Part shown: positions 1-64,000 of the stretch, piece after piece
Numbering within the stretch: position 1 is the stretch's first letter
How the letters are laid out: each line of letters begins with the position of its first letter
Notes under the pieces: model-generated
Databases searched by the model: none
Told to the model about the DNA's origin: nothing
What the model saw: the letters and a program-made list of their open reading frames with translations, nothing else
DNA from: Intestinimonas butyriciproducens
GTDB lineage: Bacteria > Bacillota > Clostridia > Oscillospirales > Butyricicoccaceae
Assembly: GCF_016901775.1 (NCBI RefSeq)
Contig: NZ_JACJKW010000004.1
Coordinates: 64,001 to 128,000 of the forward strand
Reading direction: 5' to 3'
Length of the DNA stretch: 64,000 bases
Program-made: the position numbers and the translations under genes

Positions 1-2535
1 CATGTAGACTGGAAAGAGCGCAAAGTCACCCAGGTCAAAACCTTTCTGGAGGAGGAGCCGCTCCAAAAGCCACTCAATCCGATTGCCGGCTATGTACCCA
101 TTGAGAAAATCGAGAACGGCATCATTTACACAAGGGATCACCGCTACATCAAGGTGGTCGAGGTGGTTCCGGTGAATTTCATGCTCCGCAGCGCCCAGGA
201 ACAGAGAGGGATCATCTATTCCTTCATTTCCTACCTAAAGATCGCGCCGGCTAAGGTGCAGTTCAAGGTGCTGACAAAACGGGCGGACATCAACCGGCAT
301 CTCCAGATGGTGAAGAAAGAGCTGGAACAGGAAACCGATCCCCACTGCCGTGTCCTGCAGGAAGACTATTTACAGCTTATCCGGCAGCTTGGTTCCCGAG
401 AGGCGGTGACCCGACGCTTTTTCCTGATTTTTGAGTATGAGGAGATGCCCGGCACTCGGCGGGGCCACGAGGAAGAGGAAGCCATCTCGTCGCTCCAGAC
501 GGCGGCCCGGACAGCCGCCAACTACCTGCGGCAGTGCGGCAACACCGTCTTGATGCCGGATGACGAGGACGAGGCGACTTCCGAGATCCTTTACAGCATT
601 CTTTGCCGCCGGCAGAGCAATACTCAGCCCTTTCAGGCGAGGGTCAAGCAGGTGCTGTCGGACTACATTGCATCCGGCCGTAGCCTGGATGCGATCCCTT
701 CCAATGAATTCTACGCTCCCAGGCGGATAGATTTCTCTCACAGCCGCTATCTGGAGGTGGATGGACTCTATTACGCCTATCTGCTGGTCCCTTCCGCCGG
801 GTATAAGCCCCAGGTCCCGGCCGGGTGGCTGAGCCTGCTGGTGAATGCCGGGGACGGGATCGACCTGGATATGTTTTTAGCCAAGCAGCCCAAAGACCGC
901 ATGGTGCGGAAACTCGGCCAGCAGTTGCGGATCAACCGGAGCCGGATCAAAGAGGCCAGTGACACCAACACCGACTTTGATGATCTGGATGGCGCCATCC
1001 GCTCCGGCTATTTTCTGAAGGATGGCCTGGCCAACAACGAGGATTTCTATTACCTCAATCTGCTGATTACTGTTACGGCGGACAGCGTGGACGAACTGGA
1101 GTGGAAGTGCGCGGAAATGAAAAAACTTCTGCTCTCCCAGGACATGGACGCGCAGGCCTGTTCCTTCTGTGAGGAGCAGGCTTTTTTATCGTCCCTCCCC
1201 CTGGTGTCGCTGGAGCACCGGCTCTTTGAGCGGTCCAAACGGAACGTCCTGACCTTGGGGGCGGCCAGCTGCTATCCGTGCATCAGCTATGAGATGTGCG
1301 ATGACAACGGTATCCTGCTGGGGGTGAACAAGTACAACAACTCGCTGATCATCGTCGATATTTTTGACTCCCGCATTTACAAAAACGCGAATATTGCCAT
1401 CTTGGGGACGAGCGGCGCCGGCAAGAGCTTCACCATGCAGTTGATGTCCACCCGGATGCGGCGCCGGGGCATCCAGGTCTTTATTATCGCCCCGCTCAAG
1501 GGCCATGAGTTCCACCGGGCCTGCGCCAATATGGGTGGGGAGTTCATCAGCATTTCGCCGGCTTCCCGCAACTGCATCAACGTCATGGAGATCCGCCGGG
1601 TGGATAACTCGGTGGACGATCTTCTGGACGGCCCCAGCATCGAAAAATCCCAACTGGCCGCCAAGATCCAACGGCTCCACATCTTCTTTTCTTTGCTGAT
1701 TCCGGACATGTCCCATGAGGAGCGGCAACTGCTGGACGATGCCTTGATCCGCACCTATGCCAGAAAAGGGATCACCCATGAAAACAGCAGTTTGGATGAC
1801 CCGGCCCACCCCGGCCATTACCGCCCGATGCCTGTCCTGGGGGACTTGTATGAGGTGCTGCGGGAGTCTCCCGACACCAAGCGCCTCGCCAACATCATCA
1901 ACCGGCTGGTCAACGGCTCGGCCCGAACCTTCAACCAGGCTACCAATGTGTCGCTGGACAACAAGTACACGGTTTTGGACATCTCAGAACTGACCGGCGA
2001 CCTGTTGACCGTGGGGATGTTCGTGGCCCTGGATTTCGTCTGGGACAAGGCCAAGGAAAACCGCACAGTGGAGAAGGCCATCTATATCGACGAATGCTGG
2101 CAGTTGATCGGCGCCAGTAGCAACCGCCTTGCCGCAGAGTTTGTTTTGGAAATTTTCAAGATTATCCGCGGCTACGGCGGCAGTGCTATCTGCGCCACCC
2201 AGGACATCAACGACTTTTTTGCCCTGGAGGACGGAAAATACGGTAAAGGCATCATCAACAATGCCAAAACCAAGATCGTCCTCAATCTGGAGGAAGAGGA
2301 GGCCCGCCGGGTCCAAACCCTGCTGCACCTCTCCGAGGCGGAAGTCATGGAAATCACCCACTTCGAGCGGGGCAACGGGCTGATCAGCACCAACAACAAT
2401 AATGTGACCGTCGAGATCAAGTGCAGCCAACTGGAAAAGGAACTGATCACCACAGACCGCCGGGAACTGGTGGAACTGCTGGGGAAAAGAGAACACCAGA
2501 CCCAGAATGTGCCGGAGGACGATGTGGGTGCGTAA
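1..2535 (+). CDS. virB4: VirB4/TraE-type conjugative ATPase, 5'-truncated by window edge
   Basis: This is the cytoplasmic ATPase that powers assembly and substrate transfer of a type IV secretion (mating) channel. The frame is open from base 1, so the gene begins upstream of the window; a GTG at 154 is only an internal codon. A Walker A motif, GTSGAGKS, lies near nt 1405-1428 and a Walker B segment, YIDECWQL, near nt 2080-2105. About 844 residues are visible, close to full length for Firmicutes VirB4 proteins. It heads the conjugation block containing VirD4 at 5.15-7.13 kb. The family assignment is firm; the missing N-terminus cannot be judged. Confidence 0.95.
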   Translation, partial: HVDWKERKVTQVKTFLEEEPLQKPLNPIAGYVPIEKIENGIIYTRDHRYIKVVEVVPVNFMLRSAQEQRGIIYSFISYLKIAPAKVQFKVLTKRADINRHLQMVKKELEQETDPHCRVLQEDYLQLIRQLGSREAVTRRFFLIFEYEEMPGTRRGHEEEEAISSLQTAARTAANYLRQCGNTVLMPDDEDEATSEILYSILCRRQSNTQPFQARVKQVLSDYIASGRSLDAIPSNEFYAPRRIDFSHSRYLEVDGLYYAYLLVPSAGYKPQVPAGWLSLLVNAGDGIDLDMFLAKQPKDRMVRKLGQQLRINRSRIKEASDTNTDFDDLDGAIRSGYFLKDGLANNEDFYYLNLLITVTADSVDELEWKCAEMKKLLLSQDMDAQACSFCEEQAFLSSLPLVSLEHRLFERSKRNVLTLGAASCYPCISYEMCDDNGILLGVNKYNNSLIIVDIFDSRIYKNANIAILGTSGAGKSFTMQLMSTRMRRRGIQVFIIAPLKGHEFHRACANMGGEFISISPASRNCINVMEIRRVDNSVDDLLDGPSIEKSQLAAKIQRLHIFFSLLIPDMSHEERQLLDDALIRTYARKGITHENSSLDDPAHPGHYRPMPVLGDLYEVLRESPDTKRLANIINRLVNGSARTFNQATNVSLDNKYTVLDISELTGDLLTVGMFVALDFVWDKAKENRTVEKAIYIDECWQLIGASSNRLAAEFVLEIFKIIRGYGGSAICATQDINDFFALEDGKYGKGIINNAKTKIVLNLEEEEARRVQTLLHLSEAEVMEITHFERGNGLISTNNNNVTVEIKCSQLEKELITTDRRELVELLGKREHQTQNVPEDDVGA

Positions 2536-2650
2536 TGCGCCGGTAATACGGGCTTTATGCGTATTGCCGGGCAAAGGCGCTGTTAATGCGCCGATTATAC
2601 GCATTCCCCACGCCCTTCTACGCTGTCAATACGCTGATAATACGCATTAA
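2533..2650. repeat. Iteron-like TAATRCG repeats between virB4 and the next gene
   Basis: The 129-base gap after virB4 holds degenerate copies of an approximately 20-base unit. They are TAATGCGCCGGTAATACG at 2533-2550 (overlapping the virB4 stop), an extended copy at 2584-2605, and AATACGCTGATAATACGCAT from 2628. An inverted partial copy, TTATGCGTATTGCCGG, lies at 2555-2570. The last copy runs into the AAGGAGG ribosome-binding site at 2649-2655. The arrangement suggests a protein-binding array or a folded mRNA spacer; the function is unknown. Confidence 0.6.
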
Positions 2651-2664
2651 GGAGGCAGTGCAAC

Positions 2665-3186
2665 GTGAAAACACGCGCTGACTTATACAGCCATGAGGCT
2701 GTCGGCCTGCTCCGGGACATTACCATGTATCGTGTTCTGGAGAAGGAGCAGTTGTTCAGGCTGCACCCTGGAAAACGGGATAAAATAGAAAATCTGCTGA
2801 CCCATTTGACCAAGCAGGGACGTATCTGGCTTGTAGATGGCCGCTACTGCGCCTCGCCGGATTGTGCCGAACAGGTGGATCGGGGACTGCTTGCCGCCAT
2901 TTGGGTACTGGCTGATTTCATTGACCAGGTGGAGTACCACTCCGTCAGCGACTTTCCCGCTAAAATCATTTTCTTTGCCGAGGGGGATGTCTACGAGATC
3001 ATCCATGTGGAGCAAGGGAAAGAGACGATGATTTCCCATCTGCTCTCCGTGCCAAAGGAGGAACCGTCCAAGTACATCGTGCTGGTGGACGATCTATCCC
3101 AACTCCAACATCTGGACCTCCCGCCAGTCAACGGCTACTGCACCGTTTCCCCCAATGGGGAGGTTCAATATTACCAGAAAGAATAG
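2665..3186 (+). CDS. Unknown ICE accessory protein (DUF5697-like)
   Basis: A 173-residue soluble protein with no signal peptide or membrane segment. The GTG start is chosen because AAGGAGG lies ten bases upstream. The N-terminal 60 residues are helical with an HTH flavour (EAVGLLRDITMYRVLEKEQL), followed by an alpha/beta C-terminal half. It resembles the DUF5697 proteins that sit beside virB4 in Clostridia conjugative elements; that label is from memory, not a search. It may be a winged-helix accessory factor of transfer. Function unknown. Confidence 0.75.
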   Translation: MKTRADLYSHEAVGLLRDITMYRVLEKEQLFRLHPGKRDKIENLLTHLTKQGRIWLVDGRYCASPDCAEQVDRGLLAAIWVLADFIDQVEYHSVSDFPAKIIFFAEGDVYEIIHVEQGKETMISHLLSVPKEEPSKYIVLVDDLSQLQHLDLPPVNGYCTVSPNGEVQYYQKE

Positions 3187-3196
3187 GAGGACACAT

Positions 3197-3859
3197 TTGG
3201 ACAGAGCAATCCTGTCAAAGCGCATTACATCCATCTTATCCGATATTTCAAGGCTGAACAGCGCCCTGTATGCGCTCAACACCACCGACATCCAACGCTA
3301 CCCGGAGAACTATGAGGTTCTGTCCACCGACGCCGCGCTCCGGGCCGAGCGGGTCGCCTGCCGGCTCCGGCACATTATCTACGCGGCCACTCCCATCAAA
3401 AAAGAGGAATATCTCACATCCGCCGCCGTTATGCAGGGCGTGGAGATCCAGGAAGAGGACGGCATCATCGAGATCAAGCTCCCCTGCCTGCTGCCCAAGC
3501 GGAAACAGCGGCAAAGCACCGAGTTCCTGCTCGACCCGTTCACAGCGGCGCTGGCCCAGTTTGCCAAGAGCCATGCCATGCCGCGCCTGCGTCACTGTGT
3601 TGTCTGCTTCTCCCATGTGTATTGCAAAGACTTGCCTCTCCAAAGGGTACGGGACTATGACAACCTGGAGCTGAAGCAATTTCTGGACGTGGCCGCCTCC
3701 TTCATCCTGACCGATGACAGCGGGCTTTTGTGCGACGCCTATAACACAACGGAACTTGGGCCGGAGGACTGCACCCGCATCTCCATCATGGACAGCGCCC
3801 GGTTTCCCGACTGGCTGGATGCCCGCCAAACGGCCCTGCGGTCAATCAAAGACCTGTAA
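3197..3859 (+). CDS. Unknown ICE protein (DUF6100-like)
   Basis: A 220-residue protein. The TTG at 3197 is preferred because AGGAGG stands at 3185-3190, seven bases upstream; an upstream in-frame ATG at 3155 would overlap the previous gene and has no ribosome-binding site. The N-terminal 60 residues look coiled-coil-like (repeated SDISRLNSAL and AALRAERVACRLR helices); the C-terminal half is mixed. It belongs to the virB4-virD4 accessory set (DUF6100-like, from memory). No catalytic motif is visible. Confidence 0.75.
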   Translation: MDRAILSKRITSILSDISRLNSALYALNTTDIQRYPENYEVLSTDAALRAERVACRLRHIIYAATPIKKEEYLTSAAVMQGVEIQEEDGIIEIKLPCLLPKRKQRQSTEFLLDPFTAALAQFAKSHAMPRLRHCVVCFSHVYCKDLPLQRVRDYDNLELKQFLDVAASFILTDDSGLLCDAYNTTELGPEDCTRISIMDSARFPDWLDARQTALRSIKDL

Positions 3860-3915
3860 ATCACGGCAGGAAAGCATATCCCATTTTCCCCCTTTAGGAG
3901 CTTCTCATTCCGGGA

Positions 3916-4007
3916 CGTGCCTTTTGGCACGAAAAGCCCTTGAAAATAAAAGGGATTGCTACCCACGCCGCCAAGCAAAAACGCCCAGGTTATAGCGACC
4001 CTGGGCG
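3916..4007 (+). other. Two hairpins upstream of the 4038 gene
   Basis: The 178-base gap 3860-4037 contains two perfect stems. CGTGCC/GGCACG lies at 3916-3931 with a TTTT loop, and CGCCCAGG/CCTGGGCG at 3982-4007 is followed by AAAAA. Neither is followed by a U-tract on the plus strand, so they look like mRNA-processing or translation-control structures rather than clean terminators. Confidence 0.5.
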
Positions 4008-4037
4008 AAAAATTCTTCCTGGGAGGTGAACGGGATC

Positions 4038-5171
4038 ATGGGCGCGCCGACATCTTCTCTGCCGGCCCCGGACACGCTTCCGGGCCTTTTGCTGACGCTG
4101 ACCGCTTTGGCCGGCGAGTTCTCGACAAGTCTTGTCCACCGACTTCCCGGCTCTGATTCCTACAAAGAGGCGGCGGTCAAGCGCCTCAAGCGGGAAAAGC
4201 TCCTGCGAACCTATTACCATGACGGCCTGAGAGGTCTGCGACTGACTGCCACCGCCAAACGGCTCCTTTTATCTGCCCGGCCGGATTTGTTCTCTGGTAT
4301 CTTTTCCGGCTCCACCGTAACCAACACCCCAAAGTATACTGTGCCGCACCGACTGCGCCTGCATCGGATGGCCGAGGTGCTGGTGACGATGATGCAGGCC
4401 CGTGTTCCATCCTTCCCCTGGGAAAAGTCCGCTGTCTTTCAGCCTGAGCCGCCCCCGGCTGGCTTCTGCGCCAGCCTGCCGGCCTATTACAGTTCCCGCG
4501 AGGTGAAGGAGATCGGCCCGCAATCTTCCAAAATTCGTGGCTCACGGGCGACCGGCGTTCTACTGACGGAAAGCGGCATCTTTGTTGTCTACAATACAGC
4601 CGCGTCCAAAACCAAATGGGAATACAAAGCCGAATTGCGGATGAAGGCCCTGCTGCAGATCGAGATCTGTCAGCGACGGCTTTCAGCGCAGTACGCCGAC
4701 CTGCCGGTGAATGCCGTGGTGTTCGGCCAGGGCTTGGAACCGCTGGAGCATCTCATGGGGCCGGGGGATAGAGCATCCCGCAACTACTTTGTCCTGGACG
4801 GCAGCTTTGACCACTTCTATTACCTGACCAGTGACCACCACGGCGAAGTGATGCTGCGTCTGCTCTGGGACAATTCGCTCAAGTCTGACCTGGACACGAT
4901 TTTGTCTGAGGATCTTCTGCCCTGGGACCGGCAATGCCCGGTAGAACATGATGCGCTGGATGCGGCGGGAACCCCGGTCCTGTTCGGTTATCTGGGGGAT
5001 ATGCCCCGCATCCGCCGTTTTGACACGGCGTTGGAACTCCATGAGCGCAGCGGCATCCTGATCTGCTTTGATTTTCAGGAGGCCGCCCTGCGCCGTTCCT
5101 GCGGCCGGCGTGTTCAGTTCCAGTGCATCGACTTCGATGCTTTTGAAGGGAGTGTATGCCATATCACATAA
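4038..5171 (+). CDS. Replication-relaxation-like HTH protein upstream of virD4
   Basis: A 377-residue protein. The ATG at 4038 follows GGGAGG at 4021-4026; a GTG at 4026 inside the ribosome-binding site is rejected. Residues about 20-75 form a probable winged helix (KEAAVKRLKREKLLRTYYHD, then LRLTATAKRLL). The remainder is alpha/beta without transmembrane segments. Winged-helix proteins of the replication-relaxation family occur in this position, just before traG/virD4, in Gram-positive conjugative elements, so a role at oriT or in DNA processing is plausible but inferred. Its end overlaps the virD4 start by about 20 bases, indicating translational coupling. Confidence 0.7.
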   Translation: MGAPTSSLPAPDTLPGLLLTLTALAGEFSTSLVHRLPGSDSYKEAAVKRLKREKLLRTYYHDGLRGLRLTATAKRLLLSARPDLFSGIFSGSTVTNTPKYTVPHRLRLHRMAEVLVTMMQARVPSFPWEKSAVFQPEPPPAGFCASLPAYYSSREVKEIGPQSSKIRGSRATGVLLTESGIFVVYNTAASKTKWEYKAELRMKALLQIEICQRRLSAQYADLPVNAVVFGQGLEPLEHLMGPGDRASRNYFVLDGSFDHFYYLTSDHHGEVMLRLLWDNSLKSDLDTILSEDLLPWDRQCPVEHDALDAAGTPVLFGYLGDMPRIRRFDTALELHERSGILICFDFQEAALRRSCGRRVQFQCIDFDAFEGSVCHIT

Positions 5172-7131
5172 GAATCTCATTAAGGGTTTGATTGCCCTGC
5201 CCTTCGCCGTGTCCGCCCTGCTCTACGGCGGCGGGTATCTCTCCCAGTTCCTCTATAACTACGAGGTGTGGCAGACCGCCGGCGGGACGCTGTATAGCGG
5301 GACGTCGCCGCAGTTGCCGGACCCCGCATTTCTCTCCTGCGTGCAGGCTGCCTTTCGTTTTCCCTACGGTCTCTACGGGATCGGCATTTGTCTGGGGCTT
5401 CTGGGCCTGCTGATCCTGATGGTCATGCGGATGGGCTACAGCGACACCGGGGAATATGACAGTGCCCGCAATTTTACCTACTCCAACAAGGGCACCTACG
5501 GGACGGCGGGATTTTTGAACCGCAAGGAGCTGAAGGGCGTCCTGGATCTGGTGTCCGACATCCGCAAACACCACGGGACGATCCTGGGGGAACTGGACGG
5601 CCAGGTGGTCTGCGTCCCGGAAAACACCCGGTTCAACGGCAATATCGCCGTGTATGGAGCATCCGGCTCGAAAAAGACCAGGGCCTTCTGTGTCAATATG
5701 ATCCTGCAGTGCGCCGCGAGGAAATCCAGCATGGTCATCACCGATCCCAAATCCGAGCTGTACGAAAAGACCAGCGAGTACCTGCGGGACAAGGGTTACA
5801 CCGTCCGCGTGTTCAATCTGGTGACGCCCTCCGCCTCGGACTCCTGGAACTGTCTTGCGGAGATCGAGGGCAAGGAGCTGATGGCCCAGCTCTTCTGCGA
5901 TGTGGTCATTAAAAACACGGGCAGCGAGCGGGGCGATCATTTCTGGGACAATGCCGAACTCAATTTGCTCAAGGCCCTGGTCCTCTACGTCAGTAGCAAT
6001 TATCCGCCGGAGAAACAGAACATCGGCGAGGTTTACCAACTGCTGTCTATGAGCAACGAGAAAGAGCTGAACGCCCTGTTTGACGTTCTGCCGGTGAGCC
6101 ACCCGGCCAAGGCCCCTTACAGCATCTTCAAGCAGTCCTCGGAAAATGTCCGAGGCGGCGTCATCATCGGGCTGGGGAGCCGGCTGCAGGTGTTCCAGAA
6201 CCAGGACATCCGCAACATCACCAGCCGTGACGAGATCGATCTGGAATTGCCGGGCCAGCAGCCCTGCGCCTACTACTGCATCACCAGCGACCAGGATTCG
6301 ACCTTCGATTTCCTTTCTTCTCTGTTCCTGTCCTTTATTTTTATCAAACTGGTGCGATTTGCGGACGAGCGATGCCCCAATGGGGAGTTGCCCGTCCCTG
6401 TTCATGTCTTAGGGGAGGAGCTGTGTGCCACAGGGGTGATCCCAGATCTGTCCCGGAAAATCTCCGTGATCAGGTCGCGCCGCGTCAGTCTATCGTGCGT
6501 GTTTCAAAATCTCGCGGGCCTTCAGAACCGATACCCCTATAATCAGTGGCAGGAAATCCTGGGCAACTGTGATGTCCAGTTGTTTTTGGGCTGTACGGAT
6601 GCTCTCACCGCTCAGTTTATCTCGGACCGCACCGGCGAGGCCAGTATCAGTGTCACCAGCAAGGCCAAGCAGCTGGGGACCTGGCGGATCTCCAACTACA
6701 CCCCTGAGTACCGGGAAACCAGCGGCGTGGGCCGCCGAAAGCTGATGACGATGGATGAAGTCCTGCGGATGGACACCGATAAGGCACTGGTCATCATCCG
6801 CGGAAAAAATGTACTGGAGGTAGATAAGTACGACTATTCCAAGCACCCCGAGGCGAAGAAACTGCGGCCCAGCAAGGCCGCCGCCCATATCCCTGAATGG
6901 AAAAAGGCCAAGACCGCACCTGCGCCCAGAGGGAAGAAGCCCCAGCCCTCTTCCTCTAAGAAAGCCAAAGGCAAGGCGGCTGGGGGAACTGAGCACCCTG
7001 CGGCAAAGCCGGCTTCGGCTACGCCGCCAGCCGGCGCGGCAGGCTCTCCAACACCAGGGGCTGCTGCGCGGGGGTCTAATATCGTCACCACAACGAAAAA
7101 ATCAATTCTGGTAAAGCAAAAGGAGGAATGA
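5152..7131 (+). CDS. virD4: VirD4/TraG-type coupling protein
   Basis: The type IV coupling ATPase that delivers the relaxase-DNA complex to the VirB4-driven channel. There are two N-terminal membrane segments (LIALPFAVSALLYGGGYL and GICLGLLGLLILMVM). A P-loop-like GASGSKKT lies at 5656-5679, and a Walker B-position segment, VHVLGEELCATG, near 6397-6432. The tail after residue about 580 is Lys/Pro/Ala-rich and probably disordered. The start is uncertain: GTG 5152 or ATG 5137 are in frame, and the GAAGGGAG at 5145-5152 is too close to either. Both nucleotide motifs deviate from consensus. The family call is strong. Confidence 0.92.
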   Translation: MYAISHKNLIKGLIALPFAVSALLYGGGYLSQFLYNYEVWQTAGGTLYSGTSPQLPDPAFLSCVQAAFRFPYGLYGIGICLGLLGLLILMVMRMGYSDTGEYDSARNFTYSNKGTYGTAGFLNRKELKGVLDLVSDIRKHHGTILGELDGQVVCVPENTRFNGNIAVYGASGSKKTRAFCVNMILQCAARKSSMVITDPKSELYEKTSEYLRDKGYTVRVFNLVTPSASDSWNCLAEIEGKELMAQLFCDVVIKNTGSERGDHFWDNAELNLLKALVLYVSSNYPPEKQNIGEVYQLLSMSNEKELNALFDVLPVSHPAKAPYSIFKQSSENVRGGVIIGLGSRLQVFQNQDIRNITSRDEIDLELPGQQPCAYYCITSDQDSTFDFLSSLFLSFIFIKLVRFADERCPNGELPVPVHVLGEELCATGVIPDLSRKISVIRSRRVSLSCVFQNLAGLQNRYPYNQWQEILGNCDVQLFLGCTDALTAQFISDRTGEASISVTSKAKQLGTWRISNYTPEYRETSGVGRRKLMTMDEVLRMDTDKALVIIRGKNVLEVDKYDYSKHPEAKKLRPSKAAAHIPEWKKAKTAPAPRGKKPQPSSSKKAKGKAAGGTEHPAAKPASATPPAGAAGSPTPGAAARGSNIVTTTKKSILVKQKEE

Positions 7132-7138
7132 TGCTTAC

Positions 7139-8566
7139 ATGGCAAAGAGAAAAACGACCGTCCCGCCTGACGAGAAGGATCTGGAAAGCGTGGGCACGGA
7201 GGTTCTCCCGCCCGCCGAGGACGCTGCGCCTGCGGAGGAGGATATGGCCGCCGCCCCCGATCCGTCCCGCGAGATACCTGTATCTCCGGACGAGGACAGC
7301 GGGCTGGCCGGAGAAGGCTCTCCGGACGGGGACGCCGCACAGGAGGATGCTCTTTTAGAGGAATCCGACCTGAGCCGTGCGGACAGCCCGCCCTCCGGGG
7401 AGGAGTTCCAGACAGCCCCGGAGGAACAGCAGGCGGCGGAGGACGAAACCTATGGCGGTATTCTGCAAGAGCTTGGCGGCTCCGCACCTGATGGAGAGGA
7501 ACCTCTGACGCTGGAACAATCCGATGCTCCCCAAAGTGAGACGGAAGGCTTCAGCGAGGACGATTTGATGCTTCTCTCCGAGGAAGGGGCTTCTTCCGCG
7601 GAAGATCCGGCTCCCCTTGCTGATCGGCCGGTCCGCCCCGCTCCTGCCGATCCCCGCCGCAACCGGATTTTGACTATCGATGCCCGGGATGAAATTCAGA
7701 CCGAGGCGGAGCGGGAGGCCACCATCTGGCATGAGATCCAGAACTCCTACCGCACCCGCCGGATTCTCACCGGCTCGCTGGACGGCGTAGAAAAGACGGA
7801 GTCCGGCCTGACCCTTGCAGTGGTGAATTACAAGGGGTTCCGGGTGGCTATCCCGGTCAAGGAAATGATGCTCTACACCGGGAAGATGCCCTCTGGCCGG
7901 GAGTTCATGGAACTGATGGACCGGCTGCACCGCATCCTCAACTCCCGGCTGGGAGCGGAGATCGACTTTGTGGTAAAGGGCTATGACAACGACACCCGCA
8001 GCGTAGTCGCCAGCCGGCGGGATGCTATGCTCCGCAAACGGCAGACCTTCTATATGGACACCGACGAGCTGGGCGAGCACCTGATCTATGAGGGCCGCGT
8101 GGTACAGGCCCGTGTGGTTGCTGTGGCTGAAAAGGTGATCCGAGTTGAGGTGTTCGGTGTGGAGTGCTCCATTGTGGCGCGGGGCCTCTCCTGGGAGTGG
8201 ATCGGGAATGCCAGAGAGCATTTCAGTGTGGGGGACCGCATCCTCGTCCGTGTTCTGCGGATTCAGCGCGAGGACTTAGAGCATATCACGATCCAGGTAG
8301 ACGCCCGCAGTGTTTCCGCCACCACCAGCCACGATAACCTCAAAAAGTGTATGCCCCAGTGCCGCTATGCCGGCCGCGTCACCGATGTTCGTAATGGCGT
8401 TGTCTTCATCCGCCTGAACAATGGCGTCAACGCCATCGCTCACTCCTGCTATGACCTCCGCGCCCCTGGGAAATCGGATGATGTGAGTTTTGCCGTGACG
8501 CGGCTGGACGAGGAGCAGGGCGTGGCTGTTGGAATCATCACCCGCATCATCAAACAACACCTGTAA
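7139..8566 (+). CDS. S1/OB-fold RNA-binding domain protein
   Basis: A 475-residue protein with a very acidic, Pro/Ala/Glu-rich N-terminal 170 residues, followed by three S1-like OB-fold units at roughly residues 205-270, 320-390 and 410-475 (for example RVVQARVVAVAEKVIRVEVF, and YAGRVTDVRNGVVFIRL). S1 units bind single-stranded RNA or DNA. The gene follows virD4 by seven bases with AAAGGAGGAATG as ribosome-binding site. The position inside the transfer operon suggests a DNA- or RNA-handling accessory role; this is inference from domain and context. Confidence 0.8.
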   Translation: MAKRKTTVPPDEKDLESVGTEVLPPAEDAAPAEEDMAAAPDPSREIPVSPDEDSGLAGEGSPDGDAAQEDALLEESDLSRADSPPSGEEFQTAPEEQQAAEDETYGGILQELGGSAPDGEEPLTLEQSDAPQSETEGFSEDDLMLLSEEGASSAEDPAPLADRPVRPAPADPRRNRILTIDARDEIQTEAEREATIWHEIQNSYRTRRILTGSLDGVEKTESGLTLAVVNYKGFRVAIPVKEMMLYTGKMPSGREFMELMDRLHRILNSRLGAEIDFVVKGYDNDTRSVVASRRDAMLRKRQTFYMDTDELGEHLIYEGRVVQARVVAVAEKVIRVEVFGVECSIVARGLSWEWIGNAREHFSVGDRILVRVLRIQREDLEHITIQVDARSVSATTSHDNLKKCMPQCRYAGRVTDVRNGVVFIRLNNGVNAIAHSCYDLRAPGKSDDVSFAVTRLDEEQGVAVGIITRIIKQHL

Positions 8567-8581
8567 AGGAGTTCCTGTTTT

Positions 8582-9745
8582 ATGAAACGTCTGAGACATC
8601 TGGCGCTGGGCCTCATTCTGATTTTGTCGCTGACGACCAGCGCCTTTGCCGCTGAAGTCCCGGAAAACCTGGTCGTGGAAAATCTCAACGGACAGCAGCG
8701 CATGGTAAAGACCTATGTTCTCTCCCCGGAGGCTGATCCGGACACTTTGAAGGAGCCATCATTTGATTACGATGGCTTTCACTATACCTGGGCCTATACC
8801 ACCAAAGAGGAGCAGCCCTATCTGGAAACCAAAGCGGTGACGGAGACTGTCACCGTGGAAACTTCTTCTAAGGACCTTTCTGCGATCCTTGCGGAGCTGG
8901 CCCCCAGCATTGCCTACGACAAAGACGGGTACACCGGGGAGCTGGCGCTGGATCATACCACCCTGGTCACGGAGGCGGCGGGCTACACCACCAAGTACAG
9001 CACCGTGACCGATACCAAGGTCATCGGCAATTTGGACCGAAACGACATGAGCTATGTCCCCGCCACGACCACCAAGAACGGCAAGACCCTCTCCCTGGTG
9101 GATGTGGAGTGGCAGGTCACCGGAACCGACCTGGTGGGCGAGGCCTTGGTGCCTTCCCGCTACCAGGCGGTGGCCACCTATTCCGCCTCCAGCAGTTACA
9201 GCGCAGCCACCGGCTATGTGACGACCGCCGAATACAGCGGCGAGGTCACGGCGGAGGGGATCGAGAGCATTACCTATACCGTTGTCTATACAGGAGCCGA
9301 AATCGTTCCCGCAGATGGCGGTGGAAATGGCACGGGGATTTCCCTTCCGGGTGGAGTGGCGCTTCCCCTCATAGGGGGCATTCTGCTGGTTTTGCTGCTG
9401 GGCGGCCTTGCCTTCTGGCTCTTGAAGAATCGGAAAAACGTCTGCGTCTATATCCCCGGCGACCGGCCAAATGACTATAAGCTGACAGAGAAATTCCGCG
9501 TTGCGCCGGAAAACCCGGAAATTGATATTACCGGGGCAGATCTTGGCGGTAGCGGCCTTGTAGCGGTAGAAGTCAAGAAGTCCCTCGCCAAAAAGCTGCG
9601 GGGCCAGGTCTTTACGGTACATCATCCCTTTGGAACACACCAGTACAGCATCACGCAGGATCGGCGGGATGACTGGCATGAGTTCGCGCTGAAGGAGGAA
9701 GAACCATTATGCGAAGCAGAAAATACAGAGGCCTCTGCGGGCTGA
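8582..9745 (+). CDS. Secreted, membrane-anchored transfer-operon protein
   Basis: A 387-residue protein with a clear signal peptide (LGLILILSLTTSAFA, cleavage after residue about 22). A Thr/Ser/Tyr-rich extracellular region of about 230 residues follows, then one transmembrane helix (LPLIGGILLVLLLGGLAFWLL, residues about 261-281) and a cytoplasmic tail of about 100 residues. The ATG follows AAAGGAG. The 3' end overlaps the sortase start by 37 bases in another frame, so the two are probably co-translated. It is likely a mating-surface component; no recognised catalytic motif was seen. Confidence 0.75.
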   Translation: MKRLRHLALGLILILSLTTSAFAAEVPENLVVENLNGQQRMVKTYVLSPEADPDTLKEPSFDYDGFHYTWAYTTKEEQPYLETKAVTETVTVETSSKDLSAILAELAPSIAYDKDGYTGELALDHTTLVTEAAGYTTKYSTVTDTKVIGNLDRNDMSYVPATTTKNGKTLSLVDVEWQVTGTDLVGEALVPSRYQAVATYSASSSYSAATGYVTTAEYSGEVTAEGIESITYTVVYTGAEIVPADGGGNGTGISLPGGVALPLIGGILLVLLLGGLAFWLLKNRKNVCVYIPGDRPNDYKLTEKFRVAPENPEIDITGADLGGSGLVAVEVKKSLAKKLRGQVFTVHHPFGTHQYSITQDRRDDWHEFALKEEEPLCEAENTEASAG

Positions 9746-10506
9746 TCCTGGCGGCGGCGCTGTTTGCGCTCCCGTCCACGGCCCAGGCCGCAGACTACAA
9801 TTTTGAGACGCAGGCCCCCTCGGATTACTATGGCTCCACATCCTATGAGGACATCTACGGCTCCCAGTATAACTACGGCGGTCCCAATGTGGTGGACTAC
9901 CAGGTGCCGGAGCTGGAATACGGTGTCCTCTCCACCACCCAGACCGGAATTATGGAAAAAGCCCTGCTCCCCGGACTCCAGCAGACGGTGGCGACGGGAA
10001 CCGGCGGCTATGGGATCAGCGGCGGTGGAGCTGCCGTGACCCTGCCCGGTATTTCCGACGGGGATTCCTTCCTGCCCGGCCTGCCGGCCTACACCCAGCT
10101 GACGGATGATTTTCTGCTGTCGAATGGGGCCATTGGCAAAATCTCCATCCCCGCTATCGGCGTCAAAAACTATTACCTCTGGGAATGGGCCACAAACTCC
10201 AGCATGAACAAGGGCCTGGGCCACTTCGCCACCACCAGTGTCTGGGATGGCAATGTGGGCCTGTGCGGACACAACCGCGGCGCGAAGTACATCATCGGCG
10301 CCATCAAGGACATGGACGTGGGGGACAAGGTGACCTACACCACCTCCGAAGGCACCCGCACCTATGAGGTGGAGACGATCCGGAAGATCCGAAGCGACGA
10401 TTGGAGCGTCCTGGACGCCACAGCGGATAACCGAATCACCATGATTACCTGTGTCGCCGGTGACTACAGCCATCGCTGGTGCCTCCAGGCGGTGGAGGTG
10501 GATTGA
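9709..10506 (+). CDS. Class D-like sortase
   Basis: A transpeptidase that cleaves LPxTG-type signals and joins proteins to cell wall or pili. The 265-residue product has a signal peptide/anchor (LILAAALFALPSTAQA), a Tyr/Gly-rich linker to residue about 130, and a sortase domain with catalytic His188 in LCGHNR, Cys248 in MITCV and Arg256 in SHRWC. The Cys-to-Arg spacing fits the fold. It starts within the preceding gene, with GAAGGAGG upstream. The probable substrate is the adhesin at 11.5 kb, which ends in LPKTG. Confidence 0.88.
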   Translation: MRSRKYRGLCGLILAAALFALPSTAQAADYNFETQAPSDYYGSTSYEDIYGSQYNYGGPNVVDYQVPELEYGVLSTTQTGIMEKALLPGLQQTVATGTGGYGISGGGAAVTLPGISDGDSFLPGLPAYTQLTDDFLLSNGAIGKISIPAIGVKNYYLWEWATNSSMNKGLGHFATTSVWDGNVGLCGHNRGAKYIIGAIKDMDVGDKVTYTTSEGTRTYEVETIRKIRSDDWSVLDATADNRITMITCVAGDYSHRWCLQAVEVD

Positions 10507-10577
10507 GAAGCCTTTGTTGAAAAACCCTCCTGCCATTCGTAGAATACAGTATCTACACGAATGAGGAGGTCGATTCT

Positions 10578-11402
10578 ATGAGGCGCAGTTTTCTATCTGT
10601 TTTGGCGGGTATGCTGATCGGTGCGACCATGCTGGGCGGCGGAGCACATGCGGCAGCGTCTGGCATTTTGGCCGAGCGCAGTCCCCATCCGGTGGCAGTC
10701 AACGGCCAGCCGGTGGAAATTGAGGCCTATCTGATCGAAGGGCACAACTACTACCAGCTTCAGGATCTGGGCGAACTGCTTGGCTTTGATGTCGTATGGG
10801 ACGGGGCGACCGGTACGGTTCGGATCACCACCCCGGACGCGCCGGCTGCGGAAAGCTCAGCTGGGACGGTGCTCCTGCCTTCAGACGGGAGCCGGTATAT
10901 CCCCCAGGCAGGGGATGTCATCCGCTGTGATGATGGGACAAATTATACCATCACCGATGTGAGCCGGTGGGATAAGAATATGTTTGCCGCCGGCCCTGTG
11001 GGGGATCTGCCGGAGCCAACCTGTGACTGGTCGCTGCTCCCCCAGCCGGAGCTACCCGCGCCGGAGGCCCGTCACTATTCCATCAATGGCCGGGAATACC
11101 TGTTTGTGCGGAATCTCTATGAAACCCGGCGGATGCTCTACACGTTGTATAATGCCATTGGGGATAACCCGGAAACCTGGCAGAATGGCGCTCCCGTTCT
11201 GCACCCCAGCGGGAATCCGAAGGTGAAGATCAACCTGAGCATCGCGGATGACTTGAATCCGCAAGTGTTCTGGCCCTGGCGGGAGAGTGAAATTGTGAAT
11301 CTGTTTAACTCCTGTCCGCCGGGCACCTACAGCATGGAGGCGTGGGACGTCTACAAGGACGGCGTCTTTCAGCGAACCGAGTATAACATTCATGTGAGAT
11401 AA
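10578..11402 (+). CDS. Secreted stalk-domain (copper amine oxidase N-terminal-like) protein
   Basis: A 274-residue exported protein with signal peptide MRRSFLSVLAGMLIGATMLG. Residues about 35-85 match the stalk/Cu_amine_oxidN1 pattern (YYQLQDLGELLGFDVVWD, then TVRIT), a wall- or polymer-associated module common in Clostridia. The C-terminal half is unrecognised and Trp/Asn-rich. GAGGAGG precedes the ATG, and a strong terminator follows at 11421-11450, closing the transcription unit that includes the sortase. Probably a surface component of the element; function inferred. Confidence 0.75.
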   Translation: MRRSFLSVLAGMLIGATMLGGGAHAAASGILAERSPHPVAVNGQPVEIEAYLIEGHNYYQLQDLGELLGFDVVWDGATGTVRITTPDAPAAESSAGTVLLPSDGSRYIPQAGDVIRCDDGTNYTITDVSRWDKNMFAAGPVGDLPEPTCDWSLLPQPELPAPEARHYSINGREYLFVRNLYETRRMLYTLYNAIGDNPETWQNGAPVLHPSGNPKVKINLSIADDLNPQVFWPWRESEIVNLFNSCPPGTYSMEAWDVYKDGVFQRTEYNIHVR

Positions 11403-11420
11403 GTCTATCTCCATGCGGAC

Positions 11421-11450
11421 AAAAGCGGTATGCGGTGCATACCGCTTTTG
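11421..11450 (+). terminator. Intrinsic terminator after the stalk-domain gene
   Basis: A perfect 13-base stem, AAAAGCGGTATGC/GCATACCGCTTTT, with a GGT loop and ending in TTTTG. It separates the sortase operon from the adhesin gene. Confidence 0.85.
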
Positions 11451-11544
11451 TTATCCCAAAATTCATTCAAAAGGAGGGATGCCCTGAGCTAAAAGCGACC
11501 GTTAGAGTTCATGGCCCCCTCCTGCCCATTTTTGGAGGAATGTC

Positions 11545-14500
11545 ATGAAAAAACGGCTTTTATCTATCCTCTTAGTCATGATGATGGCCCTCTCAATCCT
11601 GCCGACCACATCTCTGGCCGCAAGTTCTGTGGAGGAGGCCCTCGGCGAGATCGACATCTACAACGGTGGGACAGAACTCTCCTACCTGATGATCAACGGC
11701 CGGGTGCGGACGCTGATCTACACCTATTATAATTATGTCAATGCCAAAGGGGAAACCCGGGAGATCCCAGCCTACTGCGTCAACCCCAATATTACCGGCG
11801 TGCCGCAGACGGTAGGCGTCGGCGAGAGTATTGAATATCTGGCGGAGGAAAAGACGTCAGATCCCAAGGTGCTGGGCATCGTCGCCAACGGCTACCCCAC
11901 CCGTTCCCTGGAGGAGCTGGGCCTGGAGAACAAGTACCAGGGCTACTATGCCACGAAGATGGCGCTCTGGTGTTACCTTCTGAGCAACTGGGACATCAAC
12001 AACCTCAAGGTCAACTCTTCCCTTACCGGGGTAGAACTGCAGCGCGCCCAGAAGATGCTCGCCGCCGCCAAGGACATCTATGCCCGCGGTACGGCCTGGA
12101 CAGAGGTGCTGGCCCCGGAAGTCACCTGCACCCCGGATCGGGACACGGCCTACCAGGTCACCATTGATGGAAAGCAGTATAAACAGCAGATTTTCACATT
12201 CTGGAGCAAAACCTGGGTATGTGACTATTCTGTGGAGGTGTTCTTTACAGATCCTGCTTCTGTTCCCGACGGCACCCGGATTGTGGACATGAACAACCGG
12301 GACATCACCACCATTACCACGGAGGGCACCGGCGACGGCTATGCCGGCCAGTTCAAGGTTTTGTACCCTCTGGAAAGCGTGGACGGCGAAACCGGCAGTG
12401 TCCAGCTCTCTTTCCGCACCGACGTCTATAAGTACGCCGTCTACTATGCGGTCTGTGCCGAGAAGGATCAGTACGGGAATATCCAGAATTATGTGGTGGA
12501 TACCGACCCCACCACGACCATGAGCCTTTCCGCCTACAGCAACTACGCGGACGGCCCCACCATTGAATATGAAACCGGGCTGCGAATCCTCAAATATGAG
12601 ACGGGGACGGAAATTCCCATCAGCGGGTGCCGTTTCGAGGTCATCGGCCCTGACGGCGACTCCGTTGGCGTCTTTGTGACGGATGGGGACGGCCGCATTG
12701 AGATCCCCCTCAGCAAAGTCGGCAATTATACCGTGATTGAACGGGATTCCGCGTCGCATTATGTCATCAGCGAGGAGCCTGCTCAGAACGTCACCGTGGT
12801 CTACGATGAAGTAGCCGAGGTGACGTTTTTTAATGATCCCTACGGTACGCTGAGAATTGAGAAGCGGTCCAACACCGGGCAGAAACTGCAGGGGGCCGTA
12901 ATCACCATTGAGCATATCGAAAGCGGCCAGACCTTCACCGCGGAGACGACCAGCGCGGGCGTCGCCATTTTTGACGAGATCCCCTTGGGGGCGTACCGCA
13001 TCCAGGAGAAGACTGCCCCGGTGGGCTGGAAACTGGATGATACCGTCTACACAGCAACGGTGGTGGCCGGCGAAACGACCACGATCCCCATTATCAATGA
13101 GGAGCTGCCGGGATTGCGGATCATCAAATATGATCGAAAAAATATGGTCGCGATGCCTGACGTCACCTTCGCTGTCTATCGGGACGGCGAATTTTTAGGC
13201 AATTTCAAGACGGACCAGTTCGGTGAGATCCTGCTCACCAATGTGGAGCCGGGCACTTACCGGGCCTTTGAGGTGGACACTGGCGACGAGGGCTACATCC
13301 TGGACACCACCCCCCAGGAGGTGGAGCTGCACACCGGGGACGGCATCAAAGAATTGATGTTCTTCAATGATATCAAGCCCGGTTTGCGGCTGGTGAAGGT
13401 GGATGCGGATGACCCCTCCAAGGTGATCCCCAACGCGGTCTTTGAGATTAAATCCGTGGAAGGCACCTACGGCCCCCAGGAGTTCCGGACTGACCAGAAC
13501 GGAGAAATCGACCTGTCCATGCTCCCGGCCGGGTCTTATGTAGTAACTGAAAAGTCCTGTGATGGCTACATCATCGACGAGGCCCAGCGCATTATTGAGC
13601 TGAAGCCCAATGAGGACGCCCAATTCGTTTTTACCAACCACATCAAGCCCTCCCTCCAACTCATCAAGCTGAGCAGTGACGGTTCCCGGCTGGCTGGGGT
13701 GACCTTCCGAATCGCGAAGATCGAGGACGGCTCTCACTACCTGGACCGTACCACCAGTTCCACGGGCGAGATCTTGATCTCCGATTTGGAACCTGGCGTC
13801 TATTCCGTGCGTGAATTGTCCTCGACGCCGGATCACATCCCGGATGATACGGAGCATCATGTGGAGTTGTTCCCAGGCCAGACCAGCACGATCACCCTGA
13901 CCAATGACAAGCGGCCCAATTTGTATATCCACAAAAATGACGCAGACACCGGCGCTCCGATCCCTCACACAGTCTACCTTGTGAAAGGGGCGGACGGCCA
14001 CTCCATCGCCGAGGTGGAGACGGACGAAAATGGCGTCGCAGTCGTTGAGAATTTGTTGCCCGGGGTGGTAGAAGTCATTGAAAAGTCGGTCCCGGAGCCT
14101 TACCTGCTGGCGGAGGAGTCCCAACTGGTGACGCTGTATCCCAACAGGGATCGGGACGTCTACTTTGAAAATTATAAGCGGCCTACCATCGAGATCATCA
14201 AGGAAAACGAAATCACCCATGATCCTCTCGAAAATGTTCCCGTACAGGTCTGGTACGCCTCCAACGACACCACCACGGGCGAATACAACGACCTGGGCGT
14301 GTTTTACACCGATGAGGAAGGCCGCATCGTCCTGAGCGATCCCGACCTATCCCTCCGGGACGGCTGGTTCCGTATCGAGGAGCTGGAGGTCCCGAAGGGG
14401 TTCTCCATGACGGAGTCCAGCAAACAGGAAGCCTTCATCGCCGCCGGCGAGGGCCATACCTTCCGCATTTTCAACCGGCCGTTGAGTGCTATTTGCGTAT

Positions 14501-16755
14501 GGAAATACGATTCGGAGACGGGGGCTGCCATCGAGGGGGCCGTGTTCCAGGTGCGCTACCTGAGCGGCAACACCTCTGGCACCGGCGGCACGGTGATTGG
14601 GACATACCGCACTTCGGTGAACGGGTCTTTCACGGTGACTGGCTGCGAGCCAGGCACCTATATCATCGAGGAACTCTCCTCGGACGGCTCCCACGTCATC
14701 GACACCCCGCCCCAGACGGTGTACCTCTCCGGCGAGGAGCAGGAGGTCGTACAGGTCTATTTTGGCAACAGCCCTATGGGATCTCTCCTTATCAAGAAGG
14801 TGTCCAGCGCCGATAATTCCCCGATTTCCGATGTTCAGTTCTTTGTGACGGAGAGCGACGGCAGCATAGTGGGTGACGGCAACGGCTACTATGTCACCGA
14901 TTCCGCAGGCACCATCCTGATTGAGGGCATCGAGCCCGGCACGACGCTGATTGTCAAGGAAACCAGGGCCAAAGAGGGATTCTTATTGGACGATACGCCC
15001 CAAACGGTCCAAATCAAGGCCGGGCAGACTACTACCATCGAATTTCGCAATCAACCCAAGGGCAATTTGATTATCCACAAACTGTCCAGTACTGACCGAA
15101 AAACGCCGCTGGAAGGGGTTCAGTTCAAAATCACCTATGCCGACGGCTCCTACCTGGCGGATGAAAACGGTCACTTGTCCTCTAACGGTTTGTACTGGAC
15201 CAATTCCGAGGGCCAGATCGTCCTCTCCAATGTAACCGGCACGCTGGTCGTGACTGAAGTGCAGAGCATCCCAGGCTATACCATTGACCCCAATACCCAG
15301 AGACAGACCGTGGTAGTCAATCCGGATGACACGCAGGAATTGTGGTTCTATAACGCCCCTGTGGGTGGTATCGAAATCATCAAGGTCAACGCCAGCAAGA
15401 CCTCTGAGCGCATCCCGGACACTACCTTTGAGATCCGCCGGATGGATGACGGGCTGGTAGATACCATCACGACGGACCGCAACGGCCGTGCCTTCCTTTC
15501 TTTGGAGGACGGCTCTTACTATGCCGTTGAAGTCGAGGCCAATCCAGACTTCATTTTGGATGATACCCCACACTATTTCGAGGTCAAGGATGGCGAGGTG
15601 ACCACCCTGCGCCTGACCAACGCGGCTAAGTCCGGCATCTTGATCCACAAGGTGGACACCAGCGGCGAGGGGATCTACGGCGTTAAGTTTCTGCTCTACG
15701 ATGAAAACCGCAACCCCATTGGGGAATTTACCTCGGATGACGATGGCTGGGTCTATATTACCGCTGACGATCTTCCGGACGGCGCCAACACCAGCGGCCG
15801 GTTCTACCTGCGTGAGCTGGAGGCCGCGGAAGGTTACATTTTAGACGAAGAGTACAAGACCGTCTATGTGCGGCCGGGCCATACGGCGGAGATCGAGTGG
15901 GTCAACGAGGCCATCACCGGCCAGATCCAGATTTACAAGTATGCCGCCGAATACAATGAGGTCACTGGCACGCCGGCCGGGACGCCGCTGCAAGGCGCTG
16001 TTTATGAGATTATCCACGCACGTAGCGGTAAAGTGGTGGACTACATCACCACGGACGCACGGGGCGTCGCGGCCAGCAAGCCCCTCCCTTTGACGCGCTA
16101 TAAGGTGGTTGAAGTCACAGCCCCGGCCTACTGGCAGGTAGATCCCACCGTCCATGACATCACGCTGGAATACGCCGGGCAGATCATCAAGGTCAGCGCC
16201 TACGATAAGCCCTCCAATCTGGGCGTGACCATCACCAAGCGGGGCAATGCCGAGGTGCTGGCCGGCCAGACCATGCGCTATGATTTGACGGTGGCAAACA
16301 CCTCCAACGTGCCCTTGGAGAATTTCTACTGGCACGATAAAATCCCTTATGATGTGGCTCGGGCCACCACCTTGACCACCGGCACCTACAGCGCCCGGCT
16401 CAACTACCGCATTCTCTACAAAACCAACTACCAGACCACATATCAGGTGCTGGCGTCCAATCTGCTGACCACCAACAACTACTCGTTTGCCTTGAACGCC
16501 ATTCCCATGCAGGCGGGAGAGGTTGTCACCGACATTTACTTTGATTTTGGGAAAGTTCCTGTCGGGTTTCAGTCCACAGCCGGTCCCACCCTGAGTGTCA
16601 TTGTCAACGGCAATACGGTCAATGGCTATCAGCTGGTCAACCGAGCTGATGCAGGCGGGCAGTACCAGGGCACCTGGCAGACCGCCCAAGCCAGCTGGGT
16701 CACCATTGTTCGCAAATACACCACCACACCGGATCTCCCCAAGACTGGGTACTAA
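11545..16755 (+). CDS. Giant Cna_B-repeat adhesin with thioester-like domain and terminal LPKTG
   Basis: A 1736-residue surface protein with a signal peptide (residues 1-25). Residues about 35-330 form a thioester-type adhesin domain with the family Cys at 78 (IPAYCVNP). The position where the family has Gln (ATQxAIW) is Lys138 (YATKMALW). Next come 13 Cna_B/SpaA-like repeats of about 90 residues (about 345-1550), most with the Lys, Glu and Asn of isopeptide-forming folds. A DUF11-like domain follows, ending in PDLPKTGY directly before the stop. There is no hydrophobic helix or basic tail. GGAGG precedes the ATG. It probably mediates cell-cell contact during mating and may be attached by the neighbouring sortase; the missing tail makes the anchoring mode uncertain. 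Confidence 0.88.
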   Translation: MKKRLLSILLVMMMALSILPTTSLAASSVEEALGEIDIYNGGTELSYLMINGRVRTLIYTYYNYVNAKGETREIPAYCVNPNITGVPQTVGVGESIEYLAEEKTSDPKVLGIVANGYPTRSLEELGLENKYQGYYATKMALWCYLLSNWDINNLKVNSSLTGVELQRAQKMLAAAKDIYARGTAWTEVLAPEVTCTPDRDTAYQVTIDGKQYKQQIFTFWSKTWVCDYSVEVFFTDPASVPDGTRIVDMNNRDITTITTEGTGDGYAGQFKVLYPLESVDGETGSVQLSFRTDVYKYAVYYAVCAEKDQYGNIQNYVVDTDPTTTMSLSAYSNYADGPTIEYETGLRILKYETGTEIPISGCRFEVIGPDGDSVGVFVTDGDGRIEIPLSKVGNYTVIERDSASHYVISEEPAQNVTVVYDEVAEVTFFNDPYGTLRIEKRSNTGQKLQGAVITIEHIESGQTFTAETTSAGVAIFDEIPLGAYRIQEKTAPVGWKLDDTVYTATVVAGETTTIPIINEELPGLRIIKYDRKNMVAMPDVTFAVYRDGEFLGNFKTDQFGEILLTNVEPGTYRAFEVDTGDEGYILDTTPQEVELHTGDGIKELMFFNDIKPGLRLVKVDADDPSKVIPNAVFEIKSVEGTYGPQEFRTDQNGEIDLSMLPAGSYVVTEKSCDGYIIDEAQRIIELKPNEDAQFVFTNHIKPSLQLIKLSSDGSRLAGVTFRIAKIEDGSHYLDRTTSSTGEILISDLEPGVYSVRELSSTPDHIPDDTEHHVELFPGQTSTITLTNDKRPNLYIHKNDADTGAPIPHTVYLVKGADGHSIAEVETDENGVAVVENLLPGVVEVIEKSVPEPYLLAEESQLVTLYPNRDRDVYFENYKRPTIEIIKENEITHDPLENVPVQVWYASNDTTTGEYNDLGVFYTDEEGRIVLSDPDLSLRDGWFRIEELEVPKGFSMTESSKQEAFIAAGEGHTFRIFNRPLSAICVWKYDSETGAAIEGAVFQVRYLSGNTSGTGGTVIGTYRTSVNGSFTVTGCEPGTYIIEELSSDGSHVIDTPPQTVYLSGEEQEVVQVYFGNSPMGSLLIKKVSSADNSPISDVQFFVTESDGSIVGDGNGYYVTDSAGTILIEGIEPGTTLIVKETRAKEGFLLDDTPQTVQIKAGQTTTIEFRNQPKGNLIIHKLSSTDRKTPLEGVQFKITYADGSYLADENGHLSSNGLYWTNSEGQIVLSNVTGTLVVTEVQSIPGYTIDPNTQRQTVVVNPDDTQELWFYNAPVGGIEIIKVNASKTSERIPDTTFEIRRMDDGLVDTITTDRNGRAFLSLEDGSYYAVEVEANPDFILDDTPHYFEVKDGEVTTLRLTNAAKSGILIHKVDTSGEGIYGVKFLLYDENRNPIGEFTSDDDGWVYITADDLPDGANTSGRFYLRELEAAEGYILDEEYKTVYVRPGHTAEIEWVNEAITGQIQIYKYAAEYNEVTGTPAGTPLQGAVYEIIHARSGKVVDYITTDARGVAASKPLPLTRYKVVEVTAPAYWQVDPTVHDITLEYAGQIIKVSAYDKPSNLGVTITKRGNAEVLAGQTMRYDLTVANTSNVPLENFYWHDKIPYDVARATTLTTGTYSARLNYRILYKTNYQTTYQVLASNLLTTNNYSFALNAIPMQAGEVVTDIYFDFGKVPVGFQSTAGPTLSVIVNGNTVNGYQLVNRADAGGQYQGTWQTAQASWVTIVRKYTTTPDLPKTGY

Positions 16756-16763
16756 CCTTTTGA

Positions 16764-16803
16764 GTGGATGGGGCGGTAAAACCGTCCCATCCACTTCTTT
16801 TTT
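16764..16803 (+). terminator. Terminator after the adhesin gene
   Basis: A 14-base stem (one G-U) pairs GTGGATGGGGCGGT at 16764-16777 with ACCGTCCCATCCAC at 16781-16794, with an AAA loop, followed by TTCTTTTTTT. Confidence 0.88.
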
Positions 16804-16841
16804 ATATCTGGAGATATACCAACTCTAAAAGGGGGTAAATC

Positions 16842-17159
16842 GTGAAAACCACTGTTATGATCAACGGCACCGCCATTGCGCTCACATCCATCATTCGGTG
16901 CGCCCAGCCGGAAGCTGGCCCGCTGGGGCGCTTTCATCCGTGGCAATGGGTGGAGCCTTCCGACTATCGGGCGGCACAGGCCGCAGTTGAAACCTACTGG
17001 CAGGAAAAAAGGCGGCAGAAAGACGGAACTCAGATGTTCCTCGGCGATTTGGTAGAGATCCGGTCAGGCAACTACCTCTGGCTCTATCATTTGGATGAGG
17101 ACGGGAATATGCGGAGCGACATCTTCACCTGGGCTGGCGGACTCCCGAATACGCGGTGA
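16842..17159 (+). CDS. Small hypothetical protein
   Basis: A 105-residue protein starting at GTG after AAAAGGGGGT. It is Trp/Tyr-rich (HPWQWVEPSDY, YWQEKRRQKD, YLWLYHLDEDG), with no signal peptide or membrane helix. It ends nine bases before the peptidase gene and is probably co-transcribed with it. Not recognised. Confidence 0.6.
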   Translation: MKTTVMINGTAIALTSIIRCAQPEAGPLGRFHPWQWVEPSDYRAAQAAVETYWQEKRRQKDGTQMFLGDLVEIRSGNYLWLYHLDEDGNMRSDIFTWAGGLPNTR

Positions 17160-17167
17160 GGGGGATT

Positions 17168-18523
17168 ATGGAAGAACAAAAGAGAAGCGGCCTTGAGGAT
17201 GCCGCCAGTATCGCCCATACTGTGAAGGGAGCCATCCAAACTGGCAAAGCCATCGCCGGGGCCACGAAAGGCGCTGCCGTCGGCGGCCCCTATGGCGCCG
17301 TGGCCGGGGCCGTCTGGGGCGCCAGGAAGCATATCGGCACGATTGTGGCTGTGATTGTCGTACTTTTGCTGTTGCCAGTGCTGTTCATTCTCATGCTCCC
17401 GTCCATTATCTTTGGCAGTCTGTTCGGCGGCGGTACTGCTGCTGATCCAAATGCTGAACCGATTATGAACGACAATGCGGCCATCATTGAAAATACCAAC
17501 GAAATTGCCTTTGCCATCAATCAAATCCTTGGGGAAGGCATTGACGATGTAGAGCAGCGGATCGCGGATGACTTTTCTCAGACTGGCGGCGACAACTATG
17601 AGATCATCAACCCCTATACCGATGATATGGTGAGCAATACCAATGCCTTCATCGGCCAGTATTGCGCGGCTATGGATGAAGACTGGGCAAATATATCCCT
17701 TCCTGATCTGGAGCAGACATTGCGGGCGGAGGTCAGCGACCTCTATACCTTTACCCGCACCAGTGAGACACGGACAATCCCTGACGACCCGGATACCGAA
17801 GCGGATGAAAGCGGGACAGAAACCTGGTACATCTATACCATTGTCTATCAGGGAGAGGAGCATTTTGCTGACGAGATCTTCCATCTCACAGCCGAGCAAA
17901 AAAATCTTGCCAGTGACTACGCACAGAATCTCAGCCTGTTCCTCGGCGACGGGATGTTTCAATCTGCATCCGGGAACGTCATTCCATCCCTGGGGGATGT
18001 CCGCTTTACAGACGGCGCCGTGGAGGTCGTTTATTTCAACCAATACGATGAACGGTATGCCGACGAACCCTACGGCACCGACAACATCGGCGGCTATGGC
18101 TGCGGCCCTACCTCCATGTCCATCGTGGTGTCCTCCCTGACCGAAGACATCGTTGATCCTATTGAGATGGCTGAGTGGTCCTATGAAAATGGCTACTGGT
18201 GTAGCAAGAGCGGTTCCTACCACGCGTTGATCCCTGCCGCCGCCAAGGCGTGGGGCCTTCCGGTAGAGGGGTGCTCCGCATCCGAACCGCAGCGGATCGT
18301 GGACGCGCTCAGTGAGGGCAAGCTGGTGGTCGCCCTGATGACCAAGGGGCATTTTACCTCCAGCGGCCACTTCATTGTCCTGCGGGGCGTGGAGAATGAG
18401 CAGATCCTGGTGGCTGACCCTGCCAGCACCACCCGCAGTCAGAAAGCGTGGGATCTGTCCATCATTTTGAATGAGGCCAGCAAGAGCGCGGCGGCCGGCG
18501 GTCCCTTCTGGATCATTGGATAG
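17168..18523 (+). CDS. Membrane-anchored C39-like cysteine peptidase
   Basis: A 451-residue protein with a Gly/Ala-rich N-terminal stretch and a transmembrane helix at about residues 60-85 (IVAVIVVLLLLPVLFILML). The C-terminal domain (from about 290) has the C39/peptidase_C39_2 signature: Cys312 in GYGCGPTSMS, His401 in GHFIVL and Asp417 in VADP. Conjugative elements usually carry a wall-opening enzyme here. This one may process peptides or peptidoglycan-linked peptides, but its substrate cannot be read from sequence. The ATG at 17168 follows GAGGGGG; an upstream GTG at 17156 overlaps the previous stop. Confidence 0.82.
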   Translation: MEEQKRSGLEDAASIAHTVKGAIQTGKAIAGATKGAAVGGPYGAVAGAVWGARKHIGTIVAVIVVLLLLPVLFILMLPSIIFGSLFGGGTAADPNAEPIMNDNAAIIENTNEIAFAINQILGEGIDDVEQRIADDFSQTGGDNYEIINPYTDDMVSNTNAFIGQYCAAMDEDWANISLPDLEQTLRAEVSDLYTFTRTSETRTIPDDPDTEADESGTETWYIYTIVYQGEEHFADEIFHLTAEQKNLASDYAQNLSLFLGDGMFQSASGNVIPSLGDVRFTDGAVEVVYFNQYDERYADEPYGTDNIGGYGCGPTSMSIVVSSLTEDIVDPIEMAEWSYENGYWCSKSGSYHALIPAAAKAWGLPVEGCSASEPQRIVDALSEGKLVVALMTKGHFTSSGHFIVLRGVENEQILVADPASTTRSQKAWDLSIILNEASKSAAAGGPFWIIG

Positions 18524-18538
18524 TCATATGAACAGCAA

Positions 18539-18563
18539 GAGGCACCCCGGAGTGGGGTGCCTC
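18539..18563. terminator. Hairpin between convergent genes
   Basis: A perfect 10-base stem, GAGGCACCCC/GGGGTGCCTC, with a five-base loop, between the end of the peptidase gene and the end of the minus-strand small gene. The U-tract is poor on both sides, so termination is probable but not certain. Confidence 0.6.
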
Positions 18564-18570
18564 TCTAAGT

Positions 18571-18792
18571 TCAAGCGTTTGCCTGCTGGAGATAGAACTC
18601 GCTTTCTGCCACCCGTGTGACAAAGTCGAATTCCATTCTCGTTGCCTTCGACAGCGAGATGTTGTAGCGTTTGCACACGCCGCGGAGATAGGCCAGGTAG
18701 TCTTTATCCTCGTGAGAGAGGGGGGCCACCCATCCTGTCCGGGAGGCGTGATCTTCAATGCTGCGAAGGTATTCTAATTCTCTTTGATCCAT
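18571..18792 (-). CDS. Small helical hypothetical protein
   Basis: A 73-residue minus-strand protein, MDQRELEYLRSIEDHA onward, all-helical and without Cys or a membrane segment. On the coding strand GGAGGTG precedes the ATG by seven bases. It lies convergent to the peptidase and upstream of an AT-rich segment. Similar small helical proteins occur in these elements; function not known. Confidence 0.65.
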   Translation of the reverse strand: MDQRELEYLRSIEDHASRTGWVAPLSHEDKDYLAYLRGVCKRYNISLSKATRMEFDFVTRVAESEFYLQQANA

Positions 18793-18885
18793 TGTTACAC
18801 CTCCACACCTATTTCGACTATGATATAAATTTTAATGAAATGAGTATTCCGAAAACCGGACTATTGAAGGATATATGCGGCTTTA

Positions 18886-18932
18886 ATAAATGCGGGAAGA
18901 AATGCGGGGGCCGCATTTCTTCCCGCATTTAT
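18886..18932 (-). terminator. Perfect 22-base hairpin 3' of the AlbA_2-type gene
   Basis: The arms at 18886-18907 and 18911-18932 are perfectly complementary over 22 bases with a GGG loop; each arm carries two ATGCGG units. It lies 20 bases past the stop of the minus-strand gene ending at 18952, and the strand continues TTAAAG. It is probably the terminator, but the stem is unusually long and symmetric. Confidence 0.7.
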
Positions 18933-18951
18933 CAGCATTCATCGATGGCTT

Positions 18952-20646
18952 TTACAGCGCGCCATCTGACGATTCGGGTTCTGCGTTTTCTTGCTTTAAC
19001 GTGTATTTTGCACCTCTCCCCGCTCCTAAGAGAGTAATGGCCCCTTCTTGACGCATTCTTTTTAGTGTATCAGTTGCTTGATTTCTTGTAAAACCACACA
19101 ACTCTTGTACTTTTTCATTTGTGATAACACCGCTTGAAGAAAGATGCTCCAAAATCATACTCTTAGCCCTGATATATTGGATGGACTTGTCTCTTGTGTA
19201 GGCAACATCCGATTTAACAGCATTGTAAACCTTCGCCGTCAGCATATATTCTTTTCCTACTACTTCGATCAAACCATCTTTAACCAAACCGGCGCAATTA
19301 CTTCTTACATTGTCTATTGGCATCTGTGTCAATTCCTGTGCATCTGATAGCTTGATCCGCCTATTGTCCGTCAAATAGCGCAGAATCATCAGCTCTGCCA
19401 GAGAGAAGACACGTTGCCTATTTTCCTGCTCCTGCAAAACAAACTTAACAAAGCCAAGGTCATCAATCGCACTCTTGAGTGTAAGTGAAACTGCATCCCC
19501 AAATACATGGTACTCTGGGTATGGCTTTCCCATAGAAATCATTTCGCGGAAAATAATATCTACGCCTTGCCCCGTCCTTTGCACATATTTCAGGCGCTGC
19601 AGTGTTTCAGCAATCAATTTGTTCCTTGGCGTAGAGGGATGAGTTATGATATTTTTCTCTGTTATCCCGTCCAGAAAACCGCCGGGATTTTCAATTACCA
19701 GTTTATCGGGATATTGTTTGACGTAAACCGCACCCATACTTTGATAATCTCTGTGGGCCAGCGCATTCAGGATGGCTTCTTGAAACACTTTTTCCGAAAA
19801 ATCGGGGATTTCAACGCGATACAATCCCACCTGCACATTGAGAATGTGGTTATCCGTTTGAATGCGCTCCGTCAGTCGATCCAAAACAGTTACAATCGGC
19901 TGCTTCATATCGAGCCGCGCATCATATTCTTCTAAATTTTGCTCACCATAGTGCAGGTAGATAACTTCTGCCTGTGGCAATAGTTTGTTGATCGATTGTT
20001 CTTTTCCTACGAACAGAAGTCCCGCAACGGTAAGGCGCTCAACATCTTGATCCTGTTTGATAAGGCCGAGATCTCGTAGAAAAGCCAGGTCTTCCATATC
20101 CGCCAGTGTAGATTTTGCATCGCGGATACGAATTTTCTCTTTGAGGTTATATACCTCCAAAAGATTTATGTCATCCAGCGTACTGGCGGCTACAATTTGG
20201 CCGGAAAAATCGGGGGATTGTGCCTGAGTATAGCGATTGCTCATTTCTTCAGGATAGTATGGCTTGGAATTCTTACCGAGCCGTTTCAAGCACCGCCCAT
20301 CCGTAGTGGCATAGGTGTTTCCATCATGCACAACAGACAAAGCCAACACAATGTGCCCTTGATATAGGATTTCTTCGATGTTCGTAAACAGTGGAGGCCG
20401 AGTTTTGTCATAAATCGCCTCGATCAAGCTTTGGCAGTCATAGTCGCTGCATCCAGTAACTTGGCCACTATCCTCAATTCCGAAGTACACAGTCCCGCCT
20501 TTGGCGTTGGCAAATGCGATTAACTCATTGACAGCTAAGCGGACCCGTTCATTGTGCCCAGATGCTTTGACCCAAGATTTGAATTCTACAGTATCATTTT
20601 CACCAACTTTGATGACATCATCCATAAATTCATCGTTTCTATTCAT
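18952..20646 (-). CDS. AlbA_2/Schlafen-like DNA-binding and HATPase_c_4 regulator
   Basis: A 564-residue protein. The N-terminal AlbA_2 (divergent AAA_4/Schlafen-like) domain spans about 10-130 (EFKSWVKASG, AFANAKGGTVYFGIEDSG). A GHKL-type ATP-binding domain follows at about 290-390 (EAILNALAHRDY, VIENPGGF, RTGQGVDII), with winged helices at the C-terminus (about 410-560). Such proteins are putative transcription or stress regulators, sometimes found in defence islands. ATG 20646 is chosen; AGGAGGTG lies 17 bases upstream and a CTG nine codons earlier in the stretch would be better spaced. The gene is AT-richer than its neighbours and in the opposite orientation, so it looks like inserted cargo. 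Confidence 0.82.
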   Translation of the reverse strand: MNRNDEFMDDVIKVGENDTVEFKSWVKASGHNERVRLAVNELIAFANAKGGTVYFGIEDSGQVTGCSDYDCQSLIEAIYDKTRPPLFTNIEEILYQGHIVLALSVVHDGNTYATTDGRCLKRLGKNSKPYYPEEMSNRYTQAQSPDFSGQIVAASTLDDINLLEVYNLKEKIRIRDAKSTLADMEDLAFLRDLGLIKQDQDVERLTVAGLLFVGKEQSINKLLPQAEVIYLHYGEQNLEEYDARLDMKQPIVTVLDRLTERIQTDNHILNVQVGLYRVEIPDFSEKVFQEAILNALAHRDYQSMGAVYVKQYPDKLVIENPGGFLDGITEKNIITHPSTPRNKLIAETLQRLKYVQRTGQGVDIIFREMISMGKPYPEYHVFGDAVSLTLKSAIDDLGFVKFVLQEQENRQRVFSLAELMILRYLTDNRRIKLSDAQELTQMPIDNVRSNCAGLVKDGLIEVVGKEYMLTAKVYNAVKSDVAYTRDKSIQYIRAKSMILEHLSSSGVITNEKVQELCGFTRNQATDTLKRMRQEGAITLLGAGRGAKYTLKQENAEPESSDGAL

Positions 20647-20990
20647 GGCCCTGTTCAGATACACCTCCTGCAAAACAAGCAAAAAGATTTCCGTAGAAAA
20701 ATACGGAGTTATCTACCAGATGTCTTTGGTGCCCCATATTTTGATTGGAATATATAAAGCGGCTTTGCCACGCTGGCTGACCTCTGAGTAGGTCGTTCAC
20801 CAAGATTACTGAATTATTGTATCTTATTCCGCCCGATAATACAATGGGCACAAGGTAAAATGGTATGTATGAAGAATTATTTTGCGGTGTCTTGACCATC
20901 AGCAACTGTTCCGCCGAATGCCATAAAGCTGAAACCATATTTCCATTTCAATTTGAATCCGATAATAGCTGGAATTAAAATGCCATCCTT

Positions 20991-21019
20991 CAGCCCCCAT
21001 GTCTTGTGGGGGCTGATTT
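20991..21019 (+). terminator. Hairpin in the 20647-21093 gap
   Basis: CAGCCCCCA/TGGGGGCTG with a seven-base loop, followed by ATTTATTG, resembles a terminator reading right. The rest of the gap (20647-20990) is AT-rich, holds the AlbA_2 gene's ribosome-binding site and a small CCGTA/TACGG hairpin near 20695, and shows no supportable gene. Confidence 0.55.
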
Positions 21020-21093
21020 ATTGTTTACAAAAAGTTCATTCTTTTTCGGGCCCAAACCCGCGTTTTGCGGTGCGTATTGAAGGAGAAGAGTAT

Positions 21094-21420
21094 ATGAAGG
21101 AAATCACTTCTGCATCTGCCCGGAGGCTGTACCGTTTTCTATCTGCCTGCGGCGGGAACTGGCGCAATACCATCCATATTGTCGCCCAAGGCGGCCATAC
21201 CGGCTGGCTCATGGCCGCGGATCAGTACGGGAAACCAGTTGTGATGGTCGTAGATGCTTTTCAAAAGTTGACACAGGAACAGATCGAACCTGCGGAATGC
21301 CGGGGATACCTGACAGAATCCGCCTTTGGGGATATTTTCGCCAGGTATCTCCTCTGGCAGATCCCGGATGCCGGCGTCCCTCCTGCAGACGCGCTGAACC
21401 TGCTGTCATCATCACTTTAA
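21094..21420 (+). CDS. Small hypothetical protein
   Basis: A 108-residue protein beginning MKEITSASARRLYRF. The ATG at 21094 has AAGGAGA eight bases upstream; longer in-frame extensions cross the upstream hairpin and are rejected. It is soluble and alpha/beta, with no known motif. It is the first gene of the run leading to the zinc-finger protein and sigma factor, so probably an accessory gene of element maintenance. Confidence 0.65.
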   Translation: MKEITSASARRLYRFLSACGGNWRNTIHIVAQGGHTGWLMAADQYGKPVVMVVDAFQKLTQEQIEPAECRGYLTESAFGDIFARYLLWQIPDAGVPPADALNLLSSSL

Positions 21421-21441
21421 GAACATAGGAGGGATCTATCC

Positions 21442-21843
21442 ATGAAACGAGTCAACATCAAATGCCCTTACTGCGGCGCCCGGGCTTTCCTGCGGCCGGC
21501 CTCCGTGGTATATGGGGAGCGGGCCGCCCCGGGGAGCAAGCTCTATGTGTGCGGCAACTATCCCGCCTGCGATTCCTATGTGGCCGCCCACCGCACCAGC
21601 CAGTTGCCGATGGGGACGCTGGCCGATAAGCAGCTGCGGCGGGAGCGGCAGGCCGCTCATGCCGTATTCAATCAGCTATGGAAAAGCGGCCTGATGTCCA
21701 AGCGGCAGGCCTATCTCTGGCTCCAGGCGAAACTGGATCTTCCGGAATGCGAGGCCCATATTGCCAAGTTTTCCGAGGGCCGCTGTCAACTGGTCATTGA
21801 CCTGTGTGAAAAGTTCCTCGGCGCCCAGCGCCGGGCTGCTTAG
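21442..21843 (+). CDS. DUF3268-like zinc-finger protein
   Basis: A 133-residue protein with an N-terminal zinc ribbon. The Cys pairs are CPYCG near residues 8-12 and CGNYPAC near 37-43, the latter typical of DUF3268 family proteins (topoisomerase-like zinc finger). The C-terminal half is helical and basic. GGAGGG precedes the ATG. It lies directly upstream of a sigma factor. It probably binds nucleic acid; the precise role is unknown. Confidence 0.78.
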   Translation: MKRVNIKCPYCGARAFLRPASVVYGERAAPGSKLYVCGNYPACDSYVAAHRTSQLPMGTLADKQLRRERQAAHAVFNQLWKSGLMSKRQAYLWLQAKLDLPECEAHIAKFSEGRCQLVIDLCEKFLGAQRRAA

Positions 21844-21856
21844 GGAGGTGTGTCCA

Positions 21857-22468
21857 GTGAAATTCGATCACCCCCTCACCAGGGAACAGCAGCATCTGGT
21901 AGAGCAGAATATTTCACTGATCCATTGGACGATTTGGAAGTACATCGATGTCAAAGAGGAGATCTGCGGTTTAGCCTATGACGATCTGCACCAGGAGGGG
22001 GCCTTGGCCCTATGTTATGCCGCCGCCACTTACCGTCCCGGCGGCGCGCAGTTCAAAACCTATGCCATCACGGTCATCCGCAATCACCTACTGGACCATT
22101 GCCGCCGCATTGCGGCGCAGCTGAAAAATGTGCCGACCTGCTCTTTGGATACGCCGCCCTGTGAAGACCGGCCGCCTCCCGTCAGAGAGGCAGAGGTCGC
22201 GCAGGACGATTCAGAACAGTGGGTTTCAGCCATCTATGTCGCGCAACTGCTGGAACATGGGAAGCGACACTACAGCGGGGTCGCCAAATTGGGCGTTGAG
22301 GCGCTGGAGCTGAAGATCAAAGGCTACAGCGGCGCCGATATTGCCCGGCTGTACCATACGAAGCCGAATCATGTGGGCGCGTGGATCGCTCGTGCGGCGG
22401 AAAAGTTCCGGCAGGATGCGATCTCCGCAGATCTGCTCTCCCAAATGGGATTTGAAAAAGGGGCTTGA
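21857..22468 (+). CDS. Sigma-70 family factor (first of four sigma-like proteins)
   Basis: A 203-residue protein starting at GTG, with GGGAGGTG upstream. Region 2 is visible in the N-terminal half (YDDLHQEGALALCYAAATYR, FKTYAITVIRNHLLDHCRR). The C-terminal part, from about 150, is a region-4-like HTH (IKGYSGADIARLYHTKPNHV). It probably transcribes element genes or regulates excision and transfer. It sits 13 bases after the DUF3268-like gene and is probably co-expressed. Confidence 0.85.
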   Translation: MKFDHPLTREQQHLVEQNISLIHWTIWKYIDVKEEICGLAYDDLHQEGALALCYAAATYRPGGAQFKTYAITVIRNHLLDHCRRIAAQLKNVPTCSLDTPPCEDRPPPVREAEVAQDDSEQWVSAIYVAQLLEHGKRHYSGVAKLGVEALELKIKGYSGADIARLYHTKPNHVGAWIARAAEKFRQDAISADLLSQMGFEKGA

Positions 22469-22508
22469 GATTCGTAGAAAATAGTAACCAGGAAAGGAGA
22501 ACCTTATT

Positions 22509-23204
22509 ATGGACAAACGGACATATTACACGGCGGTTGGCCGGTTCACCAAGCGGCATGATGCGGATGGGAATACATATCCCGTGGTCTATGTCAATCA
22601 GCAGGAATATCTTCTGGACCTCCAGGAAATGGCCGTGTGGACGGCGCTGACTTGGCGCCTGTCCGATTTCCGCCAGCTGGAGCGAAAGTATGATTTGCTG
22701 GCAAGGGAACTGCATCTGCTGGAGCCGCGCACCCTGGAAAACTGTCTGCGCCATCTGGAGGTGCGTGGGCTGGTGGCCTCCGGTAGCGGTGAGGATGACC
22801 TGGAGGCCCTGTATGATTTGCTCGGCGGATTGTATGTGGTGCCGATTTCAGAGAGCCTGCTTCTTCGCGTCGCCACCTTCGCAAAACTGACATTTCTGGG
22901 CGGCGTACCGTTCTCCACCACAAAGAACCTGTTTCAGCGGCGGAAGATGGATGAATGCGAGAATCGGATTTTGGCGCTGTCCAGACAGGCGCTACTATCC
23001 ACTGCGGAGTTGGTCAAATGCGTAGAACTGGGGATCTTTGACCTCTCCTCCGGCGAGCGGGTCATAGACGCTCTGTACGATGACGTCGATACGACCAGCG
23101 ATAATATCCGCTATCTGATGCTCAGCGCGGACAGCCGCACATCTGTCACCCTGGCGGTAGCGAACCTGTGTCTGGGCAAACAGATCATTTTTGAGAGGGT
23201 ATAG
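22509..23204 (+). CDS. Hypothetical helical protein, winged-helix-like
   Basis: A 231-residue protein with AAAGGAGAA before the ATG. Residues about 40-90 (MAVWTALTWRLSD, LENCLRHLEVRGLVAS) look like a winged helix; a second helical repeat follows. No catalytic residues stand out. It overlaps nothing and is followed after three bases by a membrane protein gene. Function not recognised. Confidence 0.65.
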   Translation: MDKRTYYTAVGRFTKRHDADGNTYPVVYVNQQEYLLDLQEMAVWTALTWRLSDFRQLERKYDLLARELHLLEPRTLENCLRHLEVRGLVASGSGEDDLEALYDLLGGLYVVPISESLLLRVATFAKLTFLGGVPFSTTKNLFQRRKMDECENRILALSRQALLSTAELVKCVELGIFDLSSGERVIDALYDDVDTTSDNIRYLMLSADSRTSVTLAVANLCLGKQIIFERV

Positions 23205-23207
23205 GCG

Positions 23208-23708
23208 ATGCGGCAGTTCAGAGACTGGCCCGCCGCCCTTCAGCGCAAATGGCTCTTGTCCTGGGCGGCGGGCGCGGCCTTCCTTACCGTAGGAATCACG
23301 GTCTTTCTCGCGCTGGAGGACCGGCCCCTGTTGATCATCAGCACCCTGCTGGCGGCTTGTGTCGCCCTGCGCTGCATGGCCTTTTACCGGACAGCGGCAG
23401 GCGGAAACTATGAAGTCATCACAGGCATCTGCGTCGGCCTGGGACACGCCGGCCTGAGACGGAGCCGGACGGTTCGGATGCTCTTGACCGACGGAACGGA
23501 ATATGAGGTGGCGTTGGATAAGCGCATCGCTCTTCGGATCGGGAACCGCTACCAGCTTTACTTCCGCCTGGTCCCCGGCTTGTCCGGCGGCCAGGCGTTC
23601 CCCAGGCAGGCGCTTATGGACAGCCAGTTTTTAGCCCTTGAGGATCTGGGTGAGTACCACATAGACAAAGATGCTGAGGATGCCGTGCAGAAATCTGAAC
23701 CGCACTGA
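23208..23708 (+). CDS. Small membrane protein
   Basis: A 166-residue protein with two N-terminal transmembrane helices (WLLSWAAGAAFLTVGITVFL and LLIISTLLAACVALRCMAFY) and a cytoplasmic beta-rich domain of about 90 residues. It follows the previous gene by three bases, so is translated as part of the same operon. A family name cannot be given. Confidence 0.65.
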   Translation: MRQFRDWPAALQRKWLLSWAAGAAFLTVGITVFLALEDRPLLIISTLLAACVALRCMAFYRTAAGGNYEVITGICVGLGHAGLRRSRTVRMLLTDGTEYEVALDKRIALRIGNRYQLYFRLVPGLSGGQAFPRQALMDSQFLALEDLGEYHIDKDAEDAVQKSEPH

Positions 23709-23774
23709 TGTGTTTTCCATACAGAAAGGCATTGAGGCGGAATTACGGCATACCGGCGGGAAAGGAGTATCCTT

Positions 23775-24029
23775 ATGGACAAACCTCGGGCATATGAAAA
23801 AGTCAGCCAAATCACGCTTCCTGACCCCAGTGACCAGGACCCACACCCTCGGCTCCGGGTAAATGGACGCGGCATCCATGCCGGGGAGAGTTTTACAGCC
23901 CTCTTCCCAGACGGGTGGCACGACGTCACCCTGGAAGTATGCTGGGATGTCGCGGGCCCGGCCTGCTGGTATATCTCCAATGCCGGATTCTCCGGCATCT
24001 GCCCGGTCGGTCTTTTTGTTCGCCGGTAA
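23775..24029 (+). CDS. Small DUF5348-like protein
   Basis: An 84-residue soluble protein. GGAAAGGAG precedes the ATG. The C-terminus CWYISNAGFSGICPVGLFVR resembles DUF5348 proteins of Firmicutes mobile elements (from memory). No membrane segment. It is the last gene before the regulated promoter and structured RNA at 24.08-24.30 kb. Confidence 0.65.
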   Translation: MDKPRAYEKVSQITLPDPSDQDPHPRLRVNGRGIHAGESFTALFPDGWHDVTLEVCWDVAGPACWYISNAGFSGICPVGLFVRR

Positions 24030-24083
24030 TTTCCTGCACCCATATCAGAGACACAAATTCTTGTAGAAAATTCAGCCGCGGCA

Positions 24084-24135
24084 TACTATATATAGTATAA
24101 TAACGCTTGACAAAATCAATATATAGTGGTACACT
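24084..24135 (+). promoter_or_regulatory. Sigma-A promoter with AT-rich palindromic operator
   Basis: TTGACA at 24107-24112 and TACACT at 24130-24135 are separated by exactly 17 bases. A perfect 14-base palindrome, TACTATATATAGTA, lies at 24084-24097, and a partial copy, ATATATAGT, sits within the spacer. The layout suggests a repressor- or activator-controlled promoter, with transcription starting near 24142. Confidence 0.75.
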
Positions 24136-24141
24136 ACCATT

Positions 24142-24298
24142 GTAATTGATTCTTTGTGCGCTCCTCATTTTGAGGGTAGGCTATGAAACAGCCTATGAGC
24201 GAGAGGTCTCGCATTGCACACGTTGTCAGGTTTGTACGTGAGTGCCAGCGGAACGACTGCGCCCTTTTGAGGGGTGTGTCTGCTCCCTGGTGCTTTTT
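24142..24298 (+). ncRNA. Structured RNA/leader ending in a terminator, upstream of ssb
   Basis: About 155 bases between promoter and terminator fold into several stems. An outer CGCTC/GAGCG (24159-24163 with 24197-24201) encloses CTC/GAG and TAGGCT/AGCCTA (24177-24195). An overlapping alternative, GCGAGA/TCTCGC, lies at 24199-24212. CACGT/ACGTG (24219-24240) follows. The terminal hairpin pairs GTGCCAG with CTGGTGC around GCGCCC/GGGTGT, followed by TTTTT at 24294-24298. It could be a stand-alone ncRNA or an attenuator controlling ssb. Alternative pairing between two stems suggests switching; no protein in this stretch is credible. Confidence 0.65.
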
Positions 24299-24337
24299 AT
24301 ATATATTTAGTAAAGCCGTCAGGCGGAAAGGAGTGTT

Positions 24338-24760
24338 ATGGCCCAAGCGATTGTTTTTGGCCGGGTCACCACTGGTCTTGAACTGAAAACCAGCTTGAAG
24401 AACAACCCCTATGTGATGTTTTCCCTGGCCGAACACTTTGGATTCGGGGAGGCCGCACGCACCCAATTCATTCAGGTGTGGGCGTGGGGGCATCTGGCAC
24501 ATCAACTGGTAAAATGCAGTGTGGCAAAGGGAAGCACGATTTGGGTATCCGGTTTTCTGGAGTTATCCGATTACACCAGAAAAGACGGCGTCACCAAGGA
24601 CAAGCGCCTGAAGCTCACACTGAAAGACTGGGGGTTTCTTCCCGGCACAGGACGATCCAGGCAAGAACCTGCATCTCAAACCGGCGCAATGGAGGCGCCC
24701 GCAGCAGAACCGCCCACTGCCGACATCATCGACGGTGAGCGGGAGGAACTTCCGGAGTGA
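24338..24760 (+). CDS. ssb: Single-stranded DNA-binding protein
   Basis: A 140-residue OB-fold protein: strands at residues 1-15 and 40-105 (KGSTIWVSGFLELSDYTRKD, KLTLKDWGF) match the SSB/PriB-like fold. The last 35 residues are low-complexity and acidic (EREELPE), like SSB tails, although the usual DDxPF tip is absent. GGAAAGGAG precedes the ATG. The role is probably to coat transferred single-stranded DNA. Its promoter region contains the structured RNA described above. Confidence 0.82.
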   Translation: MAQAIVFGRVTTGLELKTSLKNNPYVMFSLAEHFGFGEAARTQFIQVWAWGHLAHQLVKCSVAKGSTIWVSGFLELSDYTRKDGVTKDKRLKLTLKDWGFLPGTGRSRQEPASQTGAMEAPAAEPPTADIIDGEREELPE

Positions 24761-24774
24761 AGCTCCGGGTACGC

Positions 24775-24838
24775 AAGAGGCACGATACTTAAATGATTCA
24801 GAGACATTCTGAACATTGGGTATCGTGCCTCTTTTTTT
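24775..24838 (+). terminator. Long terminator after ssb
   Basis: A 14-base outer stem, AAGAGGCACGATAC/GTATCGTGCCTCTT, encloses an inner AATG-TTCAGA/TCTGAA-CATT hairpin and is followed by TTTTTTT. Confidence 0.9.
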
Positions 24839-24871
24839 GTTTTCCGAGAAAAATGAAAGGTGGTATGAACT

Positions 24872-25654
24872 GTGAAACGACAGACTTCCCTCTGGGGGAG
24901 CATTTCCGTCCTGATCGGTGTGATCGTCGGCATCGTGGCCCTTGTCCGCGGGCCGGCTTTCTATCCGATGATCCTGCTGGCCTTTGCCGTGTGGGGCGTT
25001 TGGGCCGTTCTGACACTTGGCCTGCCCCGGTGGCGCACTGGCTATGTCCGGCGCCAGATGGCAAATGAAACGCAGAGTGTCCGGTCAGAACTGGATGCCG
25101 CAAATGTCCCTGTCGATGTGGCCCAAACCCTGCTGCGCCATGTCAATTACCGAATCTCCGCATATCTGAAATCCTCCCATCCGAATGCCCGCTGGGAATG
25201 GGTTACCCGAAATCCCGCACTCCTGGCGGTCCAGGGTGGGATCGGGCGCATCCGGCTCTATGGCGTGGATGATTACGACTATGCGGATGTAGAACTGGAT
25301 CAGCAGGGTAGCCTCTCCTGTTCCCTGGTTCGCCTCATGGCGGAACAGATGCCTGACGGAGAACCGCCGGCTTCCCCCGGAATGCCGTTGGACCCCCGGA
25401 TCTGGTACGACCAGCAGGGCCGCGAAACCCTGGAGATGCTGATCGCCGACCTGAACTCCAGAGGCTATAAGCATCTCGCGCTCAAAGAGGACGGGAGCAT
25501 CTGCACTTCTCTCGACGGGGCAAATGAGGAAACGATCCAGAGCACCTTCAGCAACTTCCCGGCCAAGGTCTACTGGCCGCAGCTGGCGAAGGTTCTGGAG
25601 CAGGAAGGCCTGGCTGCGACCGTAGAGGCCAACTGCGTTTCCGTGGCCTGGTGA
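24872..25654 (+). CDS. Membrane protein with cytoplasmic domain
   Basis: A 260-residue protein starting at GTG (AAAGGTGG upstream), with two transmembrane helices in the first 55 residues (LWGSISVLIGVIVGIVALV, FYPMILLAFAVWGVWAVLTL) and a soluble alpha/beta remainder. It follows the ssb terminator, so needs its own promoter or read-through. Unrecognised. Confidence 0.65.
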   Translation: MKRQTSLWGSISVLIGVIVGIVALVRGPAFYPMILLAFAVWGVWAVLTLGLPRWRTGYVRRQMANETQSVRSELDAANVPVDVAQTLLRHVNYRISAYLKSSHPNARWEWVTRNPALLAVQGGIGRIRLYGVDDYDYADVELDQQGSLSCSLVRLMAEQMPDGEPPASPGMPLDPRIWYDQQGRETLEMLIADLNSRGYKHLALKEDGSICTSLDGANEETIQSTFSNFPAKVYWPQLAKVLEQEGLAATVEANCVSVAW

Positions 25655-25679
25655 CCATGGAAAGGAGCGTGGAAATGCA

Positions 25680-26768
25680 ATGAAAACCGGACGGACAATT
25701 CAAGAGATGGCCGTCGAGATCATGCGCCAGAGCAAGGCCAAAGAGGACTACCTGGTGAACACCGGGAGCCTTGTCATGGAGGTGTGGGACGGTCAGCCCA
25801 TGCTCCACCTGCGGGATGCGGACGGCAGTGAGCTGGTCGATCCCTTGGACATCCAGAGTACAGCCCATCAGCAGATTGGCGATTATCTGGAGATCCCCAG
25901 GAAGTACTACCGGCGGATGCTCGGAGAGGATGCGGAACTGCTGGCCTATAATGTCAACCGCTGGTTCCAGCAAAAACCGGAGCAGCGCATGATCCGTACA
26001 ATGGATGGCCGTGCCCGCGCCTTTTTGAGCAACCGCTACCGGCGCATCGACAACCTGGACATCGCCACCATCACCCTTCCCATCATCGGGGAAATGAAGG
26101 ATGTCATCTATGCGTCCTGTGAATTGACCGAAGACTATATGTATATCAAGGCCGTCAATCCCCGCCTTACTGCAGAGGTCGTGCCTGGGGATGTTGTCCA
26201 GGGCGGCGTCATCATCACCAACAGCGAGACGGGACACGGCTCCGTGTGCGTGCAGCCATTGATCTACCGTCTGGTATGTTCCAACGGCATGGTGGTCAAT
26301 GATGCCAAGGCCCGCCGTTACCATGTGGGACGGATCGCCAGCACCGATGATGATTTTCAGATCTACTCCCAGGAAACGCTGGACGCTGACGATCAGGCTT
26401 TTGTTCTCAAACTGCAGGACACGGTTCGGGCGGCGGTGGATGAAGCCAAGTTCGCCGCAGTCCTGGACAAGATGCGGGAGAGCAAGGACGCCAAGCTGAA
26501 CACCGCAGACATCCCCAATGTGGTCAAGCTGGCCAGTTCCAATTTTAAGATCACCGAGGCGGAAAGCGCCGGCGTCCTTCAGCACCTGATCGAGGGCGGC
26601 GACCTGACCCTCTACGGCCTGGCCAACGCCGTGACCCGGTACAGCCAGGATGTGGAGAACTATGACCGGGCCAGCAAGCTGGAGGAGATCGGCTATCAGG
26701 TGATGACCATGTCCCCCAAGTTGTTCCAGGCGATCAATCAGATGCAGCCGGTCACACTGGCTGCGTAA
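25680..26768 (+). CDS. DUF932-like protein
   Basis: A 362-residue soluble protein resembling DUF932 phage/plasmid proteins. The pattern RAFLSNRYRRIDN, VYIKAVNP-like strands, and the segment LVCSNGMVVNDAKARRYHVG match the conserved core of that family. DUF932 proteins accompany conjugative plasmid and phage replication genes; biochemical function is not established. AAAGGAG precedes the ATG. The gene sits among maintenance genes between SSB and a Cys-motif protein. Confidence 0.8.
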   Translation: MKTGRTIQEMAVEIMRQSKAKEDYLVNTGSLVMEVWDGQPMLHLRDADGSELVDPLDIQSTAHQQIGDYLEIPRKYYRRMLGEDAELLAYNVNRWFQQKPEQRMIRTMDGRARAFLSNRYRRIDNLDIATITLPIIGEMKDVIYASCELTEDYMYIKAVNPRLTAEVVPGDVVQGGVIITNSETGHGSVCVQPLIYRLVCSNGMVVNDAKARRYHVGRIASTDDDFQIYSQETLDADDQAFVLKLQDTVRAAVDEAKFAAVLDKMRESKDAKLNTADIPNVVKLASSNFKITEAESAGVLQHLIEGGDLTLYGLANAVTRYSQDVENYDRASKLEEIGYQVMTMSPKLFQAINQMQPVTLAA

Positions 26769-26810
26769 CACCAAAGTCATTTTGATTCAGATTTTTTAGG
26801 AGGTTTTTTT

Positions 26811-27644
26811 ATGAATAATACGATGGTCAATGAGGCTCTCGCCGAGCGCACTTCTTTCATCATCCCCAAGGTGTCGGACAGCAAGTTTTCCAGCGCGGAA
26901 CTGGCCGACGATATGGACGGCCTGCAGTTGTCCTTCCAGCGGGCGAAGATCCCCGGCGGCGGTGTGCTGCAGTTTGAACTGCCCGGTGAGGACCCGGAGA
27001 ATCCGGACTATGTGCAGACGCTGGAGGGCGTGATCCTCTTTAACCACTCCGCCAACTCCTACTGGCCGGCGGGGAGCGAGTATGATGACAACACGCCGCC
27101 CCAGTGCCAGTCGGTAGATGGCAAGGTGGGCTATGGCGACCCCGGCGGGATCTGTGAAGCCTGCGACTACAACAAATTTGGAAGCGACCCCAACGGCGGC
27201 GGCAAAGCCTGCAAGAATATGCGGGTGCTGTACCTGCTTCGCAGCGGCGAAATGATGCCGATCCAGCTCTCCCTGCCGCCCACGAGCATCCGCCCGTTCA
27301 CGACCTTCGTGAACTCGGCGTTCCTGCTCCGCGGCCGCCGCGTCTGCTCCGGCCTGGTGCAGATCGGGCTTCGGAAGGGCTCCAGCAATGGGTTCACCTA
27401 CAGTGTGGCGACCTTCAAGAAGCTGCGTGACTTCGAGGGTGAGGAACTGGCCCAGGTCTGTGCCTATGCCGATTCCTTCCGCGACCAGATTAAGCAGACC
27501 CTCTCGGAGCGTGCCAGTCAGAATGAGGCTCAGGCCGGCGACGGCGTCGAAAGAGTCTCGGCTTCCAGGGTGATGCCCGACAATGGCGACCACTTTGCCA
27601 TCGGCGGCGTGATCGACGGCGAGCGGGATCTCCTGCCCGCTTGA
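26811..27644 (+). CDS. Cys-motif protein of phage/plasmid type, function unknown
   Basis: A 277-residue protein with a possible zinc site, CEACDYNKFGS then GGKACKN (residues about 116-140). LSLPPTSIRPFTTF and a beta-rich segment ending GFTYSVATFK follow. This conserved pattern is familiar from phage and mobile-element proteins of unknown function located near single-strand DNA proteins. AGGAGG precedes the ATG. A DNA-binding role is possible but unproven. Confidence 0.7.
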   Translation: MNNTMVNEALAERTSFIIPKVSDSKFSSAELADDMDGLQLSFQRAKIPGGGVLQFELPGEDPENPDYVQTLEGVILFNHSANSYWPAGSEYDDNTPPQCQSVDGKVGYGDPGGICEACDYNKFGSDPNGGGKACKNMRVLYLLRSGEMMPIQLSLPPTSIRPFTTFVNSAFLLRGRRVCSGLVQIGLRKGSSNGFTYSVATFKKLRDFEGEELAQVCAYADSFRDQIKQTLSERASQNEAQAGDGVERVSASRVMPDNGDHFAIGGVIDGERDLLPA

Positions 27645-27645
27645 C

Positions 27646-28212
27646 TTGCCCCGAATCGCACGGAATACCGGGCGGAAAGTTTCCCTGCCGGAGCAGCAGG
27701 CCCCCGCTCTCACTTCAGAGGTTTTGTCATCGGAAGAGCGCCGCTTTGCCGCGGAACAGCACAATCTGATTTATACATACCTCAGTGAAAAGGGGCTGTA
27801 CCACGGAGACTATTACGACATAGCGGCTTTTGGCTACCTCCGGGCAGTCAAGCGGTACCTCACGGAACCGCATCTGCGAAAATACGCGTTCTCCACGATT
27901 GCCTGGCGTGCGATGCGCCAGAGCATCGCGGCCTTCCACCGCTCAGAGGAGCGGCGGAAGGCTACGGAACGCGCCTATGCCGAGAACTACCCCGTGGCCG
28001 CAGATGCCTGGGATGACCTGGAGGGCGACCTCATACTGCATGACTTGGCCGCCGTTTCCAGCCAAGAGCAGTATACTGTCGCCCGGCTCCGACTGCAGGG
28101 CTATTCCATCGCGGAGGCCGCTCTTGCACAGGGAGTCAGCCCCAAGCGCGTCCGAAAACTGCTCAAGGAACTTTACCGGGTCTATTTGGCTCTTACAACC
28201 AACGACACATGA
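27646..28212 (+). CDS. Sigma-like regulator (second of four)
   Basis: A 188-residue protein. The TTG at 27646 lies one base past the upstream stop, so translation is probably coupled; the true start is uncertain because no good ribosome-binding site is visible. Region 2-like sequence (YDIAAFGYLRAVKRYLTEP, FSTIAWRAMRQSI) and a region-4-like HTH (LQGYSIAEAALAQGVSPKRV) are visible. It probably acts as an accessory sigma factor or sigma-derived activator. Confidence 0.78.
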   Translation: MPRIARNTGRKVSLPEQQAPALTSEVLSSEERRFAAEQHNLIYTYLSEKGLYHGDYYDIAAFGYLRAVKRYLTEPHLRKYAFSTIAWRAMRQSIAAFHRSEERRKATERAYAENYPVAADAWDDLEGDLILHDLAAVSSQEQYTVARLRLQGYSIAEAALAQGVSPKRVRKLLKELYRVYLALTTNDT

Positions 28213-28234
28213 AATCAAGAAGGGAGTTTTTGAA

Positions 28235-28474
28235 ATGACGGAAAAGAAAAGTACCACCATGCATGGCGTGCTGGTGTATCCCCTCCAAATCGGCGCCTGC
28301 GCCTTGATTTTTCATCGGGGGCAGTTGATCCGCACTTCCACCGTCGTGGCGATCCACTATGATGCCCCGGAAGTGATGCAGTTTGAGACGCTGAATACCC
28401 ACTACACGCTGCTCTTGGACCCTACCCCGCAGATGGCGGCAAACCCGACGATGCCGGTCTTGGCGGCCGCCTAA
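28235..28474 (+). CDS. Small beta-rich hypothetical protein
   Basis: A 79-residue protein starting at ATG 28235 behind AGAAGGGAG. It is beta-rich (GVLVYPLQIGACALIFH, VVAIHYDAPEVMQFETL) and shows no motif. Its end is followed by a strong terminator. Similar small proteins of about 80 residues occur in this kind of element; function unknown. Confidence 0.6.
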   Translation: MTEKKSTTMHGVLVYPLQIGACALIFHRGQLIRTSTVVAIHYDAPEVMQFETLNTHYTLLLDPTPQMAANPTMPVLAAA

Positions 28475-28518
28475 AAGGGGACGTGTCCGATTTTAACGGC
28501 TCATAGCCGCCATTAGGC

Positions 28519-28569
28519 AGGGGCGCATTGCAGAACACCATGTTTCTACAATGCGCCCCTTTTTCTTTT
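28519..28569 (+). terminator. Terminator at 28.5 kb
   Basis: A perfect 12-base stem, AGGGGCGCATTG/CAATGCGCCCCT, with an 18-base loop, followed by TTTTTCTTTTTG. Confidence 0.9.
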
Positions 28570-28585
28570 TGTGGAGGAAAAATTG

Positions 28586-29254
28586 ATGGGAACATTGACA
28601 AAACCGCTTTCCCTTAAAGACCAGGTTTCCTTCCAATGCCGGCTCTGCGGCGACTGCTGCCGGGGCCTTGAGGGTCAGTTGATGCTGGAGCCGCCGGATG
28701 CCTACCGTCTGGGACGGCACCTACGGGCATCCGGGGCAGTAGCCGAAATCGAGGATGTCTACGCCAAGTACGCCCATGTCTCCATGCTGGCGGAGGGAAT
28801 CCCCATTTTTCTGATGAACACGGTGGGGGCGGATCATGCCTGCGTGTTCCTGAAGGAGCGCCGCTGCACAATATATCGCGCCCGCCCCCGTGTATGCAGG
28901 CTCTACCCGTTTTCGGCATTCCCGGGTGGATCGGGAGAAAAGTTCCGGTATGCTCAGTGTGTAGATAGCAATGCCGCGCACTTCTCCGCCGGAACCGTCT
29001 GCGTCCAGGATTGGATGTGGCGGAATTTCTCCAACGAGGACCGGGCCTTTCTTGAAAAAGAAGCCGGTTACACCGCTGAGCTGGGCCGGCTCCTGCGCGG
29101 TGCCAGCTCGGAAAAGCGGCGGGAATGGCTGTTCCCGCTCCTGTTCTACCGCTACTACAACTACGACCTGGAGCGGCCCTTCCCGGAGCAGTATGAGCGA
29201 AACCACCGGGAACTGCTGGACCACCTCCGCCAAAACGGACGGAAGGAGCGGTGA
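28586..29254 (+). CDS. YkgJ-family cysteine cluster protein
   Basis: A 222-residue protein with the YkgJ signature (FeS- or zinc-binding Cys cluster): CRLCGDCC near residues 18-25, CVFLKERRCTIYRARPRVCR near 88-107, and a later Cys. ATG 28586 follows GTGGAGG. The metal and reaction are not known for this family. It overlaps the next gene by four bases (GTGA). Confidence 0.82.
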   Translation: MGTLTKPLSLKDQVSFQCRLCGDCCRGLEGQLMLEPPDAYRLGRHLRASGAVAEIEDVYAKYAHVSMLAEGIPIFLMNTVGADHACVFLKERRCTIYRARPRVCRLYPFSAFPGGSGEKFRYAQCVDSNAAHFSAGTVCVQDWMWRNFSNEDRAFLEKEAGYTAELGRLLRGASSEKRREWLFPLLFYRYYNYDLERPFPEQYERNHRELLDHLRQNGRKER

Positions 29255-29469
29255 TTGGGATGTATGTACTGGAACACCGTGTCCCCTGTCCGACAGGCCG
29301 CCGGCGCCATCGCTGGCAGGCCGCCGCCATCTGCGGGAAAGTAGACCTGCTACGAAAGATCCGGGACGCCCAGCTGGATGCGGACCACTGGCGTATTGTA
29401 ATGGCGCCCGGTTCCTGTGAAGACGCCCTGCGCCGGAATGCGGCGATGGCATACTGCAAGGCCGGCTGA
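29251..29469 (+). CDS. Small hypothetical protein, coupled to the ykgJ-like gene
   Basis: A 72-residue basic protein. Its GTG overlaps the previous TGA (GTGA), a classic coupling arrangement, and this decides the start. It contains no recognisable motif and no membrane segment. Confidence 0.6.
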   Translation: MIGMYVLEHRVPCPTGRRRHRWQAAAICGKVDLLRKIRDAQLDADHWRIVMAPGSCEDALRRNAAMAYCKAG

Positions 29470-29504
29470 CCCCAACACAGTGATAAAAGAATGGAGTATG
29501 ACAA

Positions 29505-30446
29505 ATGAACCATAACATTCAGAATAGTTCCCCGGACGGGTGGTGCAGATGCGAAAAGAAGGAAGATACCTTCGCACAACGATCTGACCTCTATGTGGAA
29601 GCCTTCCTGCCTGATGGCTGGTGGCTTCAGTATGGCCGGCTCGATCAGCCGGAGTCAGACAGGTTCCTGTACCTGATGGGCTGGTGTATCCGGTGCCGGG
29701 GACGAATGCGCTCCGGCGTTTCCATTCCCGGTGAGCTGACCGGGGACGATCTGCTGGAATACATCTACAACCAGATGCGGCGCTACCGCCCCTTTTCCGC
29801 AGGAAACCAGGAGACCGGGAGGTATGCCACAGGTTACTTTTCGGGGCGAACCGCCTGGTATCAGCGGCAGGATGATCTGTCCCTGGCCGACTATAACAAG
29901 CAGTTCCTCTCCCTGTTCCATTGGGAAGATCAGAAGGCGGTCTGGGACTGGCTCGACGAACATCATCGGGAGGAACCCTATACCCGGCCCCGGCGTGACC
30001 GAAAAAGCACACTGCTGGAGGCAATTTTGGAGCGGGCGAGGGCGGATGGAAGCATCTCTGGGATCGAGCCGATCCTGGATTACTACCTACCGAACCCCAG
30101 TGAGCCTAATTTCTCTGATCGGGACACATACCTGACAGACTATCAGTTCGATATTGTCCCGGCCATCATGTTCGGCTCAAGCGAGGGCATCTATGTGGAT
30201 GTGTACCTGGAGGGGAAGTTTGACGGCTCCGACTGCCGGAAAACCAGCCTCGCCACCTTCAAAACATTGGACACCAGCCTGGATGCCTGTCGTAAGATGG
30301 GCGAGCTGTGCGGCATCCTTATGTATCACGGCTCCCGCTATGTCAATCAAAACATCCACCGCTATACTCCGCAGAAGGAACTGGAGGCGGAGTATGCGAG
30401 GAAGATGGCTGCCGCTGATACCGGGAAGGAGGGTGAACAGACTTGA
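29505..30446 (+). CDS. Hypothetical protein, 313 residues
   Basis: A soluble, Trp/Tyr-rich protein with N-terminal segments LYVEAFLPDGWWLQYGRL and MGWCIRCRGRMRSG (one Cys pair, perhaps a metal site). A charged middle and alpha/beta C-terminal part follow. A GGAG precedes the ATG. Four bases overlap the following TTG gene. No family could be named. Confidence 0.65.
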   Translation: MNHNIQNSSPDGWCRCEKKEDTFAQRSDLYVEAFLPDGWWLQYGRLDQPESDRFLYLMGWCIRCRGRMRSGVSIPGELTGDDLLEYIYNQMRRYRPFSAGNQETGRYATGYFSGRTAWYQRQDDLSLADYNKQFLSLFHWEDQKAVWDWLDEHHREEPYTRPRRDRKSTLLEAILERARADGSISGIEPILDYYLPNPSEPNFSDRDTYLTDYQFDIVPAIMFGSSEGIYVDVYLEGKFDGSDCRKTSLATFKTLDTSLDACRKMGELCGILMYHGSRYVNQNIHRYTPQKELEAEYARKMAAADTGKEGEQT

Positions 30447-30889
30447 ATTTCCATGAGACTGTGATGGGAAAGACCTTTTTCCAGGGCCAGCTCCCGAAGC
30501 TGATCCAGGTCCTGTCGCAGATCGCCCAGGCCCTGAACGCTCCCCGGCCGGCCTTTCTGGTTCAGCCGGAGGTTCCGCCCGGTTTTCTGACGGAGCTGTA
30601 TCACGGCAATTTTGACCCCTCGGACGTGCCGGAAACCCAGGAGATTGCGGACAGCAACCGGGAGATCTCCCGGTTCCAGGAAACTCTCCGGGCGGCCCTG
30701 CCTGAGAGCGTGTGGGAGCAGATCGAGACTTACCGGGATCTGCTGGATGCCCGGTCTATCCGGCAGTCGGAACAGGCGTTTGCCGCCGGATTCCGCTGTG
30801 CGTCAACCATGCTGGCGGCTGGCCTCTCCGCCCCGCCGGCTGGGAGCGTCGCCGCTGAGAAAGGGCAAAAGGATGCCAAAGCAGATTGA
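30443..30889 (+). CDS. Hypothetical helical protein
   Basis: A 148-residue, mainly helical protein starting at TTG, four bases inside the previous gene (TTGA overlap), preceded by GGAGGGTG. The pattern ELYHGNFDPSDVPETQEI and the long helices resemble small DUF6809-type proteins (from memory, weak). It ends 17 bases inside the next gene. Confidence 0.6.
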   Translation: MNFHETVMGKTFFQGQLPKLIQVLSQIAQALNAPRPAFLVQPEVPPGFLTELYHGNFDPSDVPETQEIADSNREISRFQETLRAALPESVWEQIETYRDLLDARSIRQSEQAFAAGFRCASTMLAAGLSAPPAGSVAAEKGQKDAKAD

Positions 30890-31445
30890 TTCTCTGTCGG
30901 GAATTGACCTCGACTCGCTCCGCCTGGAGGATATTCGCTGGCATTCATCTACCGGGATCGCTATTTCATCCGGGAGCGGGCGGGATCGGACCTACAGCTA
31001 TCGGACCGGCGTGATTACGGACTTGGGTGACATCAAGACCAGTCTATGGCGCCAGATAGCGGAGGCCGTAGCACAGCGCCGCGGAGAACAGTGGCTGGTT
31101 GATGCGCTCACTGAATGGGAGCGGACGCACAATTATACTAAGGTTTCAGCAAGTCAGCTTCGCCTGGAGGCATTGCACAAATACAGCATGAGCCTCCAGG
31201 ACTGGCCGGAGTGGGTGGACTATATCCCATTCAACCGCAAGTACCGCCCACGAGTGTTGGAGCAGGCCCATATCGTCACCGTGTTCAACGCCTGCTGCGG
31301 TAAGCCGGGCGAGGTCACCCAGGAGCAGATCGACCGGGCGTGGCGGGGCCAGATCGCCTGCCCGTGCTGCGGCCGGTGGAGCCTGTTTTCCATCTGCCTG
31401 CCGGATGGCACACTGCCCTGGGAAGAGTCTGCCGGCGGCCAATAA
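30873..31445 (+). CDS. Hypothetical protein with C-terminal zinc ribbon half
   Basis: A 190-residue protein. The ATG at 30873 overlaps the previous gene and follows AAAAGG. A C-terminal CPCC at residues about 168-171, with an upstream CC (ACCGKPGEV), could bind metal. No other motif. Part of the tightly packed accessory gene run. Confidence 0.6.
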   Translation: MPKQIDSLSGIDLDSLRLEDIRWHSSTGIAISSGSGRDRTYSYRTGVITDLGDIKTSLWRQIAEAVAQRRGEQWLVDALTEWERTHNYTKVSASQLRLEALHKYSMSLQDWPEWVDYIPFNRKYRPRVLEQAHIVTVFNACCGKPGEVTQEQIDRAWRGQIACPCCGRWSLFSICLPDGTLPWEESAGGQ

Positions 31446-31464
31446 CAAATTTGTCAGGAGGAAT

Positions 31465-31926
31465 ATGAATATGCGTCACCTTGTATTTCAGGTGAAGGAG
31501 AATGAAATCGAGCCTTGCCACTGTTTGAAGTGTCCGGCAGACGGACGCTATGAGAAGGCGGAACAGTCTGATGTGGAGATCCAGCGGTTCCTGCTGTGGG
31601 CGCACAAGGCCGGCCTTTTGAAGGTGTGGGGTTCCAGGCGCTTCGCTCTGGAGCCGGATGCCGCGCATAAGGTTCTGGCCCCAAAGTATCCTGCGTTCCT
31701 AAGCGCCGTGCAGGCGCTCTCTGCCGTGACGCCGGAAGTCTTTGAGCGGGATGACCGCCTGCTGGACAATCTCCAAATCGATTTGAAGCACGCGGTTGCT
31801 GGACCACAGGCGTATTACATTTCGCTGGAGAAGCAGGCGCCGATCCCCTTTGAGCGGTTTCTGCGTGTGGCAAAGCCGGAGCAGACCTATTACATCGGCG
31901 GCGTCGTGCTGACATTTCGGGACTGA
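31465..31926 (+). CDS. Hypothetical protein with N-terminal Cys/His cluster
   Basis: A 153-residue protein with CAGGAGG before the ATG. The segment EPCHCLKCPADGRYE near residues 15-29 may bind zinc. The rest is helical (FLLWAHKAGLLKVWGSRRF). Not recognised. Confidence 0.6.
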   Translation: MNMRHLVFQVKENEIEPCHCLKCPADGRYEKAEQSDVEIQRFLLWAHKAGLLKVWGSRRFALEPDAAHKVLAPKYPAFLSAVQALSAVTPEVFERDDRLLDNLQIDLKHAVAGPQAYYISLEKQAPIPFERFLRVAKPEQTYYIGGVVLTFRD

Positions 31927-31942
31927 AGGAGGGAACTTGGGA

Positions 31943-32248
31943 ATGGAGTACCGTGAGATATACAAGGCTCTGGAGCGCCGGTGGCGCTCTACTCCGGGCG
32001 TCCGCTTCACAGATTTCAGCGGGTGGCGTCAGCCCAGGGGTGCTGATGGCCGGGCAAGGCTCCTGCTTCTGATCGAGGACCAGGCCACGATGCAGCGGGT
32101 GTGCATCACGCACGCCGGCGGCTCGGTGGTGATTTCCTGCGCCCCGATGTCTGGCCGTGGAACGACCAAGACCATTCACTGCGGAGATCAGACCCGTGCC
32201 GCGGAAGAACTGGAGCGTCTCTTTGGGCGTCTGGACCGGGCCGCGTGA
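31943..32248 (+). CDS. Small hypothetical protein
   Basis: A 101-residue protein. ATG 31943 is preferred over a TTG six bases earlier because the GGAGGG spacing is better. It is basic, with a beta core (RLLLLIEDQATMQRVCIT, GSVVISCAP). Unknown function. Confidence 0.55.
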   Translation: MEYREIYKALERRWRSTPGVRFTDFSGWRQPRGADGRARLLLLIEDQATMQRVCITHAGGSVVISCAPMSGRGTTKTIHCGDQTRAAEELERLFGRLDRAA

Positions 32249-32263
32249 GAAATGGAGTGCTGA

Positions 32264-32572
32264 ATGGTTTATCAAGGGAAAGAAGTATTGACGCAGGACA
32301 CATTTTCTTATGAGACGGCCAGGCCCGGCGACTTTGTGGAGCAGGCCGTTGTGGATGACGCGATGAACTGTATGCCCCCGGCCTGCATGACCGGGCGGTG
32401 TTCCCAGATGGGTACACCGCATTCCCACCGTCTGGACCCGCAGACCGGCCATTGGCGTGCGACCTATGCCACCTTCAAGCGGTGCCTGGACGCCTCCGGC
32501 GTCTGGGAATACTGCGGCTACTGTTTCCAGGGCGAAACGGTGGAACGAGGCAAAGAGCCCGTATACTGTTGA
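32264..32572 (+). CDS. Small Cys-rich hypothetical protein
   Basis: A 102-residue protein with seven cysteines (MNCMPPACMTGRCSQMG, FKRCLDASG, WEYCGYCFQG, final Cys). It probably binds metal. It has ATGGAGTG before the ATG and is 15 bases after the preceding gene. Function unknown. Confidence 0.55.
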   Translation: MVYQGKEVLTQDTFSYETARPGDFVEQAVVDDAMNCMPPACMTGRCSQMGTPHSHRLDPQTGHWRATYATFKRCLDASGVWEYCGYCFQGETVERGKEPVYC

Positions 32573-32591
32573 CCTACAGCGGAGGAAATTT

Positions 32592-32864
32592 ATGTCAATT
32601 TTGAAGATCGTCCCTGGAAAGGACTATCAGGTACTGATGGATTATCTAAGCGATCCTGGCGTAGTGCTGCTCCCGGAGTCTGTCCTCGCGGGGTTCTCAC
32701 CAGAGATCCAGCGGAAATTCCGCCGGATGGACCAGGAGGCCCAGATCGACTATGACTTCGGCGGCGAGCCTGACGTCTATGTAGATGTGATCAGGAGCGA
32801 CTGCTGCTACGCCTACAAGACGCTGACCGCCGCGGAGGATGACGGTAGCGAAGATTTGACCTGA
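32592..32864 (+). CDS. Small acidic hypothetical protein
   Basis: A 90-residue protein with GGAGGAAATTT before the ATG. It is acidic and alpha/beta (LPESVLAGFSPEIQRKFRRM, YDFGGEPDVYVDVI). Not recognised. A hairpin terminator or attenuator follows at 32899-32939. Confidence 0.55.
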   Translation: MSILKIVPGKDYQVLMDYLSDPGVVLLPESVLAGFSPEIQRKFRRMDQEAQIDYDFGGEPDVYVDVIRSDCCYAYKTLTAAEDDGSEDLT

Positions 32865-32898
32865 TGGCCCGCCGCGAACGCGGCAAGCATATACCAAG

Positions 32899-32939
32899 CC
32901 CGGAGGAATGCGCCTACAACGTGTTCCTCCGGGTTATTT
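32899..32939 (+). terminator. Hairpin between small genes
   Basis: A perfect 10-base stem, CCCGGAGGAA/TTCCTCCGGG, followed by TTATTTC. The GGAGGAA in the stem is not used as a ribosome-binding site. A moderate terminator or attenuator ahead of the 32960 gene. Confidence 0.65.
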
Positions 32940-32959
32940 CTATATTTGGAGGATCAAAG

Positions 32960-33850
32960 ATGCTGAACCTGTTGGATAAGTTTGAAACAGTCACTATAAA
33001 GGCGGACGTCCGTATCACGCCGGAGGACAAAGCCTTTTGTGAGGCGCATCAGGCGGCCTATGACGCCGCGGTACAGTCTTTCCAGGAGCTGGCCTTTTTC
33101 TGGGCGGACATGGAAAATACGCAAAAGGAATTGCTGGGCGGCTCGGACACCTCCTATCTCTCTTCCCGAGACGGCCCTGAGATCTCCCAGCGGCAGATCA
33201 ACAAGCACCTGGAGCATCTGCACTGGGCGGTCATCTATAACATCGTCCACTACTTCAATTCGACCTATCATGTATCCGTGTCTGCCGACCATCTGGCCGA
33301 CAATCTGCTTCCCCAGAGGCCGGATCTCAAGATGTATGAGAACAAAGAGGCCCATGACGCATACCACAAAAAACTACAGGCAGCCAAGATCCGTTATGAG
33401 GACGTGGTGGATCAGATTATCCTCCTGCTGGATGGGCGTAGCTTTGCCGAACAGGCATTCCACGAACTGGCGGAGAAATGTCACAAAGCGTCATGGAACT
33501 TATATAAAAACAGGCCGGAGTATGAGCGGAAGAAAGCCCTCATTACCTTCAACGGCTACTTCTGCACGAATCACCACTACAGCTGGCAGGACGAATGGAC
33601 GCTGGAGGATAAAACAAAAGACATTTTGCGGGGCGTCGCCCACTATGAGACCGGGGTATTCAATCTCTATCCTCTGGGCCTTTCCGAACTGCTTGGGTAT
33701 AACCGAAGCCCCAGCAATGAACACGAGTTCTCTACCTGCAAAAAGGTAAAAGGACTGAAGATGTTCAAAAACGGCCGTGTGGACATCCGCTTTGCCACGG
33801 AGACCGACGCTGCGGAGTTTACGGCCAAATACCTCGGCCTTGTCCCGTGA
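32960..33850 (+). CDS. Hypothetical protein (DUF4942-like position) before the methyltransferase-helicase
   Basis: A 296-residue protein. ATG 32960 follows TTGGAGGA; a longer in-frame extension to 32864 would include the terminator hairpin. It is helical and Tyr/His-rich, with a C-terminal alpha/beta part (KGLKMFKNGRVDIRFATE). A protein of this type often precedes methyltransferase/helicase genes in Clostridia elements, and the DUF4942 label is a guess. It may act with the following enzyme. Confidence 0.55.
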   Translation: MLNLLDKFETVTIKADVRITPEDKAFCEAHQAAYDAAVQSFQELAFFWADMENTQKELLGGSDTSYLSSRDGPEISQRQINKHLEHLHWAVIYNIVHYFNSTYHVSVSADHLADNLLPQRPDLKMYENKEAHDAYHKKLQAAKIRYEDVVDQIILLLDGRSFAEQAFHELAEKCHKASWNLYKNRPEYERKKALITFNGYFCTNHHYSWQDEWTLEDKTKDILRGVAHYETGVFNLYPLGLSELLGYNRSPSNEHEFSTCKKVKGLKMFKNGRVDIRFATETDAAEFTAKYLGLVP

Positions 33851-33883
33851 CAGGTCGTGCGAAAAAAAGAGGTGAGACATCGA

Positions 33884-36800
33884 ATGAAATATGCACAGCA
33901 AGAGATGAACTTGACCCGTGAACAGCGCAAGACCCTCAACGAGAAAGTCCTCTATCTCATTGACAGCAACAGCGTGGAACAGGCCGGCATCACCAGCGAG
34001 GACATTTACAACGCATACACCGGAGAGGGCGGCCTGCACGGTCTGGAGCGGGCCGACTTCGACAGCTATTACGCCTACAGTGAGAAGAAAAAAGAGATCG
34101 AGAACGGGCAATTCTTCACGCCCCCGGCCATTTGCCAACTGGTGGCGGAGAGCCTGCGTCCTTCCATCAGCGATGTGGTGGCCGACCTCACCTGCGGGAA
34201 GGGCAGTTTCTTCAATTTCATGCCTGTGGAGACCAACTGCTATGGCTGTGAGTTGGACGCCAGGGCCTATAAGGTGGCCCACTACCTCTATCCCGGCGCA
34301 CGTCTGGAACTGACCGACATCCGCGCCTATAGGCCGGACCTTCGCTTTGACTATGTGGTCGGCAACCCGCCCTTCAACCTCAAATGGTATGCGGAGGACG
34401 GGGAATGCCTCTCCCAGCTCTATTACTGTATCAAAGCCGCCCAGGTACTCAAGCCCCTGGGCATCCTGGCCCTGGTCACGCCCTGCTCCTTCCTGGCGGA
34501 CGATTTTACGGACAAGGCCATGATTCGTGAGATGGAGGCGCGGTTCAGTTTCCTCGGCCAGATCGCCCTGCCGGAGGACGCCTTCTCGGCCTTGGGAGTC
34601 GCAAGTTTCCCCACAAAACTGCAGTTCTGGCAGAAGAGAAGCGACCTGAAGGACTGGACGGCCCGCCGCTACACCACCAGCACCCTATATGCTCTTGCCG
34701 ACGGTTTCGACCCGGAATCTGAAGCGAAACGGTTGTATGAGCGGGTGCTGATGCTTCCAAAATCGGAGCTGGAGAAAAACCGTTCCCATGTGCTGCTGGA
34801 GCTTGCCCGGATGAAACAGACCTCCGTGGGGTTCACCTATGAGACACAGAAACTGCTCTATCAGATCAAGGCGCACCCGGCGGTGCGGGACCGATACACG
34901 AAATGCTGTGAATACCTGCACCGTTTCTACACTGAGCAAAAGCCGGACAACATGGATTATAAGGAGTGGGAACGCACGCGGCTGACCGAGGCAAAGGTGC
35001 TGGCCTATCTGCGTGGCGCCCTGACCCGGCAGAACAAAAGGCCGACGCGGGACGTCATCGCTCTGGTCAAACAGAACGACCAGTTCCAGTACAAGGCATA
35101 CAGCCCGAAAGCGAGCCGGCAGATACGGCCGGAGCAGAAGGAGCCTGTCCCCATCTATCAGGCCGTGCTGGACAACGAGCCGGGACGTTTTCCCGGCTAT
35201 GAGCGTTTCCTCCGACGCCGGCGGCGGGAGTATGACCGTCAGAGCCAGTCCTTCCGTGAGATGCCGGAAGATCCGAACATCGCCACATGGCTGCAGGAAT
35301 TTACCCTCTGGGACATGGAGAATGAAGAGGTAATCCAGCTCAACGACCTCCAGCGGCAGGACATCAACCGTATTCTGCAGAAGCGATATGGCCTTCTCCA
35401 ATGGGAGCAGGGCAGCGGGAAAACGCTGGCGGCCATCGCCACAGGGATGTACCGCATGGAACAGCAGGGGCTTCACAGCACCTGGGTCATTTCCTCAGCC
35501 ATTTCCATCCGCAACAACTGGGATGTGGTGCTGAAAAACTACAGCCTGTCCTATGTGTTCGTGGAGCGGCTGAAGGATCTGGAGCGCATCCGTCCAGGGG
35601 ATTTTGTCCTGATGACCCTCAATCAGATGTCCAAGTACCGCAGGCAGATCAAAAAATGGGTGAAGCTCCACGGCAATAAGATCCAGCTGGTGCTGGACGA
35701 GAGCGACGAGATCTCCAATCCCTACGCGGTGCGGACAAAGGCCGCCCTGGACTGCTTCCGGCGCTGCCGCGCCAAGTTGCTGACCACCGGCACCAGTACC
35801 CGGAACAACATCGTGGAGTTCGCACCCCAGCAGGAACTGCTCTACAACAACTCCATCAACATGATCTGCTGGTGCAAAAGGGTCTATCACTACGACAGCG
35901 AGGCCGGCCGGGTCTATGAGAAGGGGGACAACGCCTACTATGGAAAGCCGATCCCTGCCTATAAGAAAGGGTATGCGCTGTTCTCCTCCTGCCATCTGCC
36001 AGACAAGCCCACTGTGTTTGGGGTGAGCGAGCGGACGCAGGACATCTACAATGCGGCGGAGCTGGACGCGATCCTCGCCAAGACCGTGATCACGCGAACC
36101 TTCGAGGAGGTGACCGGCAAAGACATCCGGCGCATCCATCAGGTGCCGGTGAAGTTTTCCCTGGAGGAACGCGCCGTATATGAACAAGTCATCAAAGAAT
36201 TCGACAGGCTGTGGCGCAATTACTTCGCGTCCACCGGCAACCACAGGAAGGACGCCATGCTCAAACTGATGCAGCAGATCACCCTGTTGCTCCGGGTGAG
36301 CGCCGCCCCCAACACCCTGGCGGAGTACCAGGGCGGCACGCCAGTGAAGATCCGCAAAGCCGTAGAAATGGCCCAGCGGTGGGAGAACGAGATCGTGGCA
36401 ATCGGCGTTCGCCACAAAGTTGTGCTGGACGCCTACGCTGAGGCCATCCAGGAGGCCATGCCGGACCGGCCGCTGTTCCTGGTGACCGGCTCGACCACCT
36501 CCTTTGCCAAGCGGCGGGCGCTCCGCAAGACCCTGCGGGAGAGTGGGAACGGCATCCTGCTCTGCACCCAGCAGAGCCTGCCCTCCAGCGTCAATTTCGA
36601 TTTCGTGAACAAAATCATCATCCCGGAGCTTCACTACAACAACTCCGGCATGAGCCAGTTCTATATGCGCTTTATCCGCTATACATCCACGGAGTATAAG
36701 GACATTTACTTCCTCACCTACGCGGGGAGCCTGGAGTCCAACCTCATGCAGATGGTGGTGGCAAAGGAGAAGATCAATCTGTTCATGCGCGGCCAGGACA

Positions 36801-36925
36801 CCAACCTGGACGAGATCTATGAGCGGTTTGGGATTGACTACAACCTGCTGTCCCTGCTCATGCGCCGGGAGGTGGACGAAAAGGGCCATCTAAATATCCG
36901 CTGGGGCGAGCAGATGATCGCATGA
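33884..36925 (+). CDS. N6-adenine methyltransferase-SF2 helicase fusion
   Basis: A 1013-residue protein. The N-terminal methyltransferase domain has motif I DLTCGKGSF (101-109) and catalytic NPPF (161-164). From about 480 there is a superfamily-2 helicase-like ATPase with P-loop EQGSGKT (508-514), motif II DESD (605-608) and a motif III-like TTGTST. A motif VI-like SQFYMRFIRY lies near nt 36652-36680, lacking the usual GxxR. No nuclease domain is evident, so it is not a complete type ISP enzyme. P1 DarB-like antirestriction proteins pair the same two activities, so protection of incoming DNA is a reasonable inference. ATG 33884 is chosen because AGAGGTGA is upstream. Confidence 0.85.
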   Translation: MKYAQQEMNLTREQRKTLNEKVLYLIDSNSVEQAGITSEDIYNAYTGEGGLHGLERADFDSYYAYSEKKKEIENGQFFTPPAICQLVAESLRPSISDVVADLTCGKGSFFNFMPVETNCYGCELDARAYKVAHYLYPGARLELTDIRAYRPDLRFDYVVGNPPFNLKWYAEDGECLSQLYYCIKAAQVLKPLGILALVTPCSFLADDFTDKAMIREMEARFSFLGQIALPEDAFSALGVASFPTKLQFWQKRSDLKDWTARRYTTSTLYALADGFDPESEAKRLYERVLMLPKSELEKNRSHVLLELARMKQTSVGFTYETQKLLYQIKAHPAVRDRYTKCCEYLHRFYTEQKPDNMDYKEWERTRLTEAKVLAYLRGALTRQNKRPTRDVIALVKQNDQFQYKAYSPKASRQIRPEQKEPVPIYQAVLDNEPGRFPGYERFLRRRRREYDRQSQSFREMPEDPNIATWLQEFTLWDMENEEVIQLNDLQRQDINRILQKRYGLLQWEQGSGKTLAAIATGMYRMEQQGLHSTWVISSAISIRNNWDVVLKNYSLSYVFVERLKDLERIRPGDFVLMTLNQMSKYRRQIKKWVKLHGNKIQLVLDESDEISNPYAVRTKAALDCFRRCRAKLLTTGTSTRNNIVEFAPQQELLYNNSINMICWCKRVYHYDSEAGRVYEKGDNAYYGKPIPAYKKGYALFSSCHLPDKPTVFGVSERTQDIYNAAELDAILAKTVITRTFEEVTGKDIRRIHQVPVKFSLEERAVYEQVIKEFDRLWRNYFASTGNHRKDAMLKLMQQITLLLRVSAAPNTLAEYQGGTPVKIRKAVEMAQRWENEIVAIGVRHKVVLDAYAEAIQEAMPDRPLFLVTGSTTSFAKRRALRKTLRESGNGILLCTQQSLPSSVNFDFVNKIIIPELHYNNSGMSQFYMRFIRYTSTEYKDIYFLTYAGSLESNLMQMVVAKEKINLFMRGQDTNLDEIYERFGIDYNLLSLLMRREVDEKGHLNIRWGEQMIA

Positions 36926-36959
36926 ACGAAAAATTGTATTTTGAAGGGAGATTTTCTGA

Positions 36960-37652
36960 ATGAAAGAGATCCGAATTTATCCGAAACTGGAGTTGCTGAA
37001 CACCTGGGCCATTGACCGCACACGGTTCAGCCCGGACGCCACAAAGCCGCCGCTCTGCCTGCGCTGCGGCCAGCCGCTTGCCCCTGTCCTCGCCCAGAAT
37101 GCCCTCAGCCGGCACGCGGATGTCTACATCTGCGACGCCTGTGGAACAGACGAGGCCCTGTGCGATGCGATTGGCTTCCCAAAGCGGTTTATTCTCTGGG
37201 ATGCGGTGGAAAATCAGCGTCTGAAGGCGCCGGCGGATGATGACGCTTGGCTGCTTAAACCGCTCTGCTCATTCGATCAGATTTATCTGGATGCCACGGA
37301 AGACCAGATGGGCCGCAAATCCCCCAGGACGGAGCTTGCCTACTCCCGCTCCGATTATGATGGCCGGAAATGGTGGACAACCTGGTTCACGGTGTACGAG
37401 GAATTAAAAACGCCGGAGCGGGTCGCAGAGATCGACCAGTTTATGGATGCCCTGTTTGCCCTGCCGGAGATGGCCTCTCTGAACACCATGCGCCGGATGT
37501 GCCGGATCTACGCGGAGCCGACCGCTGATCCCACCGAATGCAACCTCTATTGTGATACCGAGCGGTTCCATGTGTGGCTGCGGCTCATTACCAGAAAGCG
37601 GGACTACAACCTGTATGTTCACTTCTATGTGAAAGAAAGCGAGGAAAAGTGA
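36960..37652 (+). CDS. Hypothetical protein with zinc ribbon
   Basis: A 230-residue protein with Cys pairs CLRCGQ (residues about 33-38) and CDACG (about 58-62) forming a zinc ribbon, then an alpha/beta domain with WWTTWFTVYEELK. GAAGGGAG precedes the ATG. It is the last plus-strand gene of the element body before a strong terminator. Unrecognised beyond the zinc motif. Confidence 0.65.
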   Translation: MKEIRIYPKLELLNTWAIDRTRFSPDATKPPLCLRCGQPLAPVLAQNALSRHADVYICDACGTDEALCDAIGFPKRFILWDAVENQRLKAPADDDAWLLKPLCSFDQIYLDATEDQMGRKSPRTELAYSRSDYDGRKWWTTWFTVYEELKTPERVAEIDQFMDALFALPEMASLNTMRRMCRIYAEPTADPTECNLYCDTERFHVWLRLITRKRDYNLYVHFYVKESEEK

Positions 37653-37692
37653 TAAGCAAATCATAGTGCGGCGTTGTGCCGCTCCGTACAGC

Positions 37693-37730
37693 AGCCGGGC
37701 CAAGGGGAAATCCCCTTGGCCCGGCTTTTT
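37693..37730 (+). terminator. Strong terminator at the end of the plus-strand gene block
   Basis: A perfect 15-base stem, AGCCGGGCCAAGGGG/CCCCTTGGCCCGGCT, with loop AAAT, followed by TTTT. A second, weaker hairpin for the convergent minus-strand genes lies at 37755-37785 (GGGCCG/CGGCCC). Confidence 0.92.
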
Positions 37731-37800
37731 GCCTGCATTTGCTGAAGTGCCATGCGGAAGGGCCGAGACTTTCCCGGCCCCTCCGCTTGACATTCCAACA

Positions 37801-37983
37801 CTAAACCTTGAACCGCTTGATGCAGGTCAGAAGCGTGATACACAATTCTTGGTACACGTCTTCATCGAAAACCCCATTGACGACCGCCTCCTTCATCAGA
37901 AGGGGCTGGTAGAGCGACAGAAGTTTCTCTTTCGCTTGCTGATCCTCCGCCTGTGCCCGGAGTAACAACTCCTTAAAATTCAT
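37801..37983 (-). CDS. Helix-turn-helix protein, Tn916 Orf8-like
   Basis: A 60-residue protein, MNFKELLLRAQAEDQQAKEK onward, matching the small HTH_16-type proteins paired with a sigma factor in Tn916-family elements. ATG 37983 has GAGGTGA five bases upstream; two codons upstream a second ATG is possible but poorly placed. The start lies 11 bases inside the sigma gene, indicating coupling. It is probably a regulator of excision and transfer. Confidence 0.78.
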   Translation of the reverse strand: MNFKELLLRAQAEDQQAKEKLLSLYQPLLMKEAVVNGVFDEDVYQELCITLLTCIKRFKV

Positions 37984-38380
37984 ACTCGTCACCTCGCAAT
38001 GCGTCTCTGATTTTGTGGATCACCCGGTAGTAAGCGGCGGTCACGCCCTTGTAAGTCAGGCCAAGCTCAGCGGCCAACTCGGTGAACGTCCGCTCGTCCA
38101 GAACATGAGCGTAGAAGATGTAGCGGTCCCGTTTCTCGATCTGGCGGAGGATCTGCTCCAACCCGATGGTATCAAACTGGGCGGGAGAATTGAAGTAGAC
38201 GTCCACCGTGATCAGGCCGGGGATGTCCTGCCAGGAGTCGTCAAAGCACTCGTGGTCGTAGACCTTGCTCCTCGCACGGAAGAGGTCCACTTTCTTTCGT
38301 TGGATGGAGGTCTTCAGATACCGGGTAAACTGATTTTGCAGGATATTAGATTCTCCTTTTCCGCTGTTCCAAAATTTCAC
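37973..38380 (-). CDS. Sigma-70 family factor, Tn916 Orf7-like (third of four)
   Basis: A 135-residue protein from GTG 38380, with GAGGAGG eight bases upstream. Region 2 remnants (QNQFTRYLKTSIQRKKVDL) and a region-4 HTH (FTELAAELGLTYKGVTAAYYR) are visible. Paired with the Orf8-like gene, as in Tn916 circuits that control recombinase and transfer genes. An 11-base inverted repeat lies just upstream. No integrase is seen in the window. Confidence 0.82.
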   Translation of the reverse strand: MKFWNSGKGESNILQNQFTRYLKTSIQRKKVDLFRARSKVYDHECFDDSWQDIPGLITVDVYFNSPAQFDTIGLEQILRQIEKRDRYIFYAHVLDERTFTELAAELGLTYKGVTAAYYRVIHKIRDALRGDEYEF

Positions 38381-38397
38381 GGCGGTTTCCTCCTCTG

Positions 38398-38425
38398 TAT
38401 CAAAGTTTATGGGAAAACTTTGATA
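38398..38425 (-). promoter_or_regulatory. Inverted repeat upstream of the sigma gene
   Basis: TATCAAAGTTT at 38398-38408 and AAACTTTGATA at 38415-38425 are perfect 11-base arms with a six-base centre, ending 18 bases before the GTG start. It could be a protein-binding operator or a leader hairpin. The remainder of the 38381-39036 gap holds the two minus-strand terminators, a possible 30-codon peptide and AT-rich sequence. Confidence 0.6.
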
Positions 38426-38756
38426 CCAGGGAGGTCCCCGGCATCTGAATGGTTGCCGGGCCGCAGAATACAGACAGCCGGTTTGACATCGGGACATCCA
38501 TGCCGACGGTTCTCTATACAGTGTGCCAAGAAATCCGCAAAATGGAGTGTTTCTGGCAGACAATAGCCCAAACTCTTGTGAAAGAGATCCATCATGCCAA
38601 TTCCAGCAATAGAGATTTTTGACGCAAAAGACTATGTGTGGTGGCGCAAATTGATAGCGGATTTTCTTGGCACGCATGGCCACAGCCATTTTGTGCCATC
38701 CTCCTTATCCTCTCTATGCGTCAGTGTATATACAGCGGTTTTTGCCGCTTTTTGTC

Positions 38757-38805
38757 GAAAAAATCAGGCGGGCTTACTCCGAGAGCCGGAGTAGGACCGC
38801 CTGAT
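38757..38805 (-). terminator. Minus-strand terminator at 38.8 kb
   Basis: ATCAGGCGG at 38763-38771 pairs with CCGCCTGAT at 38797-38805, with an inner ACTCC/GGAGT stem. On the minus strand it is followed by TTTTTT. It lies about 380 bases upstream of the sigma/HTH pair, so could attenuate a transcript entering that operon. Confidence 0.75.
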
Positions 38806-38856
38806 GTAAATTCTATCTGCTTTCACACGCCTGTGATGGATTTTACTATACCTCAT
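38764..38856 (-). CDS. Possible 30-residue basic leader peptide
   Basis: ATG 38856 on the minus strand has GGAGGAGGG seven bases upstream. The frame encodes MRYSKIHHRRVKADRI and a basic Ser/Arg-rich tail, ending inside the terminator stem at 38763-38805. The strong ribosome-binding site and overlap with the terminator fit a leader peptide, but the length gives little statistical support. Confidence 0.3.
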   Translation of the reverse strand: MRYSKIHHRRVKADRIYIRRSYSGSRSKPA

Positions 38857-38990
38857 ACAATCCCTCCTCCAATTTCGTTGTTATATTGTCAGAATGAGAA
38901 GGTAAATGCCGATAATTGTATTGTACGAGGTGAATATCACAAAGATTTAATAAATACTTTTATGATCTGAATAAATGGAAAACAAGTGGA

Positions 38991-39032
38991 ATAAAAACAA
39001 CGCAAGGACAAAGGAAAACCCGTTGTCCTGCG
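38991..39032 (-). terminator. Terminator after the winged-helix gene
   Basis: The minus strand folds CGCAGGACAA against TTGTCCTTGCG and continues GTTGTTTTTATT. It closes the minus-strand operon that ends at 39037. Confidence 0.75.
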
Positions 39033-39036
39033 CTGT

Positions 39037-39468
39037 TTATGGCCGTTTGGGAGGCTTATCCACCTTGTATCCCACTCCAAATACAGTTTTGATGTAAACC
39101 GGATGTTTTGGATCTGCCTCTATTTTCTGTCGTAGCCGGAAAATGGTGTTTTCCACGGTATTTGTCCCATAGGGATATATCTCGTCCCAGGCCGCCGCAT
39201 AAAGTTGTTCTCTGGTGTAGACGCAGCCAGGTGTCTTAGCCATACAGTAGAGCATGGCATATTCCCCGTGGTTGAGGCGGATTTCCTTTCCCGCCAGAAG
39301 GACTTGCCGGTAAGCGGGGCGGATTTCCAATTCGCCGAGGAACAGTACAGAGGGAGCAGGAGCAGCGATGTCGATGACCTCTGCCTTTTTCTCCTGAAGG
39401 GCATCCATGACGGCCTTGAACACGCTGCCGTCCGGGTCAGCGGCTCGGATAACGATAATTTCTTCCAT
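39037..39468 (-). CDS. Orphan OmpR/PhoB-type winged-helix protein without receiver domain
   Basis: A 143-residue protein. The C-terminal 95 residues form a trans_reg_C winged helix (YTREQLYAAAWDEIYPYGTN, TVENTIFRLRQKIE, GVGYKVDKP). The N-terminal 45 residues are not a phospho-receiver (no acidic pocket or Asp). ATG 39468 has GGGGGA upstream. It is separated from the DtxR gene by a terminator, so may be transcribed at lower level. It probably binds DNA constitutively. Confidence 0.75.
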   Translation of the reverse strand: MEEIIVIRAADPDGSVFKAVMDALQEKKAEVIDIAAPAPSVLFLGELEIRPAYRQVLLAGKEIRLNHGEYAMLYCMAKTPGCVYTREQLYAAAWDEIYPYGTNTVENTIFRLRQKIEADPKHPVYIKTVFGVGYKVDKPPKRP

Positions 39469-39490
39469 CGGATGCTTATCCCCCTTTACG

Positions 39491-39534
39491 CAAAAAGAGA
39501 GAGGCCGCAAGCACGGCCCCTCTCTTTTGCTGTG
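39491..39534 (-). terminator. Terminator between dtxR-like and winged-helix genes
   Basis: The minus strand reads AGAGAGGGGCCG, short loop, CGGCCTCTCT, then TTTTTG; a two-base bulge is present. Confidence 0.75.
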
Positions 39535-39535
39535 C

Positions 39536-39904
39536 TCAAGATTTTTGCTCAGACGCCGCTTTGAGGCGCTGAAAACTCTCGTCGCTGATGACATGCTCGA
39601 TTCGGCAGGCGTCCCGTTCCGCTGTTTCCGGGTCTACTCCGGCTTCGATCAGCCGGTCGGTAAAGAAGCGGTGCTTTTCATAGATCTGCTCCGCCACTTC
39701 TCGCCCCACATCGGTGAGATGCAGAAAATAGCCCTCGTCCATCGTAAGAAAGCCTCCGTCCCGCAGGGTCGCCACCGCATTGCAGACGCTGGGCTTTGTG
39801 ACCTCCAGGTGCCGGGCGACATCCACGGAGCGCACCATGCCCTTTTGCCTTTGGAGAACAAGGATAGCCTCCAGGTAATCTTCTCCCGACGCTCGGAGTT
39901 TCAA
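39536..39904 (-). CDS. DtxR/MntR-family metal-dependent repressor
   Basis: A 122-residue protein: an N-terminal winged helix (SVDVARHLEVTKPSVCNAVA) and a dimerization/metal domain with ERDACRIEHVIS. This is the short MntR-like architecture. It starts at TTG behind GGGGGA, 15 bases after the TetR stop. It sits in the same transcription unit as an MntP-like exporter, so manganese or iron sensing is likely; the exact metal cannot be deduced. Confidence 0.85.
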   Translation of the reverse strand: MKLRASGEDYLEAILVLQRQKGMVRSVDVARHLEVTKPSVCNAVATLRDGGFLTMDEGYFLHLTDVGREVAEQIYEKHRFFTDRLIEAGVDPETAERDACRIEHVISDESFQRLKAASEQKS

Positions 39905-39919
39905 GGTTTTCCCCCAATC

Positions 39920-40438
39920 TTAAAGAAGCATAAACTTATCCATTATCTGGATGCTTCTGTGCGCTGTTTCAAAATCGTAGTTGCAACGGATAATTTCTAA
40001 GAACCCAGCCAAATATGCTTTGGACAAGAAGAATGGCAGATGCGCTTGTCGAGATAGTTCCCCTCTACACTGTAATAATCGTTGATACAATGTTTCGGAT
40101 AGCATTGTGCGAAATTCAGCATAGAAGGGGGCATCCTTACATCGAACAATCGTCCTGAACACATCCCAGTAGGTATAGGTAAAGGTCAAGCATGGTTCAG
40201 GAATAATAGCATTGACATTTTCCTGGGGACATATCAGTTTTTCTAATAGTTCATTGGATGCTGGTTCAACAACAGCACGAAACAGTGCATCCTTGCTTGG
40301 AAAGCGATGATATAAAGCGCCGGTTGTCACTCCAGCCTGTCCGCAAATGTTCGCAAGGGAAGTGCCCTGATAGCCGTTTTGCAAAAAACCGTTTTTCGCA
40401 TACCTCAAAATTCTTATAGTGGTATCTTTATCTACCAT
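39920..40438 (-). CDS. TetR/AcrR-family regulator
   Basis: A 172-residue protein with a typical TetR N-terminal HTH (GYQGTSLANICGQAGVTTGA, LYHRFPSKDALF) and a helical ligand domain. ATG 40438 follows AAAGGA. It lies between mntP and the DtxR gene in a minus-strand operon, so may control the upstream ABC exporters or itself; its ligand is unknown. Confidence 0.85.
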   Translation of the reverse strand: MVDKDTTIRILRYAKNGFLQNGYQGTSLANICGQAGVTTGALYHRFPSKDALFRAVVEPASNELLEKLICPQENVNAIIPEPCLTFTYTYWDVFRTIVRCKDAPFYAEFRTMLSETLYQRLLQCRGELSRQAHLPFFLSKAYLAGFLEIIRCNYDFETAHRSIQIMDKFMLL

Positions 40439-40458
40439 TTTTTCAATGGTCCTTTCTC

Positions 40459-41007
40459 TTATCCAGTAACGAGGATTTTCACCCCGATTGCGATAAGAAT
40501 AAGTCCACCTATAATCCCTGCCTGCTTTTCCATGCGGTCGCCAAATATACTTCCGATTTTTACTCCCACACCGGAAAAAAGAAATGCAGTGCAGCCAATC
40601 AGCAAAACAGCCATCGCTACATTTACTTTCAATGCCGCAAATGTGATACCTACCGCAAATGCGTCAATGCTTGTTGCTATGGCAGCGGGGATCATTACCT
40701 TTGCGGCAATCGATGCAGAGTTCGATGTGGACGTTTCTTTTATTGTTTCTCTCAGCATATTCAAACCTATCAGAGTCAATAGAATGAAAGACAGAATACG
40801 AGAGATAGGCGCGATGTACTGAATTACGGTTTCCCCACATAAAAAGCCGAGAAGGGGCATAATTGACTGAAAGCCGCCAAAATACAGGCCGGTTACAATA
40901 CACGCTTTTTTACATTGTCCTTGAATAGTTAATCCTTTGCCTACAGAAACGGCAAAAGCATCCATCGCAAGACCAACTGCAATTAAAAGCATTTCTACTC
41001 CGTTCAA
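40459..41007 (-). CDS. mntP: MntP-like manganese efflux protein
   Basis: A 182-residue membrane protein with six predicted helices and the paired motifs AMDAFAVSVGKG (residues about 14-25) and SIDAFAVGI (about 112-120), which mark the MntP family and provide metal-binding aspartates. The TTG start at 41007 has AAGGAGGGG correctly spaced; an ATG five codons later is the alternative. It follows the ABC gene by 24 bases and precedes TetR/DtxR regulators, consistent with a metal-homeostasis operon. Confidence 0.88.
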   Translation of the reverse strand: MNGVEMLLIAVGLAMDAFAVSVGKGLTIQGQCKKACIVTGLYFGGFQSIMPLLGFLCGETVIQYIAPISRILSFILLTLIGLNMLRETIKETSTSNSASIAAKVMIPAAIATSIDAFAVGITFAALKVNVAMAVLLIGCTAFLFSGVGVKIGSIFGDRMEKQAGIIGGLILIAIGVKILVTG

Positions 41008-41031
41008 CTATGCCCCTCCTTCAGCTCCGAT

Positions 41032-42768
41032 TTACACAGCCCAGCCAAGGCTCTCCTGCTGAATATGGAACAGCTTATGATACAGACCGTTCTTCTTCAT
41101 CAGCTCATCGTGGGTTCCATGTTCTACCAGTCGGCCATTGTCAAGAACGAGGATCTGGTCCGCATCCACAACTGTACGGAGGCGGTGGGCAATCATAATA
41201 ACCGTCTTACCTTCCACCAGTTTGGCAATCGCCTTTTGAACCAGGACTTCATTCTCCGGGTCAAGGGATGCTGTTGCCTCGTCAAGCAGAATAATGGGAG
41301 CGTTTTTCAGCAAGGCGCGGGCGATGGAAATACGCTGGCGCTCACCACCGGAAAGCGTACTGCCATTTTCACCGAGGACCGTCTGATACCCGTCCGGCAT
41401 CTCCCGGACAAATTCATCACAATAGGCGGCTTTAGCAGCAGCAATCACCTGATCGTCTGTTGCGTTTGGATTGCCAAGACGGATATTGTTCATAACCGTA
41501 TCATTGAACAGGGTCACATCCTGGAACACGAAGGACATATAAGACATGAGGCTTTCCGGCTCCATACTCTTGATGTCTTTTCCGCCCACTGTGATCTTTC
41601 CCTGCTGGACATCCCAAAACCGGGCAATCAGTTTGGAAATCGTGCTTTTACCGGAACCGGACGGGCCAACGAGGGCAGTCACGCTTCCCTGGGGGATTTT
41701 GCAGGAAACATCTTTGATGACATCTTCCTGATTGTAGGCAAAGGTCACATGGGAAAGCTCAATATCGCAATTCGGGACCGTTTTCCCTTCACCGTCCATT
41801 GCAGGAGTGGTGAGCAGGGTACGCATACGGCTTGTGACCACATTCAAATTCAGCAACGAGGACAAATTTGCCAGGATTGACAGGATCGGGCCGTAAATCC
41901 GTGTTACCATCAACAGGAACATAAGCAGCGGAAGAAGTTCAATCTGCCCATTCGTCAAGAGGATAGCACCGACAAAGATTGTGATACCAACGCCTGCCTG
42001 CAAAATCATACTGGCACTGGACATGAACACACCGACAGCCATTTCTACCTTGATGGCGATTTTTTTCATGGCAAGCAGAGCCTTATCCAATGCACTGAAA
42101 TGAGAGCCGGACAGCCCGCAGGACTTGATGATCTTCATGCCTTCCAGGTATTCCTGTACCTGGTCAGAGGCAGCCAGCTTTGCGTCAACCTGCTTTTCAA
42201 ACAGTTTCTTTTGATGGTTCCGGCTGAGCCAGATAATGAGGAAGGCAATCGGAACCGTGATGAATACGCACAGAGCAAGCCGCCAGTCAAAGAAGGCCAG
42301 CAAGATGCAGGTCAGGGTCACCGTGATGCCGTTTGCAATCAGCGGAGGGATCGTGCTGCTGAGCAGGGACTCCATGCTGCTGCAATCTGCCATCATATTC
42401 GTGGTCAGTTCGGAAAGGTCCTTGGTGTTAAAGAAATTCATAGGGAGTTTCCGAAGATGCTCTGCAATCCGCAGCCGGGTCGTGTTTGACTCCTTATACG
42501 AGGCAATGTAGGTTTTGCGGTAATCATTTTTGGCGGCCAGAAATACCAGAATGGCCGAAACAATACCTGCGCCCCACAGCATCCAGATATGGTTCCACTG
42601 GATGGAGCCGCCACTGACAAATGGCGTCAGAATTTCACTGAAGATCATAACAGTTACACAGAACGGCAGAAGCATAGCGAGGTTCGTCAATGTGCAGGCG
42701 AAGATTGCTTTTTTCAGATCTGCGTAACCCTTGTCTGATAAAAAGAGAGCTTTTTGTAATCTGCTCAT
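41032..42768 (-). CDS. ABC exporter-fold ATPase/permease, subunit 2
   Basis: A 578-residue half-transporter: a six-helix ABC membrane domain (about 20-310) and a C-terminal ATPase with Walker A GPSGSGKS, signature LSGGERQR, Walker B ILLDEATAS and H-loop IAHRL. ATG 42768 overlaps the stop of the upstream partner and has AAAGGCGGTG before it. Paired with 42771-44585 it should form a heterodimer. Linked to an ECF transporter and an AraC regulator, the pair resembles YbtPQ/IrtAB-type siderophore import systems, although the sequence alone does not fix direction or substrate. Confidence 0.88.
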   Translation of the reverse strand: MSRLQKALFLSDKGYADLKKAIFACTLTNLAMLLPFCVTVMIFSEILTPFVSGGSIQWNHIWMLWGAGIVSAILVFLAAKNDYRKTYIASYKESNTTRLRIAEHLRKLPMNFFNTKDLSELTTNMMADCSSMESLLSSTIPPLIANGITVTLTCILLAFFDWRLALCVFITVPIAFLIIWLSRNHQKKLFEKQVDAKLAASDQVQEYLEGMKIIKSCGLSGSHFSALDKALLAMKKIAIKVEMAVGVFMSSASMILQAGVGITIFVGAILLTNGQIELLPLLMFLLMVTRIYGPILSILANLSSLLNLNVVTSRMRTLLTTPAMDGEGKTVPNCDIELSHVTFAYNQEDVIKDVSCKIPQGSVTALVGPSGSGKSTISKLIARFWDVQQGKITVGGKDIKSMEPESLMSYMSFVFQDVTLFNDTVMNNIRLGNPNATDDQVIAAAKAAYCDEFVREMPDGYQTVLGENGSTLSGGERQRISIARALLKNAPIILLDEATASLDPENEVLVQKAIAKLVEGKTVIMIAHRLRTVVDADQILVLDNGRLVEHGTHDELMKKNGLYHKLFHIQQESLGWAV

Positions 42769-42770
42769 AG

Positions 42771-44585
42771 TTACACCGCCTTTCCGCTGATTTTCCAGCC
42801 AATCGCTTCTGTATAGTGGTTCCACATCTGTGCATAGCGTCCGCCTGCGGCCACCAACTCGTCATGTTTTCCTTCTTCGACCAAGTGGCCTTTCTCCATG
42901 ACGATGATCTTATCCGCATTGCGGATCGTGGAGAGGCGGTGTGCAATGATGATAACTGTCTTACCCTGCATCAGCTTTTCAAAGGCTTTCTGGATCAGAT
43001 ATTCATTCTCCGGGTCGCTGAACGCCGTTGCCTCATCCAGCACAATGATAGGCGAGTCTTTAATAATGGCCCGCGCAATGGCAATTCGCTGGCGCTCGCC
43101 GCCAGAGAGATGGATGCCTTTGGAGCCGACCACCGTGTGATACCCGTTGGGCAGTTTGGAGATAAACTCGTGGCATTGAGCCGCTTTCGCCGCCGCGATC
43201 ACTTGTTCCTCACTGGCCGAAGGGTTGCCCATACGGATATTATCCAAGATGCTCTGCTTGAACAGGAAAATGTCCTGGAACACAAAGCTGACATGGCGCA
43301 TCAGGTCATCCTCCGCCATATCACGCACATCTACACCGCCGATGGTAATGCTGCCGGAAGATACATCCCAAAACCGGGAAATCAGATTGGCAATCGTACT
43401 CTTGCCACCACCGGACGGGCCAACAATAGCCGTGATTTGTCCCTGCTTCGAAACAAAGGAAACATCCTCCAGCGCCTTTTCGTGTGTATCTCCCGTGTAG
43501 GAAAAACTGACATTCTTGAAAGCAACATCATCATTGGCGGGCTTCTTGGGATGGTTCGTTTCCGGCATTTCGGGGATGTTCAGAATTTCATCCATCCGAG
43601 CCACATTCCCATCAATCTGCATGAACGACTCGGAGATATACATGATCTTGTTCAACACACCGGAAATTGCGGGTACAAAGAGCAGATAGAAAATGAAGGT
43701 CATGGCAAACCCAGCAAAATCATCCGACCTGGAGCCGATTAAAATTCCGACGGGTACAAGGATCAGATAAACATTATTGATGATTGTGGTGAAGGCGGGC
43801 ATACAGTTCTGCCAGCCCAGGGAAAATTTCAGGACCCACTCTGTATATCCGGTAATCGCTTCTTTGAGCTTTTTGAAAGAGGATGCCGTCTGGTTAAATG
43901 CCTTCACAACCGACATTCCACGAACATACTCCACAGAAGCGTTGTTCATTTCCTCCAGTGCTTTTTGATACTTGCCCATGTTCTCTTTCATCTCGCCGCT
44001 GCCAAATCCAATGAACTCAGCAACAAACGCCAGAACGATACCGACCAGAGAGGCAAGACCGAACCGCCAGTCAACGGCCAGCAGGATGATGACCATGACG
44101 ATGGGAGCCGTGACAGACGCCACAAAATCCGGGAACTGATGGGCAATAAACCCTTCCACACTCTCGATATTCTCATCCATGATTTTACGCAGGCGCCCGC
44201 TGCCGATGGTCAAATGATAGCCCAACGGAATTTTGGTGATATGGTCAGCGAACAAGACCTTCAGTTCGTACAGTGTGCCGAACGCCGCCATGTGAGAACT
44301 GAAAATAGCCAGAAAATATAACAGGATATTCGCCACGATCCCGGCGAGCGCCAGCCAGCCATAATTCATGACCATCCCCATATCCAACTGGTCAAGGTTC
44401 GGGAAAACACCGATAATTGAGCGGATCATAAAATAGACCGCTATGTACGGGATGAACGAAGCAATGGCCGCCAGTGACGAAAGAACCGCAGCTAAAAATA
44501 CAAGGCCCTTTCTGTCAGAAGCCAATTCCATGCATCGTGCCAAACCCGTCTTTGGTTTTGCCTGTTTCGACTTTGCGTTTGACAT
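42771..44585 (-). CDS. ABC exporter-fold ATPase/permease, subunit 1
   Basis: A 604-residue half-transporter with an N-terminal helix (KSKQAKPKTGLARCMELAS), a six-helix membrane domain and an ATPase with Walker A GPSGGGKS, signature LSGGERQR and Walker B IVLDEATAF. Its stop overlaps the next gene's start. The upstream region carries a promoter array matching that of the ECF operon. Substrate uncertain; a metallophore is inferred from context. Confidence 0.88.
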   Translation of the reverse strand: MSNAKSKQAKPKTGLARCMELASDRKGLVFLAAVLSSLAAIASFIPYIAVYFMIRSIIGVFPNLDQLDMGMVMNYGWLALAGIVANILLYFLAIFSSHMAAFGTLYELKVLFADHITKIPLGYHLTIGSGRLRKIMDENIESVEGFIAHQFPDFVASVTAPIVMVIILLAVDWRFGLASLVGIVLAFVAEFIGFGSGEMKENMGKYQKALEEMNNASVEYVRGMSVVKAFNQTASSFKKLKEAITGYTEWVLKFSLGWQNCMPAFTTIINNVYLILVPVGILIGSRSDDFAGFAMTFIFYLLFVPAISGVLNKIMYISESFMQIDGNVARMDEILNIPEMPETNHPKKPANDDVAFKNVSFSYTGDTHEKALEDVSFVSKQGQITAIVGPSGGGKSTIANLISRFWDVSSGSITIGGVDVRDMAEDDLMRHVSFVFQDIFLFKQSILDNIRMGNPSASEEQVIAAAKAAQCHEFISKLPNGYHTVVGSKGIHLSGGERQRIAIARAIIKDSPIIVLDEATAFSDPENEYLIQKAFEKLMQGKTVIIIAHRLSTIRNADKIIVMEKGHLVEEGKHDELVAAGGRYAQMWNHYTEAIGWKISGKAV

Positions 44586-44613
44586 AGCATGAACCCTCCT
44601 TAAAAAGTGAAAA

Positions 44614-44736
44614 TGGCGAGGTTAGGATTTGCTAACCTCGCCACTCATTTTATCAACCTTTGAAATTGCTTGCTACTCCATACCTCTGTTTTAGCGCCAA
44701 AAATAGCCCAAAGATACCAAGGAGTTAGTCGTAACT
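44614..44736 (-). promoter_or_regulatory. Regulated promoter/leader of the ABC pair
   Basis: On the minus strand there are four blocks in order. AGTTACGACTAACT (44736-44723) comes first, then GGGCTATTTTT (44709-44699), ten bases, CAGAGGTATGGAGTAG (44688-44673), 18 bases and GATAAAATGAG (44654-44644). A perfect 12-base hairpin, TGGCGAGGTTAG/CTAACCTCGCCA (44643-44614), follows. The last three blocks and the hairpin type repeat, with identical spacing, upstream of the ECF operon. The third block probably contains the -10 and the hairpin is in the leader. Confidence 0.72.
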
Positions 44737-44745
44737 ATATCGTCA

Positions 44746-45363
44746 TTAGACAATGCCTGCCTTCTGGAAGTGCTTTTTGAACACACCTTTTGCAATCAAA
44801 GCGCCGATAATGCCTGCAACGAAGGTCACAACAGCAATGATGACTACCATTGTTCCATTCATAAAGCTATGTAGCTCCGTCAGATACTCGGCACTCACGC
44901 CGTTAGAGGTGGACATATCATCCACATAGCCGGTCATGATGACCATAGGAAGATAGGTTCCCAGCGCAAAGAACATCATATATACGGAATAGCCAATGGT
45001 ATTCAGCCAGAAGCTCTTGTAGTGGCCGATACGGGCCAGAAGCTCCGCAATTACGGCACCGGCAATAAAACCGACGGCAACCGCCCAGCCTGCGCCAATC
45101 AGGAACTCAATTAGGCCGATCACCACACCGCTCAACAGAACGCTCCCGGCCTTTGGCACTTTAGCGCGCATCAGCATATAGATAATGCCTCCAGGAATTG
45201 CAGCAATGGCGCTCCCAAACGCGAAGGTCACCACGGTAGCTGCGGAGGCAAAGATGCACACCATTACCACAGCAAAGAATAACACCGTAAAAATGCCCAG
45301 CGTGATAAAGTCCTTTGCTTTCATTTTGTCGGATGCCCCGACAGGTTTTGCTTGTTCACTCAT
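44746..45363 (-). CDS. ECF transporter S component, MptD/Trep_Strep-like
   Basis: A 205-residue integral membrane protein with about six helices (for example FITLGIFTVLFFAVVMVCIF and VVIIAVVTFVAGIIGALIA). The substrate-binding S subunit of an energy-coupling-factor transporter, encoded next to its A and T components. This subfamily is commonly associated with AraC regulators and ABC exporter-fold pairs; substrate unknown, presumably a metal complex or cofactor. GAAAGGGG precedes the ATG. Confidence 0.82.
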   Translation of the reverse strand: MSEQAKPVGASDKMKAKDFITLGIFTVLFFAVVMVCIFASAATVVTFAFGSAIAAIPGGIIYMLMRAKVPKAGSVLLSGVVIGLIEFLIGAGWAVAVGFIAGAVIAELLARIGHYKSFWLNTIGYSVYMMFFALGTYLPMVIMTGYVDDMSTSNGVSAEYLTELHSFMNGTMVVIIAVVTFVAGIIGALIAKGVFKKHFQKAGIV

Positions 45364-45395
45364 ACAGATAGCCCCTTTCTATATTTTGTATATAA

Positions 45396-46808
45396 CTAAG
45401 ATGAAGTCCTTTCATCCACGCGAATGACGCGGGAACAAATCTTCATCAGTAGTTCATTATCATGGGAAATCACCAGGATGGCTTTTCCCCTTTTGGACAA
45501 CGCACTTAAAATTTCTGCAACACTCTCCATGTTTTTGTAGTCCAAGCCGCTTGTAGGCTCATCAAAAATAAGTACCTCTGCATCTCGGAGTGCCGCAACG
45601 CCAATCGCGGTGCGCTGCTTCTGACCGCCAGATAGGGACATTGGATGCCGCTCTTTATAAATTGTCAAATTCAACTCGTCCAGAATATCATCTATTCGTT
45701 TTTCATCTTTATCCTTTTGGTCAGACAATGCCAGCAGTAGTTCTTGGTAAACGCTATCAGTAAACAGTTGATAGTCCGGGTCCTGCATGACAAGATACGC
45801 TTTCTTGATCCGCCGTTTACTTGGAACCGTACTGTTTTTGTATAGAACCTCTCCATGCAGTTCCTTTTGCAAACCACATAGGGTTCTGGCCAAAGTTGAT
45901 TTGCCACAACCATTTTTCCCTACCACGCCGACAATTTCTCCAGGGTAGACACAAAAGTTTAGGTGCTGCGCCACGGGTTCTCCCTTTTCATATCCAATCG
46001 CGAGATCTCTGACTTCGACAGCCGGGGTATCGTTTCGAGAGGGTGTTGTTTCGGGAAGCTCTAACCTTGTAGGCGTATAGCTTCTAAGCCCCAGCGCCTT
46101 GATTTGCTCGGTATTGAGTAAAGCAAAATCACTGGCGGACCAAGATTGTTTCAGCTTACCATGCTCCATAAGGACAATGCGGTCGGCAATCCCATTCAAG
46201 AAGTAAAGGCGGTGTTCGGATACAATAATCGTTTTTCCCTGCGCCTTAATCAGCAAAAGTAGCCGCCGTAGTTCTTGAATAGCCTCCGGGTCCAGGTTTG
46301 AGGAAGGCTCGTCCAGAACAAAAATATCAGGGTTTAATGCGTAAACACTGGCAAATGCTATGGTCTGCTTTTGTCCGCCGGACAAGTCAAACAGGTTGCG
46401 ATCCTTTAACTTCTCAATATGCAATTCCCGGATAGTCTGTTGGTAACGGTCCAGCATCACTTGATAGGGCATCCCCTTATTTTCCATACCAAACACAATC
46501 TCGCTGTCCGTATCCAGACTAAAAAACTGACTGCGTGGATTTTGGAAGACAGAGCCTATCTTGTCCGACAAATCGTGCGGTTGGATCGTGCGGGTATCAA
46601 CTCCGTCAATGAGAACCGTCCCAGACATTTCCCCTTCGTAAAAGTGGGGAATAAGTGTATTTATCAACCTGGTCACACAAGTCTTTCCACATCCAGATTC
46701 GCCAGTAAGGACAACACACTCCCCTTTTTCAATCTGCAAATTAAAATTTTGCAGATTCTCCCGTTCAGCACCGGAATATTGAAAAGATACATGGTCAATA
46801 TCAATCAT
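45396..46808 (-). CDS. ECF transporter ATPase with two fused ATP-binding domains
   Basis: A 470-residue fusion of two CbiO-like ATPases. Domain 1 has GESGCGKT, LSGGQKQ and FVLDEPSSNL; domain 2 has GKNGCGKS, LSGGQKQR and LIFDEPTSGL. Three consecutive ATG codons follow GGGAGG; 46808 is best spaced, 46814 overlaps the upstream stop as ATGA. The encoded double ATPase energises the S/T pair. Confidence 0.9.
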   Translation of the reverse strand: MIDIDHVSFQYSGAERENLQNFNLQIEKGECVVLTGESGCGKTCVTRLINTLIPHFYEGEMSGTVLIDGVDTRTIQPHDLSDKIGSVFQNPRSQFFSLDTDSEIVFGMENKGMPYQVMLDRYQQTIRELHIEKLKDRNLFDLSGGQKQTIAFASVYALNPDIFVLDEPSSNLDPEAIQELRRLLLLIKAQGKTIIVSEHRLYFLNGIADRIVLMEHGKLKQSWSASDFALLNTEQIKALGLRSYTPTRLELPETTPSRNDTPAVEVRDLAIGYEKGEPVAQHLNFCVYPGEIVGVVGKNGCGKSTLARTLCGLQKELHGEVLYKNSTVPSKRRIKKAYLVMQDPDYQLFTDSVYQELLLALSDQKDKDEKRIDDILDELNLTIYKERHPMSLSGGQKQRTAIGVAALRDAEVLIFDEPTSGLDYKNMESVAEILSALSKRGKAILVISHDNELLMKICSRVIRVDERTSS

Positions 46809-46810
46809 CA

Positions 46811-47524
46811 TCATATCCTCCCATATATCTGATATTTGCAGAAAAACAGCACCACAAAGGCAACGAGAAAGAAGAACAGTACCATCCAATCTTTAGCATG
46901 AACTTTTAGCTGAATGAACGAAGTCCGTTGCGCCGGATTATCAATGCCTCTCGTCACCGCAGAAGCAGATAATTCTTCTGCAATCGAAGCAGAGCGCATC
47001 ACGATGGGGATAGCGATTGCCTCCAGAATGAGCATGGGGCGCGTGAATACATTTTTCCACGAAAGGGCGATGCCTCTTAACTTCATCGCGTCATAAATAT
47101 TGTGGATCTCCTCACTGAAAGTAGGAAAAAAGCGCAATACCATAGCGAATGTAATGGTAATGCTCCGAGGAATTTTTAGCGAGTACATGGCCGCAATCAA
47201 TTCGCTGACTTTCGTTGTAGCGATAAAAGTTGAAGCAAAGAGTACCACGGGTATCATTACCCGGATAAACAATGTGAAGATCGACAAAATAGTTTCGATG
47301 GCCTGGGGAAGGAAGGCGCAAAGCTGCTGTATTGCCGCAATTACCACATAAAAGATGATGTATTTCAATACAATCTTTTTCTGCCCCATCAGGCACGAAA
47401 GAATGCAGATAAAGGAAAAACACACGCTGCCAAGGACAAAATCTTTCAAGCCAAATACCATGAAGTTGATAAGTAAAAATAAAAGCAACTTGATTCGAGT
47501 ATCTATGGTCAGCAGGGATACCAC
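46811..47524 (-). CDS. ECF transporter T component (CbiQ-like)
   Basis: A 237-residue membrane protein with several helices and the CbiQ-type helical region AMKLRGIAL, where T components contact the ATPases. The start is uncertain: the first GTG lies inside the AGGAGGTGG ribosome-binding site and a CTG eight bases downstream is better spaced. First gene of the ECF operon, immediately downstream of a leader hairpin. Confidence 0.82.
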   Translation of the reverse strand: MVSLLTIDTRIKLLLFLLINFMVFGLKDFVLGSVCFSFICILSCLMGQKKIVLKYIIFYVVIAAIQQLCAFLPQAIETILSIFTLFIRVMIPVVLFASTFIATTKVSELIAAMYSLKIPRSITITFAMVLRFFPTFSEEIHNIYDAMKLRGIALSWKNVFTRPMLILEAIAIPIVMRSASIAEELSASAVTRGIDNPAQRTSFIQLKVHAKDWMVLFFFLVAFVVLFFCKYQIYGRI

Positions 47525-47537
47525 CTCCTAAATAAAA

Positions 47538-47635
47538 GCCGATGCGTTAGCATAAACTAACCGCACCGGCTCATTATATCTTTTTGCGTAAATTTTTTCT
47601 GCTCCATTCCTCTGGAAAGACCTGAAAAACAGCCC
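47538..47635 (-). promoter_or_regulatory. Regulated promoter/leader of the ECF operon
   Basis: On the minus strand the blocks are GGGCTGTTTTT (47635-47625), ten bases, CAGAGGAATGGAGCAG (47614-47599), 18 bases and GATATAATGAG (47580-47570) containing a TATAAT -10. A hairpin GCCGGTGCGGTTAG/CTAACGCATCGGC ends at 47538 and is followed by TTTTATTT. It matches the ABC-pair promoter block for block. The hairpin may also end the araC transcript. Confidence 0.75.
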
Positions 47636-47646
47636 GTTCTTCCTAT

Positions 47647-48594
47647 CTATTTTTTCCGGTAGTCTTTTGGGAGCATCCCATACACAGATTGAAACGCTTT
47701 AGCAAATTTGCTGGCATTGCTGTATCCAAGTTCTAAAGCTATATCCCCGATTTTCATTTTATTTTCCGAAAGCCACTGGGCTGCTAAATTCATTTTGTAT
47801 TTTTTTAGATAGGCATACGGTGTGTCCCCATAGATATGGGAAAACACCAGATGAAAAACGGAGAGGTTCAAGTGTGCCTCTTTTGCCAACTGTTCCAGTG
47901 AAACTTTCTCATCCAAGTGAGAAATAAGGTATTCCCGAATAGCTTTTGTAGTCTGTATCTGCTTCTTATCAAAATATTTTAGATCGCACCCGTTGACTTG
48001 TGTCAGCTGATCCATGTGATACAGAAGCTCGATGGCCTTAATTTTGAAATAGCCGATAGGCTCCATTTCTACCGCAGTATACAATTCTGAAAAAAGATGC
48101 TTTAATTGTGGCGGGGTCTCACTGACATACCATCTTGTTTCTATTCCCAGTGTAGTTCCGATCTTATCAAGGTCAATGGGAATTGTCTGCATCATCCGAC
48201 GCGTTCCGACCGAAAGTGCCTGCCGGTCTATGACAAGACTGACGCCATAATATTTTCCCAGCGGAAAAGAAAAAGAAACCGGCAAATGCTCTGTTGCTGC
48301 AACACTAAAATAGCCCTCTGGTAAATACGACACAGTATGATTGGCAAATTCGCATTCATACCGACCGGCCTGGCAGTGCGTAATCTGAATAATATCTGGA
48401 TTAAACTTTTGTGTTTTCATGGACTCATCCGATTCAAAATCGAGGAAGCAAAGCTGTATTCCCTCAAACAGATTATAGTTTTTTACAATTCCCCGGCCTT
48501 TGCAGCCATAATCTACGACTACACAATCATCACTTTGCGTCAGAACTTTGGCCTGCATACCGTACCAGTCTTGATTGAAACTGGCATTTCCCAT
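47647..48594 (-). CDS. AraC-family regulator (PchR/YbtA-like)
   Basis: A 315-residue protein: an N-terminal sensing domain and a C-terminal double HTH (SLEQLAKEAHLNLSVFHLVF and MKIGDIALELGYSNASKFAK, then GMLPKDYR). ATG 48594 follows GGAG with eight-base spacing; a start nine bases upstream is possible. It lies directly upstream of an ECF and ABC metallophore-type system, as PchR/YbtA regulators do. The repeated promoter blocks described nearby are its candidate targets. Confidence 0.85.
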   Translation of the reverse strand: MGNASFNQDWYGMQAKVLTQSDDCVVVDYGCKGRGIVKNYNLFEGIQLCFLDFESDESMKTQKFNPDIIQITHCQAGRYECEFANHTVSYLPEGYFSVAATEHLPVSFSFPLGKYYGVSLVIDRQALSVGTRRMMQTIPIDLDKIGTTLGIETRWYVSETPPQLKHLFSELYTAVEMEPIGYFKIKAIELLYHMDQLTQVNGCDLKYFDKKQIQTTKAIREYLISHLDEKVSLEQLAKEAHLNLSVFHLVFSHIYGDTPYAYLKKYKMNLAAQWLSENKMKIGDIALELGYSNASKFAKAFQSVYGMLPKDYRKK

Positions 48595-48610
48595 TATACT
48601 CACTCCAATC

Positions 48611-48676
48611 AGTTAGTCATAACTTACTGATTTTATAATAACACACGCCTGGACGAAATTCAAGAAAATAGCCCGT
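48611..48676 (-). promoter_or_regulatory. araC promoter with overlapping AGTTAYGACTAACT site
   Basis: On the minus strand TTGAAT (48663-48658) and TATTAT (48640-48635) are 17 bases apart, preceded by GGGCTATTTT. AGTTATGACTAACT at 48624-48611 lies just past the -10, 17 bases before the ATG, suggesting autoregulation. The remaining gap to the leader peptide (48677-48926) shows only small hairpins and no credible gene. Confidence 0.7.
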
Positions 48677-48926
48677 TCATGTTTTAACGAGTCCAGATTC
48701 GGGATAAGACTGGCAAACCTGCAAATAGATGTCAAGAGTTAAACCGAGAAAAATCGTACTTTACACTTTGCGCTCAAAAGCAGGCATGACAAATGGACCT
48801 GCAAACGAAGCCATTTTGCAGATCTGTGTTTTTGTAATGCTGCGCATTGTATGAACTGACACCGCCGTCAGCAGTATATAAGAATGGCTGGCTATGCGAC
48901 ACAGCCGGTTTGTGAATCCAGCGTGT

Positions 48927-49016
48927 TTAGATAAGCAGATGGGGGCCGGTTGGCGGCCAAGCTTTTTTTGGCAGGTAAATTCCTGCCGAATTATGTCGAA
49001 GCTGTTCTCGCTTCAC
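48927..49016 (-). CDS. Leader-type small peptide, copy 1 (KREQL family)
   Basis: A 29-codon minus-strand frame from GTG 49016: VKREQLRHNSAGIYLPKKA and a diverged tail, stop at 48927-48929. AGGAGGG is seven bases upstream and lies in the loop of a perfect CGGCGGCT/AGCCGCCG hairpin whose stem includes the first base of the start codon. The same peptide core and hairpin occur at 57122-57229. Conservation of frame, ribosome-binding site and structure argues for a translated, structurally controlled peptide. Confidence 0.55.
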   Translation of the reverse strand: MKREQLRHNSAGIYLPKKAWPPTGPHLLI

Positions 49017-49178
49017 GGCGGCTCCCTCCTAAAGCCGCCGTTACCGTCGAAACAGGGTCGTCACTCTTTGGGCATAAGGAACGGCGGCCTTGATTTTGTC
49101 AAAGCCGCCGCTGGTCGTATGGGCGTGTCAAAGGGCTGCTGAACGACGGCTTTTTTTCTTTTGCCGTCGTCCGGCAGA
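48927..49178 (-). repeat. Structured leader element, copy 1
   Basis: About 250 bases immediately 3' of the small membrane-protein gene. It is an imperfect direct repeat of 57122-57388, with three conserved hairpins: ACGACGGC/GCCGTCGT (49143-49170), CGGCGGC/GCCGCCG (49082-49110) and CGGCGGCT/AGCCGCCG (49016-49040). Arms are conserved while loops and spacers differ between copies. No promoter like that of copy 2 is visible, so it would be transcribed from the ABC operon upstream. Confidence 0.75.
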
Positions 49179-49189
49179 GGTGCAATTAC

Positions 49190-49558
49190 TTACTGGTCGA
49201 TGAGTTTGATCTCATATACTACTGGATAGTAAAATGGAGTTTCTTCGGTAAAAGAGTCTTTTAGCGTTACGCTGATGGCATCCCCCGGATTAAAGTCAGT
49301 AATTGCGATTTTCTCTCCACTGGCATTTAACAATTTGGTGTCATCGCTGATGCCGAGAGAGTTCATGGGGTTACTATAAATTTCCGTTGTCCGTTCCACA
49401 ATCAGCCGGATTTCTCCGTCTGCCTGCGTTACCGTTTCTTGCACAACCGCCTCAAATGACTTTTTAGACCATCCAGAGGGGTTGGCTATCATAACCGCAG
49501 CAACAACAATAATTGCAACCGCAGCAACAGCTATTGCGATATGTTTTTTACTTTTCAT
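49190..49558 (-). CDS. Small membrane-anchored protein of the ABC operon
   Basis: A 122-residue protein with one N-terminal helix (IAIAVAAVAIIVVAAVMIA) and an extracellular beta-rich domain containing ITDFNPGDAISVTLKD. It follows the permease gene by 11 bases. Small exported partners of this kind occur with BcrAB/Lan-type ABC exporters; function unproven. Confidence 0.65.
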   Translation of the reverse strand: MKSKKHIAIAVAAVAIIVVAAVMIANPSGWSKKSFEAVVQETVTQADGEIRLIVERTTEIYSNPMNSLGISDDTKLLNASGEKIAITDFNPGDAISVTLKDSFTEETPFYYPVVYEIKLIDQ

Positions 49559-49569
49559 CTTTCGCCTCC

Positions 49570-50802
49570 TTACGAAACTTGATGTTTCCTAAATCCGATC
49601 CGGGCAAAGGGGAGCAGGATCAGCGCCAGAGCAACATACAAAACAGATCTCATTGTAAAGGCGTCCAGAACGACCGAACCGAGTTGATAAGATATATACG
49701 ATCCAAAGTTCGGCTTCAGTGACTGGTAGGGGGTCAGGAAAACAAGCAGATTGTAAAGGCCGCTGGTTCCATTCGGGGTGAGGAACATGGGGATAAACAA
49801 AACCGGCATAATTACAATCAGTACCTGATAAGGGCTCCTCATTCTGGCCGACAGGAAAAGCGTCAGGGCAATCATTGCAATCAGTACCAGATAGATGACA
49901 CCCAAATTGACGAGTGCCCCTTCCAAAAATGTCAGCGGATACGGAACAGTAGTCCCATTGATCTGCAAAGGAAGATTCCAGCCGTCAATCCCAAAGACAG
50001 TAAGAGGAATTGCAAATGCGACAAGGATATGAAGCGTAAACGCCAGCACTCCAAACAAAAGCGCAGCCAAAATTTTTGCGGTAGTTAATTTGGTCTTTCC
50101 GTATTTCCCGGATAGGATGACCGCATCTGTTCCAGACTGATATTCGCCGGAGAAAACAGGTGCGATTACAATGCAGATTGCCAAAACTGCAAACATCAGC
50201 AGTTCAAAGGCAGAAATAATGACTTCCCAGCCTCCAAAATAACCATACTGAAAAGGTTCTTCCACTTGGCTGTTCATATTCTGCCAATACGCTTTTTCTT
50301 CGGCAGATAAATCCTTGGATGTATCGTTCAGGATCGTTTCAATTTTATCCTGCCTTGCCTGATAGAAATCTGTCCCGTTAGAAATGTCCAAATCCGGGAG
50401 CGCATTATAGCCCACGCTTACATTTGGCTCTGCATAATTTTTGGCAATCAAGGCAAGCAAATCTTCTCGTGGGGCAATGCCGTTCCAGTAGGCACCTTCG
50501 ATTAAAAATTCCTCATTCCCGTCATAGCCTATATTATCAGGATCAGCAAATAGCTCCTGTACTTCCCGAATTTGTTCAGTAATGTACTCATTTGTCAGGG
50601 GGACAGAGATTTCGGCGTACTGCTCTTTTTCGTATGCAATCCCGTCAAGCCCCCGCAGAACTCCGTCTTGATTGTAAATCTGAAACTGCAAGATTGGCAG
50701 AATGAAGAAAACGGCCGTTATGAGCAAGCTGACTGCCATCACGATCAAAGTGGATTTCTTTCGCAGGATTTTCAGAAATTCAAATTTAACCAAAGATTTC
50801 AT
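49570..50802 (-). CDS. ABC-2 type permease
   Basis: A 410-residue membrane protein with an N-terminal helix (STLIVMAVSLLITAVFFILP), a large extracellular loop of about 150 residues and five further helices. ATG 50802 has AAGGAGAAGGGAG upstream and overlaps the ATPase gene's stop by 17 bases. It is the membrane partner of the 50786-51688 ATPase; drug, peptide or lantibiotic export is the usual role. Confidence 0.8.
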   Translation of the reverse strand: MKSLVKFEFLKILRKKSTLIVMAVSLLITAVFFILPILQFQIYNQDGVLRGLDGIAYEKEQYAEISVPLTNEYITEQIREVQELFADPDNIGYDGNEEFLIEGAYWNGIAPREDLLALIAKNYAEPNVSVGYNALPDLDISNGTDFYQARQDKIETILNDTSKDLSAEEKAYWQNMNSQVEEPFQYGYFGGWEVIISAFELLMFAVLAICIVIAPVFSGEYQSGTDAVILSGKYGKTKLTTAKILAALLFGVLAFTLHILVAFAIPLTVFGIDGWNLPLQINGTTVPYPLTFLEGALVNLGVIYLVLIAMIALTLFLSARMRSPYQVLIVIMPVLFIPMFLTPNGTSGLYNLLVFLTPYQSLKPNFGSYISYQLGSVVLDAFTMRSVLYVALALILLPFARIGFRKHQVS

Positions 50803-51688
50803 CGCTTTCACTCCCTTCTCCTTGCATATCTTCGCTGAAATGGTACAGGAACAGATCTTCCAGACTCGGCTCGACAATATGTGCCCCCGGCGCAGGGGCC
50901 TCATCCTCTACAATACGCAGACGAACTTGACTGCCCTCGTGGTGAAGGTTGACGACCCGGAGATTTCTGCTATATTTTGCGGCATCCCGCTCAGTCACCA
51001 TGACCTCCCACACTTTGCCTCGCATACTTTCCGTAACAGTTTCCATCGGCCCTTGGAGCAAAATTTTTCCCTGCTTCATCATCAGAATGGTATCTGCGAT
51101 ATACGAAACATCCGAAACAATGTGGGTAGACAGGATTACAATTTTGTCTTTGGCAAAGTCGGAGATAATATTGCGGAAGCGAACCCTTTCTTTAGGGTCA
51201 AGGCCCGCAGTCGGTTCATCCAAAATCAGGATGTCGGGGTCATTCAGTTCTGCCTGCGCGATTCCCAACCGCTGTTTCATGCCGCCGGAATACGAACGAA
51301 TTTTCTTACCTGCTACATCATGTAAGTTTACCAGTTCTAATAATTCCTCTGTACGGGCTGTTGCCGCTTTTTTATCCATCCCTTTTACTGCGGCCATATA
51401 GAGCATAAACTCGCGGGCCGTAAAATCAGGATAGAAGCCAAAGTCCTGTGGCATATAGCCCAGATGTGTGTAATACTGCTCGCCCAATGTCTGAATTGTT
51501 TTTCCATCCAGACGGATACTGCCGGAAGTAGGTTTCAGAACACCGCAGATCATCCGCATCAATGTGGTTTTGCCAGCCCCATTTGCGCCAAGCAATCCGT
51601 ACACACCAGGTTCCAAATTGACACTCACATCATCAACAGCAGTTTTGGCTCCGTATTGCTTACGCAAATGCTGTAATTGTAGCTTCAT
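50786..51688 (-). CDS. ABC transporter ATPase (BcrA-like)
   Basis: A 300-residue ATPase with Walker A GANGAGKT, signature YSGGMKQR, Walker B ILILDEPTAGL and a C-terminal extension. AGGAGG precedes ATG 51688. Encoded downstream of a two-component system, it probably confers resistance to an antimicrobial peptide sensed by that kinase. An imperfect 12-base inverted repeat lies upstream (51731-51761). Confidence 0.87.
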   Translation of the reverse strand: MKLQLQHLRKQYGAKTAVDDVSVNLEPGVYGLLGANGAGKTTLMRMICGVLKPTSGSIRLDGKTIQTLGEQYYTHLGYMPQDFGFYPDFTAREFMLYMAAVKGMDKKAATARTEELLELVNLHDVAGKKIRSYSGGMKQRLGIAQAELNDPDILILDEPTAGLDPKERVRFRNIISDFAKDKIVILSTHIVSDVSYIADTILMMKQGKILLQGPMETVTESMRGKVWEVMVTERDAAKYSRNLRVVNLHHEGSQVRLRIVEDEAPAPGAHIVEPSLEDLFLYHFSEDMQGEGSESDEIFG

Positions 51689-51730
51689 AACAAACCTCCT
51701 GTTCGTTTTGAATTTAGTCCAATAAGAAAT

Positions 51731-51761
51731 GGGTGAACTATGGTTATAGCATAGCTCACCC
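51731..51761 (-). promoter_or_regulatory. Inverted repeat between kinase and ABC genes
   Basis: GGGTGA-a-CTATG and CATAG-c-TCACCC form an 11-pair inverted repeat with one unpaired base in each arm, 43 bases before the ATPase start. It could be a terminator for the kinase message, though the following U-run is weak, or a response-regulator operator. Confidence 0.55.
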
Positions 51762-51797
51762 ATCTTAGGTCTGACTTTTCTGTATCTTAATTTAACC

Positions 51798-53204
51798 TTA
51801 ATTCACTGGGAGACGAATTGAAAATTCAGTCCCCTCGCCAATTTTGCTCTTAACGGCAATCTCGCCTCCATGAAGGACAATGATCTGCTTCGCAATCGCA
51901 AGGCCCAATCCGCTGCCCTCTATTTTTTCCTTTGTGTTTGTCCCCCGATAGTACCGGGTAAAAAGTTCGGCCTGCTCGGCTTCGCTTATGCCGATGCCGT
52001 TATCACGGACAGAAATATAAATATTCTCTTTTTCTTTCAGCACAGATACAATCACTTTTGTGGCCGGCGGATTGTGAACAAGTGCATTGATAACAAGATT
52101 GCTTATCGCCCGATGGAACAAATCGGGATCAATCGAAACTGTAAACTCAGGAAGGTCGCACGCAAACTCTATGTTCCTATCAGAAAACGTCGGATCATTT
52201 GCAATGTCAATTACCAATTCTTTCAGATAGCGCACCAGTCGTACCGGCTGCGGACGAAATGGGAAAGCACCAGATTCCAGTTGATAGGTCAGTTTCAAGT
52301 CATTCATCAGTTTTTCAGCGTAATCTACATTTTTCAAAATGATAGTACCATATTCCTGCGCCGTTTTGGTATCAACATCGGTTTCGTCTGCAAGCAGTTC
52401 CGCATAGCCCTTAACAGGAGAAAGCGGGGTTTTCAAATCATGAGTGATGTTCGTGATCCACTCCCGGCGTACACGGTCTGTTTCTTCTTTAATCTGATCG
52501 CTATGTCGGATTTCTTCATTCATTTTGTTCAGCGCCATATAGATACTGCCGAAAGTGCCTTTTTCAGGGATGGTTGTATAAACTCGGCGTGAAATATTTC
52601 CAATTCCCTTGGCTATTTTTCCTGTTTGATGTGTAAGCCAAATGCCATAGATTAGAAGCAGCGCACTCCCGGCAAAGATCACGCCGAACAAAGATAGGGT
52701 AAATACAGGTTTAAGGCGACCGACAACTTCACCGTTGTAGTACAACATATATTTGCCGACATCATAGGGAAAGCCAATCAGATAATTCCATGTCTGTTCA
52801 TCTTCTTCAAAACTGCTGACAAAAACCGTATATCCGTCCTCATAATCGCTTGTGCTGAAGGCCATCAATTCAGATGCGGTATATTTTGTAGGAAAGTTCT
52901 CTGGCTTGTTATGGGAAATCACCTCCTGCCCGGTTTCATCAATAACCTGTAGCCACAGGCCATACTCGTCCAACCGTTCCAATCCAATATCCTCTATCTG
53001 GAGTGTTCCTTTATCATTTTTCATCCATATCGAGAAATTGTCAGTAAAGCGATTCGGCCAGGTAGCCAAACTCAATCCCTCCGGCTCCGGGATAGAAAAT
53101 AAGATATAGAATAGTCCTATCCCAGCGCCAATAAACAGAATTATCAAAACAAGAAACAATGCAACTATCCGAAGCAACGGATTCAACTTCCATTTATCTT
53201 TCAT
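51798..53204 (-). CDS. Sensor histidine kinase
   Basis: A 468-residue kinase: transmembrane helices at about 11-35 and 168-190 flank an extracellular domain of about 130 residues. A HAMP-like linker, phospho-acceptor His255 in NITHDLKTPLS, and a GHKL ATPase (DNGIGISEAEQAELF, GSGLGLAI) follow. Overlaps its response regulator by 11 bases. It presumably senses an extracellular peptide or envelope stress. Confidence 0.9.
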   Translation of the reverse strand: MKDKWKLNPLLRIVALFLVLIILFIGAGIGLFYILFSIPEPEGLSLATWPNRFTDNFSIWMKNDKGTLQIEDIGLERLDEYGLWLQVIDETGQEVISHNKPENFPTKYTASELMAFSTSDYEDGYTVFVSSFEEDEQTWNYLIGFPYDVGKYMLYYNGEVVGRLKPVFTLSLFGVIFAGSALLLIYGIWLTHQTGKIAKGIGNISRRVYTTIPEKGTFGSIYMALNKMNEEIRHSDQIKEETDRVRREWITNITHDLKTPLSPVKGYAELLADETDVDTKTAQEYGTIILKNVDYAEKLMNDLKLTYQLESGAFPFRPQPVRLVRYLKELVIDIANDPTFSDRNIEFACDLPEFTVSIDPDLFHRAISNLVINALVHNPPATKVIVSVLKEKENIYISVRDNGIGISEAEQAELFTRYYRGTNTKEKIEGSGLGLAIAKQIIVLHGGEIAVKSKIGEGTEFSIRLPVN

Positions 53205-53898
53205 AGGGGTTCACCAACTTATAGCCTAAGCCTTTCATCGTGATAATGTATTTTGGGGTTGCTGGATTATCCTCAATCTTTTCACGCAGATGTCGGATAT
53301 GTACCATCATGGTGTTATCACATCCAAAGCTGTCCTCGCCCCAAATTCTTTCATATAAGCGTTCCCGACTAATAACACGGCCTCTATTCTGCGCCAGATC
53401 ATGCAAAATCTCAAATTCCTTTGCGGTCAGCTCTAAGTCTTTTCCGTTTTTGAAAGCGCGGCAGCCATCAGGATCAATCGTCAGCTCTCCAATAGTAATT
53501 GCGTGGGGCTGTTCTGCACTCTGCCTGTATTCTGCCCGCCGCAGTTGAGCTTTCACTCGGAAAGCAACTTCTTTGGGACTAAATGGTTTCGTCACATAGT
53601 CATCGCCGCCTACGGCCAGCCCAAGAATTTTGTCCACTTCATCATTTTTGGAAGAAAGGAACAGGATCGGGCAATGTGAAAATTGCCGAATACGTTTGCA
53701 TACCTCATACCCATCAATATCAGGCAGCATTACATCCAGAATGATGACATCCGGGTTTTCTATTTTGCAGGTACTTACAGCGTTATTCCCGCTATCGACT
53801 TTCAGAATGTTGTGGAACCCCTCTATCGTTAAAGCCTTTTCCAACAAGCCTAAAATATCTGGCTCATCGTCAACGATCATTATTTTATATTCGCTCAT
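53194..53898 (-). CDS. OmpR-family response regulator
   Basis: A 234-residue regulator: receiver domain with DD at 10-11 and phospho-Asp55 (VIILDVMLPD), then a trans_reg_C winged helix (ISRERLYERIWGE). Its ATG overlaps the upstream excisionase-like gene's TGA (ATGA). Partner of the kinase; probably controls the ABC genes downstream. Confidence 0.9.
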   Translation of the reverse strand: MSEYKIMIVDDEPDILGLLEKALTIEGFHNILKVDSGNNAVSTCKIENPDVIILDVMLPDIDGYEVCKRIRQFSHCPILFLSSKNDEVDKILGLAVGGDDYVTKPFSPKEVAFRVKAQLRRAEYRQSAEQPHAITIGELTIDPDGCRAFKNGKDLELTAKEFEILHDLAQNRGRVISRERLYERIWGEDSFGCDNTMMVHIRHLREKIEDNPATPKYIITMKGLGYKLVNPYER

Positions 53899-54089
53899 AC
53901 TATATCCTCCTTGGGGGGATTATTGTTCTTAATGCGTCTGTCGATGGGTTTAGTTGCCCCCTTTGGAATTAGCCAGACACCGGCCATTTTCACTGCGCCG
54001 GGAATGCGGCCCGCAGCGCAATAGTAGTTCACCCGTCGAGAGGTCACACCCCATTTTTCGCTTGCCTCTTTCAAAGTCATATAGTCCAT
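53895..54089 (-). CDS. Excisionase/MerR-like small DNA-binding protein
   Basis: A 64-residue protein with a winged-helix/HTH_17-type motif (MTLKEASEKWGVTSRRVNYY) and a C-terminal basic tail. GGAGGG precedes ATG 54089. Its TGA overlaps the response-regulator ATG, so it leads the operon. Similar small helix-turn-helix proteins serve as excisionases or regulators; a role in excision of the surrounding mobilizable unit is an inference. Confidence 0.7.
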   Translation of the reverse strand: MDYMTLKEASEKWGVTSRRVNYYCAAGRIPGAVKMAGVWLIPKGATKPIDRRIKNNNPPKEDIV

Positions 54090-54170
54090 ATTCAGCCCTC
54101 CACATACAACATTATAGTTCTTTTGCTCGAACAAAGCAAGTAGGCACGAATTATAAAATGAAGCAAAAGC

Positions 54171-54234
54171 GCATATCACATCATTCCCAGCACATCCTAT
54201 GAACAATAGAATGTAATAGGGTGATGTGATATGC
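54171..54234. promoter_or_regulatory. 13-base inverted repeat between divergent regulators
   Basis: GCATATCACATCA at 54171-54183 and TGATGTGATATGC at 54222-54234 are perfect 13-base inverted arms separated by 38 bases. The right arm contains the XRE start codon (54231). It is a likely operator for the XRE protein acting on the divergent promoters. Confidence 0.75.
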
Positions 54235-54599
54235 CGAATGTAAAAGATTGCCCTGGATTTGAAACCTTCGGAGCGGATGTTCAGCAGGCGCGTGAAGCTG
54301 TGAAAATGTCCCGCCGGGAGCTGGCCGAAAAGGTCGGCATCGACCCGCGCTATCTTGCAAATATTGAGCTGTGCGGCACAATACCAAGCGTGCCAGTTGT
54401 GATGCAGCTCATCCGCATTTGCAAGCTGCCCGCAGAACGCTACTTCAACCCGGAGCTGCTTCGGGAGGACAGTGAGCAGCGCCAACGGACAAGCCACAAA
54501 TTACAGCTTTGCCCGGAGAAGTATCTGCCCATTGTGGAAGGTGTCATTGACGGAGCCATCAAATTGAAAGATGCGGATGATGAGAAGGAGGATGTGTAA
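54231..54599 (+). CDS. XRE-family repressor-like protein
   Basis: A 122-residue protein with an N-terminal HTH_3 (MSRRELAEKVGIDPRYLANI) and a 50-residue helical tail. ATG 54231 lies in a palindromic operator arm, with TAGGGTGATG upstream. Divergent to the excisionase-like gene. Probably the mobilizable unit's repressor, autoregulated. Confidence 0.85.
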   Translation: MPNVKDCPGFETFGADVQQAREAVKMSRRELAEKVGIDPRYLANIELCGTIPSVPVVMQLIRICKLPAERYFNPELLREDSEQRQRTSHKLQLCPEKYLPIVEGVIDGAIKLKDADDEKEDV

Positions 54600-54698
54600 G
54601 CGTCCTCTTTTCTCATCTGAAGAAATACCGCCCGAAAGGGCATAAATACGGGGTACGAGAAACCGGCAAGCAATGCCTCGTGGGACCCACCGAGGCCA

Positions 54699-54957
54699 AA
54701 CCTGGGATTTTCGCTGGCGCGAAGATCCCAGGTTGCTTGTTGAGGGCGCTGCCCCCAAGCCCCCATAAACAGCTCCATTCTGGAGCTGGCTGCGCGTTCC
54801 GATGGAACGCTTTTTCCATCGCCATGGCGATGGATAGCACAGGATAGAACCCGCATCAAGAGCAAGCCGCCGGTGGGCGGTGCTTCGCACTCTTGACCCG
54901 GTTTCCGTCCTGCGCCGGTGAGCAGACAAGAGGGAAAGCCGCCGCAGGCTTTCCCTC
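54699..54957. other. oriT-like palindrome field downstream of the relaxase
   Basis: The gene-free stretch 54600-54983 contains, in order: AACCTGGGA/TCCCAGGTT with an inner TTCGC/GCGAA (54699-54734); CAGCTCCA/TGGAGCTG (54770-54788); GCGTTCC/GGAACGC (54794-54810); the perfect palindrome TCCATCGCCATGGCGATGGA (54815-54834); and GAGGGAAAGCC/GGCTTTCCCTC (54930-54957). GCGCCCT on the minus strand at 54749-54743 resembles the core of IncQ/P-type nic sites. Clustering beside a relaxase gene suggests the transfer origin; the last hairpin may double as the relaxase terminator. Confidence 0.6.
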
Positions 54958-54983
54958 CCGAAAAGCCCAAATCCATGAGCCGG

Positions 54984-56408
54984 TCATCGTCCCTGGCTCT
55001 GCTCCTGGGCATGGCCTTTCTCTGTCTGTTTTTCTTCCTCATAGCCCATGATGCGGTCCACATTGGCCTTAATGGTCAGAAGCTCCTTCATCTCATCACG
55101 GGCCTTTCGGTAGCCGGAATAGGCTGCCTTCTTTTGTGCCATCAGCTCCGCATATTCCGCCTGCAAGCTCTTGACGGTAGGGAGCTTTTTCATTCCCAGC
55201 TCATCAAATGCTTTCTTTGCTGTCTGGTGTAAAAGGATGTCCGCCTCATGCTCGGCGCGAAACTTTTTTGAATATCCGGCTTTGCGATAGGCAACATATA
55301 CCTCCCGTGTTTTGGCATAGTTGATGATGTGGGTGCGGAGGACCGCAATCTCCGTCATTCGCTTTTCCGCCGCTTTGATCTGCGCGGACAATTCATTGTA
55401 CCGGGCGGTGGCTGCCGCCGTCTTTTCAGACAGCACTTTGTAATCAAGCAGCTTATGCTCGGAGAGATAATTCATAGTCTGTGCCATCTGCTTCAGATTG
55501 AAGCCGGTGGCCCATCGCTGATAACCGGCTCCCTTGCCAGCGCGGAGCTTTTCCTGAATATCGACCATCAGGCTCACAGCCTGTTTCGGCTCCGGCCGGG
55601 GCGTGGTCCTGGTGGGGGTATGTTTCTTTTCTCCGGCCAGAACCGCACGAAGCTCTGCTTCACTGTACCCTTTGCCCAGCTTCTTACTCATGCGGGCAGC
55701 ATTGTCCCAGCCAGGCGCTTTGAGGCTGTACGACTGCCCACGGTGGGACACCTCGCATCCCATCCCTTCCAACAGCTTCAGCAGGGCATCAAAGTCGGCT
55801 GGCTTCTGCTCCAGGGCCTGGTCGATCATCACACACAGCGTCTCTCGCTGGGACTGTTTAGCCCGATCCCCCAGCCACTTGTTATAGCTCTTTCCATGTG
55901 GCTTCGGGTTCTCCACAATAGAGTATCCGTTCTCAATGCAGATGGTGTCATTGAGCCGCCGGACCGCGCGGGTGCTGCCCCAAAAATTCCGAAACTTCCG
56001 TTGATAGTCCAAGGCGGTGGCATCGAAAATGATGTGGTTATGGATGTGCTTTTTATCAATATGAGTGCAGACAATAAAAGCGTGTTTTCCCTTGGTAAAA
56101 CGCCGCGCCAGCTCACAGCCCAGCCGGTTTGCTTCTTCCGGCGTAATCTCACCAGGGACAAAGGACTGCCGGAGATGATAGGCAATCACATCGTCCTCGC
56201 CCCGTACCCGGCCGGTGGCGGCGATGTACTGACGCTTATTGAAAAGGAACTCCGCATCCGCGATCCGGCTGTCGCATTGAAAGCTGGTAATGAGTCTGCC
56301 GTTATCTGTTTTCTGCGGATTTTGAACATAGTCAATGATGTCGCTGATGGCTGTCCCTACCGTCCGGCCTTTGCCGGTGTGCAGGGGCATGAGCCGCGTG
56401 GTTGCCAT
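54984..56408 (-). CDS. Relaxase/mobilization nuclease
   Basis: A 474-residue relaxase. The metal-binding histidine motif HIDKKHIHNHIIF spans 116-128 (His116, His121, His123, His125) and a candidate nicking Tyr is at about 27 (DIIDYVQN). The C-terminal half is coiled-coil and basic. It nicks oriT and pilots single-stranded DNA into the coupling protein. ATG 56408 follows GAAGGAGG. Typical of Tn1549-like/mobilizable elements of Clostridia. Divergent repressor and sigma-like gene lie adjacent. Confidence 0.88.
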   Translation of the reverse strand: MATTRLMPLHTGKGRTVGTAISDIIDYVQNPQKTDNGRLITSFQCDSRIADAEFLFNKRQYIAATGRVRGEDDVIAYHLRQSFVPGEITPEEANRLGCELARRFTKGKHAFIVCTHIDKKHIHNHIIFDATALDYQRKFRNFWGSTRAVRRLNDTICIENGYSIVENPKPHGKSYNKWLGDRAKQSQRETLCVMIDQALEQKPADFDALLKLLEGMGCEVSHRGQSYSLKAPGWDNAARMSKKLGKGYSEAELRAVLAGEKKHTPTRTTPRPEPKQAVSLMVDIQEKLRAGKGAGYQRWATGFNLKQMAQTMNYLSEHKLLDYKVLSEKTAAATARYNELSAQIKAAEKRMTEIAVLRTHIINYAKTREVYVAYRKAGYSKKFRAEHEADILLHQTAKKAFDELGMKKLPTVKSLQAEYAELMAQKKAAYSGYRKARDEMKELLTIKANVDRIMGYEEEKQTEKGHAQEQSQGR

Positions 56409-56480
56409 GAAATAACCTCCTTCCATGATGAGGGCGGCCTGCATCTGCAAACCACCCTGTTGATAGTTACTTATTCTGTC

Positions 56481-56963
56481 TTAACGCAGTTTGCGGAGCT
56501 TACGGAGCGCCGCAGCGATAGAATTGGACACGCTGGCTTTAGACAATCCTTCATCTCTGGCGATCTCTGTGATGGATTTTCCCTCGGCCAAATACATCCA
56601 GATCCGGCGATACTGCCTGGCGGTCAGAAGGGCCTTCACCCTGGCCATGCGCTCCTGGCACAGAGCCTTCCGAGCGGCTTCGATTTCATCAGCCAGAAGC
56701 TCACGGAAATAAGCATCCTCCGCAGACTCCACCGCACTTGCCGCGCTTATGTTTTCATCCAGAGGAACCCCATTGTCATAGTAGCCGCGCCCCTGGCGTT
56801 CCGTCTCATAATAATCCTCATCGGACCATTGTTTCCAGCGGAGAAATTCTTCCTCACTGGAAAAGTCTGCGCGGGTGAGCCGGATGTGTCCATTCACGCT
56901 TATGTAAATGATGCTATCTTTCTCGCGCTTATTCTGCGCGTATTCACTTTTCTTATTGAACAT
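56481..56963 (-). CDS. Sigma-like HTH protein (fourth of four)
   Basis: A 160-residue protein with an N-terminal linker including YDNGVPLDEN and a C-terminal region-4-type helix-turn-helix (RIWMYLAEGKSITEIARDEG, SKASVSNSIAAAL). GGAGGA precedes ATG 56963. It lies upstream of the relaxase and probably controls mobilization genes. The promoter feeding it includes the leader element and terminator at 57062-57097. Confidence 0.78.
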   Translation of the reverse strand: MFNKKSEYAQNKREKDSIIYISVNGHIRLTRADFSSEEEFLRWKQWSDEDYYETERQGRGYYDNGVPLDENISAASAVESAEDAYFRELLADEIEAARKALCQERMARVKALLTARQYRRIWMYLAEGKSITEIARDEGLSKASVSNSIAAALRKLRKLR

Positions 56964-57061
56964 ACTTGTCCTCCATTTCAATTCAGGGGTTAGCGGGTGA
57001 ATGGTGAATTGAAATGGGAATGGCGGGGACCGGCAGCCTACGGAGAACCGCAGGATATGAC

Positions 57062-57097
57062 AAAAAACGCCTGACTGGTCATACGCCAGCCAGACGC
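57062..57097 (-). terminator. Terminator between leader peptide and sigma-like gene
   Basis: The minus strand pairs GCGTCTGGCTGG (57097-57086) with CCAGTCAGGCGT (57078-57067), including three G-U pairs, and continues TTTTT. It sits 25 bases past the leader peptide's stop, an attenuator arrangement. Confidence 0.75.
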
Positions 57098-57121
57098 TAT
57101 CTGGTGTGTTTTGCCGCTTAC

Positions 57122-57229
57122 CTACATGGTATAGTTCATCTTCTTGGGCATTAGTCCCCAATACTGGGGACAGGCTTTTTTTGGCAGGTAGTTTTCTGCC
57201 GGATTATGTTGAAGCTGTTCTCGCTTCAC
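57122..57229 (-). CDS. Leader-type small peptide, copy 2 (KREQL family)
   Basis: A 35-codon minus-strand frame from GTG 57229: VKREQLQHNPAENYLPKKA, then a tail ending KKMNYTM, stop TAG at 57124-57122. AGGAGGG at 57243-57237 sits in the hairpin loop bounded by CGGCGGCT/AGCCGCCG (57229-57253). The core is shared with 48927-49016 (four differences in the first 18 residues) while the tails diverge. A transcription start is predicted near 57404, and a terminator follows. Confidence 0.6.
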   Translation of the reverse strand: MKREQLQHNPAENYLPKKACPQYWGLMPKKMNYTM

Positions 57230-57388
57230 GGCGGCTCCCTCCTAAAGCCGCCGCTACATTCAGCACAGGGTCGTCATCCTCATAAGGGCATGGAGAACGG
57301 CGGCCTTGATTTATTCAAAGCCGCCGCAATAATGGCATGGACAATATCTGCTGAACGACGGCTTTTTTTCTTTTGCCGTCGCCCGGCA
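57122..57388 (-). repeat. Structured leader element, copy 2
   Basis: Approximate 267-base repeat of 48927-49178 in the same orientation. Hairpins: CGACGGC/GCCGTCG (57356-57381), CGGCGGC/GCCGCCG (57298-57326) and CGGCGGCT/AGCCGCCG (57229-57253). A perfect GTCCCC/GGGGAC hairpin (57155-57170) lies inside the peptide tail. It begins about 15 bases after a predicted promoter, so it is a 5' leader of the mobilization operon. Confidence 0.78.
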
Positions 57389-57410
57389 GATTGTTCGTTA
57401 CTTTTTGCTT

Positions 57411-57499
57411 ATTATAAACATCAATTCTCGCAGAAATCTCACAGCAAATAGCTTTTTCGACACAAAAACAGGCTGAAATCTCGCAAACTTGTGACAATT
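57411..57499 (-). promoter_or_regulatory. Orphan promoter with degenerate GTGAxATTTC operator
   Basis: Minus-strand TATAAT lies at 57416-57411. AATTCTCGCAGAAATCTCAC (57423-57442) corresponds to the half-site before -10 boxes at 60905-60924 and 63675-63694. A degenerate palindrome, GAAATCTCGCA...TGTGACAATT, lies at 57475-57499. It would transcribe the leader element and mobilization genes. Confidence 0.6.
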
Positions 57500-57501
57500 A
57501 G

Positions 57502-57530
57502 AAAAACCGAAGGCAAAAACTGCCCTCGGC
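57502..57530 (-). terminator. Terminator after the FtsX-type permease
   Basis: The minus strand pairs CCGAGGGCA with TGCCTTCGG and continues TTTTTCT, 25 bases past the stop. Confidence 0.85.
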
Positions 57531-57554
57531 TTTCTAATTTGCTTATCTCTCAGC

Positions 57555-60182
57555 TTATTCCGATGTACGCAGGCGTTCCACAACAGTACCTTTGTTGAAG
57601 AAGCGCAGGACAATGACCGGGATCACCGCCGCCAAGAGCAGATATACCAGTGCGATAATCAATGCCGGAACCAAAGTGAAATGCAGCGTGAAGTACCACA
57701 TCGAGGACGAGTTCAAAACACTTTTCAGGACGGTCAGGCCAATCATAGCTGCAAAAATGATACCGACTATATCGGCGGCTCCCGCATAATAAAGCCCCTC
57801 ATAGACCATCATGCGGCGGAGTTGTCGGTTCGTCATGCCAATGCTCTGCATGGTAGCAAATTCATGGTGGCGGGTGATAATGTTGGTAATCATCATATTG
57901 GTAAAGTTGATTAACCCGGCAAAAGCCATAATCACACCAATCATACCACCTACAAGCAATACGATATTCCCGATAGAGGCAAGCTGCTGTTTCATTAGCG
58001 CCGTAGAAGTATAGGAAACAGAAGAATTGTTGCTTGTAAAATCGTTCAGAAAACCGTCAATCTGCTGCTCGTAACCGTCAGTAGCATCAAATCCATAGCT
58101 GAATAGAGTGGCATTGTCATAAAACTGTCCGAACATTTCATCTGTCATGTAGATAAATGGTGCGTCCCCACCTATGCGTGATGCAGCTAATGCACCAGAA
58201 GAGGTTTCATATTCATAAGGAGTCATATTTGCGATTGCAAGCACAGTACAGGTTTTTACTAATTCACCATTCTTATAAAATGATATACTATCCCCCATTT
58301 GAAATTGTTCGCCAAATACCCCAAAGTCCGGCTCGCCAGTCAGCTTATCCATGTAATAGCCAATAATCACATATTCCCCGGTGTGCATCTTCTGTTTGAG
58401 CGTGTCAATATTTTTTTCTCCGTCATAAACCGTTATATCATCCCAAAATGCATCAGACACACCAAAAACATTTCCATACCATTGATTTCCCGCATCTGGC
58501 GCAATAGCTACGCGTGCATTACTACCATAAGCAAAAGTACGTCCATTCCACTCGTCAGTACCTTCAATCGTAAAGATTTCAATACCGTAATCTACGGTTA
58601 CATCTGTATCATCCAAGGTATTCCGATACAAGTATCTTCCATTTTCTACACCGGCTTGTTGGTTTATCAATTCCGGCACAGCCAAAGGCAGTCCATCCTC
58701 GTGATACATAAACGGAGCAGTTTGATTGACGGCAGTGGAATTGTAGACAGTATAATCTGTTTTTGTTTGTCGGCTGATCCATTTGTTTTCATCCATACTT
58801 TGAGTAATTACAAAAGCAGAATTAAGCAAGACAATACACAAGAGCATGGAAATCACAATGAAAATTGTACGCCGCTTACTCCGGCCTAAGTTTGCAAGAG
58901 CCATACGGGGCAGCTTTGCTCCCTGTGTCCGTTTTGTTACTTTCTTCTTGATATTTTCCTGCCCGGTATAGCGGATCGCTTCTAATGGGGATACCTTTGC
59001 TGCCTTTTTTGCGGGTTTCCGGGTACTGATAAATACAGTCAGGATAGTAAACAAAGCAGCTATTACAAAAATCAACGGAGATAGCGATACTTCGGTTGCG
59101 TTCAAAGCGTTATATCTTAAAAACTCCATGACAACGGGGAGAAGCGCCCAACTCACAAGAAATCCCGCAACCAAGCCGATGGGCAGACCAATCACCGTCA
59201 GCCAAACGGCCTGACGGTTTACCAGCTTTTTGATCTGCCGGGTAGAACATCCGATTGTCCGAAGAAGCCCGTACTGCTGAACATCCTGCATGACAGAAAT
59301 ATCAAAAATATTATAAATCAGCAAGTACCCGCAAGCCATAAAGAGAAGCACAAACCCTACAACGGCAACCGCCATAAGCGGATCTATGGATTGTACGGTT
59401 ACATCATTCTCTGCACAGAGAATATAATTGCTTGCATTCATATCATCGGTGTTCCCGCCAACGGAACGGGCAAATTCCTGTAACTGGCCCTTTACATCCG
59501 TCTTATTTTTCAAAACCACATCGGACAGATAGGTGCCAGCCATTTCTCTATCTTCCGCAAAGGTATTACGGAATAAATCGGGGTTTTCCTCAACAAACTT
59601 TTCAGACACAATCATTAGGCTGCTAACATCGTTCGCTGCTTCCCACCAGCCAGAAAGTACCATGTCAAAATGATAGGTCTGGCCCCGCAACTCAAACTCA
59701 ACGGGAACCTGTGCGCCAATTTCGGCTTCAATTCCCAGGGCTTCCAAAGCAAGATCGCTGGTGGAAATCTCATTCGCTGCTTGCGGAGCCTCCCCGTGTG
59801 TCGGCATACAGAAAGTCAATTCCTGCTGAATGGCGTCAGCATAATCAATTTCAATGCTGTGTCCGGGCGAATTTGTTGCAAAACCAATAACCTGCCTGCA
59901 TCCGGCCTGCTCAACAAAATCGCTGTTGATAAGCTGCTCATATTGAGCTTCGGTCATATAGCGAATATCGCCGTCTGCTTTACTGCCTTTTTGCATCTGC
60001 ATGGAGAGTTGAAGCGAAGATACCATACTGAAAGCAAGGGATGTAATAGAGGTAAACAGGAACGCCGTTAAAAAGATGGCTAAAATTGCGGCGATATTCC
60101 GCACTTTGTTTTTCTTAAAATATCTCTTTGAAAGGCGTTTGATAACGGCCATGTTATTGTTGCCAAACAAAATATCATTCAT
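57555..60182 (-). CDS. FtsX-family ABC permease
   Basis: An 875-residue permease: N-terminal helix (IAAILAIFLTAFLFTSITSL), a large extracellular domain, then helical clusters with FtsX signatures around 265-380, 430-460 and 760-870. This MacB-type architecture is common for antimicrobial-peptide resistance or lipid/peptide export. ATG 60182 follows GAGGGGGTG. Encoded after its ATPase, 13 bases apart. Confidence 0.88.
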   Translation of the reverse strand: MNDILFGNNNMAVIKRLSKRYFKKNKVRNIAAILAIFLTAFLFTSITSLAFSMVSSLQLSMQMQKGSKADGDIRYMTEAQYEQLINSDFVEQAGCRQVIGFATNSPGHSIEIDYADAIQQELTFCMPTHGEAPQAANEISTSDLALEALGIEAEIGAQVPVEFELRGQTYHFDMVLSGWWEAANDVSSLMIVSEKFVEENPDLFRNTFAEDREMAGTYLSDVVLKNKTDVKGQLQEFARSVGGNTDDMNASNYILCAENDVTVQSIDPLMAVAVVGFVLLFMACGYLLIYNIFDISVMQDVQQYGLLRTIGCSTRQIKKLVNRQAVWLTVIGLPIGLVAGFLVSWALLPVVMEFLRYNALNATEVSLSPLIFVIAALFTILTVFISTRKPAKKAAKVSPLEAIRYTGQENIKKKVTKRTQGAKLPRMALANLGRSKRRTIFIVISMLLCIVLLNSAFVITQSMDENKWISRQTKTDYTVYNSTAVNQTAPFMYHEDGLPLAVPELINQQAGVENGRYLYRNTLDDTDVTVDYGIEIFTIEGTDEWNGRTFAYGSNARVAIAPDAGNQWYGNVFGVSDAFWDDITVYDGEKNIDTLKQKMHTGEYVIIGYYMDKLTGEPDFGVFGEQFQMGDSISFYKNGELVKTCTVLAIANMTPYEYETSSGALAASRIGGDAPFIYMTDEMFGQFYDNATLFSYGFDATDGYEQQIDGFLNDFTSNNSSVSYTSTALMKQQLASIGNIVLLVGGMIGVIMAFAGLINFTNMMITNIITRHHEFATMQSIGMTNRQLRRMMVYEGLYYAGAADIVGIIFAAMIGLTVLKSVLNSSSMWYFTLHFTLVPALIIALVYLLLAAVIPVIVLRFFNKGTVVERLRTSE

Positions 60183-60195
60183 CTATGGCACCCCC

Positions 60196-60861
60196 TCACT
60201 CCATGATTTTCCCGTCCTCAATACGGATAATCCGATCTGCAAGCTGGGCGATCTCGCTGTTATGGGTAATCATGACAAGCGTCTGATGGAATTTCTGGCT
60301 GGTGACTTTCAACAGGCCCAGAACATCGCTGCTCGTCCGGCTGTCAAGATTGCCCGTCGGTTCGTCTGCCAGCACGATAGCCGGTTTTGAAATAAGAGCG
60401 CGGGCAATGGCGACACGCTGCTGCTGGCCGCCGGAAAGATTGTTCGGCATATTGTTCAGCTTATCTTCCAAGGCCAGCATCCGAACGACTTCCTGCATGA
60501 ATTTCTTATCTACTTTGTCGCCGTCCAGTTCCACGGGCAAGGCAATATTCTCATAGACGTTGAGGACAGGGACAAGGTTGTAGTTTTGGAATATAAAGCC
60601 GATTTTCCGTCTGCGGAAAATGGTAAGCTGCTCGTCATTCAGAGTAGATAAATCTCTGCCATCCACAATGACCTTGCCGGAAGTGGGAACATCCAGACCG
60701 CCAATCATATTCAGCAGTGTGGATTTGCCGCTGCCGGATGTGCCGACAATGGCGACAAATTCTCCGAGTTCCACCGAGAGAGAAACGCCGTCCAGAGCCT
60801 TTGTAATGTTCGGCTCGTCTCCATAGTATTTTTTCAAATCTGTTGTCTGTAAAATAGTCAT
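60196..60861 (-). CDS. ABC ATPase of MacB/LolD type
   Basis: A 221-residue ATPase: Walker A GTSGSGKS, signature LSGGQQQR, Walker [15 protein letters not shown] 60861 follows AAAGGTGG. Partner of the FtsX permease. Its promoter carries the GAAATGTCAC palindrome and half-site, suggesting control by the two-component system whose kinase ends at 63751. Confidence 0.9.
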
Positions 60862-60892
60862 AAGTTCTACCACCTTTCTTTTTGATGGTTCC

Positions 60893-60985
60893 ATTGTAAA
60901 GGTAAATCCTCGCAGAAATGTCACGATGGTTCTTGAATTTCCTATTAAAACGCCTTGAAATGTCACAATCCTGTGACATTTCAAG
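60893..60985 (-). promoter_or_regulatory. Promoter A with GAAATGTCAC operator pair
   Basis: A perfect palindrome, CTTGAAATGTCACA/TGTGACATTTCAAG with centre ATCC, occupies 60954-60985. A half-site, AATCCTCGCAGAAATGTCAC, occupies 60905-60924, and a TACAAT -10 (minus strand) lies at 60898-60893. The same layout recurs at 63663-63752. Confidence 0.8.
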
Positions 60986-61001
60986 AATAGAGTTTGCACA
61001 C

Positions 61002-61637
61002 TTAATTTGCAGCAATTAGTTGTCCTTCCTCCATACGATAGATGTGATTACATATTGCATCTATATCCTCTCTGTGGTGAGAAGTAATAACAATCAATTT
61101 TCCGTCTTTGCGGTATTGAAGCAATAAATTACGCACAAGTAAAACCGTATCCTCGTCCAAAGCATTAAACGGCTCGTCCAAGATCAAAATATCGGGGTTC
61201 TCCATAATCGCTTGAATAATCCCTATTTTCTGCTTCATACCAAGAGAGTATTTTTTGACAGTCTGTTTAGAATTTGGTTCCAGCGAAAACTTTGTCATCA
61301 GAGTTTTAATTTTATCATCGGCAACACGATGTCTAATTTCTGCCAACATCTTCAAGTTTTCAAAGCCCGTCAAATAATTCAGAAAATCCGGCTTTTCAAT
61401 TATCAGCCCTAAGTTCGGAGGAAAAGAAATATCGTGATGCAGTGTCTTTCCGTCCACTGAAATACTGCCCTTTGTAGGGCGGATCAGCCCGGCAATTTCA
61501 CGCAGCAGCATGGTTTTGCCGCTACCGTTTTTACCGACAATACCATAAATATTCCCGCTTACAAATTCACAGGAAATATCTTTAAGAACCATAGCCCCAT
61601 TTATCTTTTTCGATAGTGCTTCGACCTTTATATTCAT
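61002..61637 (-). CDS. ABC ATPase (LanF-like)
   Basis: A 211-residue ATPase: Walker A GKNGSGKT, signature YSLGMKQK, Walker B ILILDEPFNAL. The signature has Leu-Gly instead of Gly-Gly, as is common in lantibiotic-immunity LanF proteins. Followed by promoter A. It works with the two permeases upstream. Confidence 0.85.
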   Translation of the reverse strand: MNIKVEALSKKINGAMVLKDISCEFVSGNIYGIVGKNGSGKTMLLREIAGLIRPTKGSISVDGKTLHHDISFPPNLGLIIEKPDFLNYLTGFENLKMLAEIRHRVADDKIKTLMTKFSLEPNSKQTVKKYSLGMKQKIGIIQAIMENPDILILDEPFNALDEDTVLLVRNLLLQYRKDGKLIVITSHHREDIDAICNHIYRMEEGQLIAAN

Positions 61638-61659
61638 TTAGCTTCCTCCTACCTCGATA

Positions 61660-62325
61660 CTAAAAAATATCCTCATTCTGAGTTACGACCAATAAAGTGC
61701 CTGTCAGGATAATCAGAATGACCGGCATGGCAATAACCCACATTGTTCCATTGCAGAACATCCATGAAAACACAAGGTTTATTTCAATTCCAAATTGCTG
61801 ATCCAGCTCCGGGATAATCGTAAGCACTTCTAATACGAAAATCAGATATACCATAATGTAAGAAGCGGACTTCATCAGCTTATTGTTACTCTTTTTCAAG
61901 ATTACAGAGCCATTTACCATAATCAGAAACCCAAGCAGGAAGCGGACATACCACGATAAAAGATAGATCGCATCCGCGCCGGAAAATACGCCCCCAAACT
62001 TAAACAGGGAAAAGAATATTATCAGGATAAACCAGACCGTTAAATATACAAATCCCAAAAAGTATTGCTGGAGCAGTTGTAAAATCAGCGCAGGTATTCT
62101 TCCCTTAGTGCGAATGATTGTGACCGGCATCATGCTTCTGTCAATTAACAGTGCCCCAAACAGAAACGGCGGCGTCAAAAGGAATACAACTAATTTGTCG
62201 AAGAAAAGGTTCGAAAACCATGTGCTTTGCCCATCAGTAAACATAGTCAGGCAGAAAAGCATTGCCGAAAATAGCGACAAGCACCCACCCGCATAAATTA
62301 AGAATTTCCGATGTAGTACAATCAT
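61660..62325 (-). CDS. Permease subunit, LanE/LanG-like
   Basis: A 221-residue membrane protein with about six helices. The start overlaps the stop of the preceding permease gene (ATGA). No signature beyond the hydrophobic pattern; role inferred from the adjacent ATPase. Confidence 0.75.
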   Translation of the reverse strand: MIVLHRKFLIYAGGCLSLFSAMLFCLTMFTDGQSTWFSNLFFDKLVVFLLTPPFLFGALLIDRSMMPVTIIRTKGRIPALILQLLQQYFLGFVYLTVWFILIIFFSLFKFGGVFSGADAIYLLSWYVRFLLGFLIMVNGSVILKKSNNKLMKSASYIMVYLIFVLEVLTIIPELDQQFGIEINLVFSWMFCNGTMWVIAMPVILIILTGTLLVVTQNEDIF

Positions 62326-63158
62326 AAGGCATCCCTATTCCTGCGGCATCCAATGAACGCCACTATGACATCAACAGCAAAAAGAGAAGCAAAGACCAGC
62401 ACTACATCAGCCGTAGTAATACAGGTGGAAAGGGCGCTGGCTGCTCTGGGCTGGATAATGATGGACAGATTATATTGCATATAATTTGCAAGCAACAATC
62501 CCTCTGCATAGTTGACTACATAAAGGATAAGAAACGGTGCCAGAAAAGCAATTAAGCGATTTTGAAATCTGAAAATCATGTGTATTCCAAGAACTAAAAC
62601 AGACATCAACGCAATCGCCAAGGCATTGAGAAAACTATATGCCAGTTCCATCATTATCGGGCTAATTTGATATAGATTTCTTGCAAGTGATCCTTCTTTG
62701 GGAACAAGGAAGTTATATTGTTCCGTCAGAGGTGCATCTGCGGAAAAACATAAGTTCGTCACAATTAAATTCACAATGAAGATCAGCAGAAAATTAAAAA
62801 GGGTCACAATAAAAACAGAGGCGATTTTTGAAATCAAATACTGTGTTCTGCTTTTTCGGACAATCAGCAGTTCATATATTGATGTTTTCCTCTCGTTAAT
62901 GAAAATCAAACCTGTTGATAAAACAGGAAACACAAACAGCAAAGTCCGATATACGGTATGTCCCCAGCCGGACGAGTTCATCAGCAACCAAAATTGAAAA
63001 GGATTTGCGCCCACTTGTTCAGAAAAGCCCGGCTGCCCTCCATATACGAAACGCACAAACAGAGAATCAGATATAGCAACAATTCCCATAAGCAACAAAG
63101 TAATCTGTACTAATCGGTTTTTATATATCTTTTTTACATCTGAAACAAAGTATGACAT
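62322..63158 (-). CDS. Permease subunit, LanE/LanG-like
   Basis: A 278-residue membrane protein with about six helices and a cytoplasmic loop containing RKSRTQYLISKIASV, similar to ABC-2/lantibiotic immunity permeases. ATG 63158 has AAAGGAG upstream; a TTG one codon earlier is also possible. It forms a complex with the 61660 permease and 61002 ATPase. Confidence 0.78.
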   Translation of the reverse strand: MSYFVSDVKKIYKNRLVQITLLLMGIVAISDSLFVRFVYGGQPGFSEQVGANPFQFWLLMNSSGWGHTVYRTLLFVFPVLSTGLIFINERKTSIYELLIVRKSRTQYLISKIASVFIVTLFNFLLIFIVNLIVTNLCFSADAPLTEQYNFLVPKEGSLARNLYQISPIMMELAYSFLNALAIALMSVLVLGIHMIFRFQNRLIAFLAPFLILYVVNYAEGLLLANYMQYNLSIIIQPRAASALSTCITTADVVLVFASLFAVDVIVAFIGCRRNRDAL

Positions 63159-63180
63159 CAAGAACTCCTTTCAGTTAATA

Positions 63181-63215
63181 TAGGGGCAAAGAAGTATCAA
63201 CTACCTTTGCCCCTA
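63181..63215 (-). terminator. Attenuator-like hairpin between secreted-protein gene and permease
   Basis: A perfect 11-base stem, TAGGGGCAAAG/CTTTGCCCCTA. The minus strand continues TATATTAACTG, a weak U-tract, so it may allow partial read-through into the permease genes. Confidence 0.7.
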
Positions 63216-63239
63216 CACGATAAACAATCACTTAGTTTA

Positions 63240-63632
63240 TTAGTTTGGCGTCCAAGAGCCAGATACTTTAACCGATGTGGCTAAATCAACGGGGTTGTCT
63301 AAATTCAAGACAACATTTTCGCCAATTTGAGGCTGCTTCGTATAAGTCACACTGCTCGTCCCAATGCCAACCTGATTGTAAGGGCTGGAATAGTTGGTTC
63401 CTGTCGAATCGCCCTCTGTCCATGCACAGACCTGATCTGTACCTGAACCAATGGAATCAATCGTAATCGAAAAGTTTTTGGCATCCGTTGCTTTTCTTAC
63501 CGTACTAACCTCTGTGTCGCCCTGATGAGCTGGTAGGGTTGCTGAAAAACTTGCCGATGCCGCAAAAGCAGTAATAGAAAGCCCCAGTGTAAGTACACAT
63601 CCCAAAGCGATTGCCGTGATCTTTTTCCTCAT
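63240..63632 (-). CDS. Small secreted protein of unknown function
   Basis: A 130-residue protein with signal peptide (KKITAIALGCVLTLGLSITAFA) and a Ser/Thr-rich beta-type mature domain with one Cys. AAGGAGGGG precedes ATG 63632. It leads the ABC operon and is transcribed from promoter B. It could be a peptide-binding or bacteriocin-related partner of the exporter; the family is not recognised. Confidence 0.72.
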   Translation of the reverse strand: MRKKITAIALGCVLTLGLSITAFAASASFSATLPAHQGDTEVSTVRKATDAKNFSITIDSIGSGTDQVCAWTEGDSTGTNYSSPYNQVGIGTSSVTYTKQPQIGENVVLNLDNPVDLATSVKVSGSWTPN

Positions 63633-63662
63633 AGTACCCCTCCTTTCTTTTTTATTTACATC

Positions 63663-63752
63663 ATTATAAATGGTAATCCTCGCAGAAATGTCACAGCCGT
63701 TCGATAATTTTGCTATAAATCGCCCCGAAATGTCACAATTCTGTGACATTTC
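63663..63752 (-). promoter_or_regulatory. Promoter B with GAAATGTCAC operator pair
   Basis: Palindrome GAAATGTCACA/TGTGACATTTC with centre ATTC at 63727-63752 (overlapping the kinase stop), half-site AATCCTCGCAGAAATGTCAC at 63675-63694 and minus-strand TATAAT at 63668-63663. Same architecture as promoter A. Confidence 0.82.
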
Positions 63753-64000
63753 AAGAATGGGGCAGGAACACCGAAAAGGTAGAGCCAGAGCCAACTTCCG
63801 AGGCAACGCGGATAAAGCCCCCTTGCCGGGTGATAATCTCACGGGTAAGATATAGGCCGATCCCGATGCCGGGTGCGTCATGTACCCTGTCCTCACGATA
63901 GAACCGCTTGAAAATCGTTCCTTGATGTTGTTCTGGAATACCAATGCCCGTATCGGAAATATCAATCTTCACATACATTTCCCAGCACACCACAGCCACA
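63751..64000 (-). CDS. Sensor histidine kinase, C-terminal fragment cut by window edge
   Basis: The frame runs off the end of the window. The visible 82 residues are the GHKL ATPase end: DISDTGIGIPEQHQGTIFKR, GIGIGLYLTREII and a terminal GSTFSVFLP. The cognate response regulator, expected upstream, is outside the window and is a candidate binder of the GAAATGTCAC sites. Confidence 0.85.
   Translation of the reverse strand, partial: VAVVCWEMYVKIDISDTGIGIPEQHQGTIFKRFYREDRVHDAPGIGIGLYLTREIITRQGGFIRVASEVGSGSTFSVFLPHS

Follow-up and report, generated by a model that had tools for sequence, protein, structure and literature searches.

A conserved structured RNA at the heads of two operons of a conjugative element in Oscillospirales, a candidate for processive antitermination

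Directly upstream of the ssb gene, the window (by which we mean the whole stretch of 64,000 nucleotides of Intestinimonas butyriciproducens DNA that was analysed) encodes a short folded RNA that is not specific for ssb: its relatives head two operons of one conjugative element in gut bacteria. The most likely interpretation, which we favour by a modest degree of confidence, is that it works in cis in processive antitermination, as part of the leader of an operon that is under operator control and belongs to an integrative and conjugative element. The context at the level of the element, that is, the two operons, the loss of ssb from some copies and the presence of several terminators, is visible only through other genomes. 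The window encodes a VirB4-like ATPase and a T4SS coupling protein and therefore holds a conjugative element; a large SpaH/EbpB-like pilin-type protein, scoring below the family cut-off, is found among its transfer genes (11545–16755).

The RNA is preceded on the forward strand by a sigma-70-type promoter at 24107–24135, with the -35 box TTGACA at 24107, a spacer of 17 bp and the -10 box TACACT at 24130–24135. Two operator-like boxes, CTATATATAG upstream of the promoter (24086–24095) and CAATATATAG within its spacer (24117–24126), are 31 bp apart in the window. The preliminary description, which was made from this sequence alone, had proposed a well-spaced promoter with a palindrome, and both the consensus promoter and the operator-like boxes were confirmed. 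In almost all members of the family the promoter has the same place relative to the RNA and, because the motif begins 6 nt past the -10 box in almost every member, it is predicted to form the 5' end of the transcript.

The core domain of the RNA (24142–24240, forward strand) is defined by its fold, by a covariance model match (E 1.1e-18) and by covariation. It is a single closed multibranch domain, built from helices P0 (24146–24150 paired with 24225–24229) and P1 (24155–24160 with 24215–24220) and the three hairpins H1 (24163–24175), H2 (24176–24196) and H3 (24199–24212). It is followed on the same strand by T1, a separate terminator hairpin with a U tract (24240–24298; hairpin 24240–24295, TTTTT 24294–24298) that is supported by the fold, the terminator scan and covariation of its outer stem, and then by a ribosome-binding site and the ssb start at 24338. 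The terminator hairpin with TTTTT that had been placed ahead of ssb is thus real, as is the gene itself (24338–24760, forward strand; PF00436, E 4.5e-13). The 'nested stems' reported earlier hold good as a folded RNA, but their arrangement is that of one multibranch domain plus a terminator hairpin. From 24142 onwards, 157 nt have a folding energy of -60.8 kcal/mol against a shuffle mean of -47.8 (z = -3.5), and none of 200 shuffles came as low. Promoter, operator-like boxes and folded RNA form a single unit of about 210 bp, with a core of about 95 nt.

We collected 58 members of this RNA family, nearly all of them in one bacterial order, Oscillospirales. They include a second copy in the window's own genome, found by DNA search at 84% identity on another contig (C13), and further copies that precede ssb in Vescimonas pMM35_02 and MT836821, found by searching plasmid and phage records. 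A first covariance model matched 18 of 394 genomes of the order, including one match (L013 in genome G044) with a weak score and no fitting promoter, which was excluded from the family as a false positive. The second model matched 25 of 300 genomes of one family; among the matching genomes listed for the class none came from another order, and elsewhere in the phylum there was one matching genome, from a different class. There were no matches to the second model in 220 kb of control DNA, nor to an exact 20-nt pattern in viral contigs.

Covariation among homologues had been named beforehand as the test of a structured RNA. In the alignment of the 58 members (A3), 93.1% of the cells are paired and there are 90 double changes, compared with 27.7 after shuffling and no more than 19 once the pairing partners are slid. 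In P1, for example, UGUGC/GCACA is replaced by UGCGC/GCGCA in several lineages. Given 58 homologues with covariation, a chance origin of the fold is excluded. The core also has conserved unpaired sequence. The Rfam search proposed in the preliminary description returned no family: Rfam 15 had no match to the window RNA, either at the gathering score or at E values up to 10, nor to the homologues scanned, and the weak hits in the region were mostly to eukaryotic microRNAs, with other chance matches. Because of this lack of matches in the window and in the scanned homologues we call the family new, its presumed job being of a known kind.

The members fall mainly before two sets of genes. Type A, the ssb operon, comprises 24 copies, of which 20 stand before ssb, three lack ssb and one is a deletion remnant; in the three without ssb (L080, L081 and L092) the RNA and terminator still head the rest of the operon. 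The 20 copies of type B precede a gene for a YqaJ-type exonuclease, followed by one for a RecD2-like helicase, beside a tyrosine integrase. When two copies lie on one contig they are convergent in 10 of 11 cases (G216, G203, G266, G182, G395, G355, G1219, G1427, G1443 and the Subdoligranulum variabile record OY725878), the sole non-convergent pair being that of G1423. Among 11 non-redundant same-genome pairs, the likeness of the hairpin regions of the A and B copies is 0.76 within elements versus 0.56 between them (permutation p 5e-5). Since this likeness is greater inside an element than across elements, the two probably do the same job; gene conversion, common descent and a shared element-specific partner could each account for it. 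A further group, type C (L020, L024, L093, L078, L084, L096 and L085), is found at a distance of several hundred bases upstream of genes for tyrosine or serine recombinases.

The paired boxes, of the form CWATATATWG, are both present at 51 of the 58 family promoters and are spaced by 30–31 bp, about three helical turns, at 44 of the 58. Three type C copies (L084, L096 and L085) do not have them. Across whole elements, such pairs are almost confined to the two RNA promoters, against a chance expectation of 0.0 per element, and the two operons therefore look like one regulon. A third operator-like pair was seen away from the RNA promoters, beside an integrase gene (G203:C1 at about 46063, G266:C1 at about 58542). 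Two sigma-factor-like genes (sigma-70 region 2; ECF-like, weak) were also noted, one upstream of the operon (21857–22468) and the other inside it (27646–28212).

Both modules are present in Flavonifractor sp. An82 (L003) with 98.4–98.5% DNA identity to the window genome (window 20923–24787, L007), and G216, which has the same arrangement as An82, is placed in a family other than that of the window. The identity and this placement indicate recent transfer. A deletion in An82 has joined the recD end of the second operon to the DNA that follows ssb, leaving the RNA copies 2.2 kb apart.

The genes behind the RNA are interrupted by terminators at conserved positions; these were called with strict scans, as a looser scan yielded mostly noise. 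T1 is found in 23 of 24 type A leaders, and covariation of its outer stem is seen across 19 type A copies (14 double-change cells versus 5.1). Type B leaders carry a further hairpin, T2, which likewise has a U tract; the scan found it in 19 of 20, and in the remaining one, L094, it was seen by eye. Most type B leaders also have T1. The gap of about 40 nt between T1 and ssb is too short to hold a promoter. Behind ssb, automatic scanning shows a strong terminator at 17 of 20 loci, and G182 and G395 also have one; it stands 30–44 nt ahead of the next gene, again with no space for a promoter. In the window the post-ssb terminator (24775–24833, forward strand; TTTTTGTTT, -34.4 kcal/mol) lies about 38 nt before a gene with no Pfam family (24872–25654), which is the first gene in elements without ssb. 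Downstream on the same strand are a DUF932 gene (25680–26768, assigned by Pfam), an internal terminator detected by the scan (28519–28560) 26 nt before a gene for a CxxCxxCC protein (28586–29254; PF03692), and a strong operon-end terminator (37693–37726). Also encoded in the operon is a large protein (33857–36925) that carries both N6-methylase and SNF2-type helicase domains and may have an anti-restriction or establishment function. The head promoter is the sole match of at least 10/12 in the 13.6 kb of the window operon. As there is no promoter room behind the terminators, the genes there should hardly be expressed unless polymerase passes.

We favour an antitermination RNA because of its position at the 5' end, its presence at both operon heads, its retention in operons without ssb and the terminators that lie behind it. 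The 5'-terminal RNA would act in cis on the polymerase that has just made it, carrying it past T1 and then past later terminators, after ssb and further down, and would do likewise at the second operon, with the YqaJ exonuclease and RecD2 helicase genes. We infer that, while the element is integrated, one putative repressor bound at the paired CWATATATWG boxes keeps the two operons silent. Once the element is induced or arrives in a new cell, each operon would be transcribed in full from its single promoter, and stray transcription would halt at the terminators. A search of the elements for a protein partner, for which NusG was looked for, found none: each genome has one NusG gene, on other contigs or far away, and no paralogue is encoded by the elements. 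Antitermination of the LoaP/NusG type was rejected, the only NusG gene being outside the elements. Speaking against antitermination by the RNA are the missing partner, a density of tight terminators not significantly above that of control DNA, the possibility that weak terminators simply leak, and the type C copies, some of which have no clear operon behind them.

The main rival of processive antitermination is an attenuator acting at a single terminator, in which the core would sense a signal (a ligand, a protein or other) and decide only at T1 (or T2). We regard it as unlikely, although T1 directly follows the core in type A, both are conserved and, in several members including that of the window, the 5' arm of T1 can pair with the core before its 3' arm is made. 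The partner region of this arm changes between members and is absent in many, so that no conserved antiterminator pairing was found. The preliminary description had pointed to overlapping stems that allow alternative folds; a switch based on them was rejected for the same lack of a conserved pairing, and the GCUC/GAGC stem near 24197–24201 is peculiar to the window copy and its closest relatives and is not kept in most homologues. An attenuator would also leave the conserved post-ssb terminators and the tandem T1 and T2 unexplained.

If the transcript ending at T1 were instead released as an RNA of about 155 nt and acted in trans on other transcripts, ssb would be reached by leakage. The compact shape of the unit, with its own promoter and terminator, and the location of some copies (L012, type C) apart from any operon would suit such a small RNA; its fixed place at both operon heads, the lack of promoter space between T1 and ssb, and the tandem terminators before the YqaJ gene with no other strong promoter would not, and we consider this reading improbable.

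Less probable still is an insulator, whose hairpins would only halt stray transcription and protect the 5' end of the mRNA, read-through of leaky terminators being passive. Terminators near the end of an element can insulate, as in Tn916 (PMC11658703). Internal terminators are also not significantly denser than in control DNA (tight terminators, all co-directional gene pairs: 18 of 125 in the operons versus 10 of 110, p = 0.23), and the terminator argument made above rests on conserved position and not on density. However, a covarying core with conserved unpaired sequence, at two sites and alike within elements, demands a specific function. F-type leading regions have a Frpo-like single-stranded DNA promoter upstream of ssb, and the foldable sequence upstream of ssb could recall such a promoter or a leading-region replication start, its fold mattering as single-stranded DNA in transfer; this is very improbable. 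A consensus promoter of the ordinary double-stranded kind has been conserved outside the fold, and the two copies are convergent on opposite strands, so that one transferred strand could serve at most one of them; a DNA-only reading was rejected for both copies on the latter ground.

Several known RNAs were compared with the window RNA. As to the earlier suggestion of a link to the DUF3268 RNA motif, a true DUF3268 gene (PF11672, E 8.6e-42) does lie about 2.7 kb upstream. That motif, which we take to be contained in Rfam 15, gave no match in the window at the gathering score or at E values up to 10, nor in the homologues, and the identity was rejected. The motif has been described as a k-junction (PMC10573300), and the window RNA starts 2.3 kb past the end of the DUF3268 gene and reads into ssb instead. 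STAXI (RF01728) consists of tandem pseudoknots in Enterobacteriales and, like the window RNA, is a structured RNA near ssb, as well as near other DNA-processing genes (PMC2864571); its model matched neither the window nor the homologues, and this identity was likewise rejected.

The put RNA is present at two early operons of one phage, and EAR is presumably held in Rfam 15 as epsC. Both HK022 put and B. subtilis EAR are RNAs of processive antitermination that work without a dedicated protein (PMC8955417, PMC11658703), the kind proposed here; no relation in sequence to either was found, Rfam 15 giving no match, and put was compared by description only. As in put, EAR, canT and conAn2, the window RNA lies at the start of an operon with terminators that lack promoter room. 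The canT RNA of Tn916, a Gram-positive integrative conjugative element, acts in cis so that polymerase passes the terminators of the element (PMC11658703), as is proposed for the window RNA. It was studied as a 452-bp fragment (PMC11658703), whereas here a core of about 95 nt lies at the transcript start in two copies per element, and the second model had no significant match in a truncated Tn916-like plasmid or the Tn1549 record. Like the window RNA, the conAn system of pLS20 heads a large operon interrupted by terminators, there one for conjugation, and it includes an RNA part (PMC8955417). It is bipartite, with the protein ConAn1 (PMC8955417), whereas no protein partner was found here, and model R2 did not match pLS20 positions 1–50000 at E values up to 10. 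In plasmids of the pLS20 family, establishment operons are likewise preceded by regulatory regions that occur repeatedly; of these, EGeRS2 provides promoter and operators, and EGeRS1, which is folded, blocks read-through (PMC8708921). EGeRS1 is about 400–750 bp long with no promoter detected, whereas here a unit of about 210 bp combines promoter, operator-like boxes and folded RNA.

Very few cases of RNA-based processive antitermination are known; for conjugative elements such RNAs have been described as canT (PMC11658703) and conAn2 (PMC8955417), the only two that we found in the literature on these elements. More tentatively, the RNA might represent a new class of RNA-only processive antiterminator, a matched pair of which, at both operon heads and evolving in concert in each element, would convert a pair of repressed promoters into an all-or-nothing switch governing some 20–40 kb of terminator-bearing DNA. 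With at least 58 members, clear covariation, paired positions and defined terminators, the mechanism is open to a direct reporter test. If it holds, it would also show how elements that pass from one family of Oscillospirales to another (two families share DNA of 98.4% identity) may keep their genes for DNA processing quiet but in readiness.
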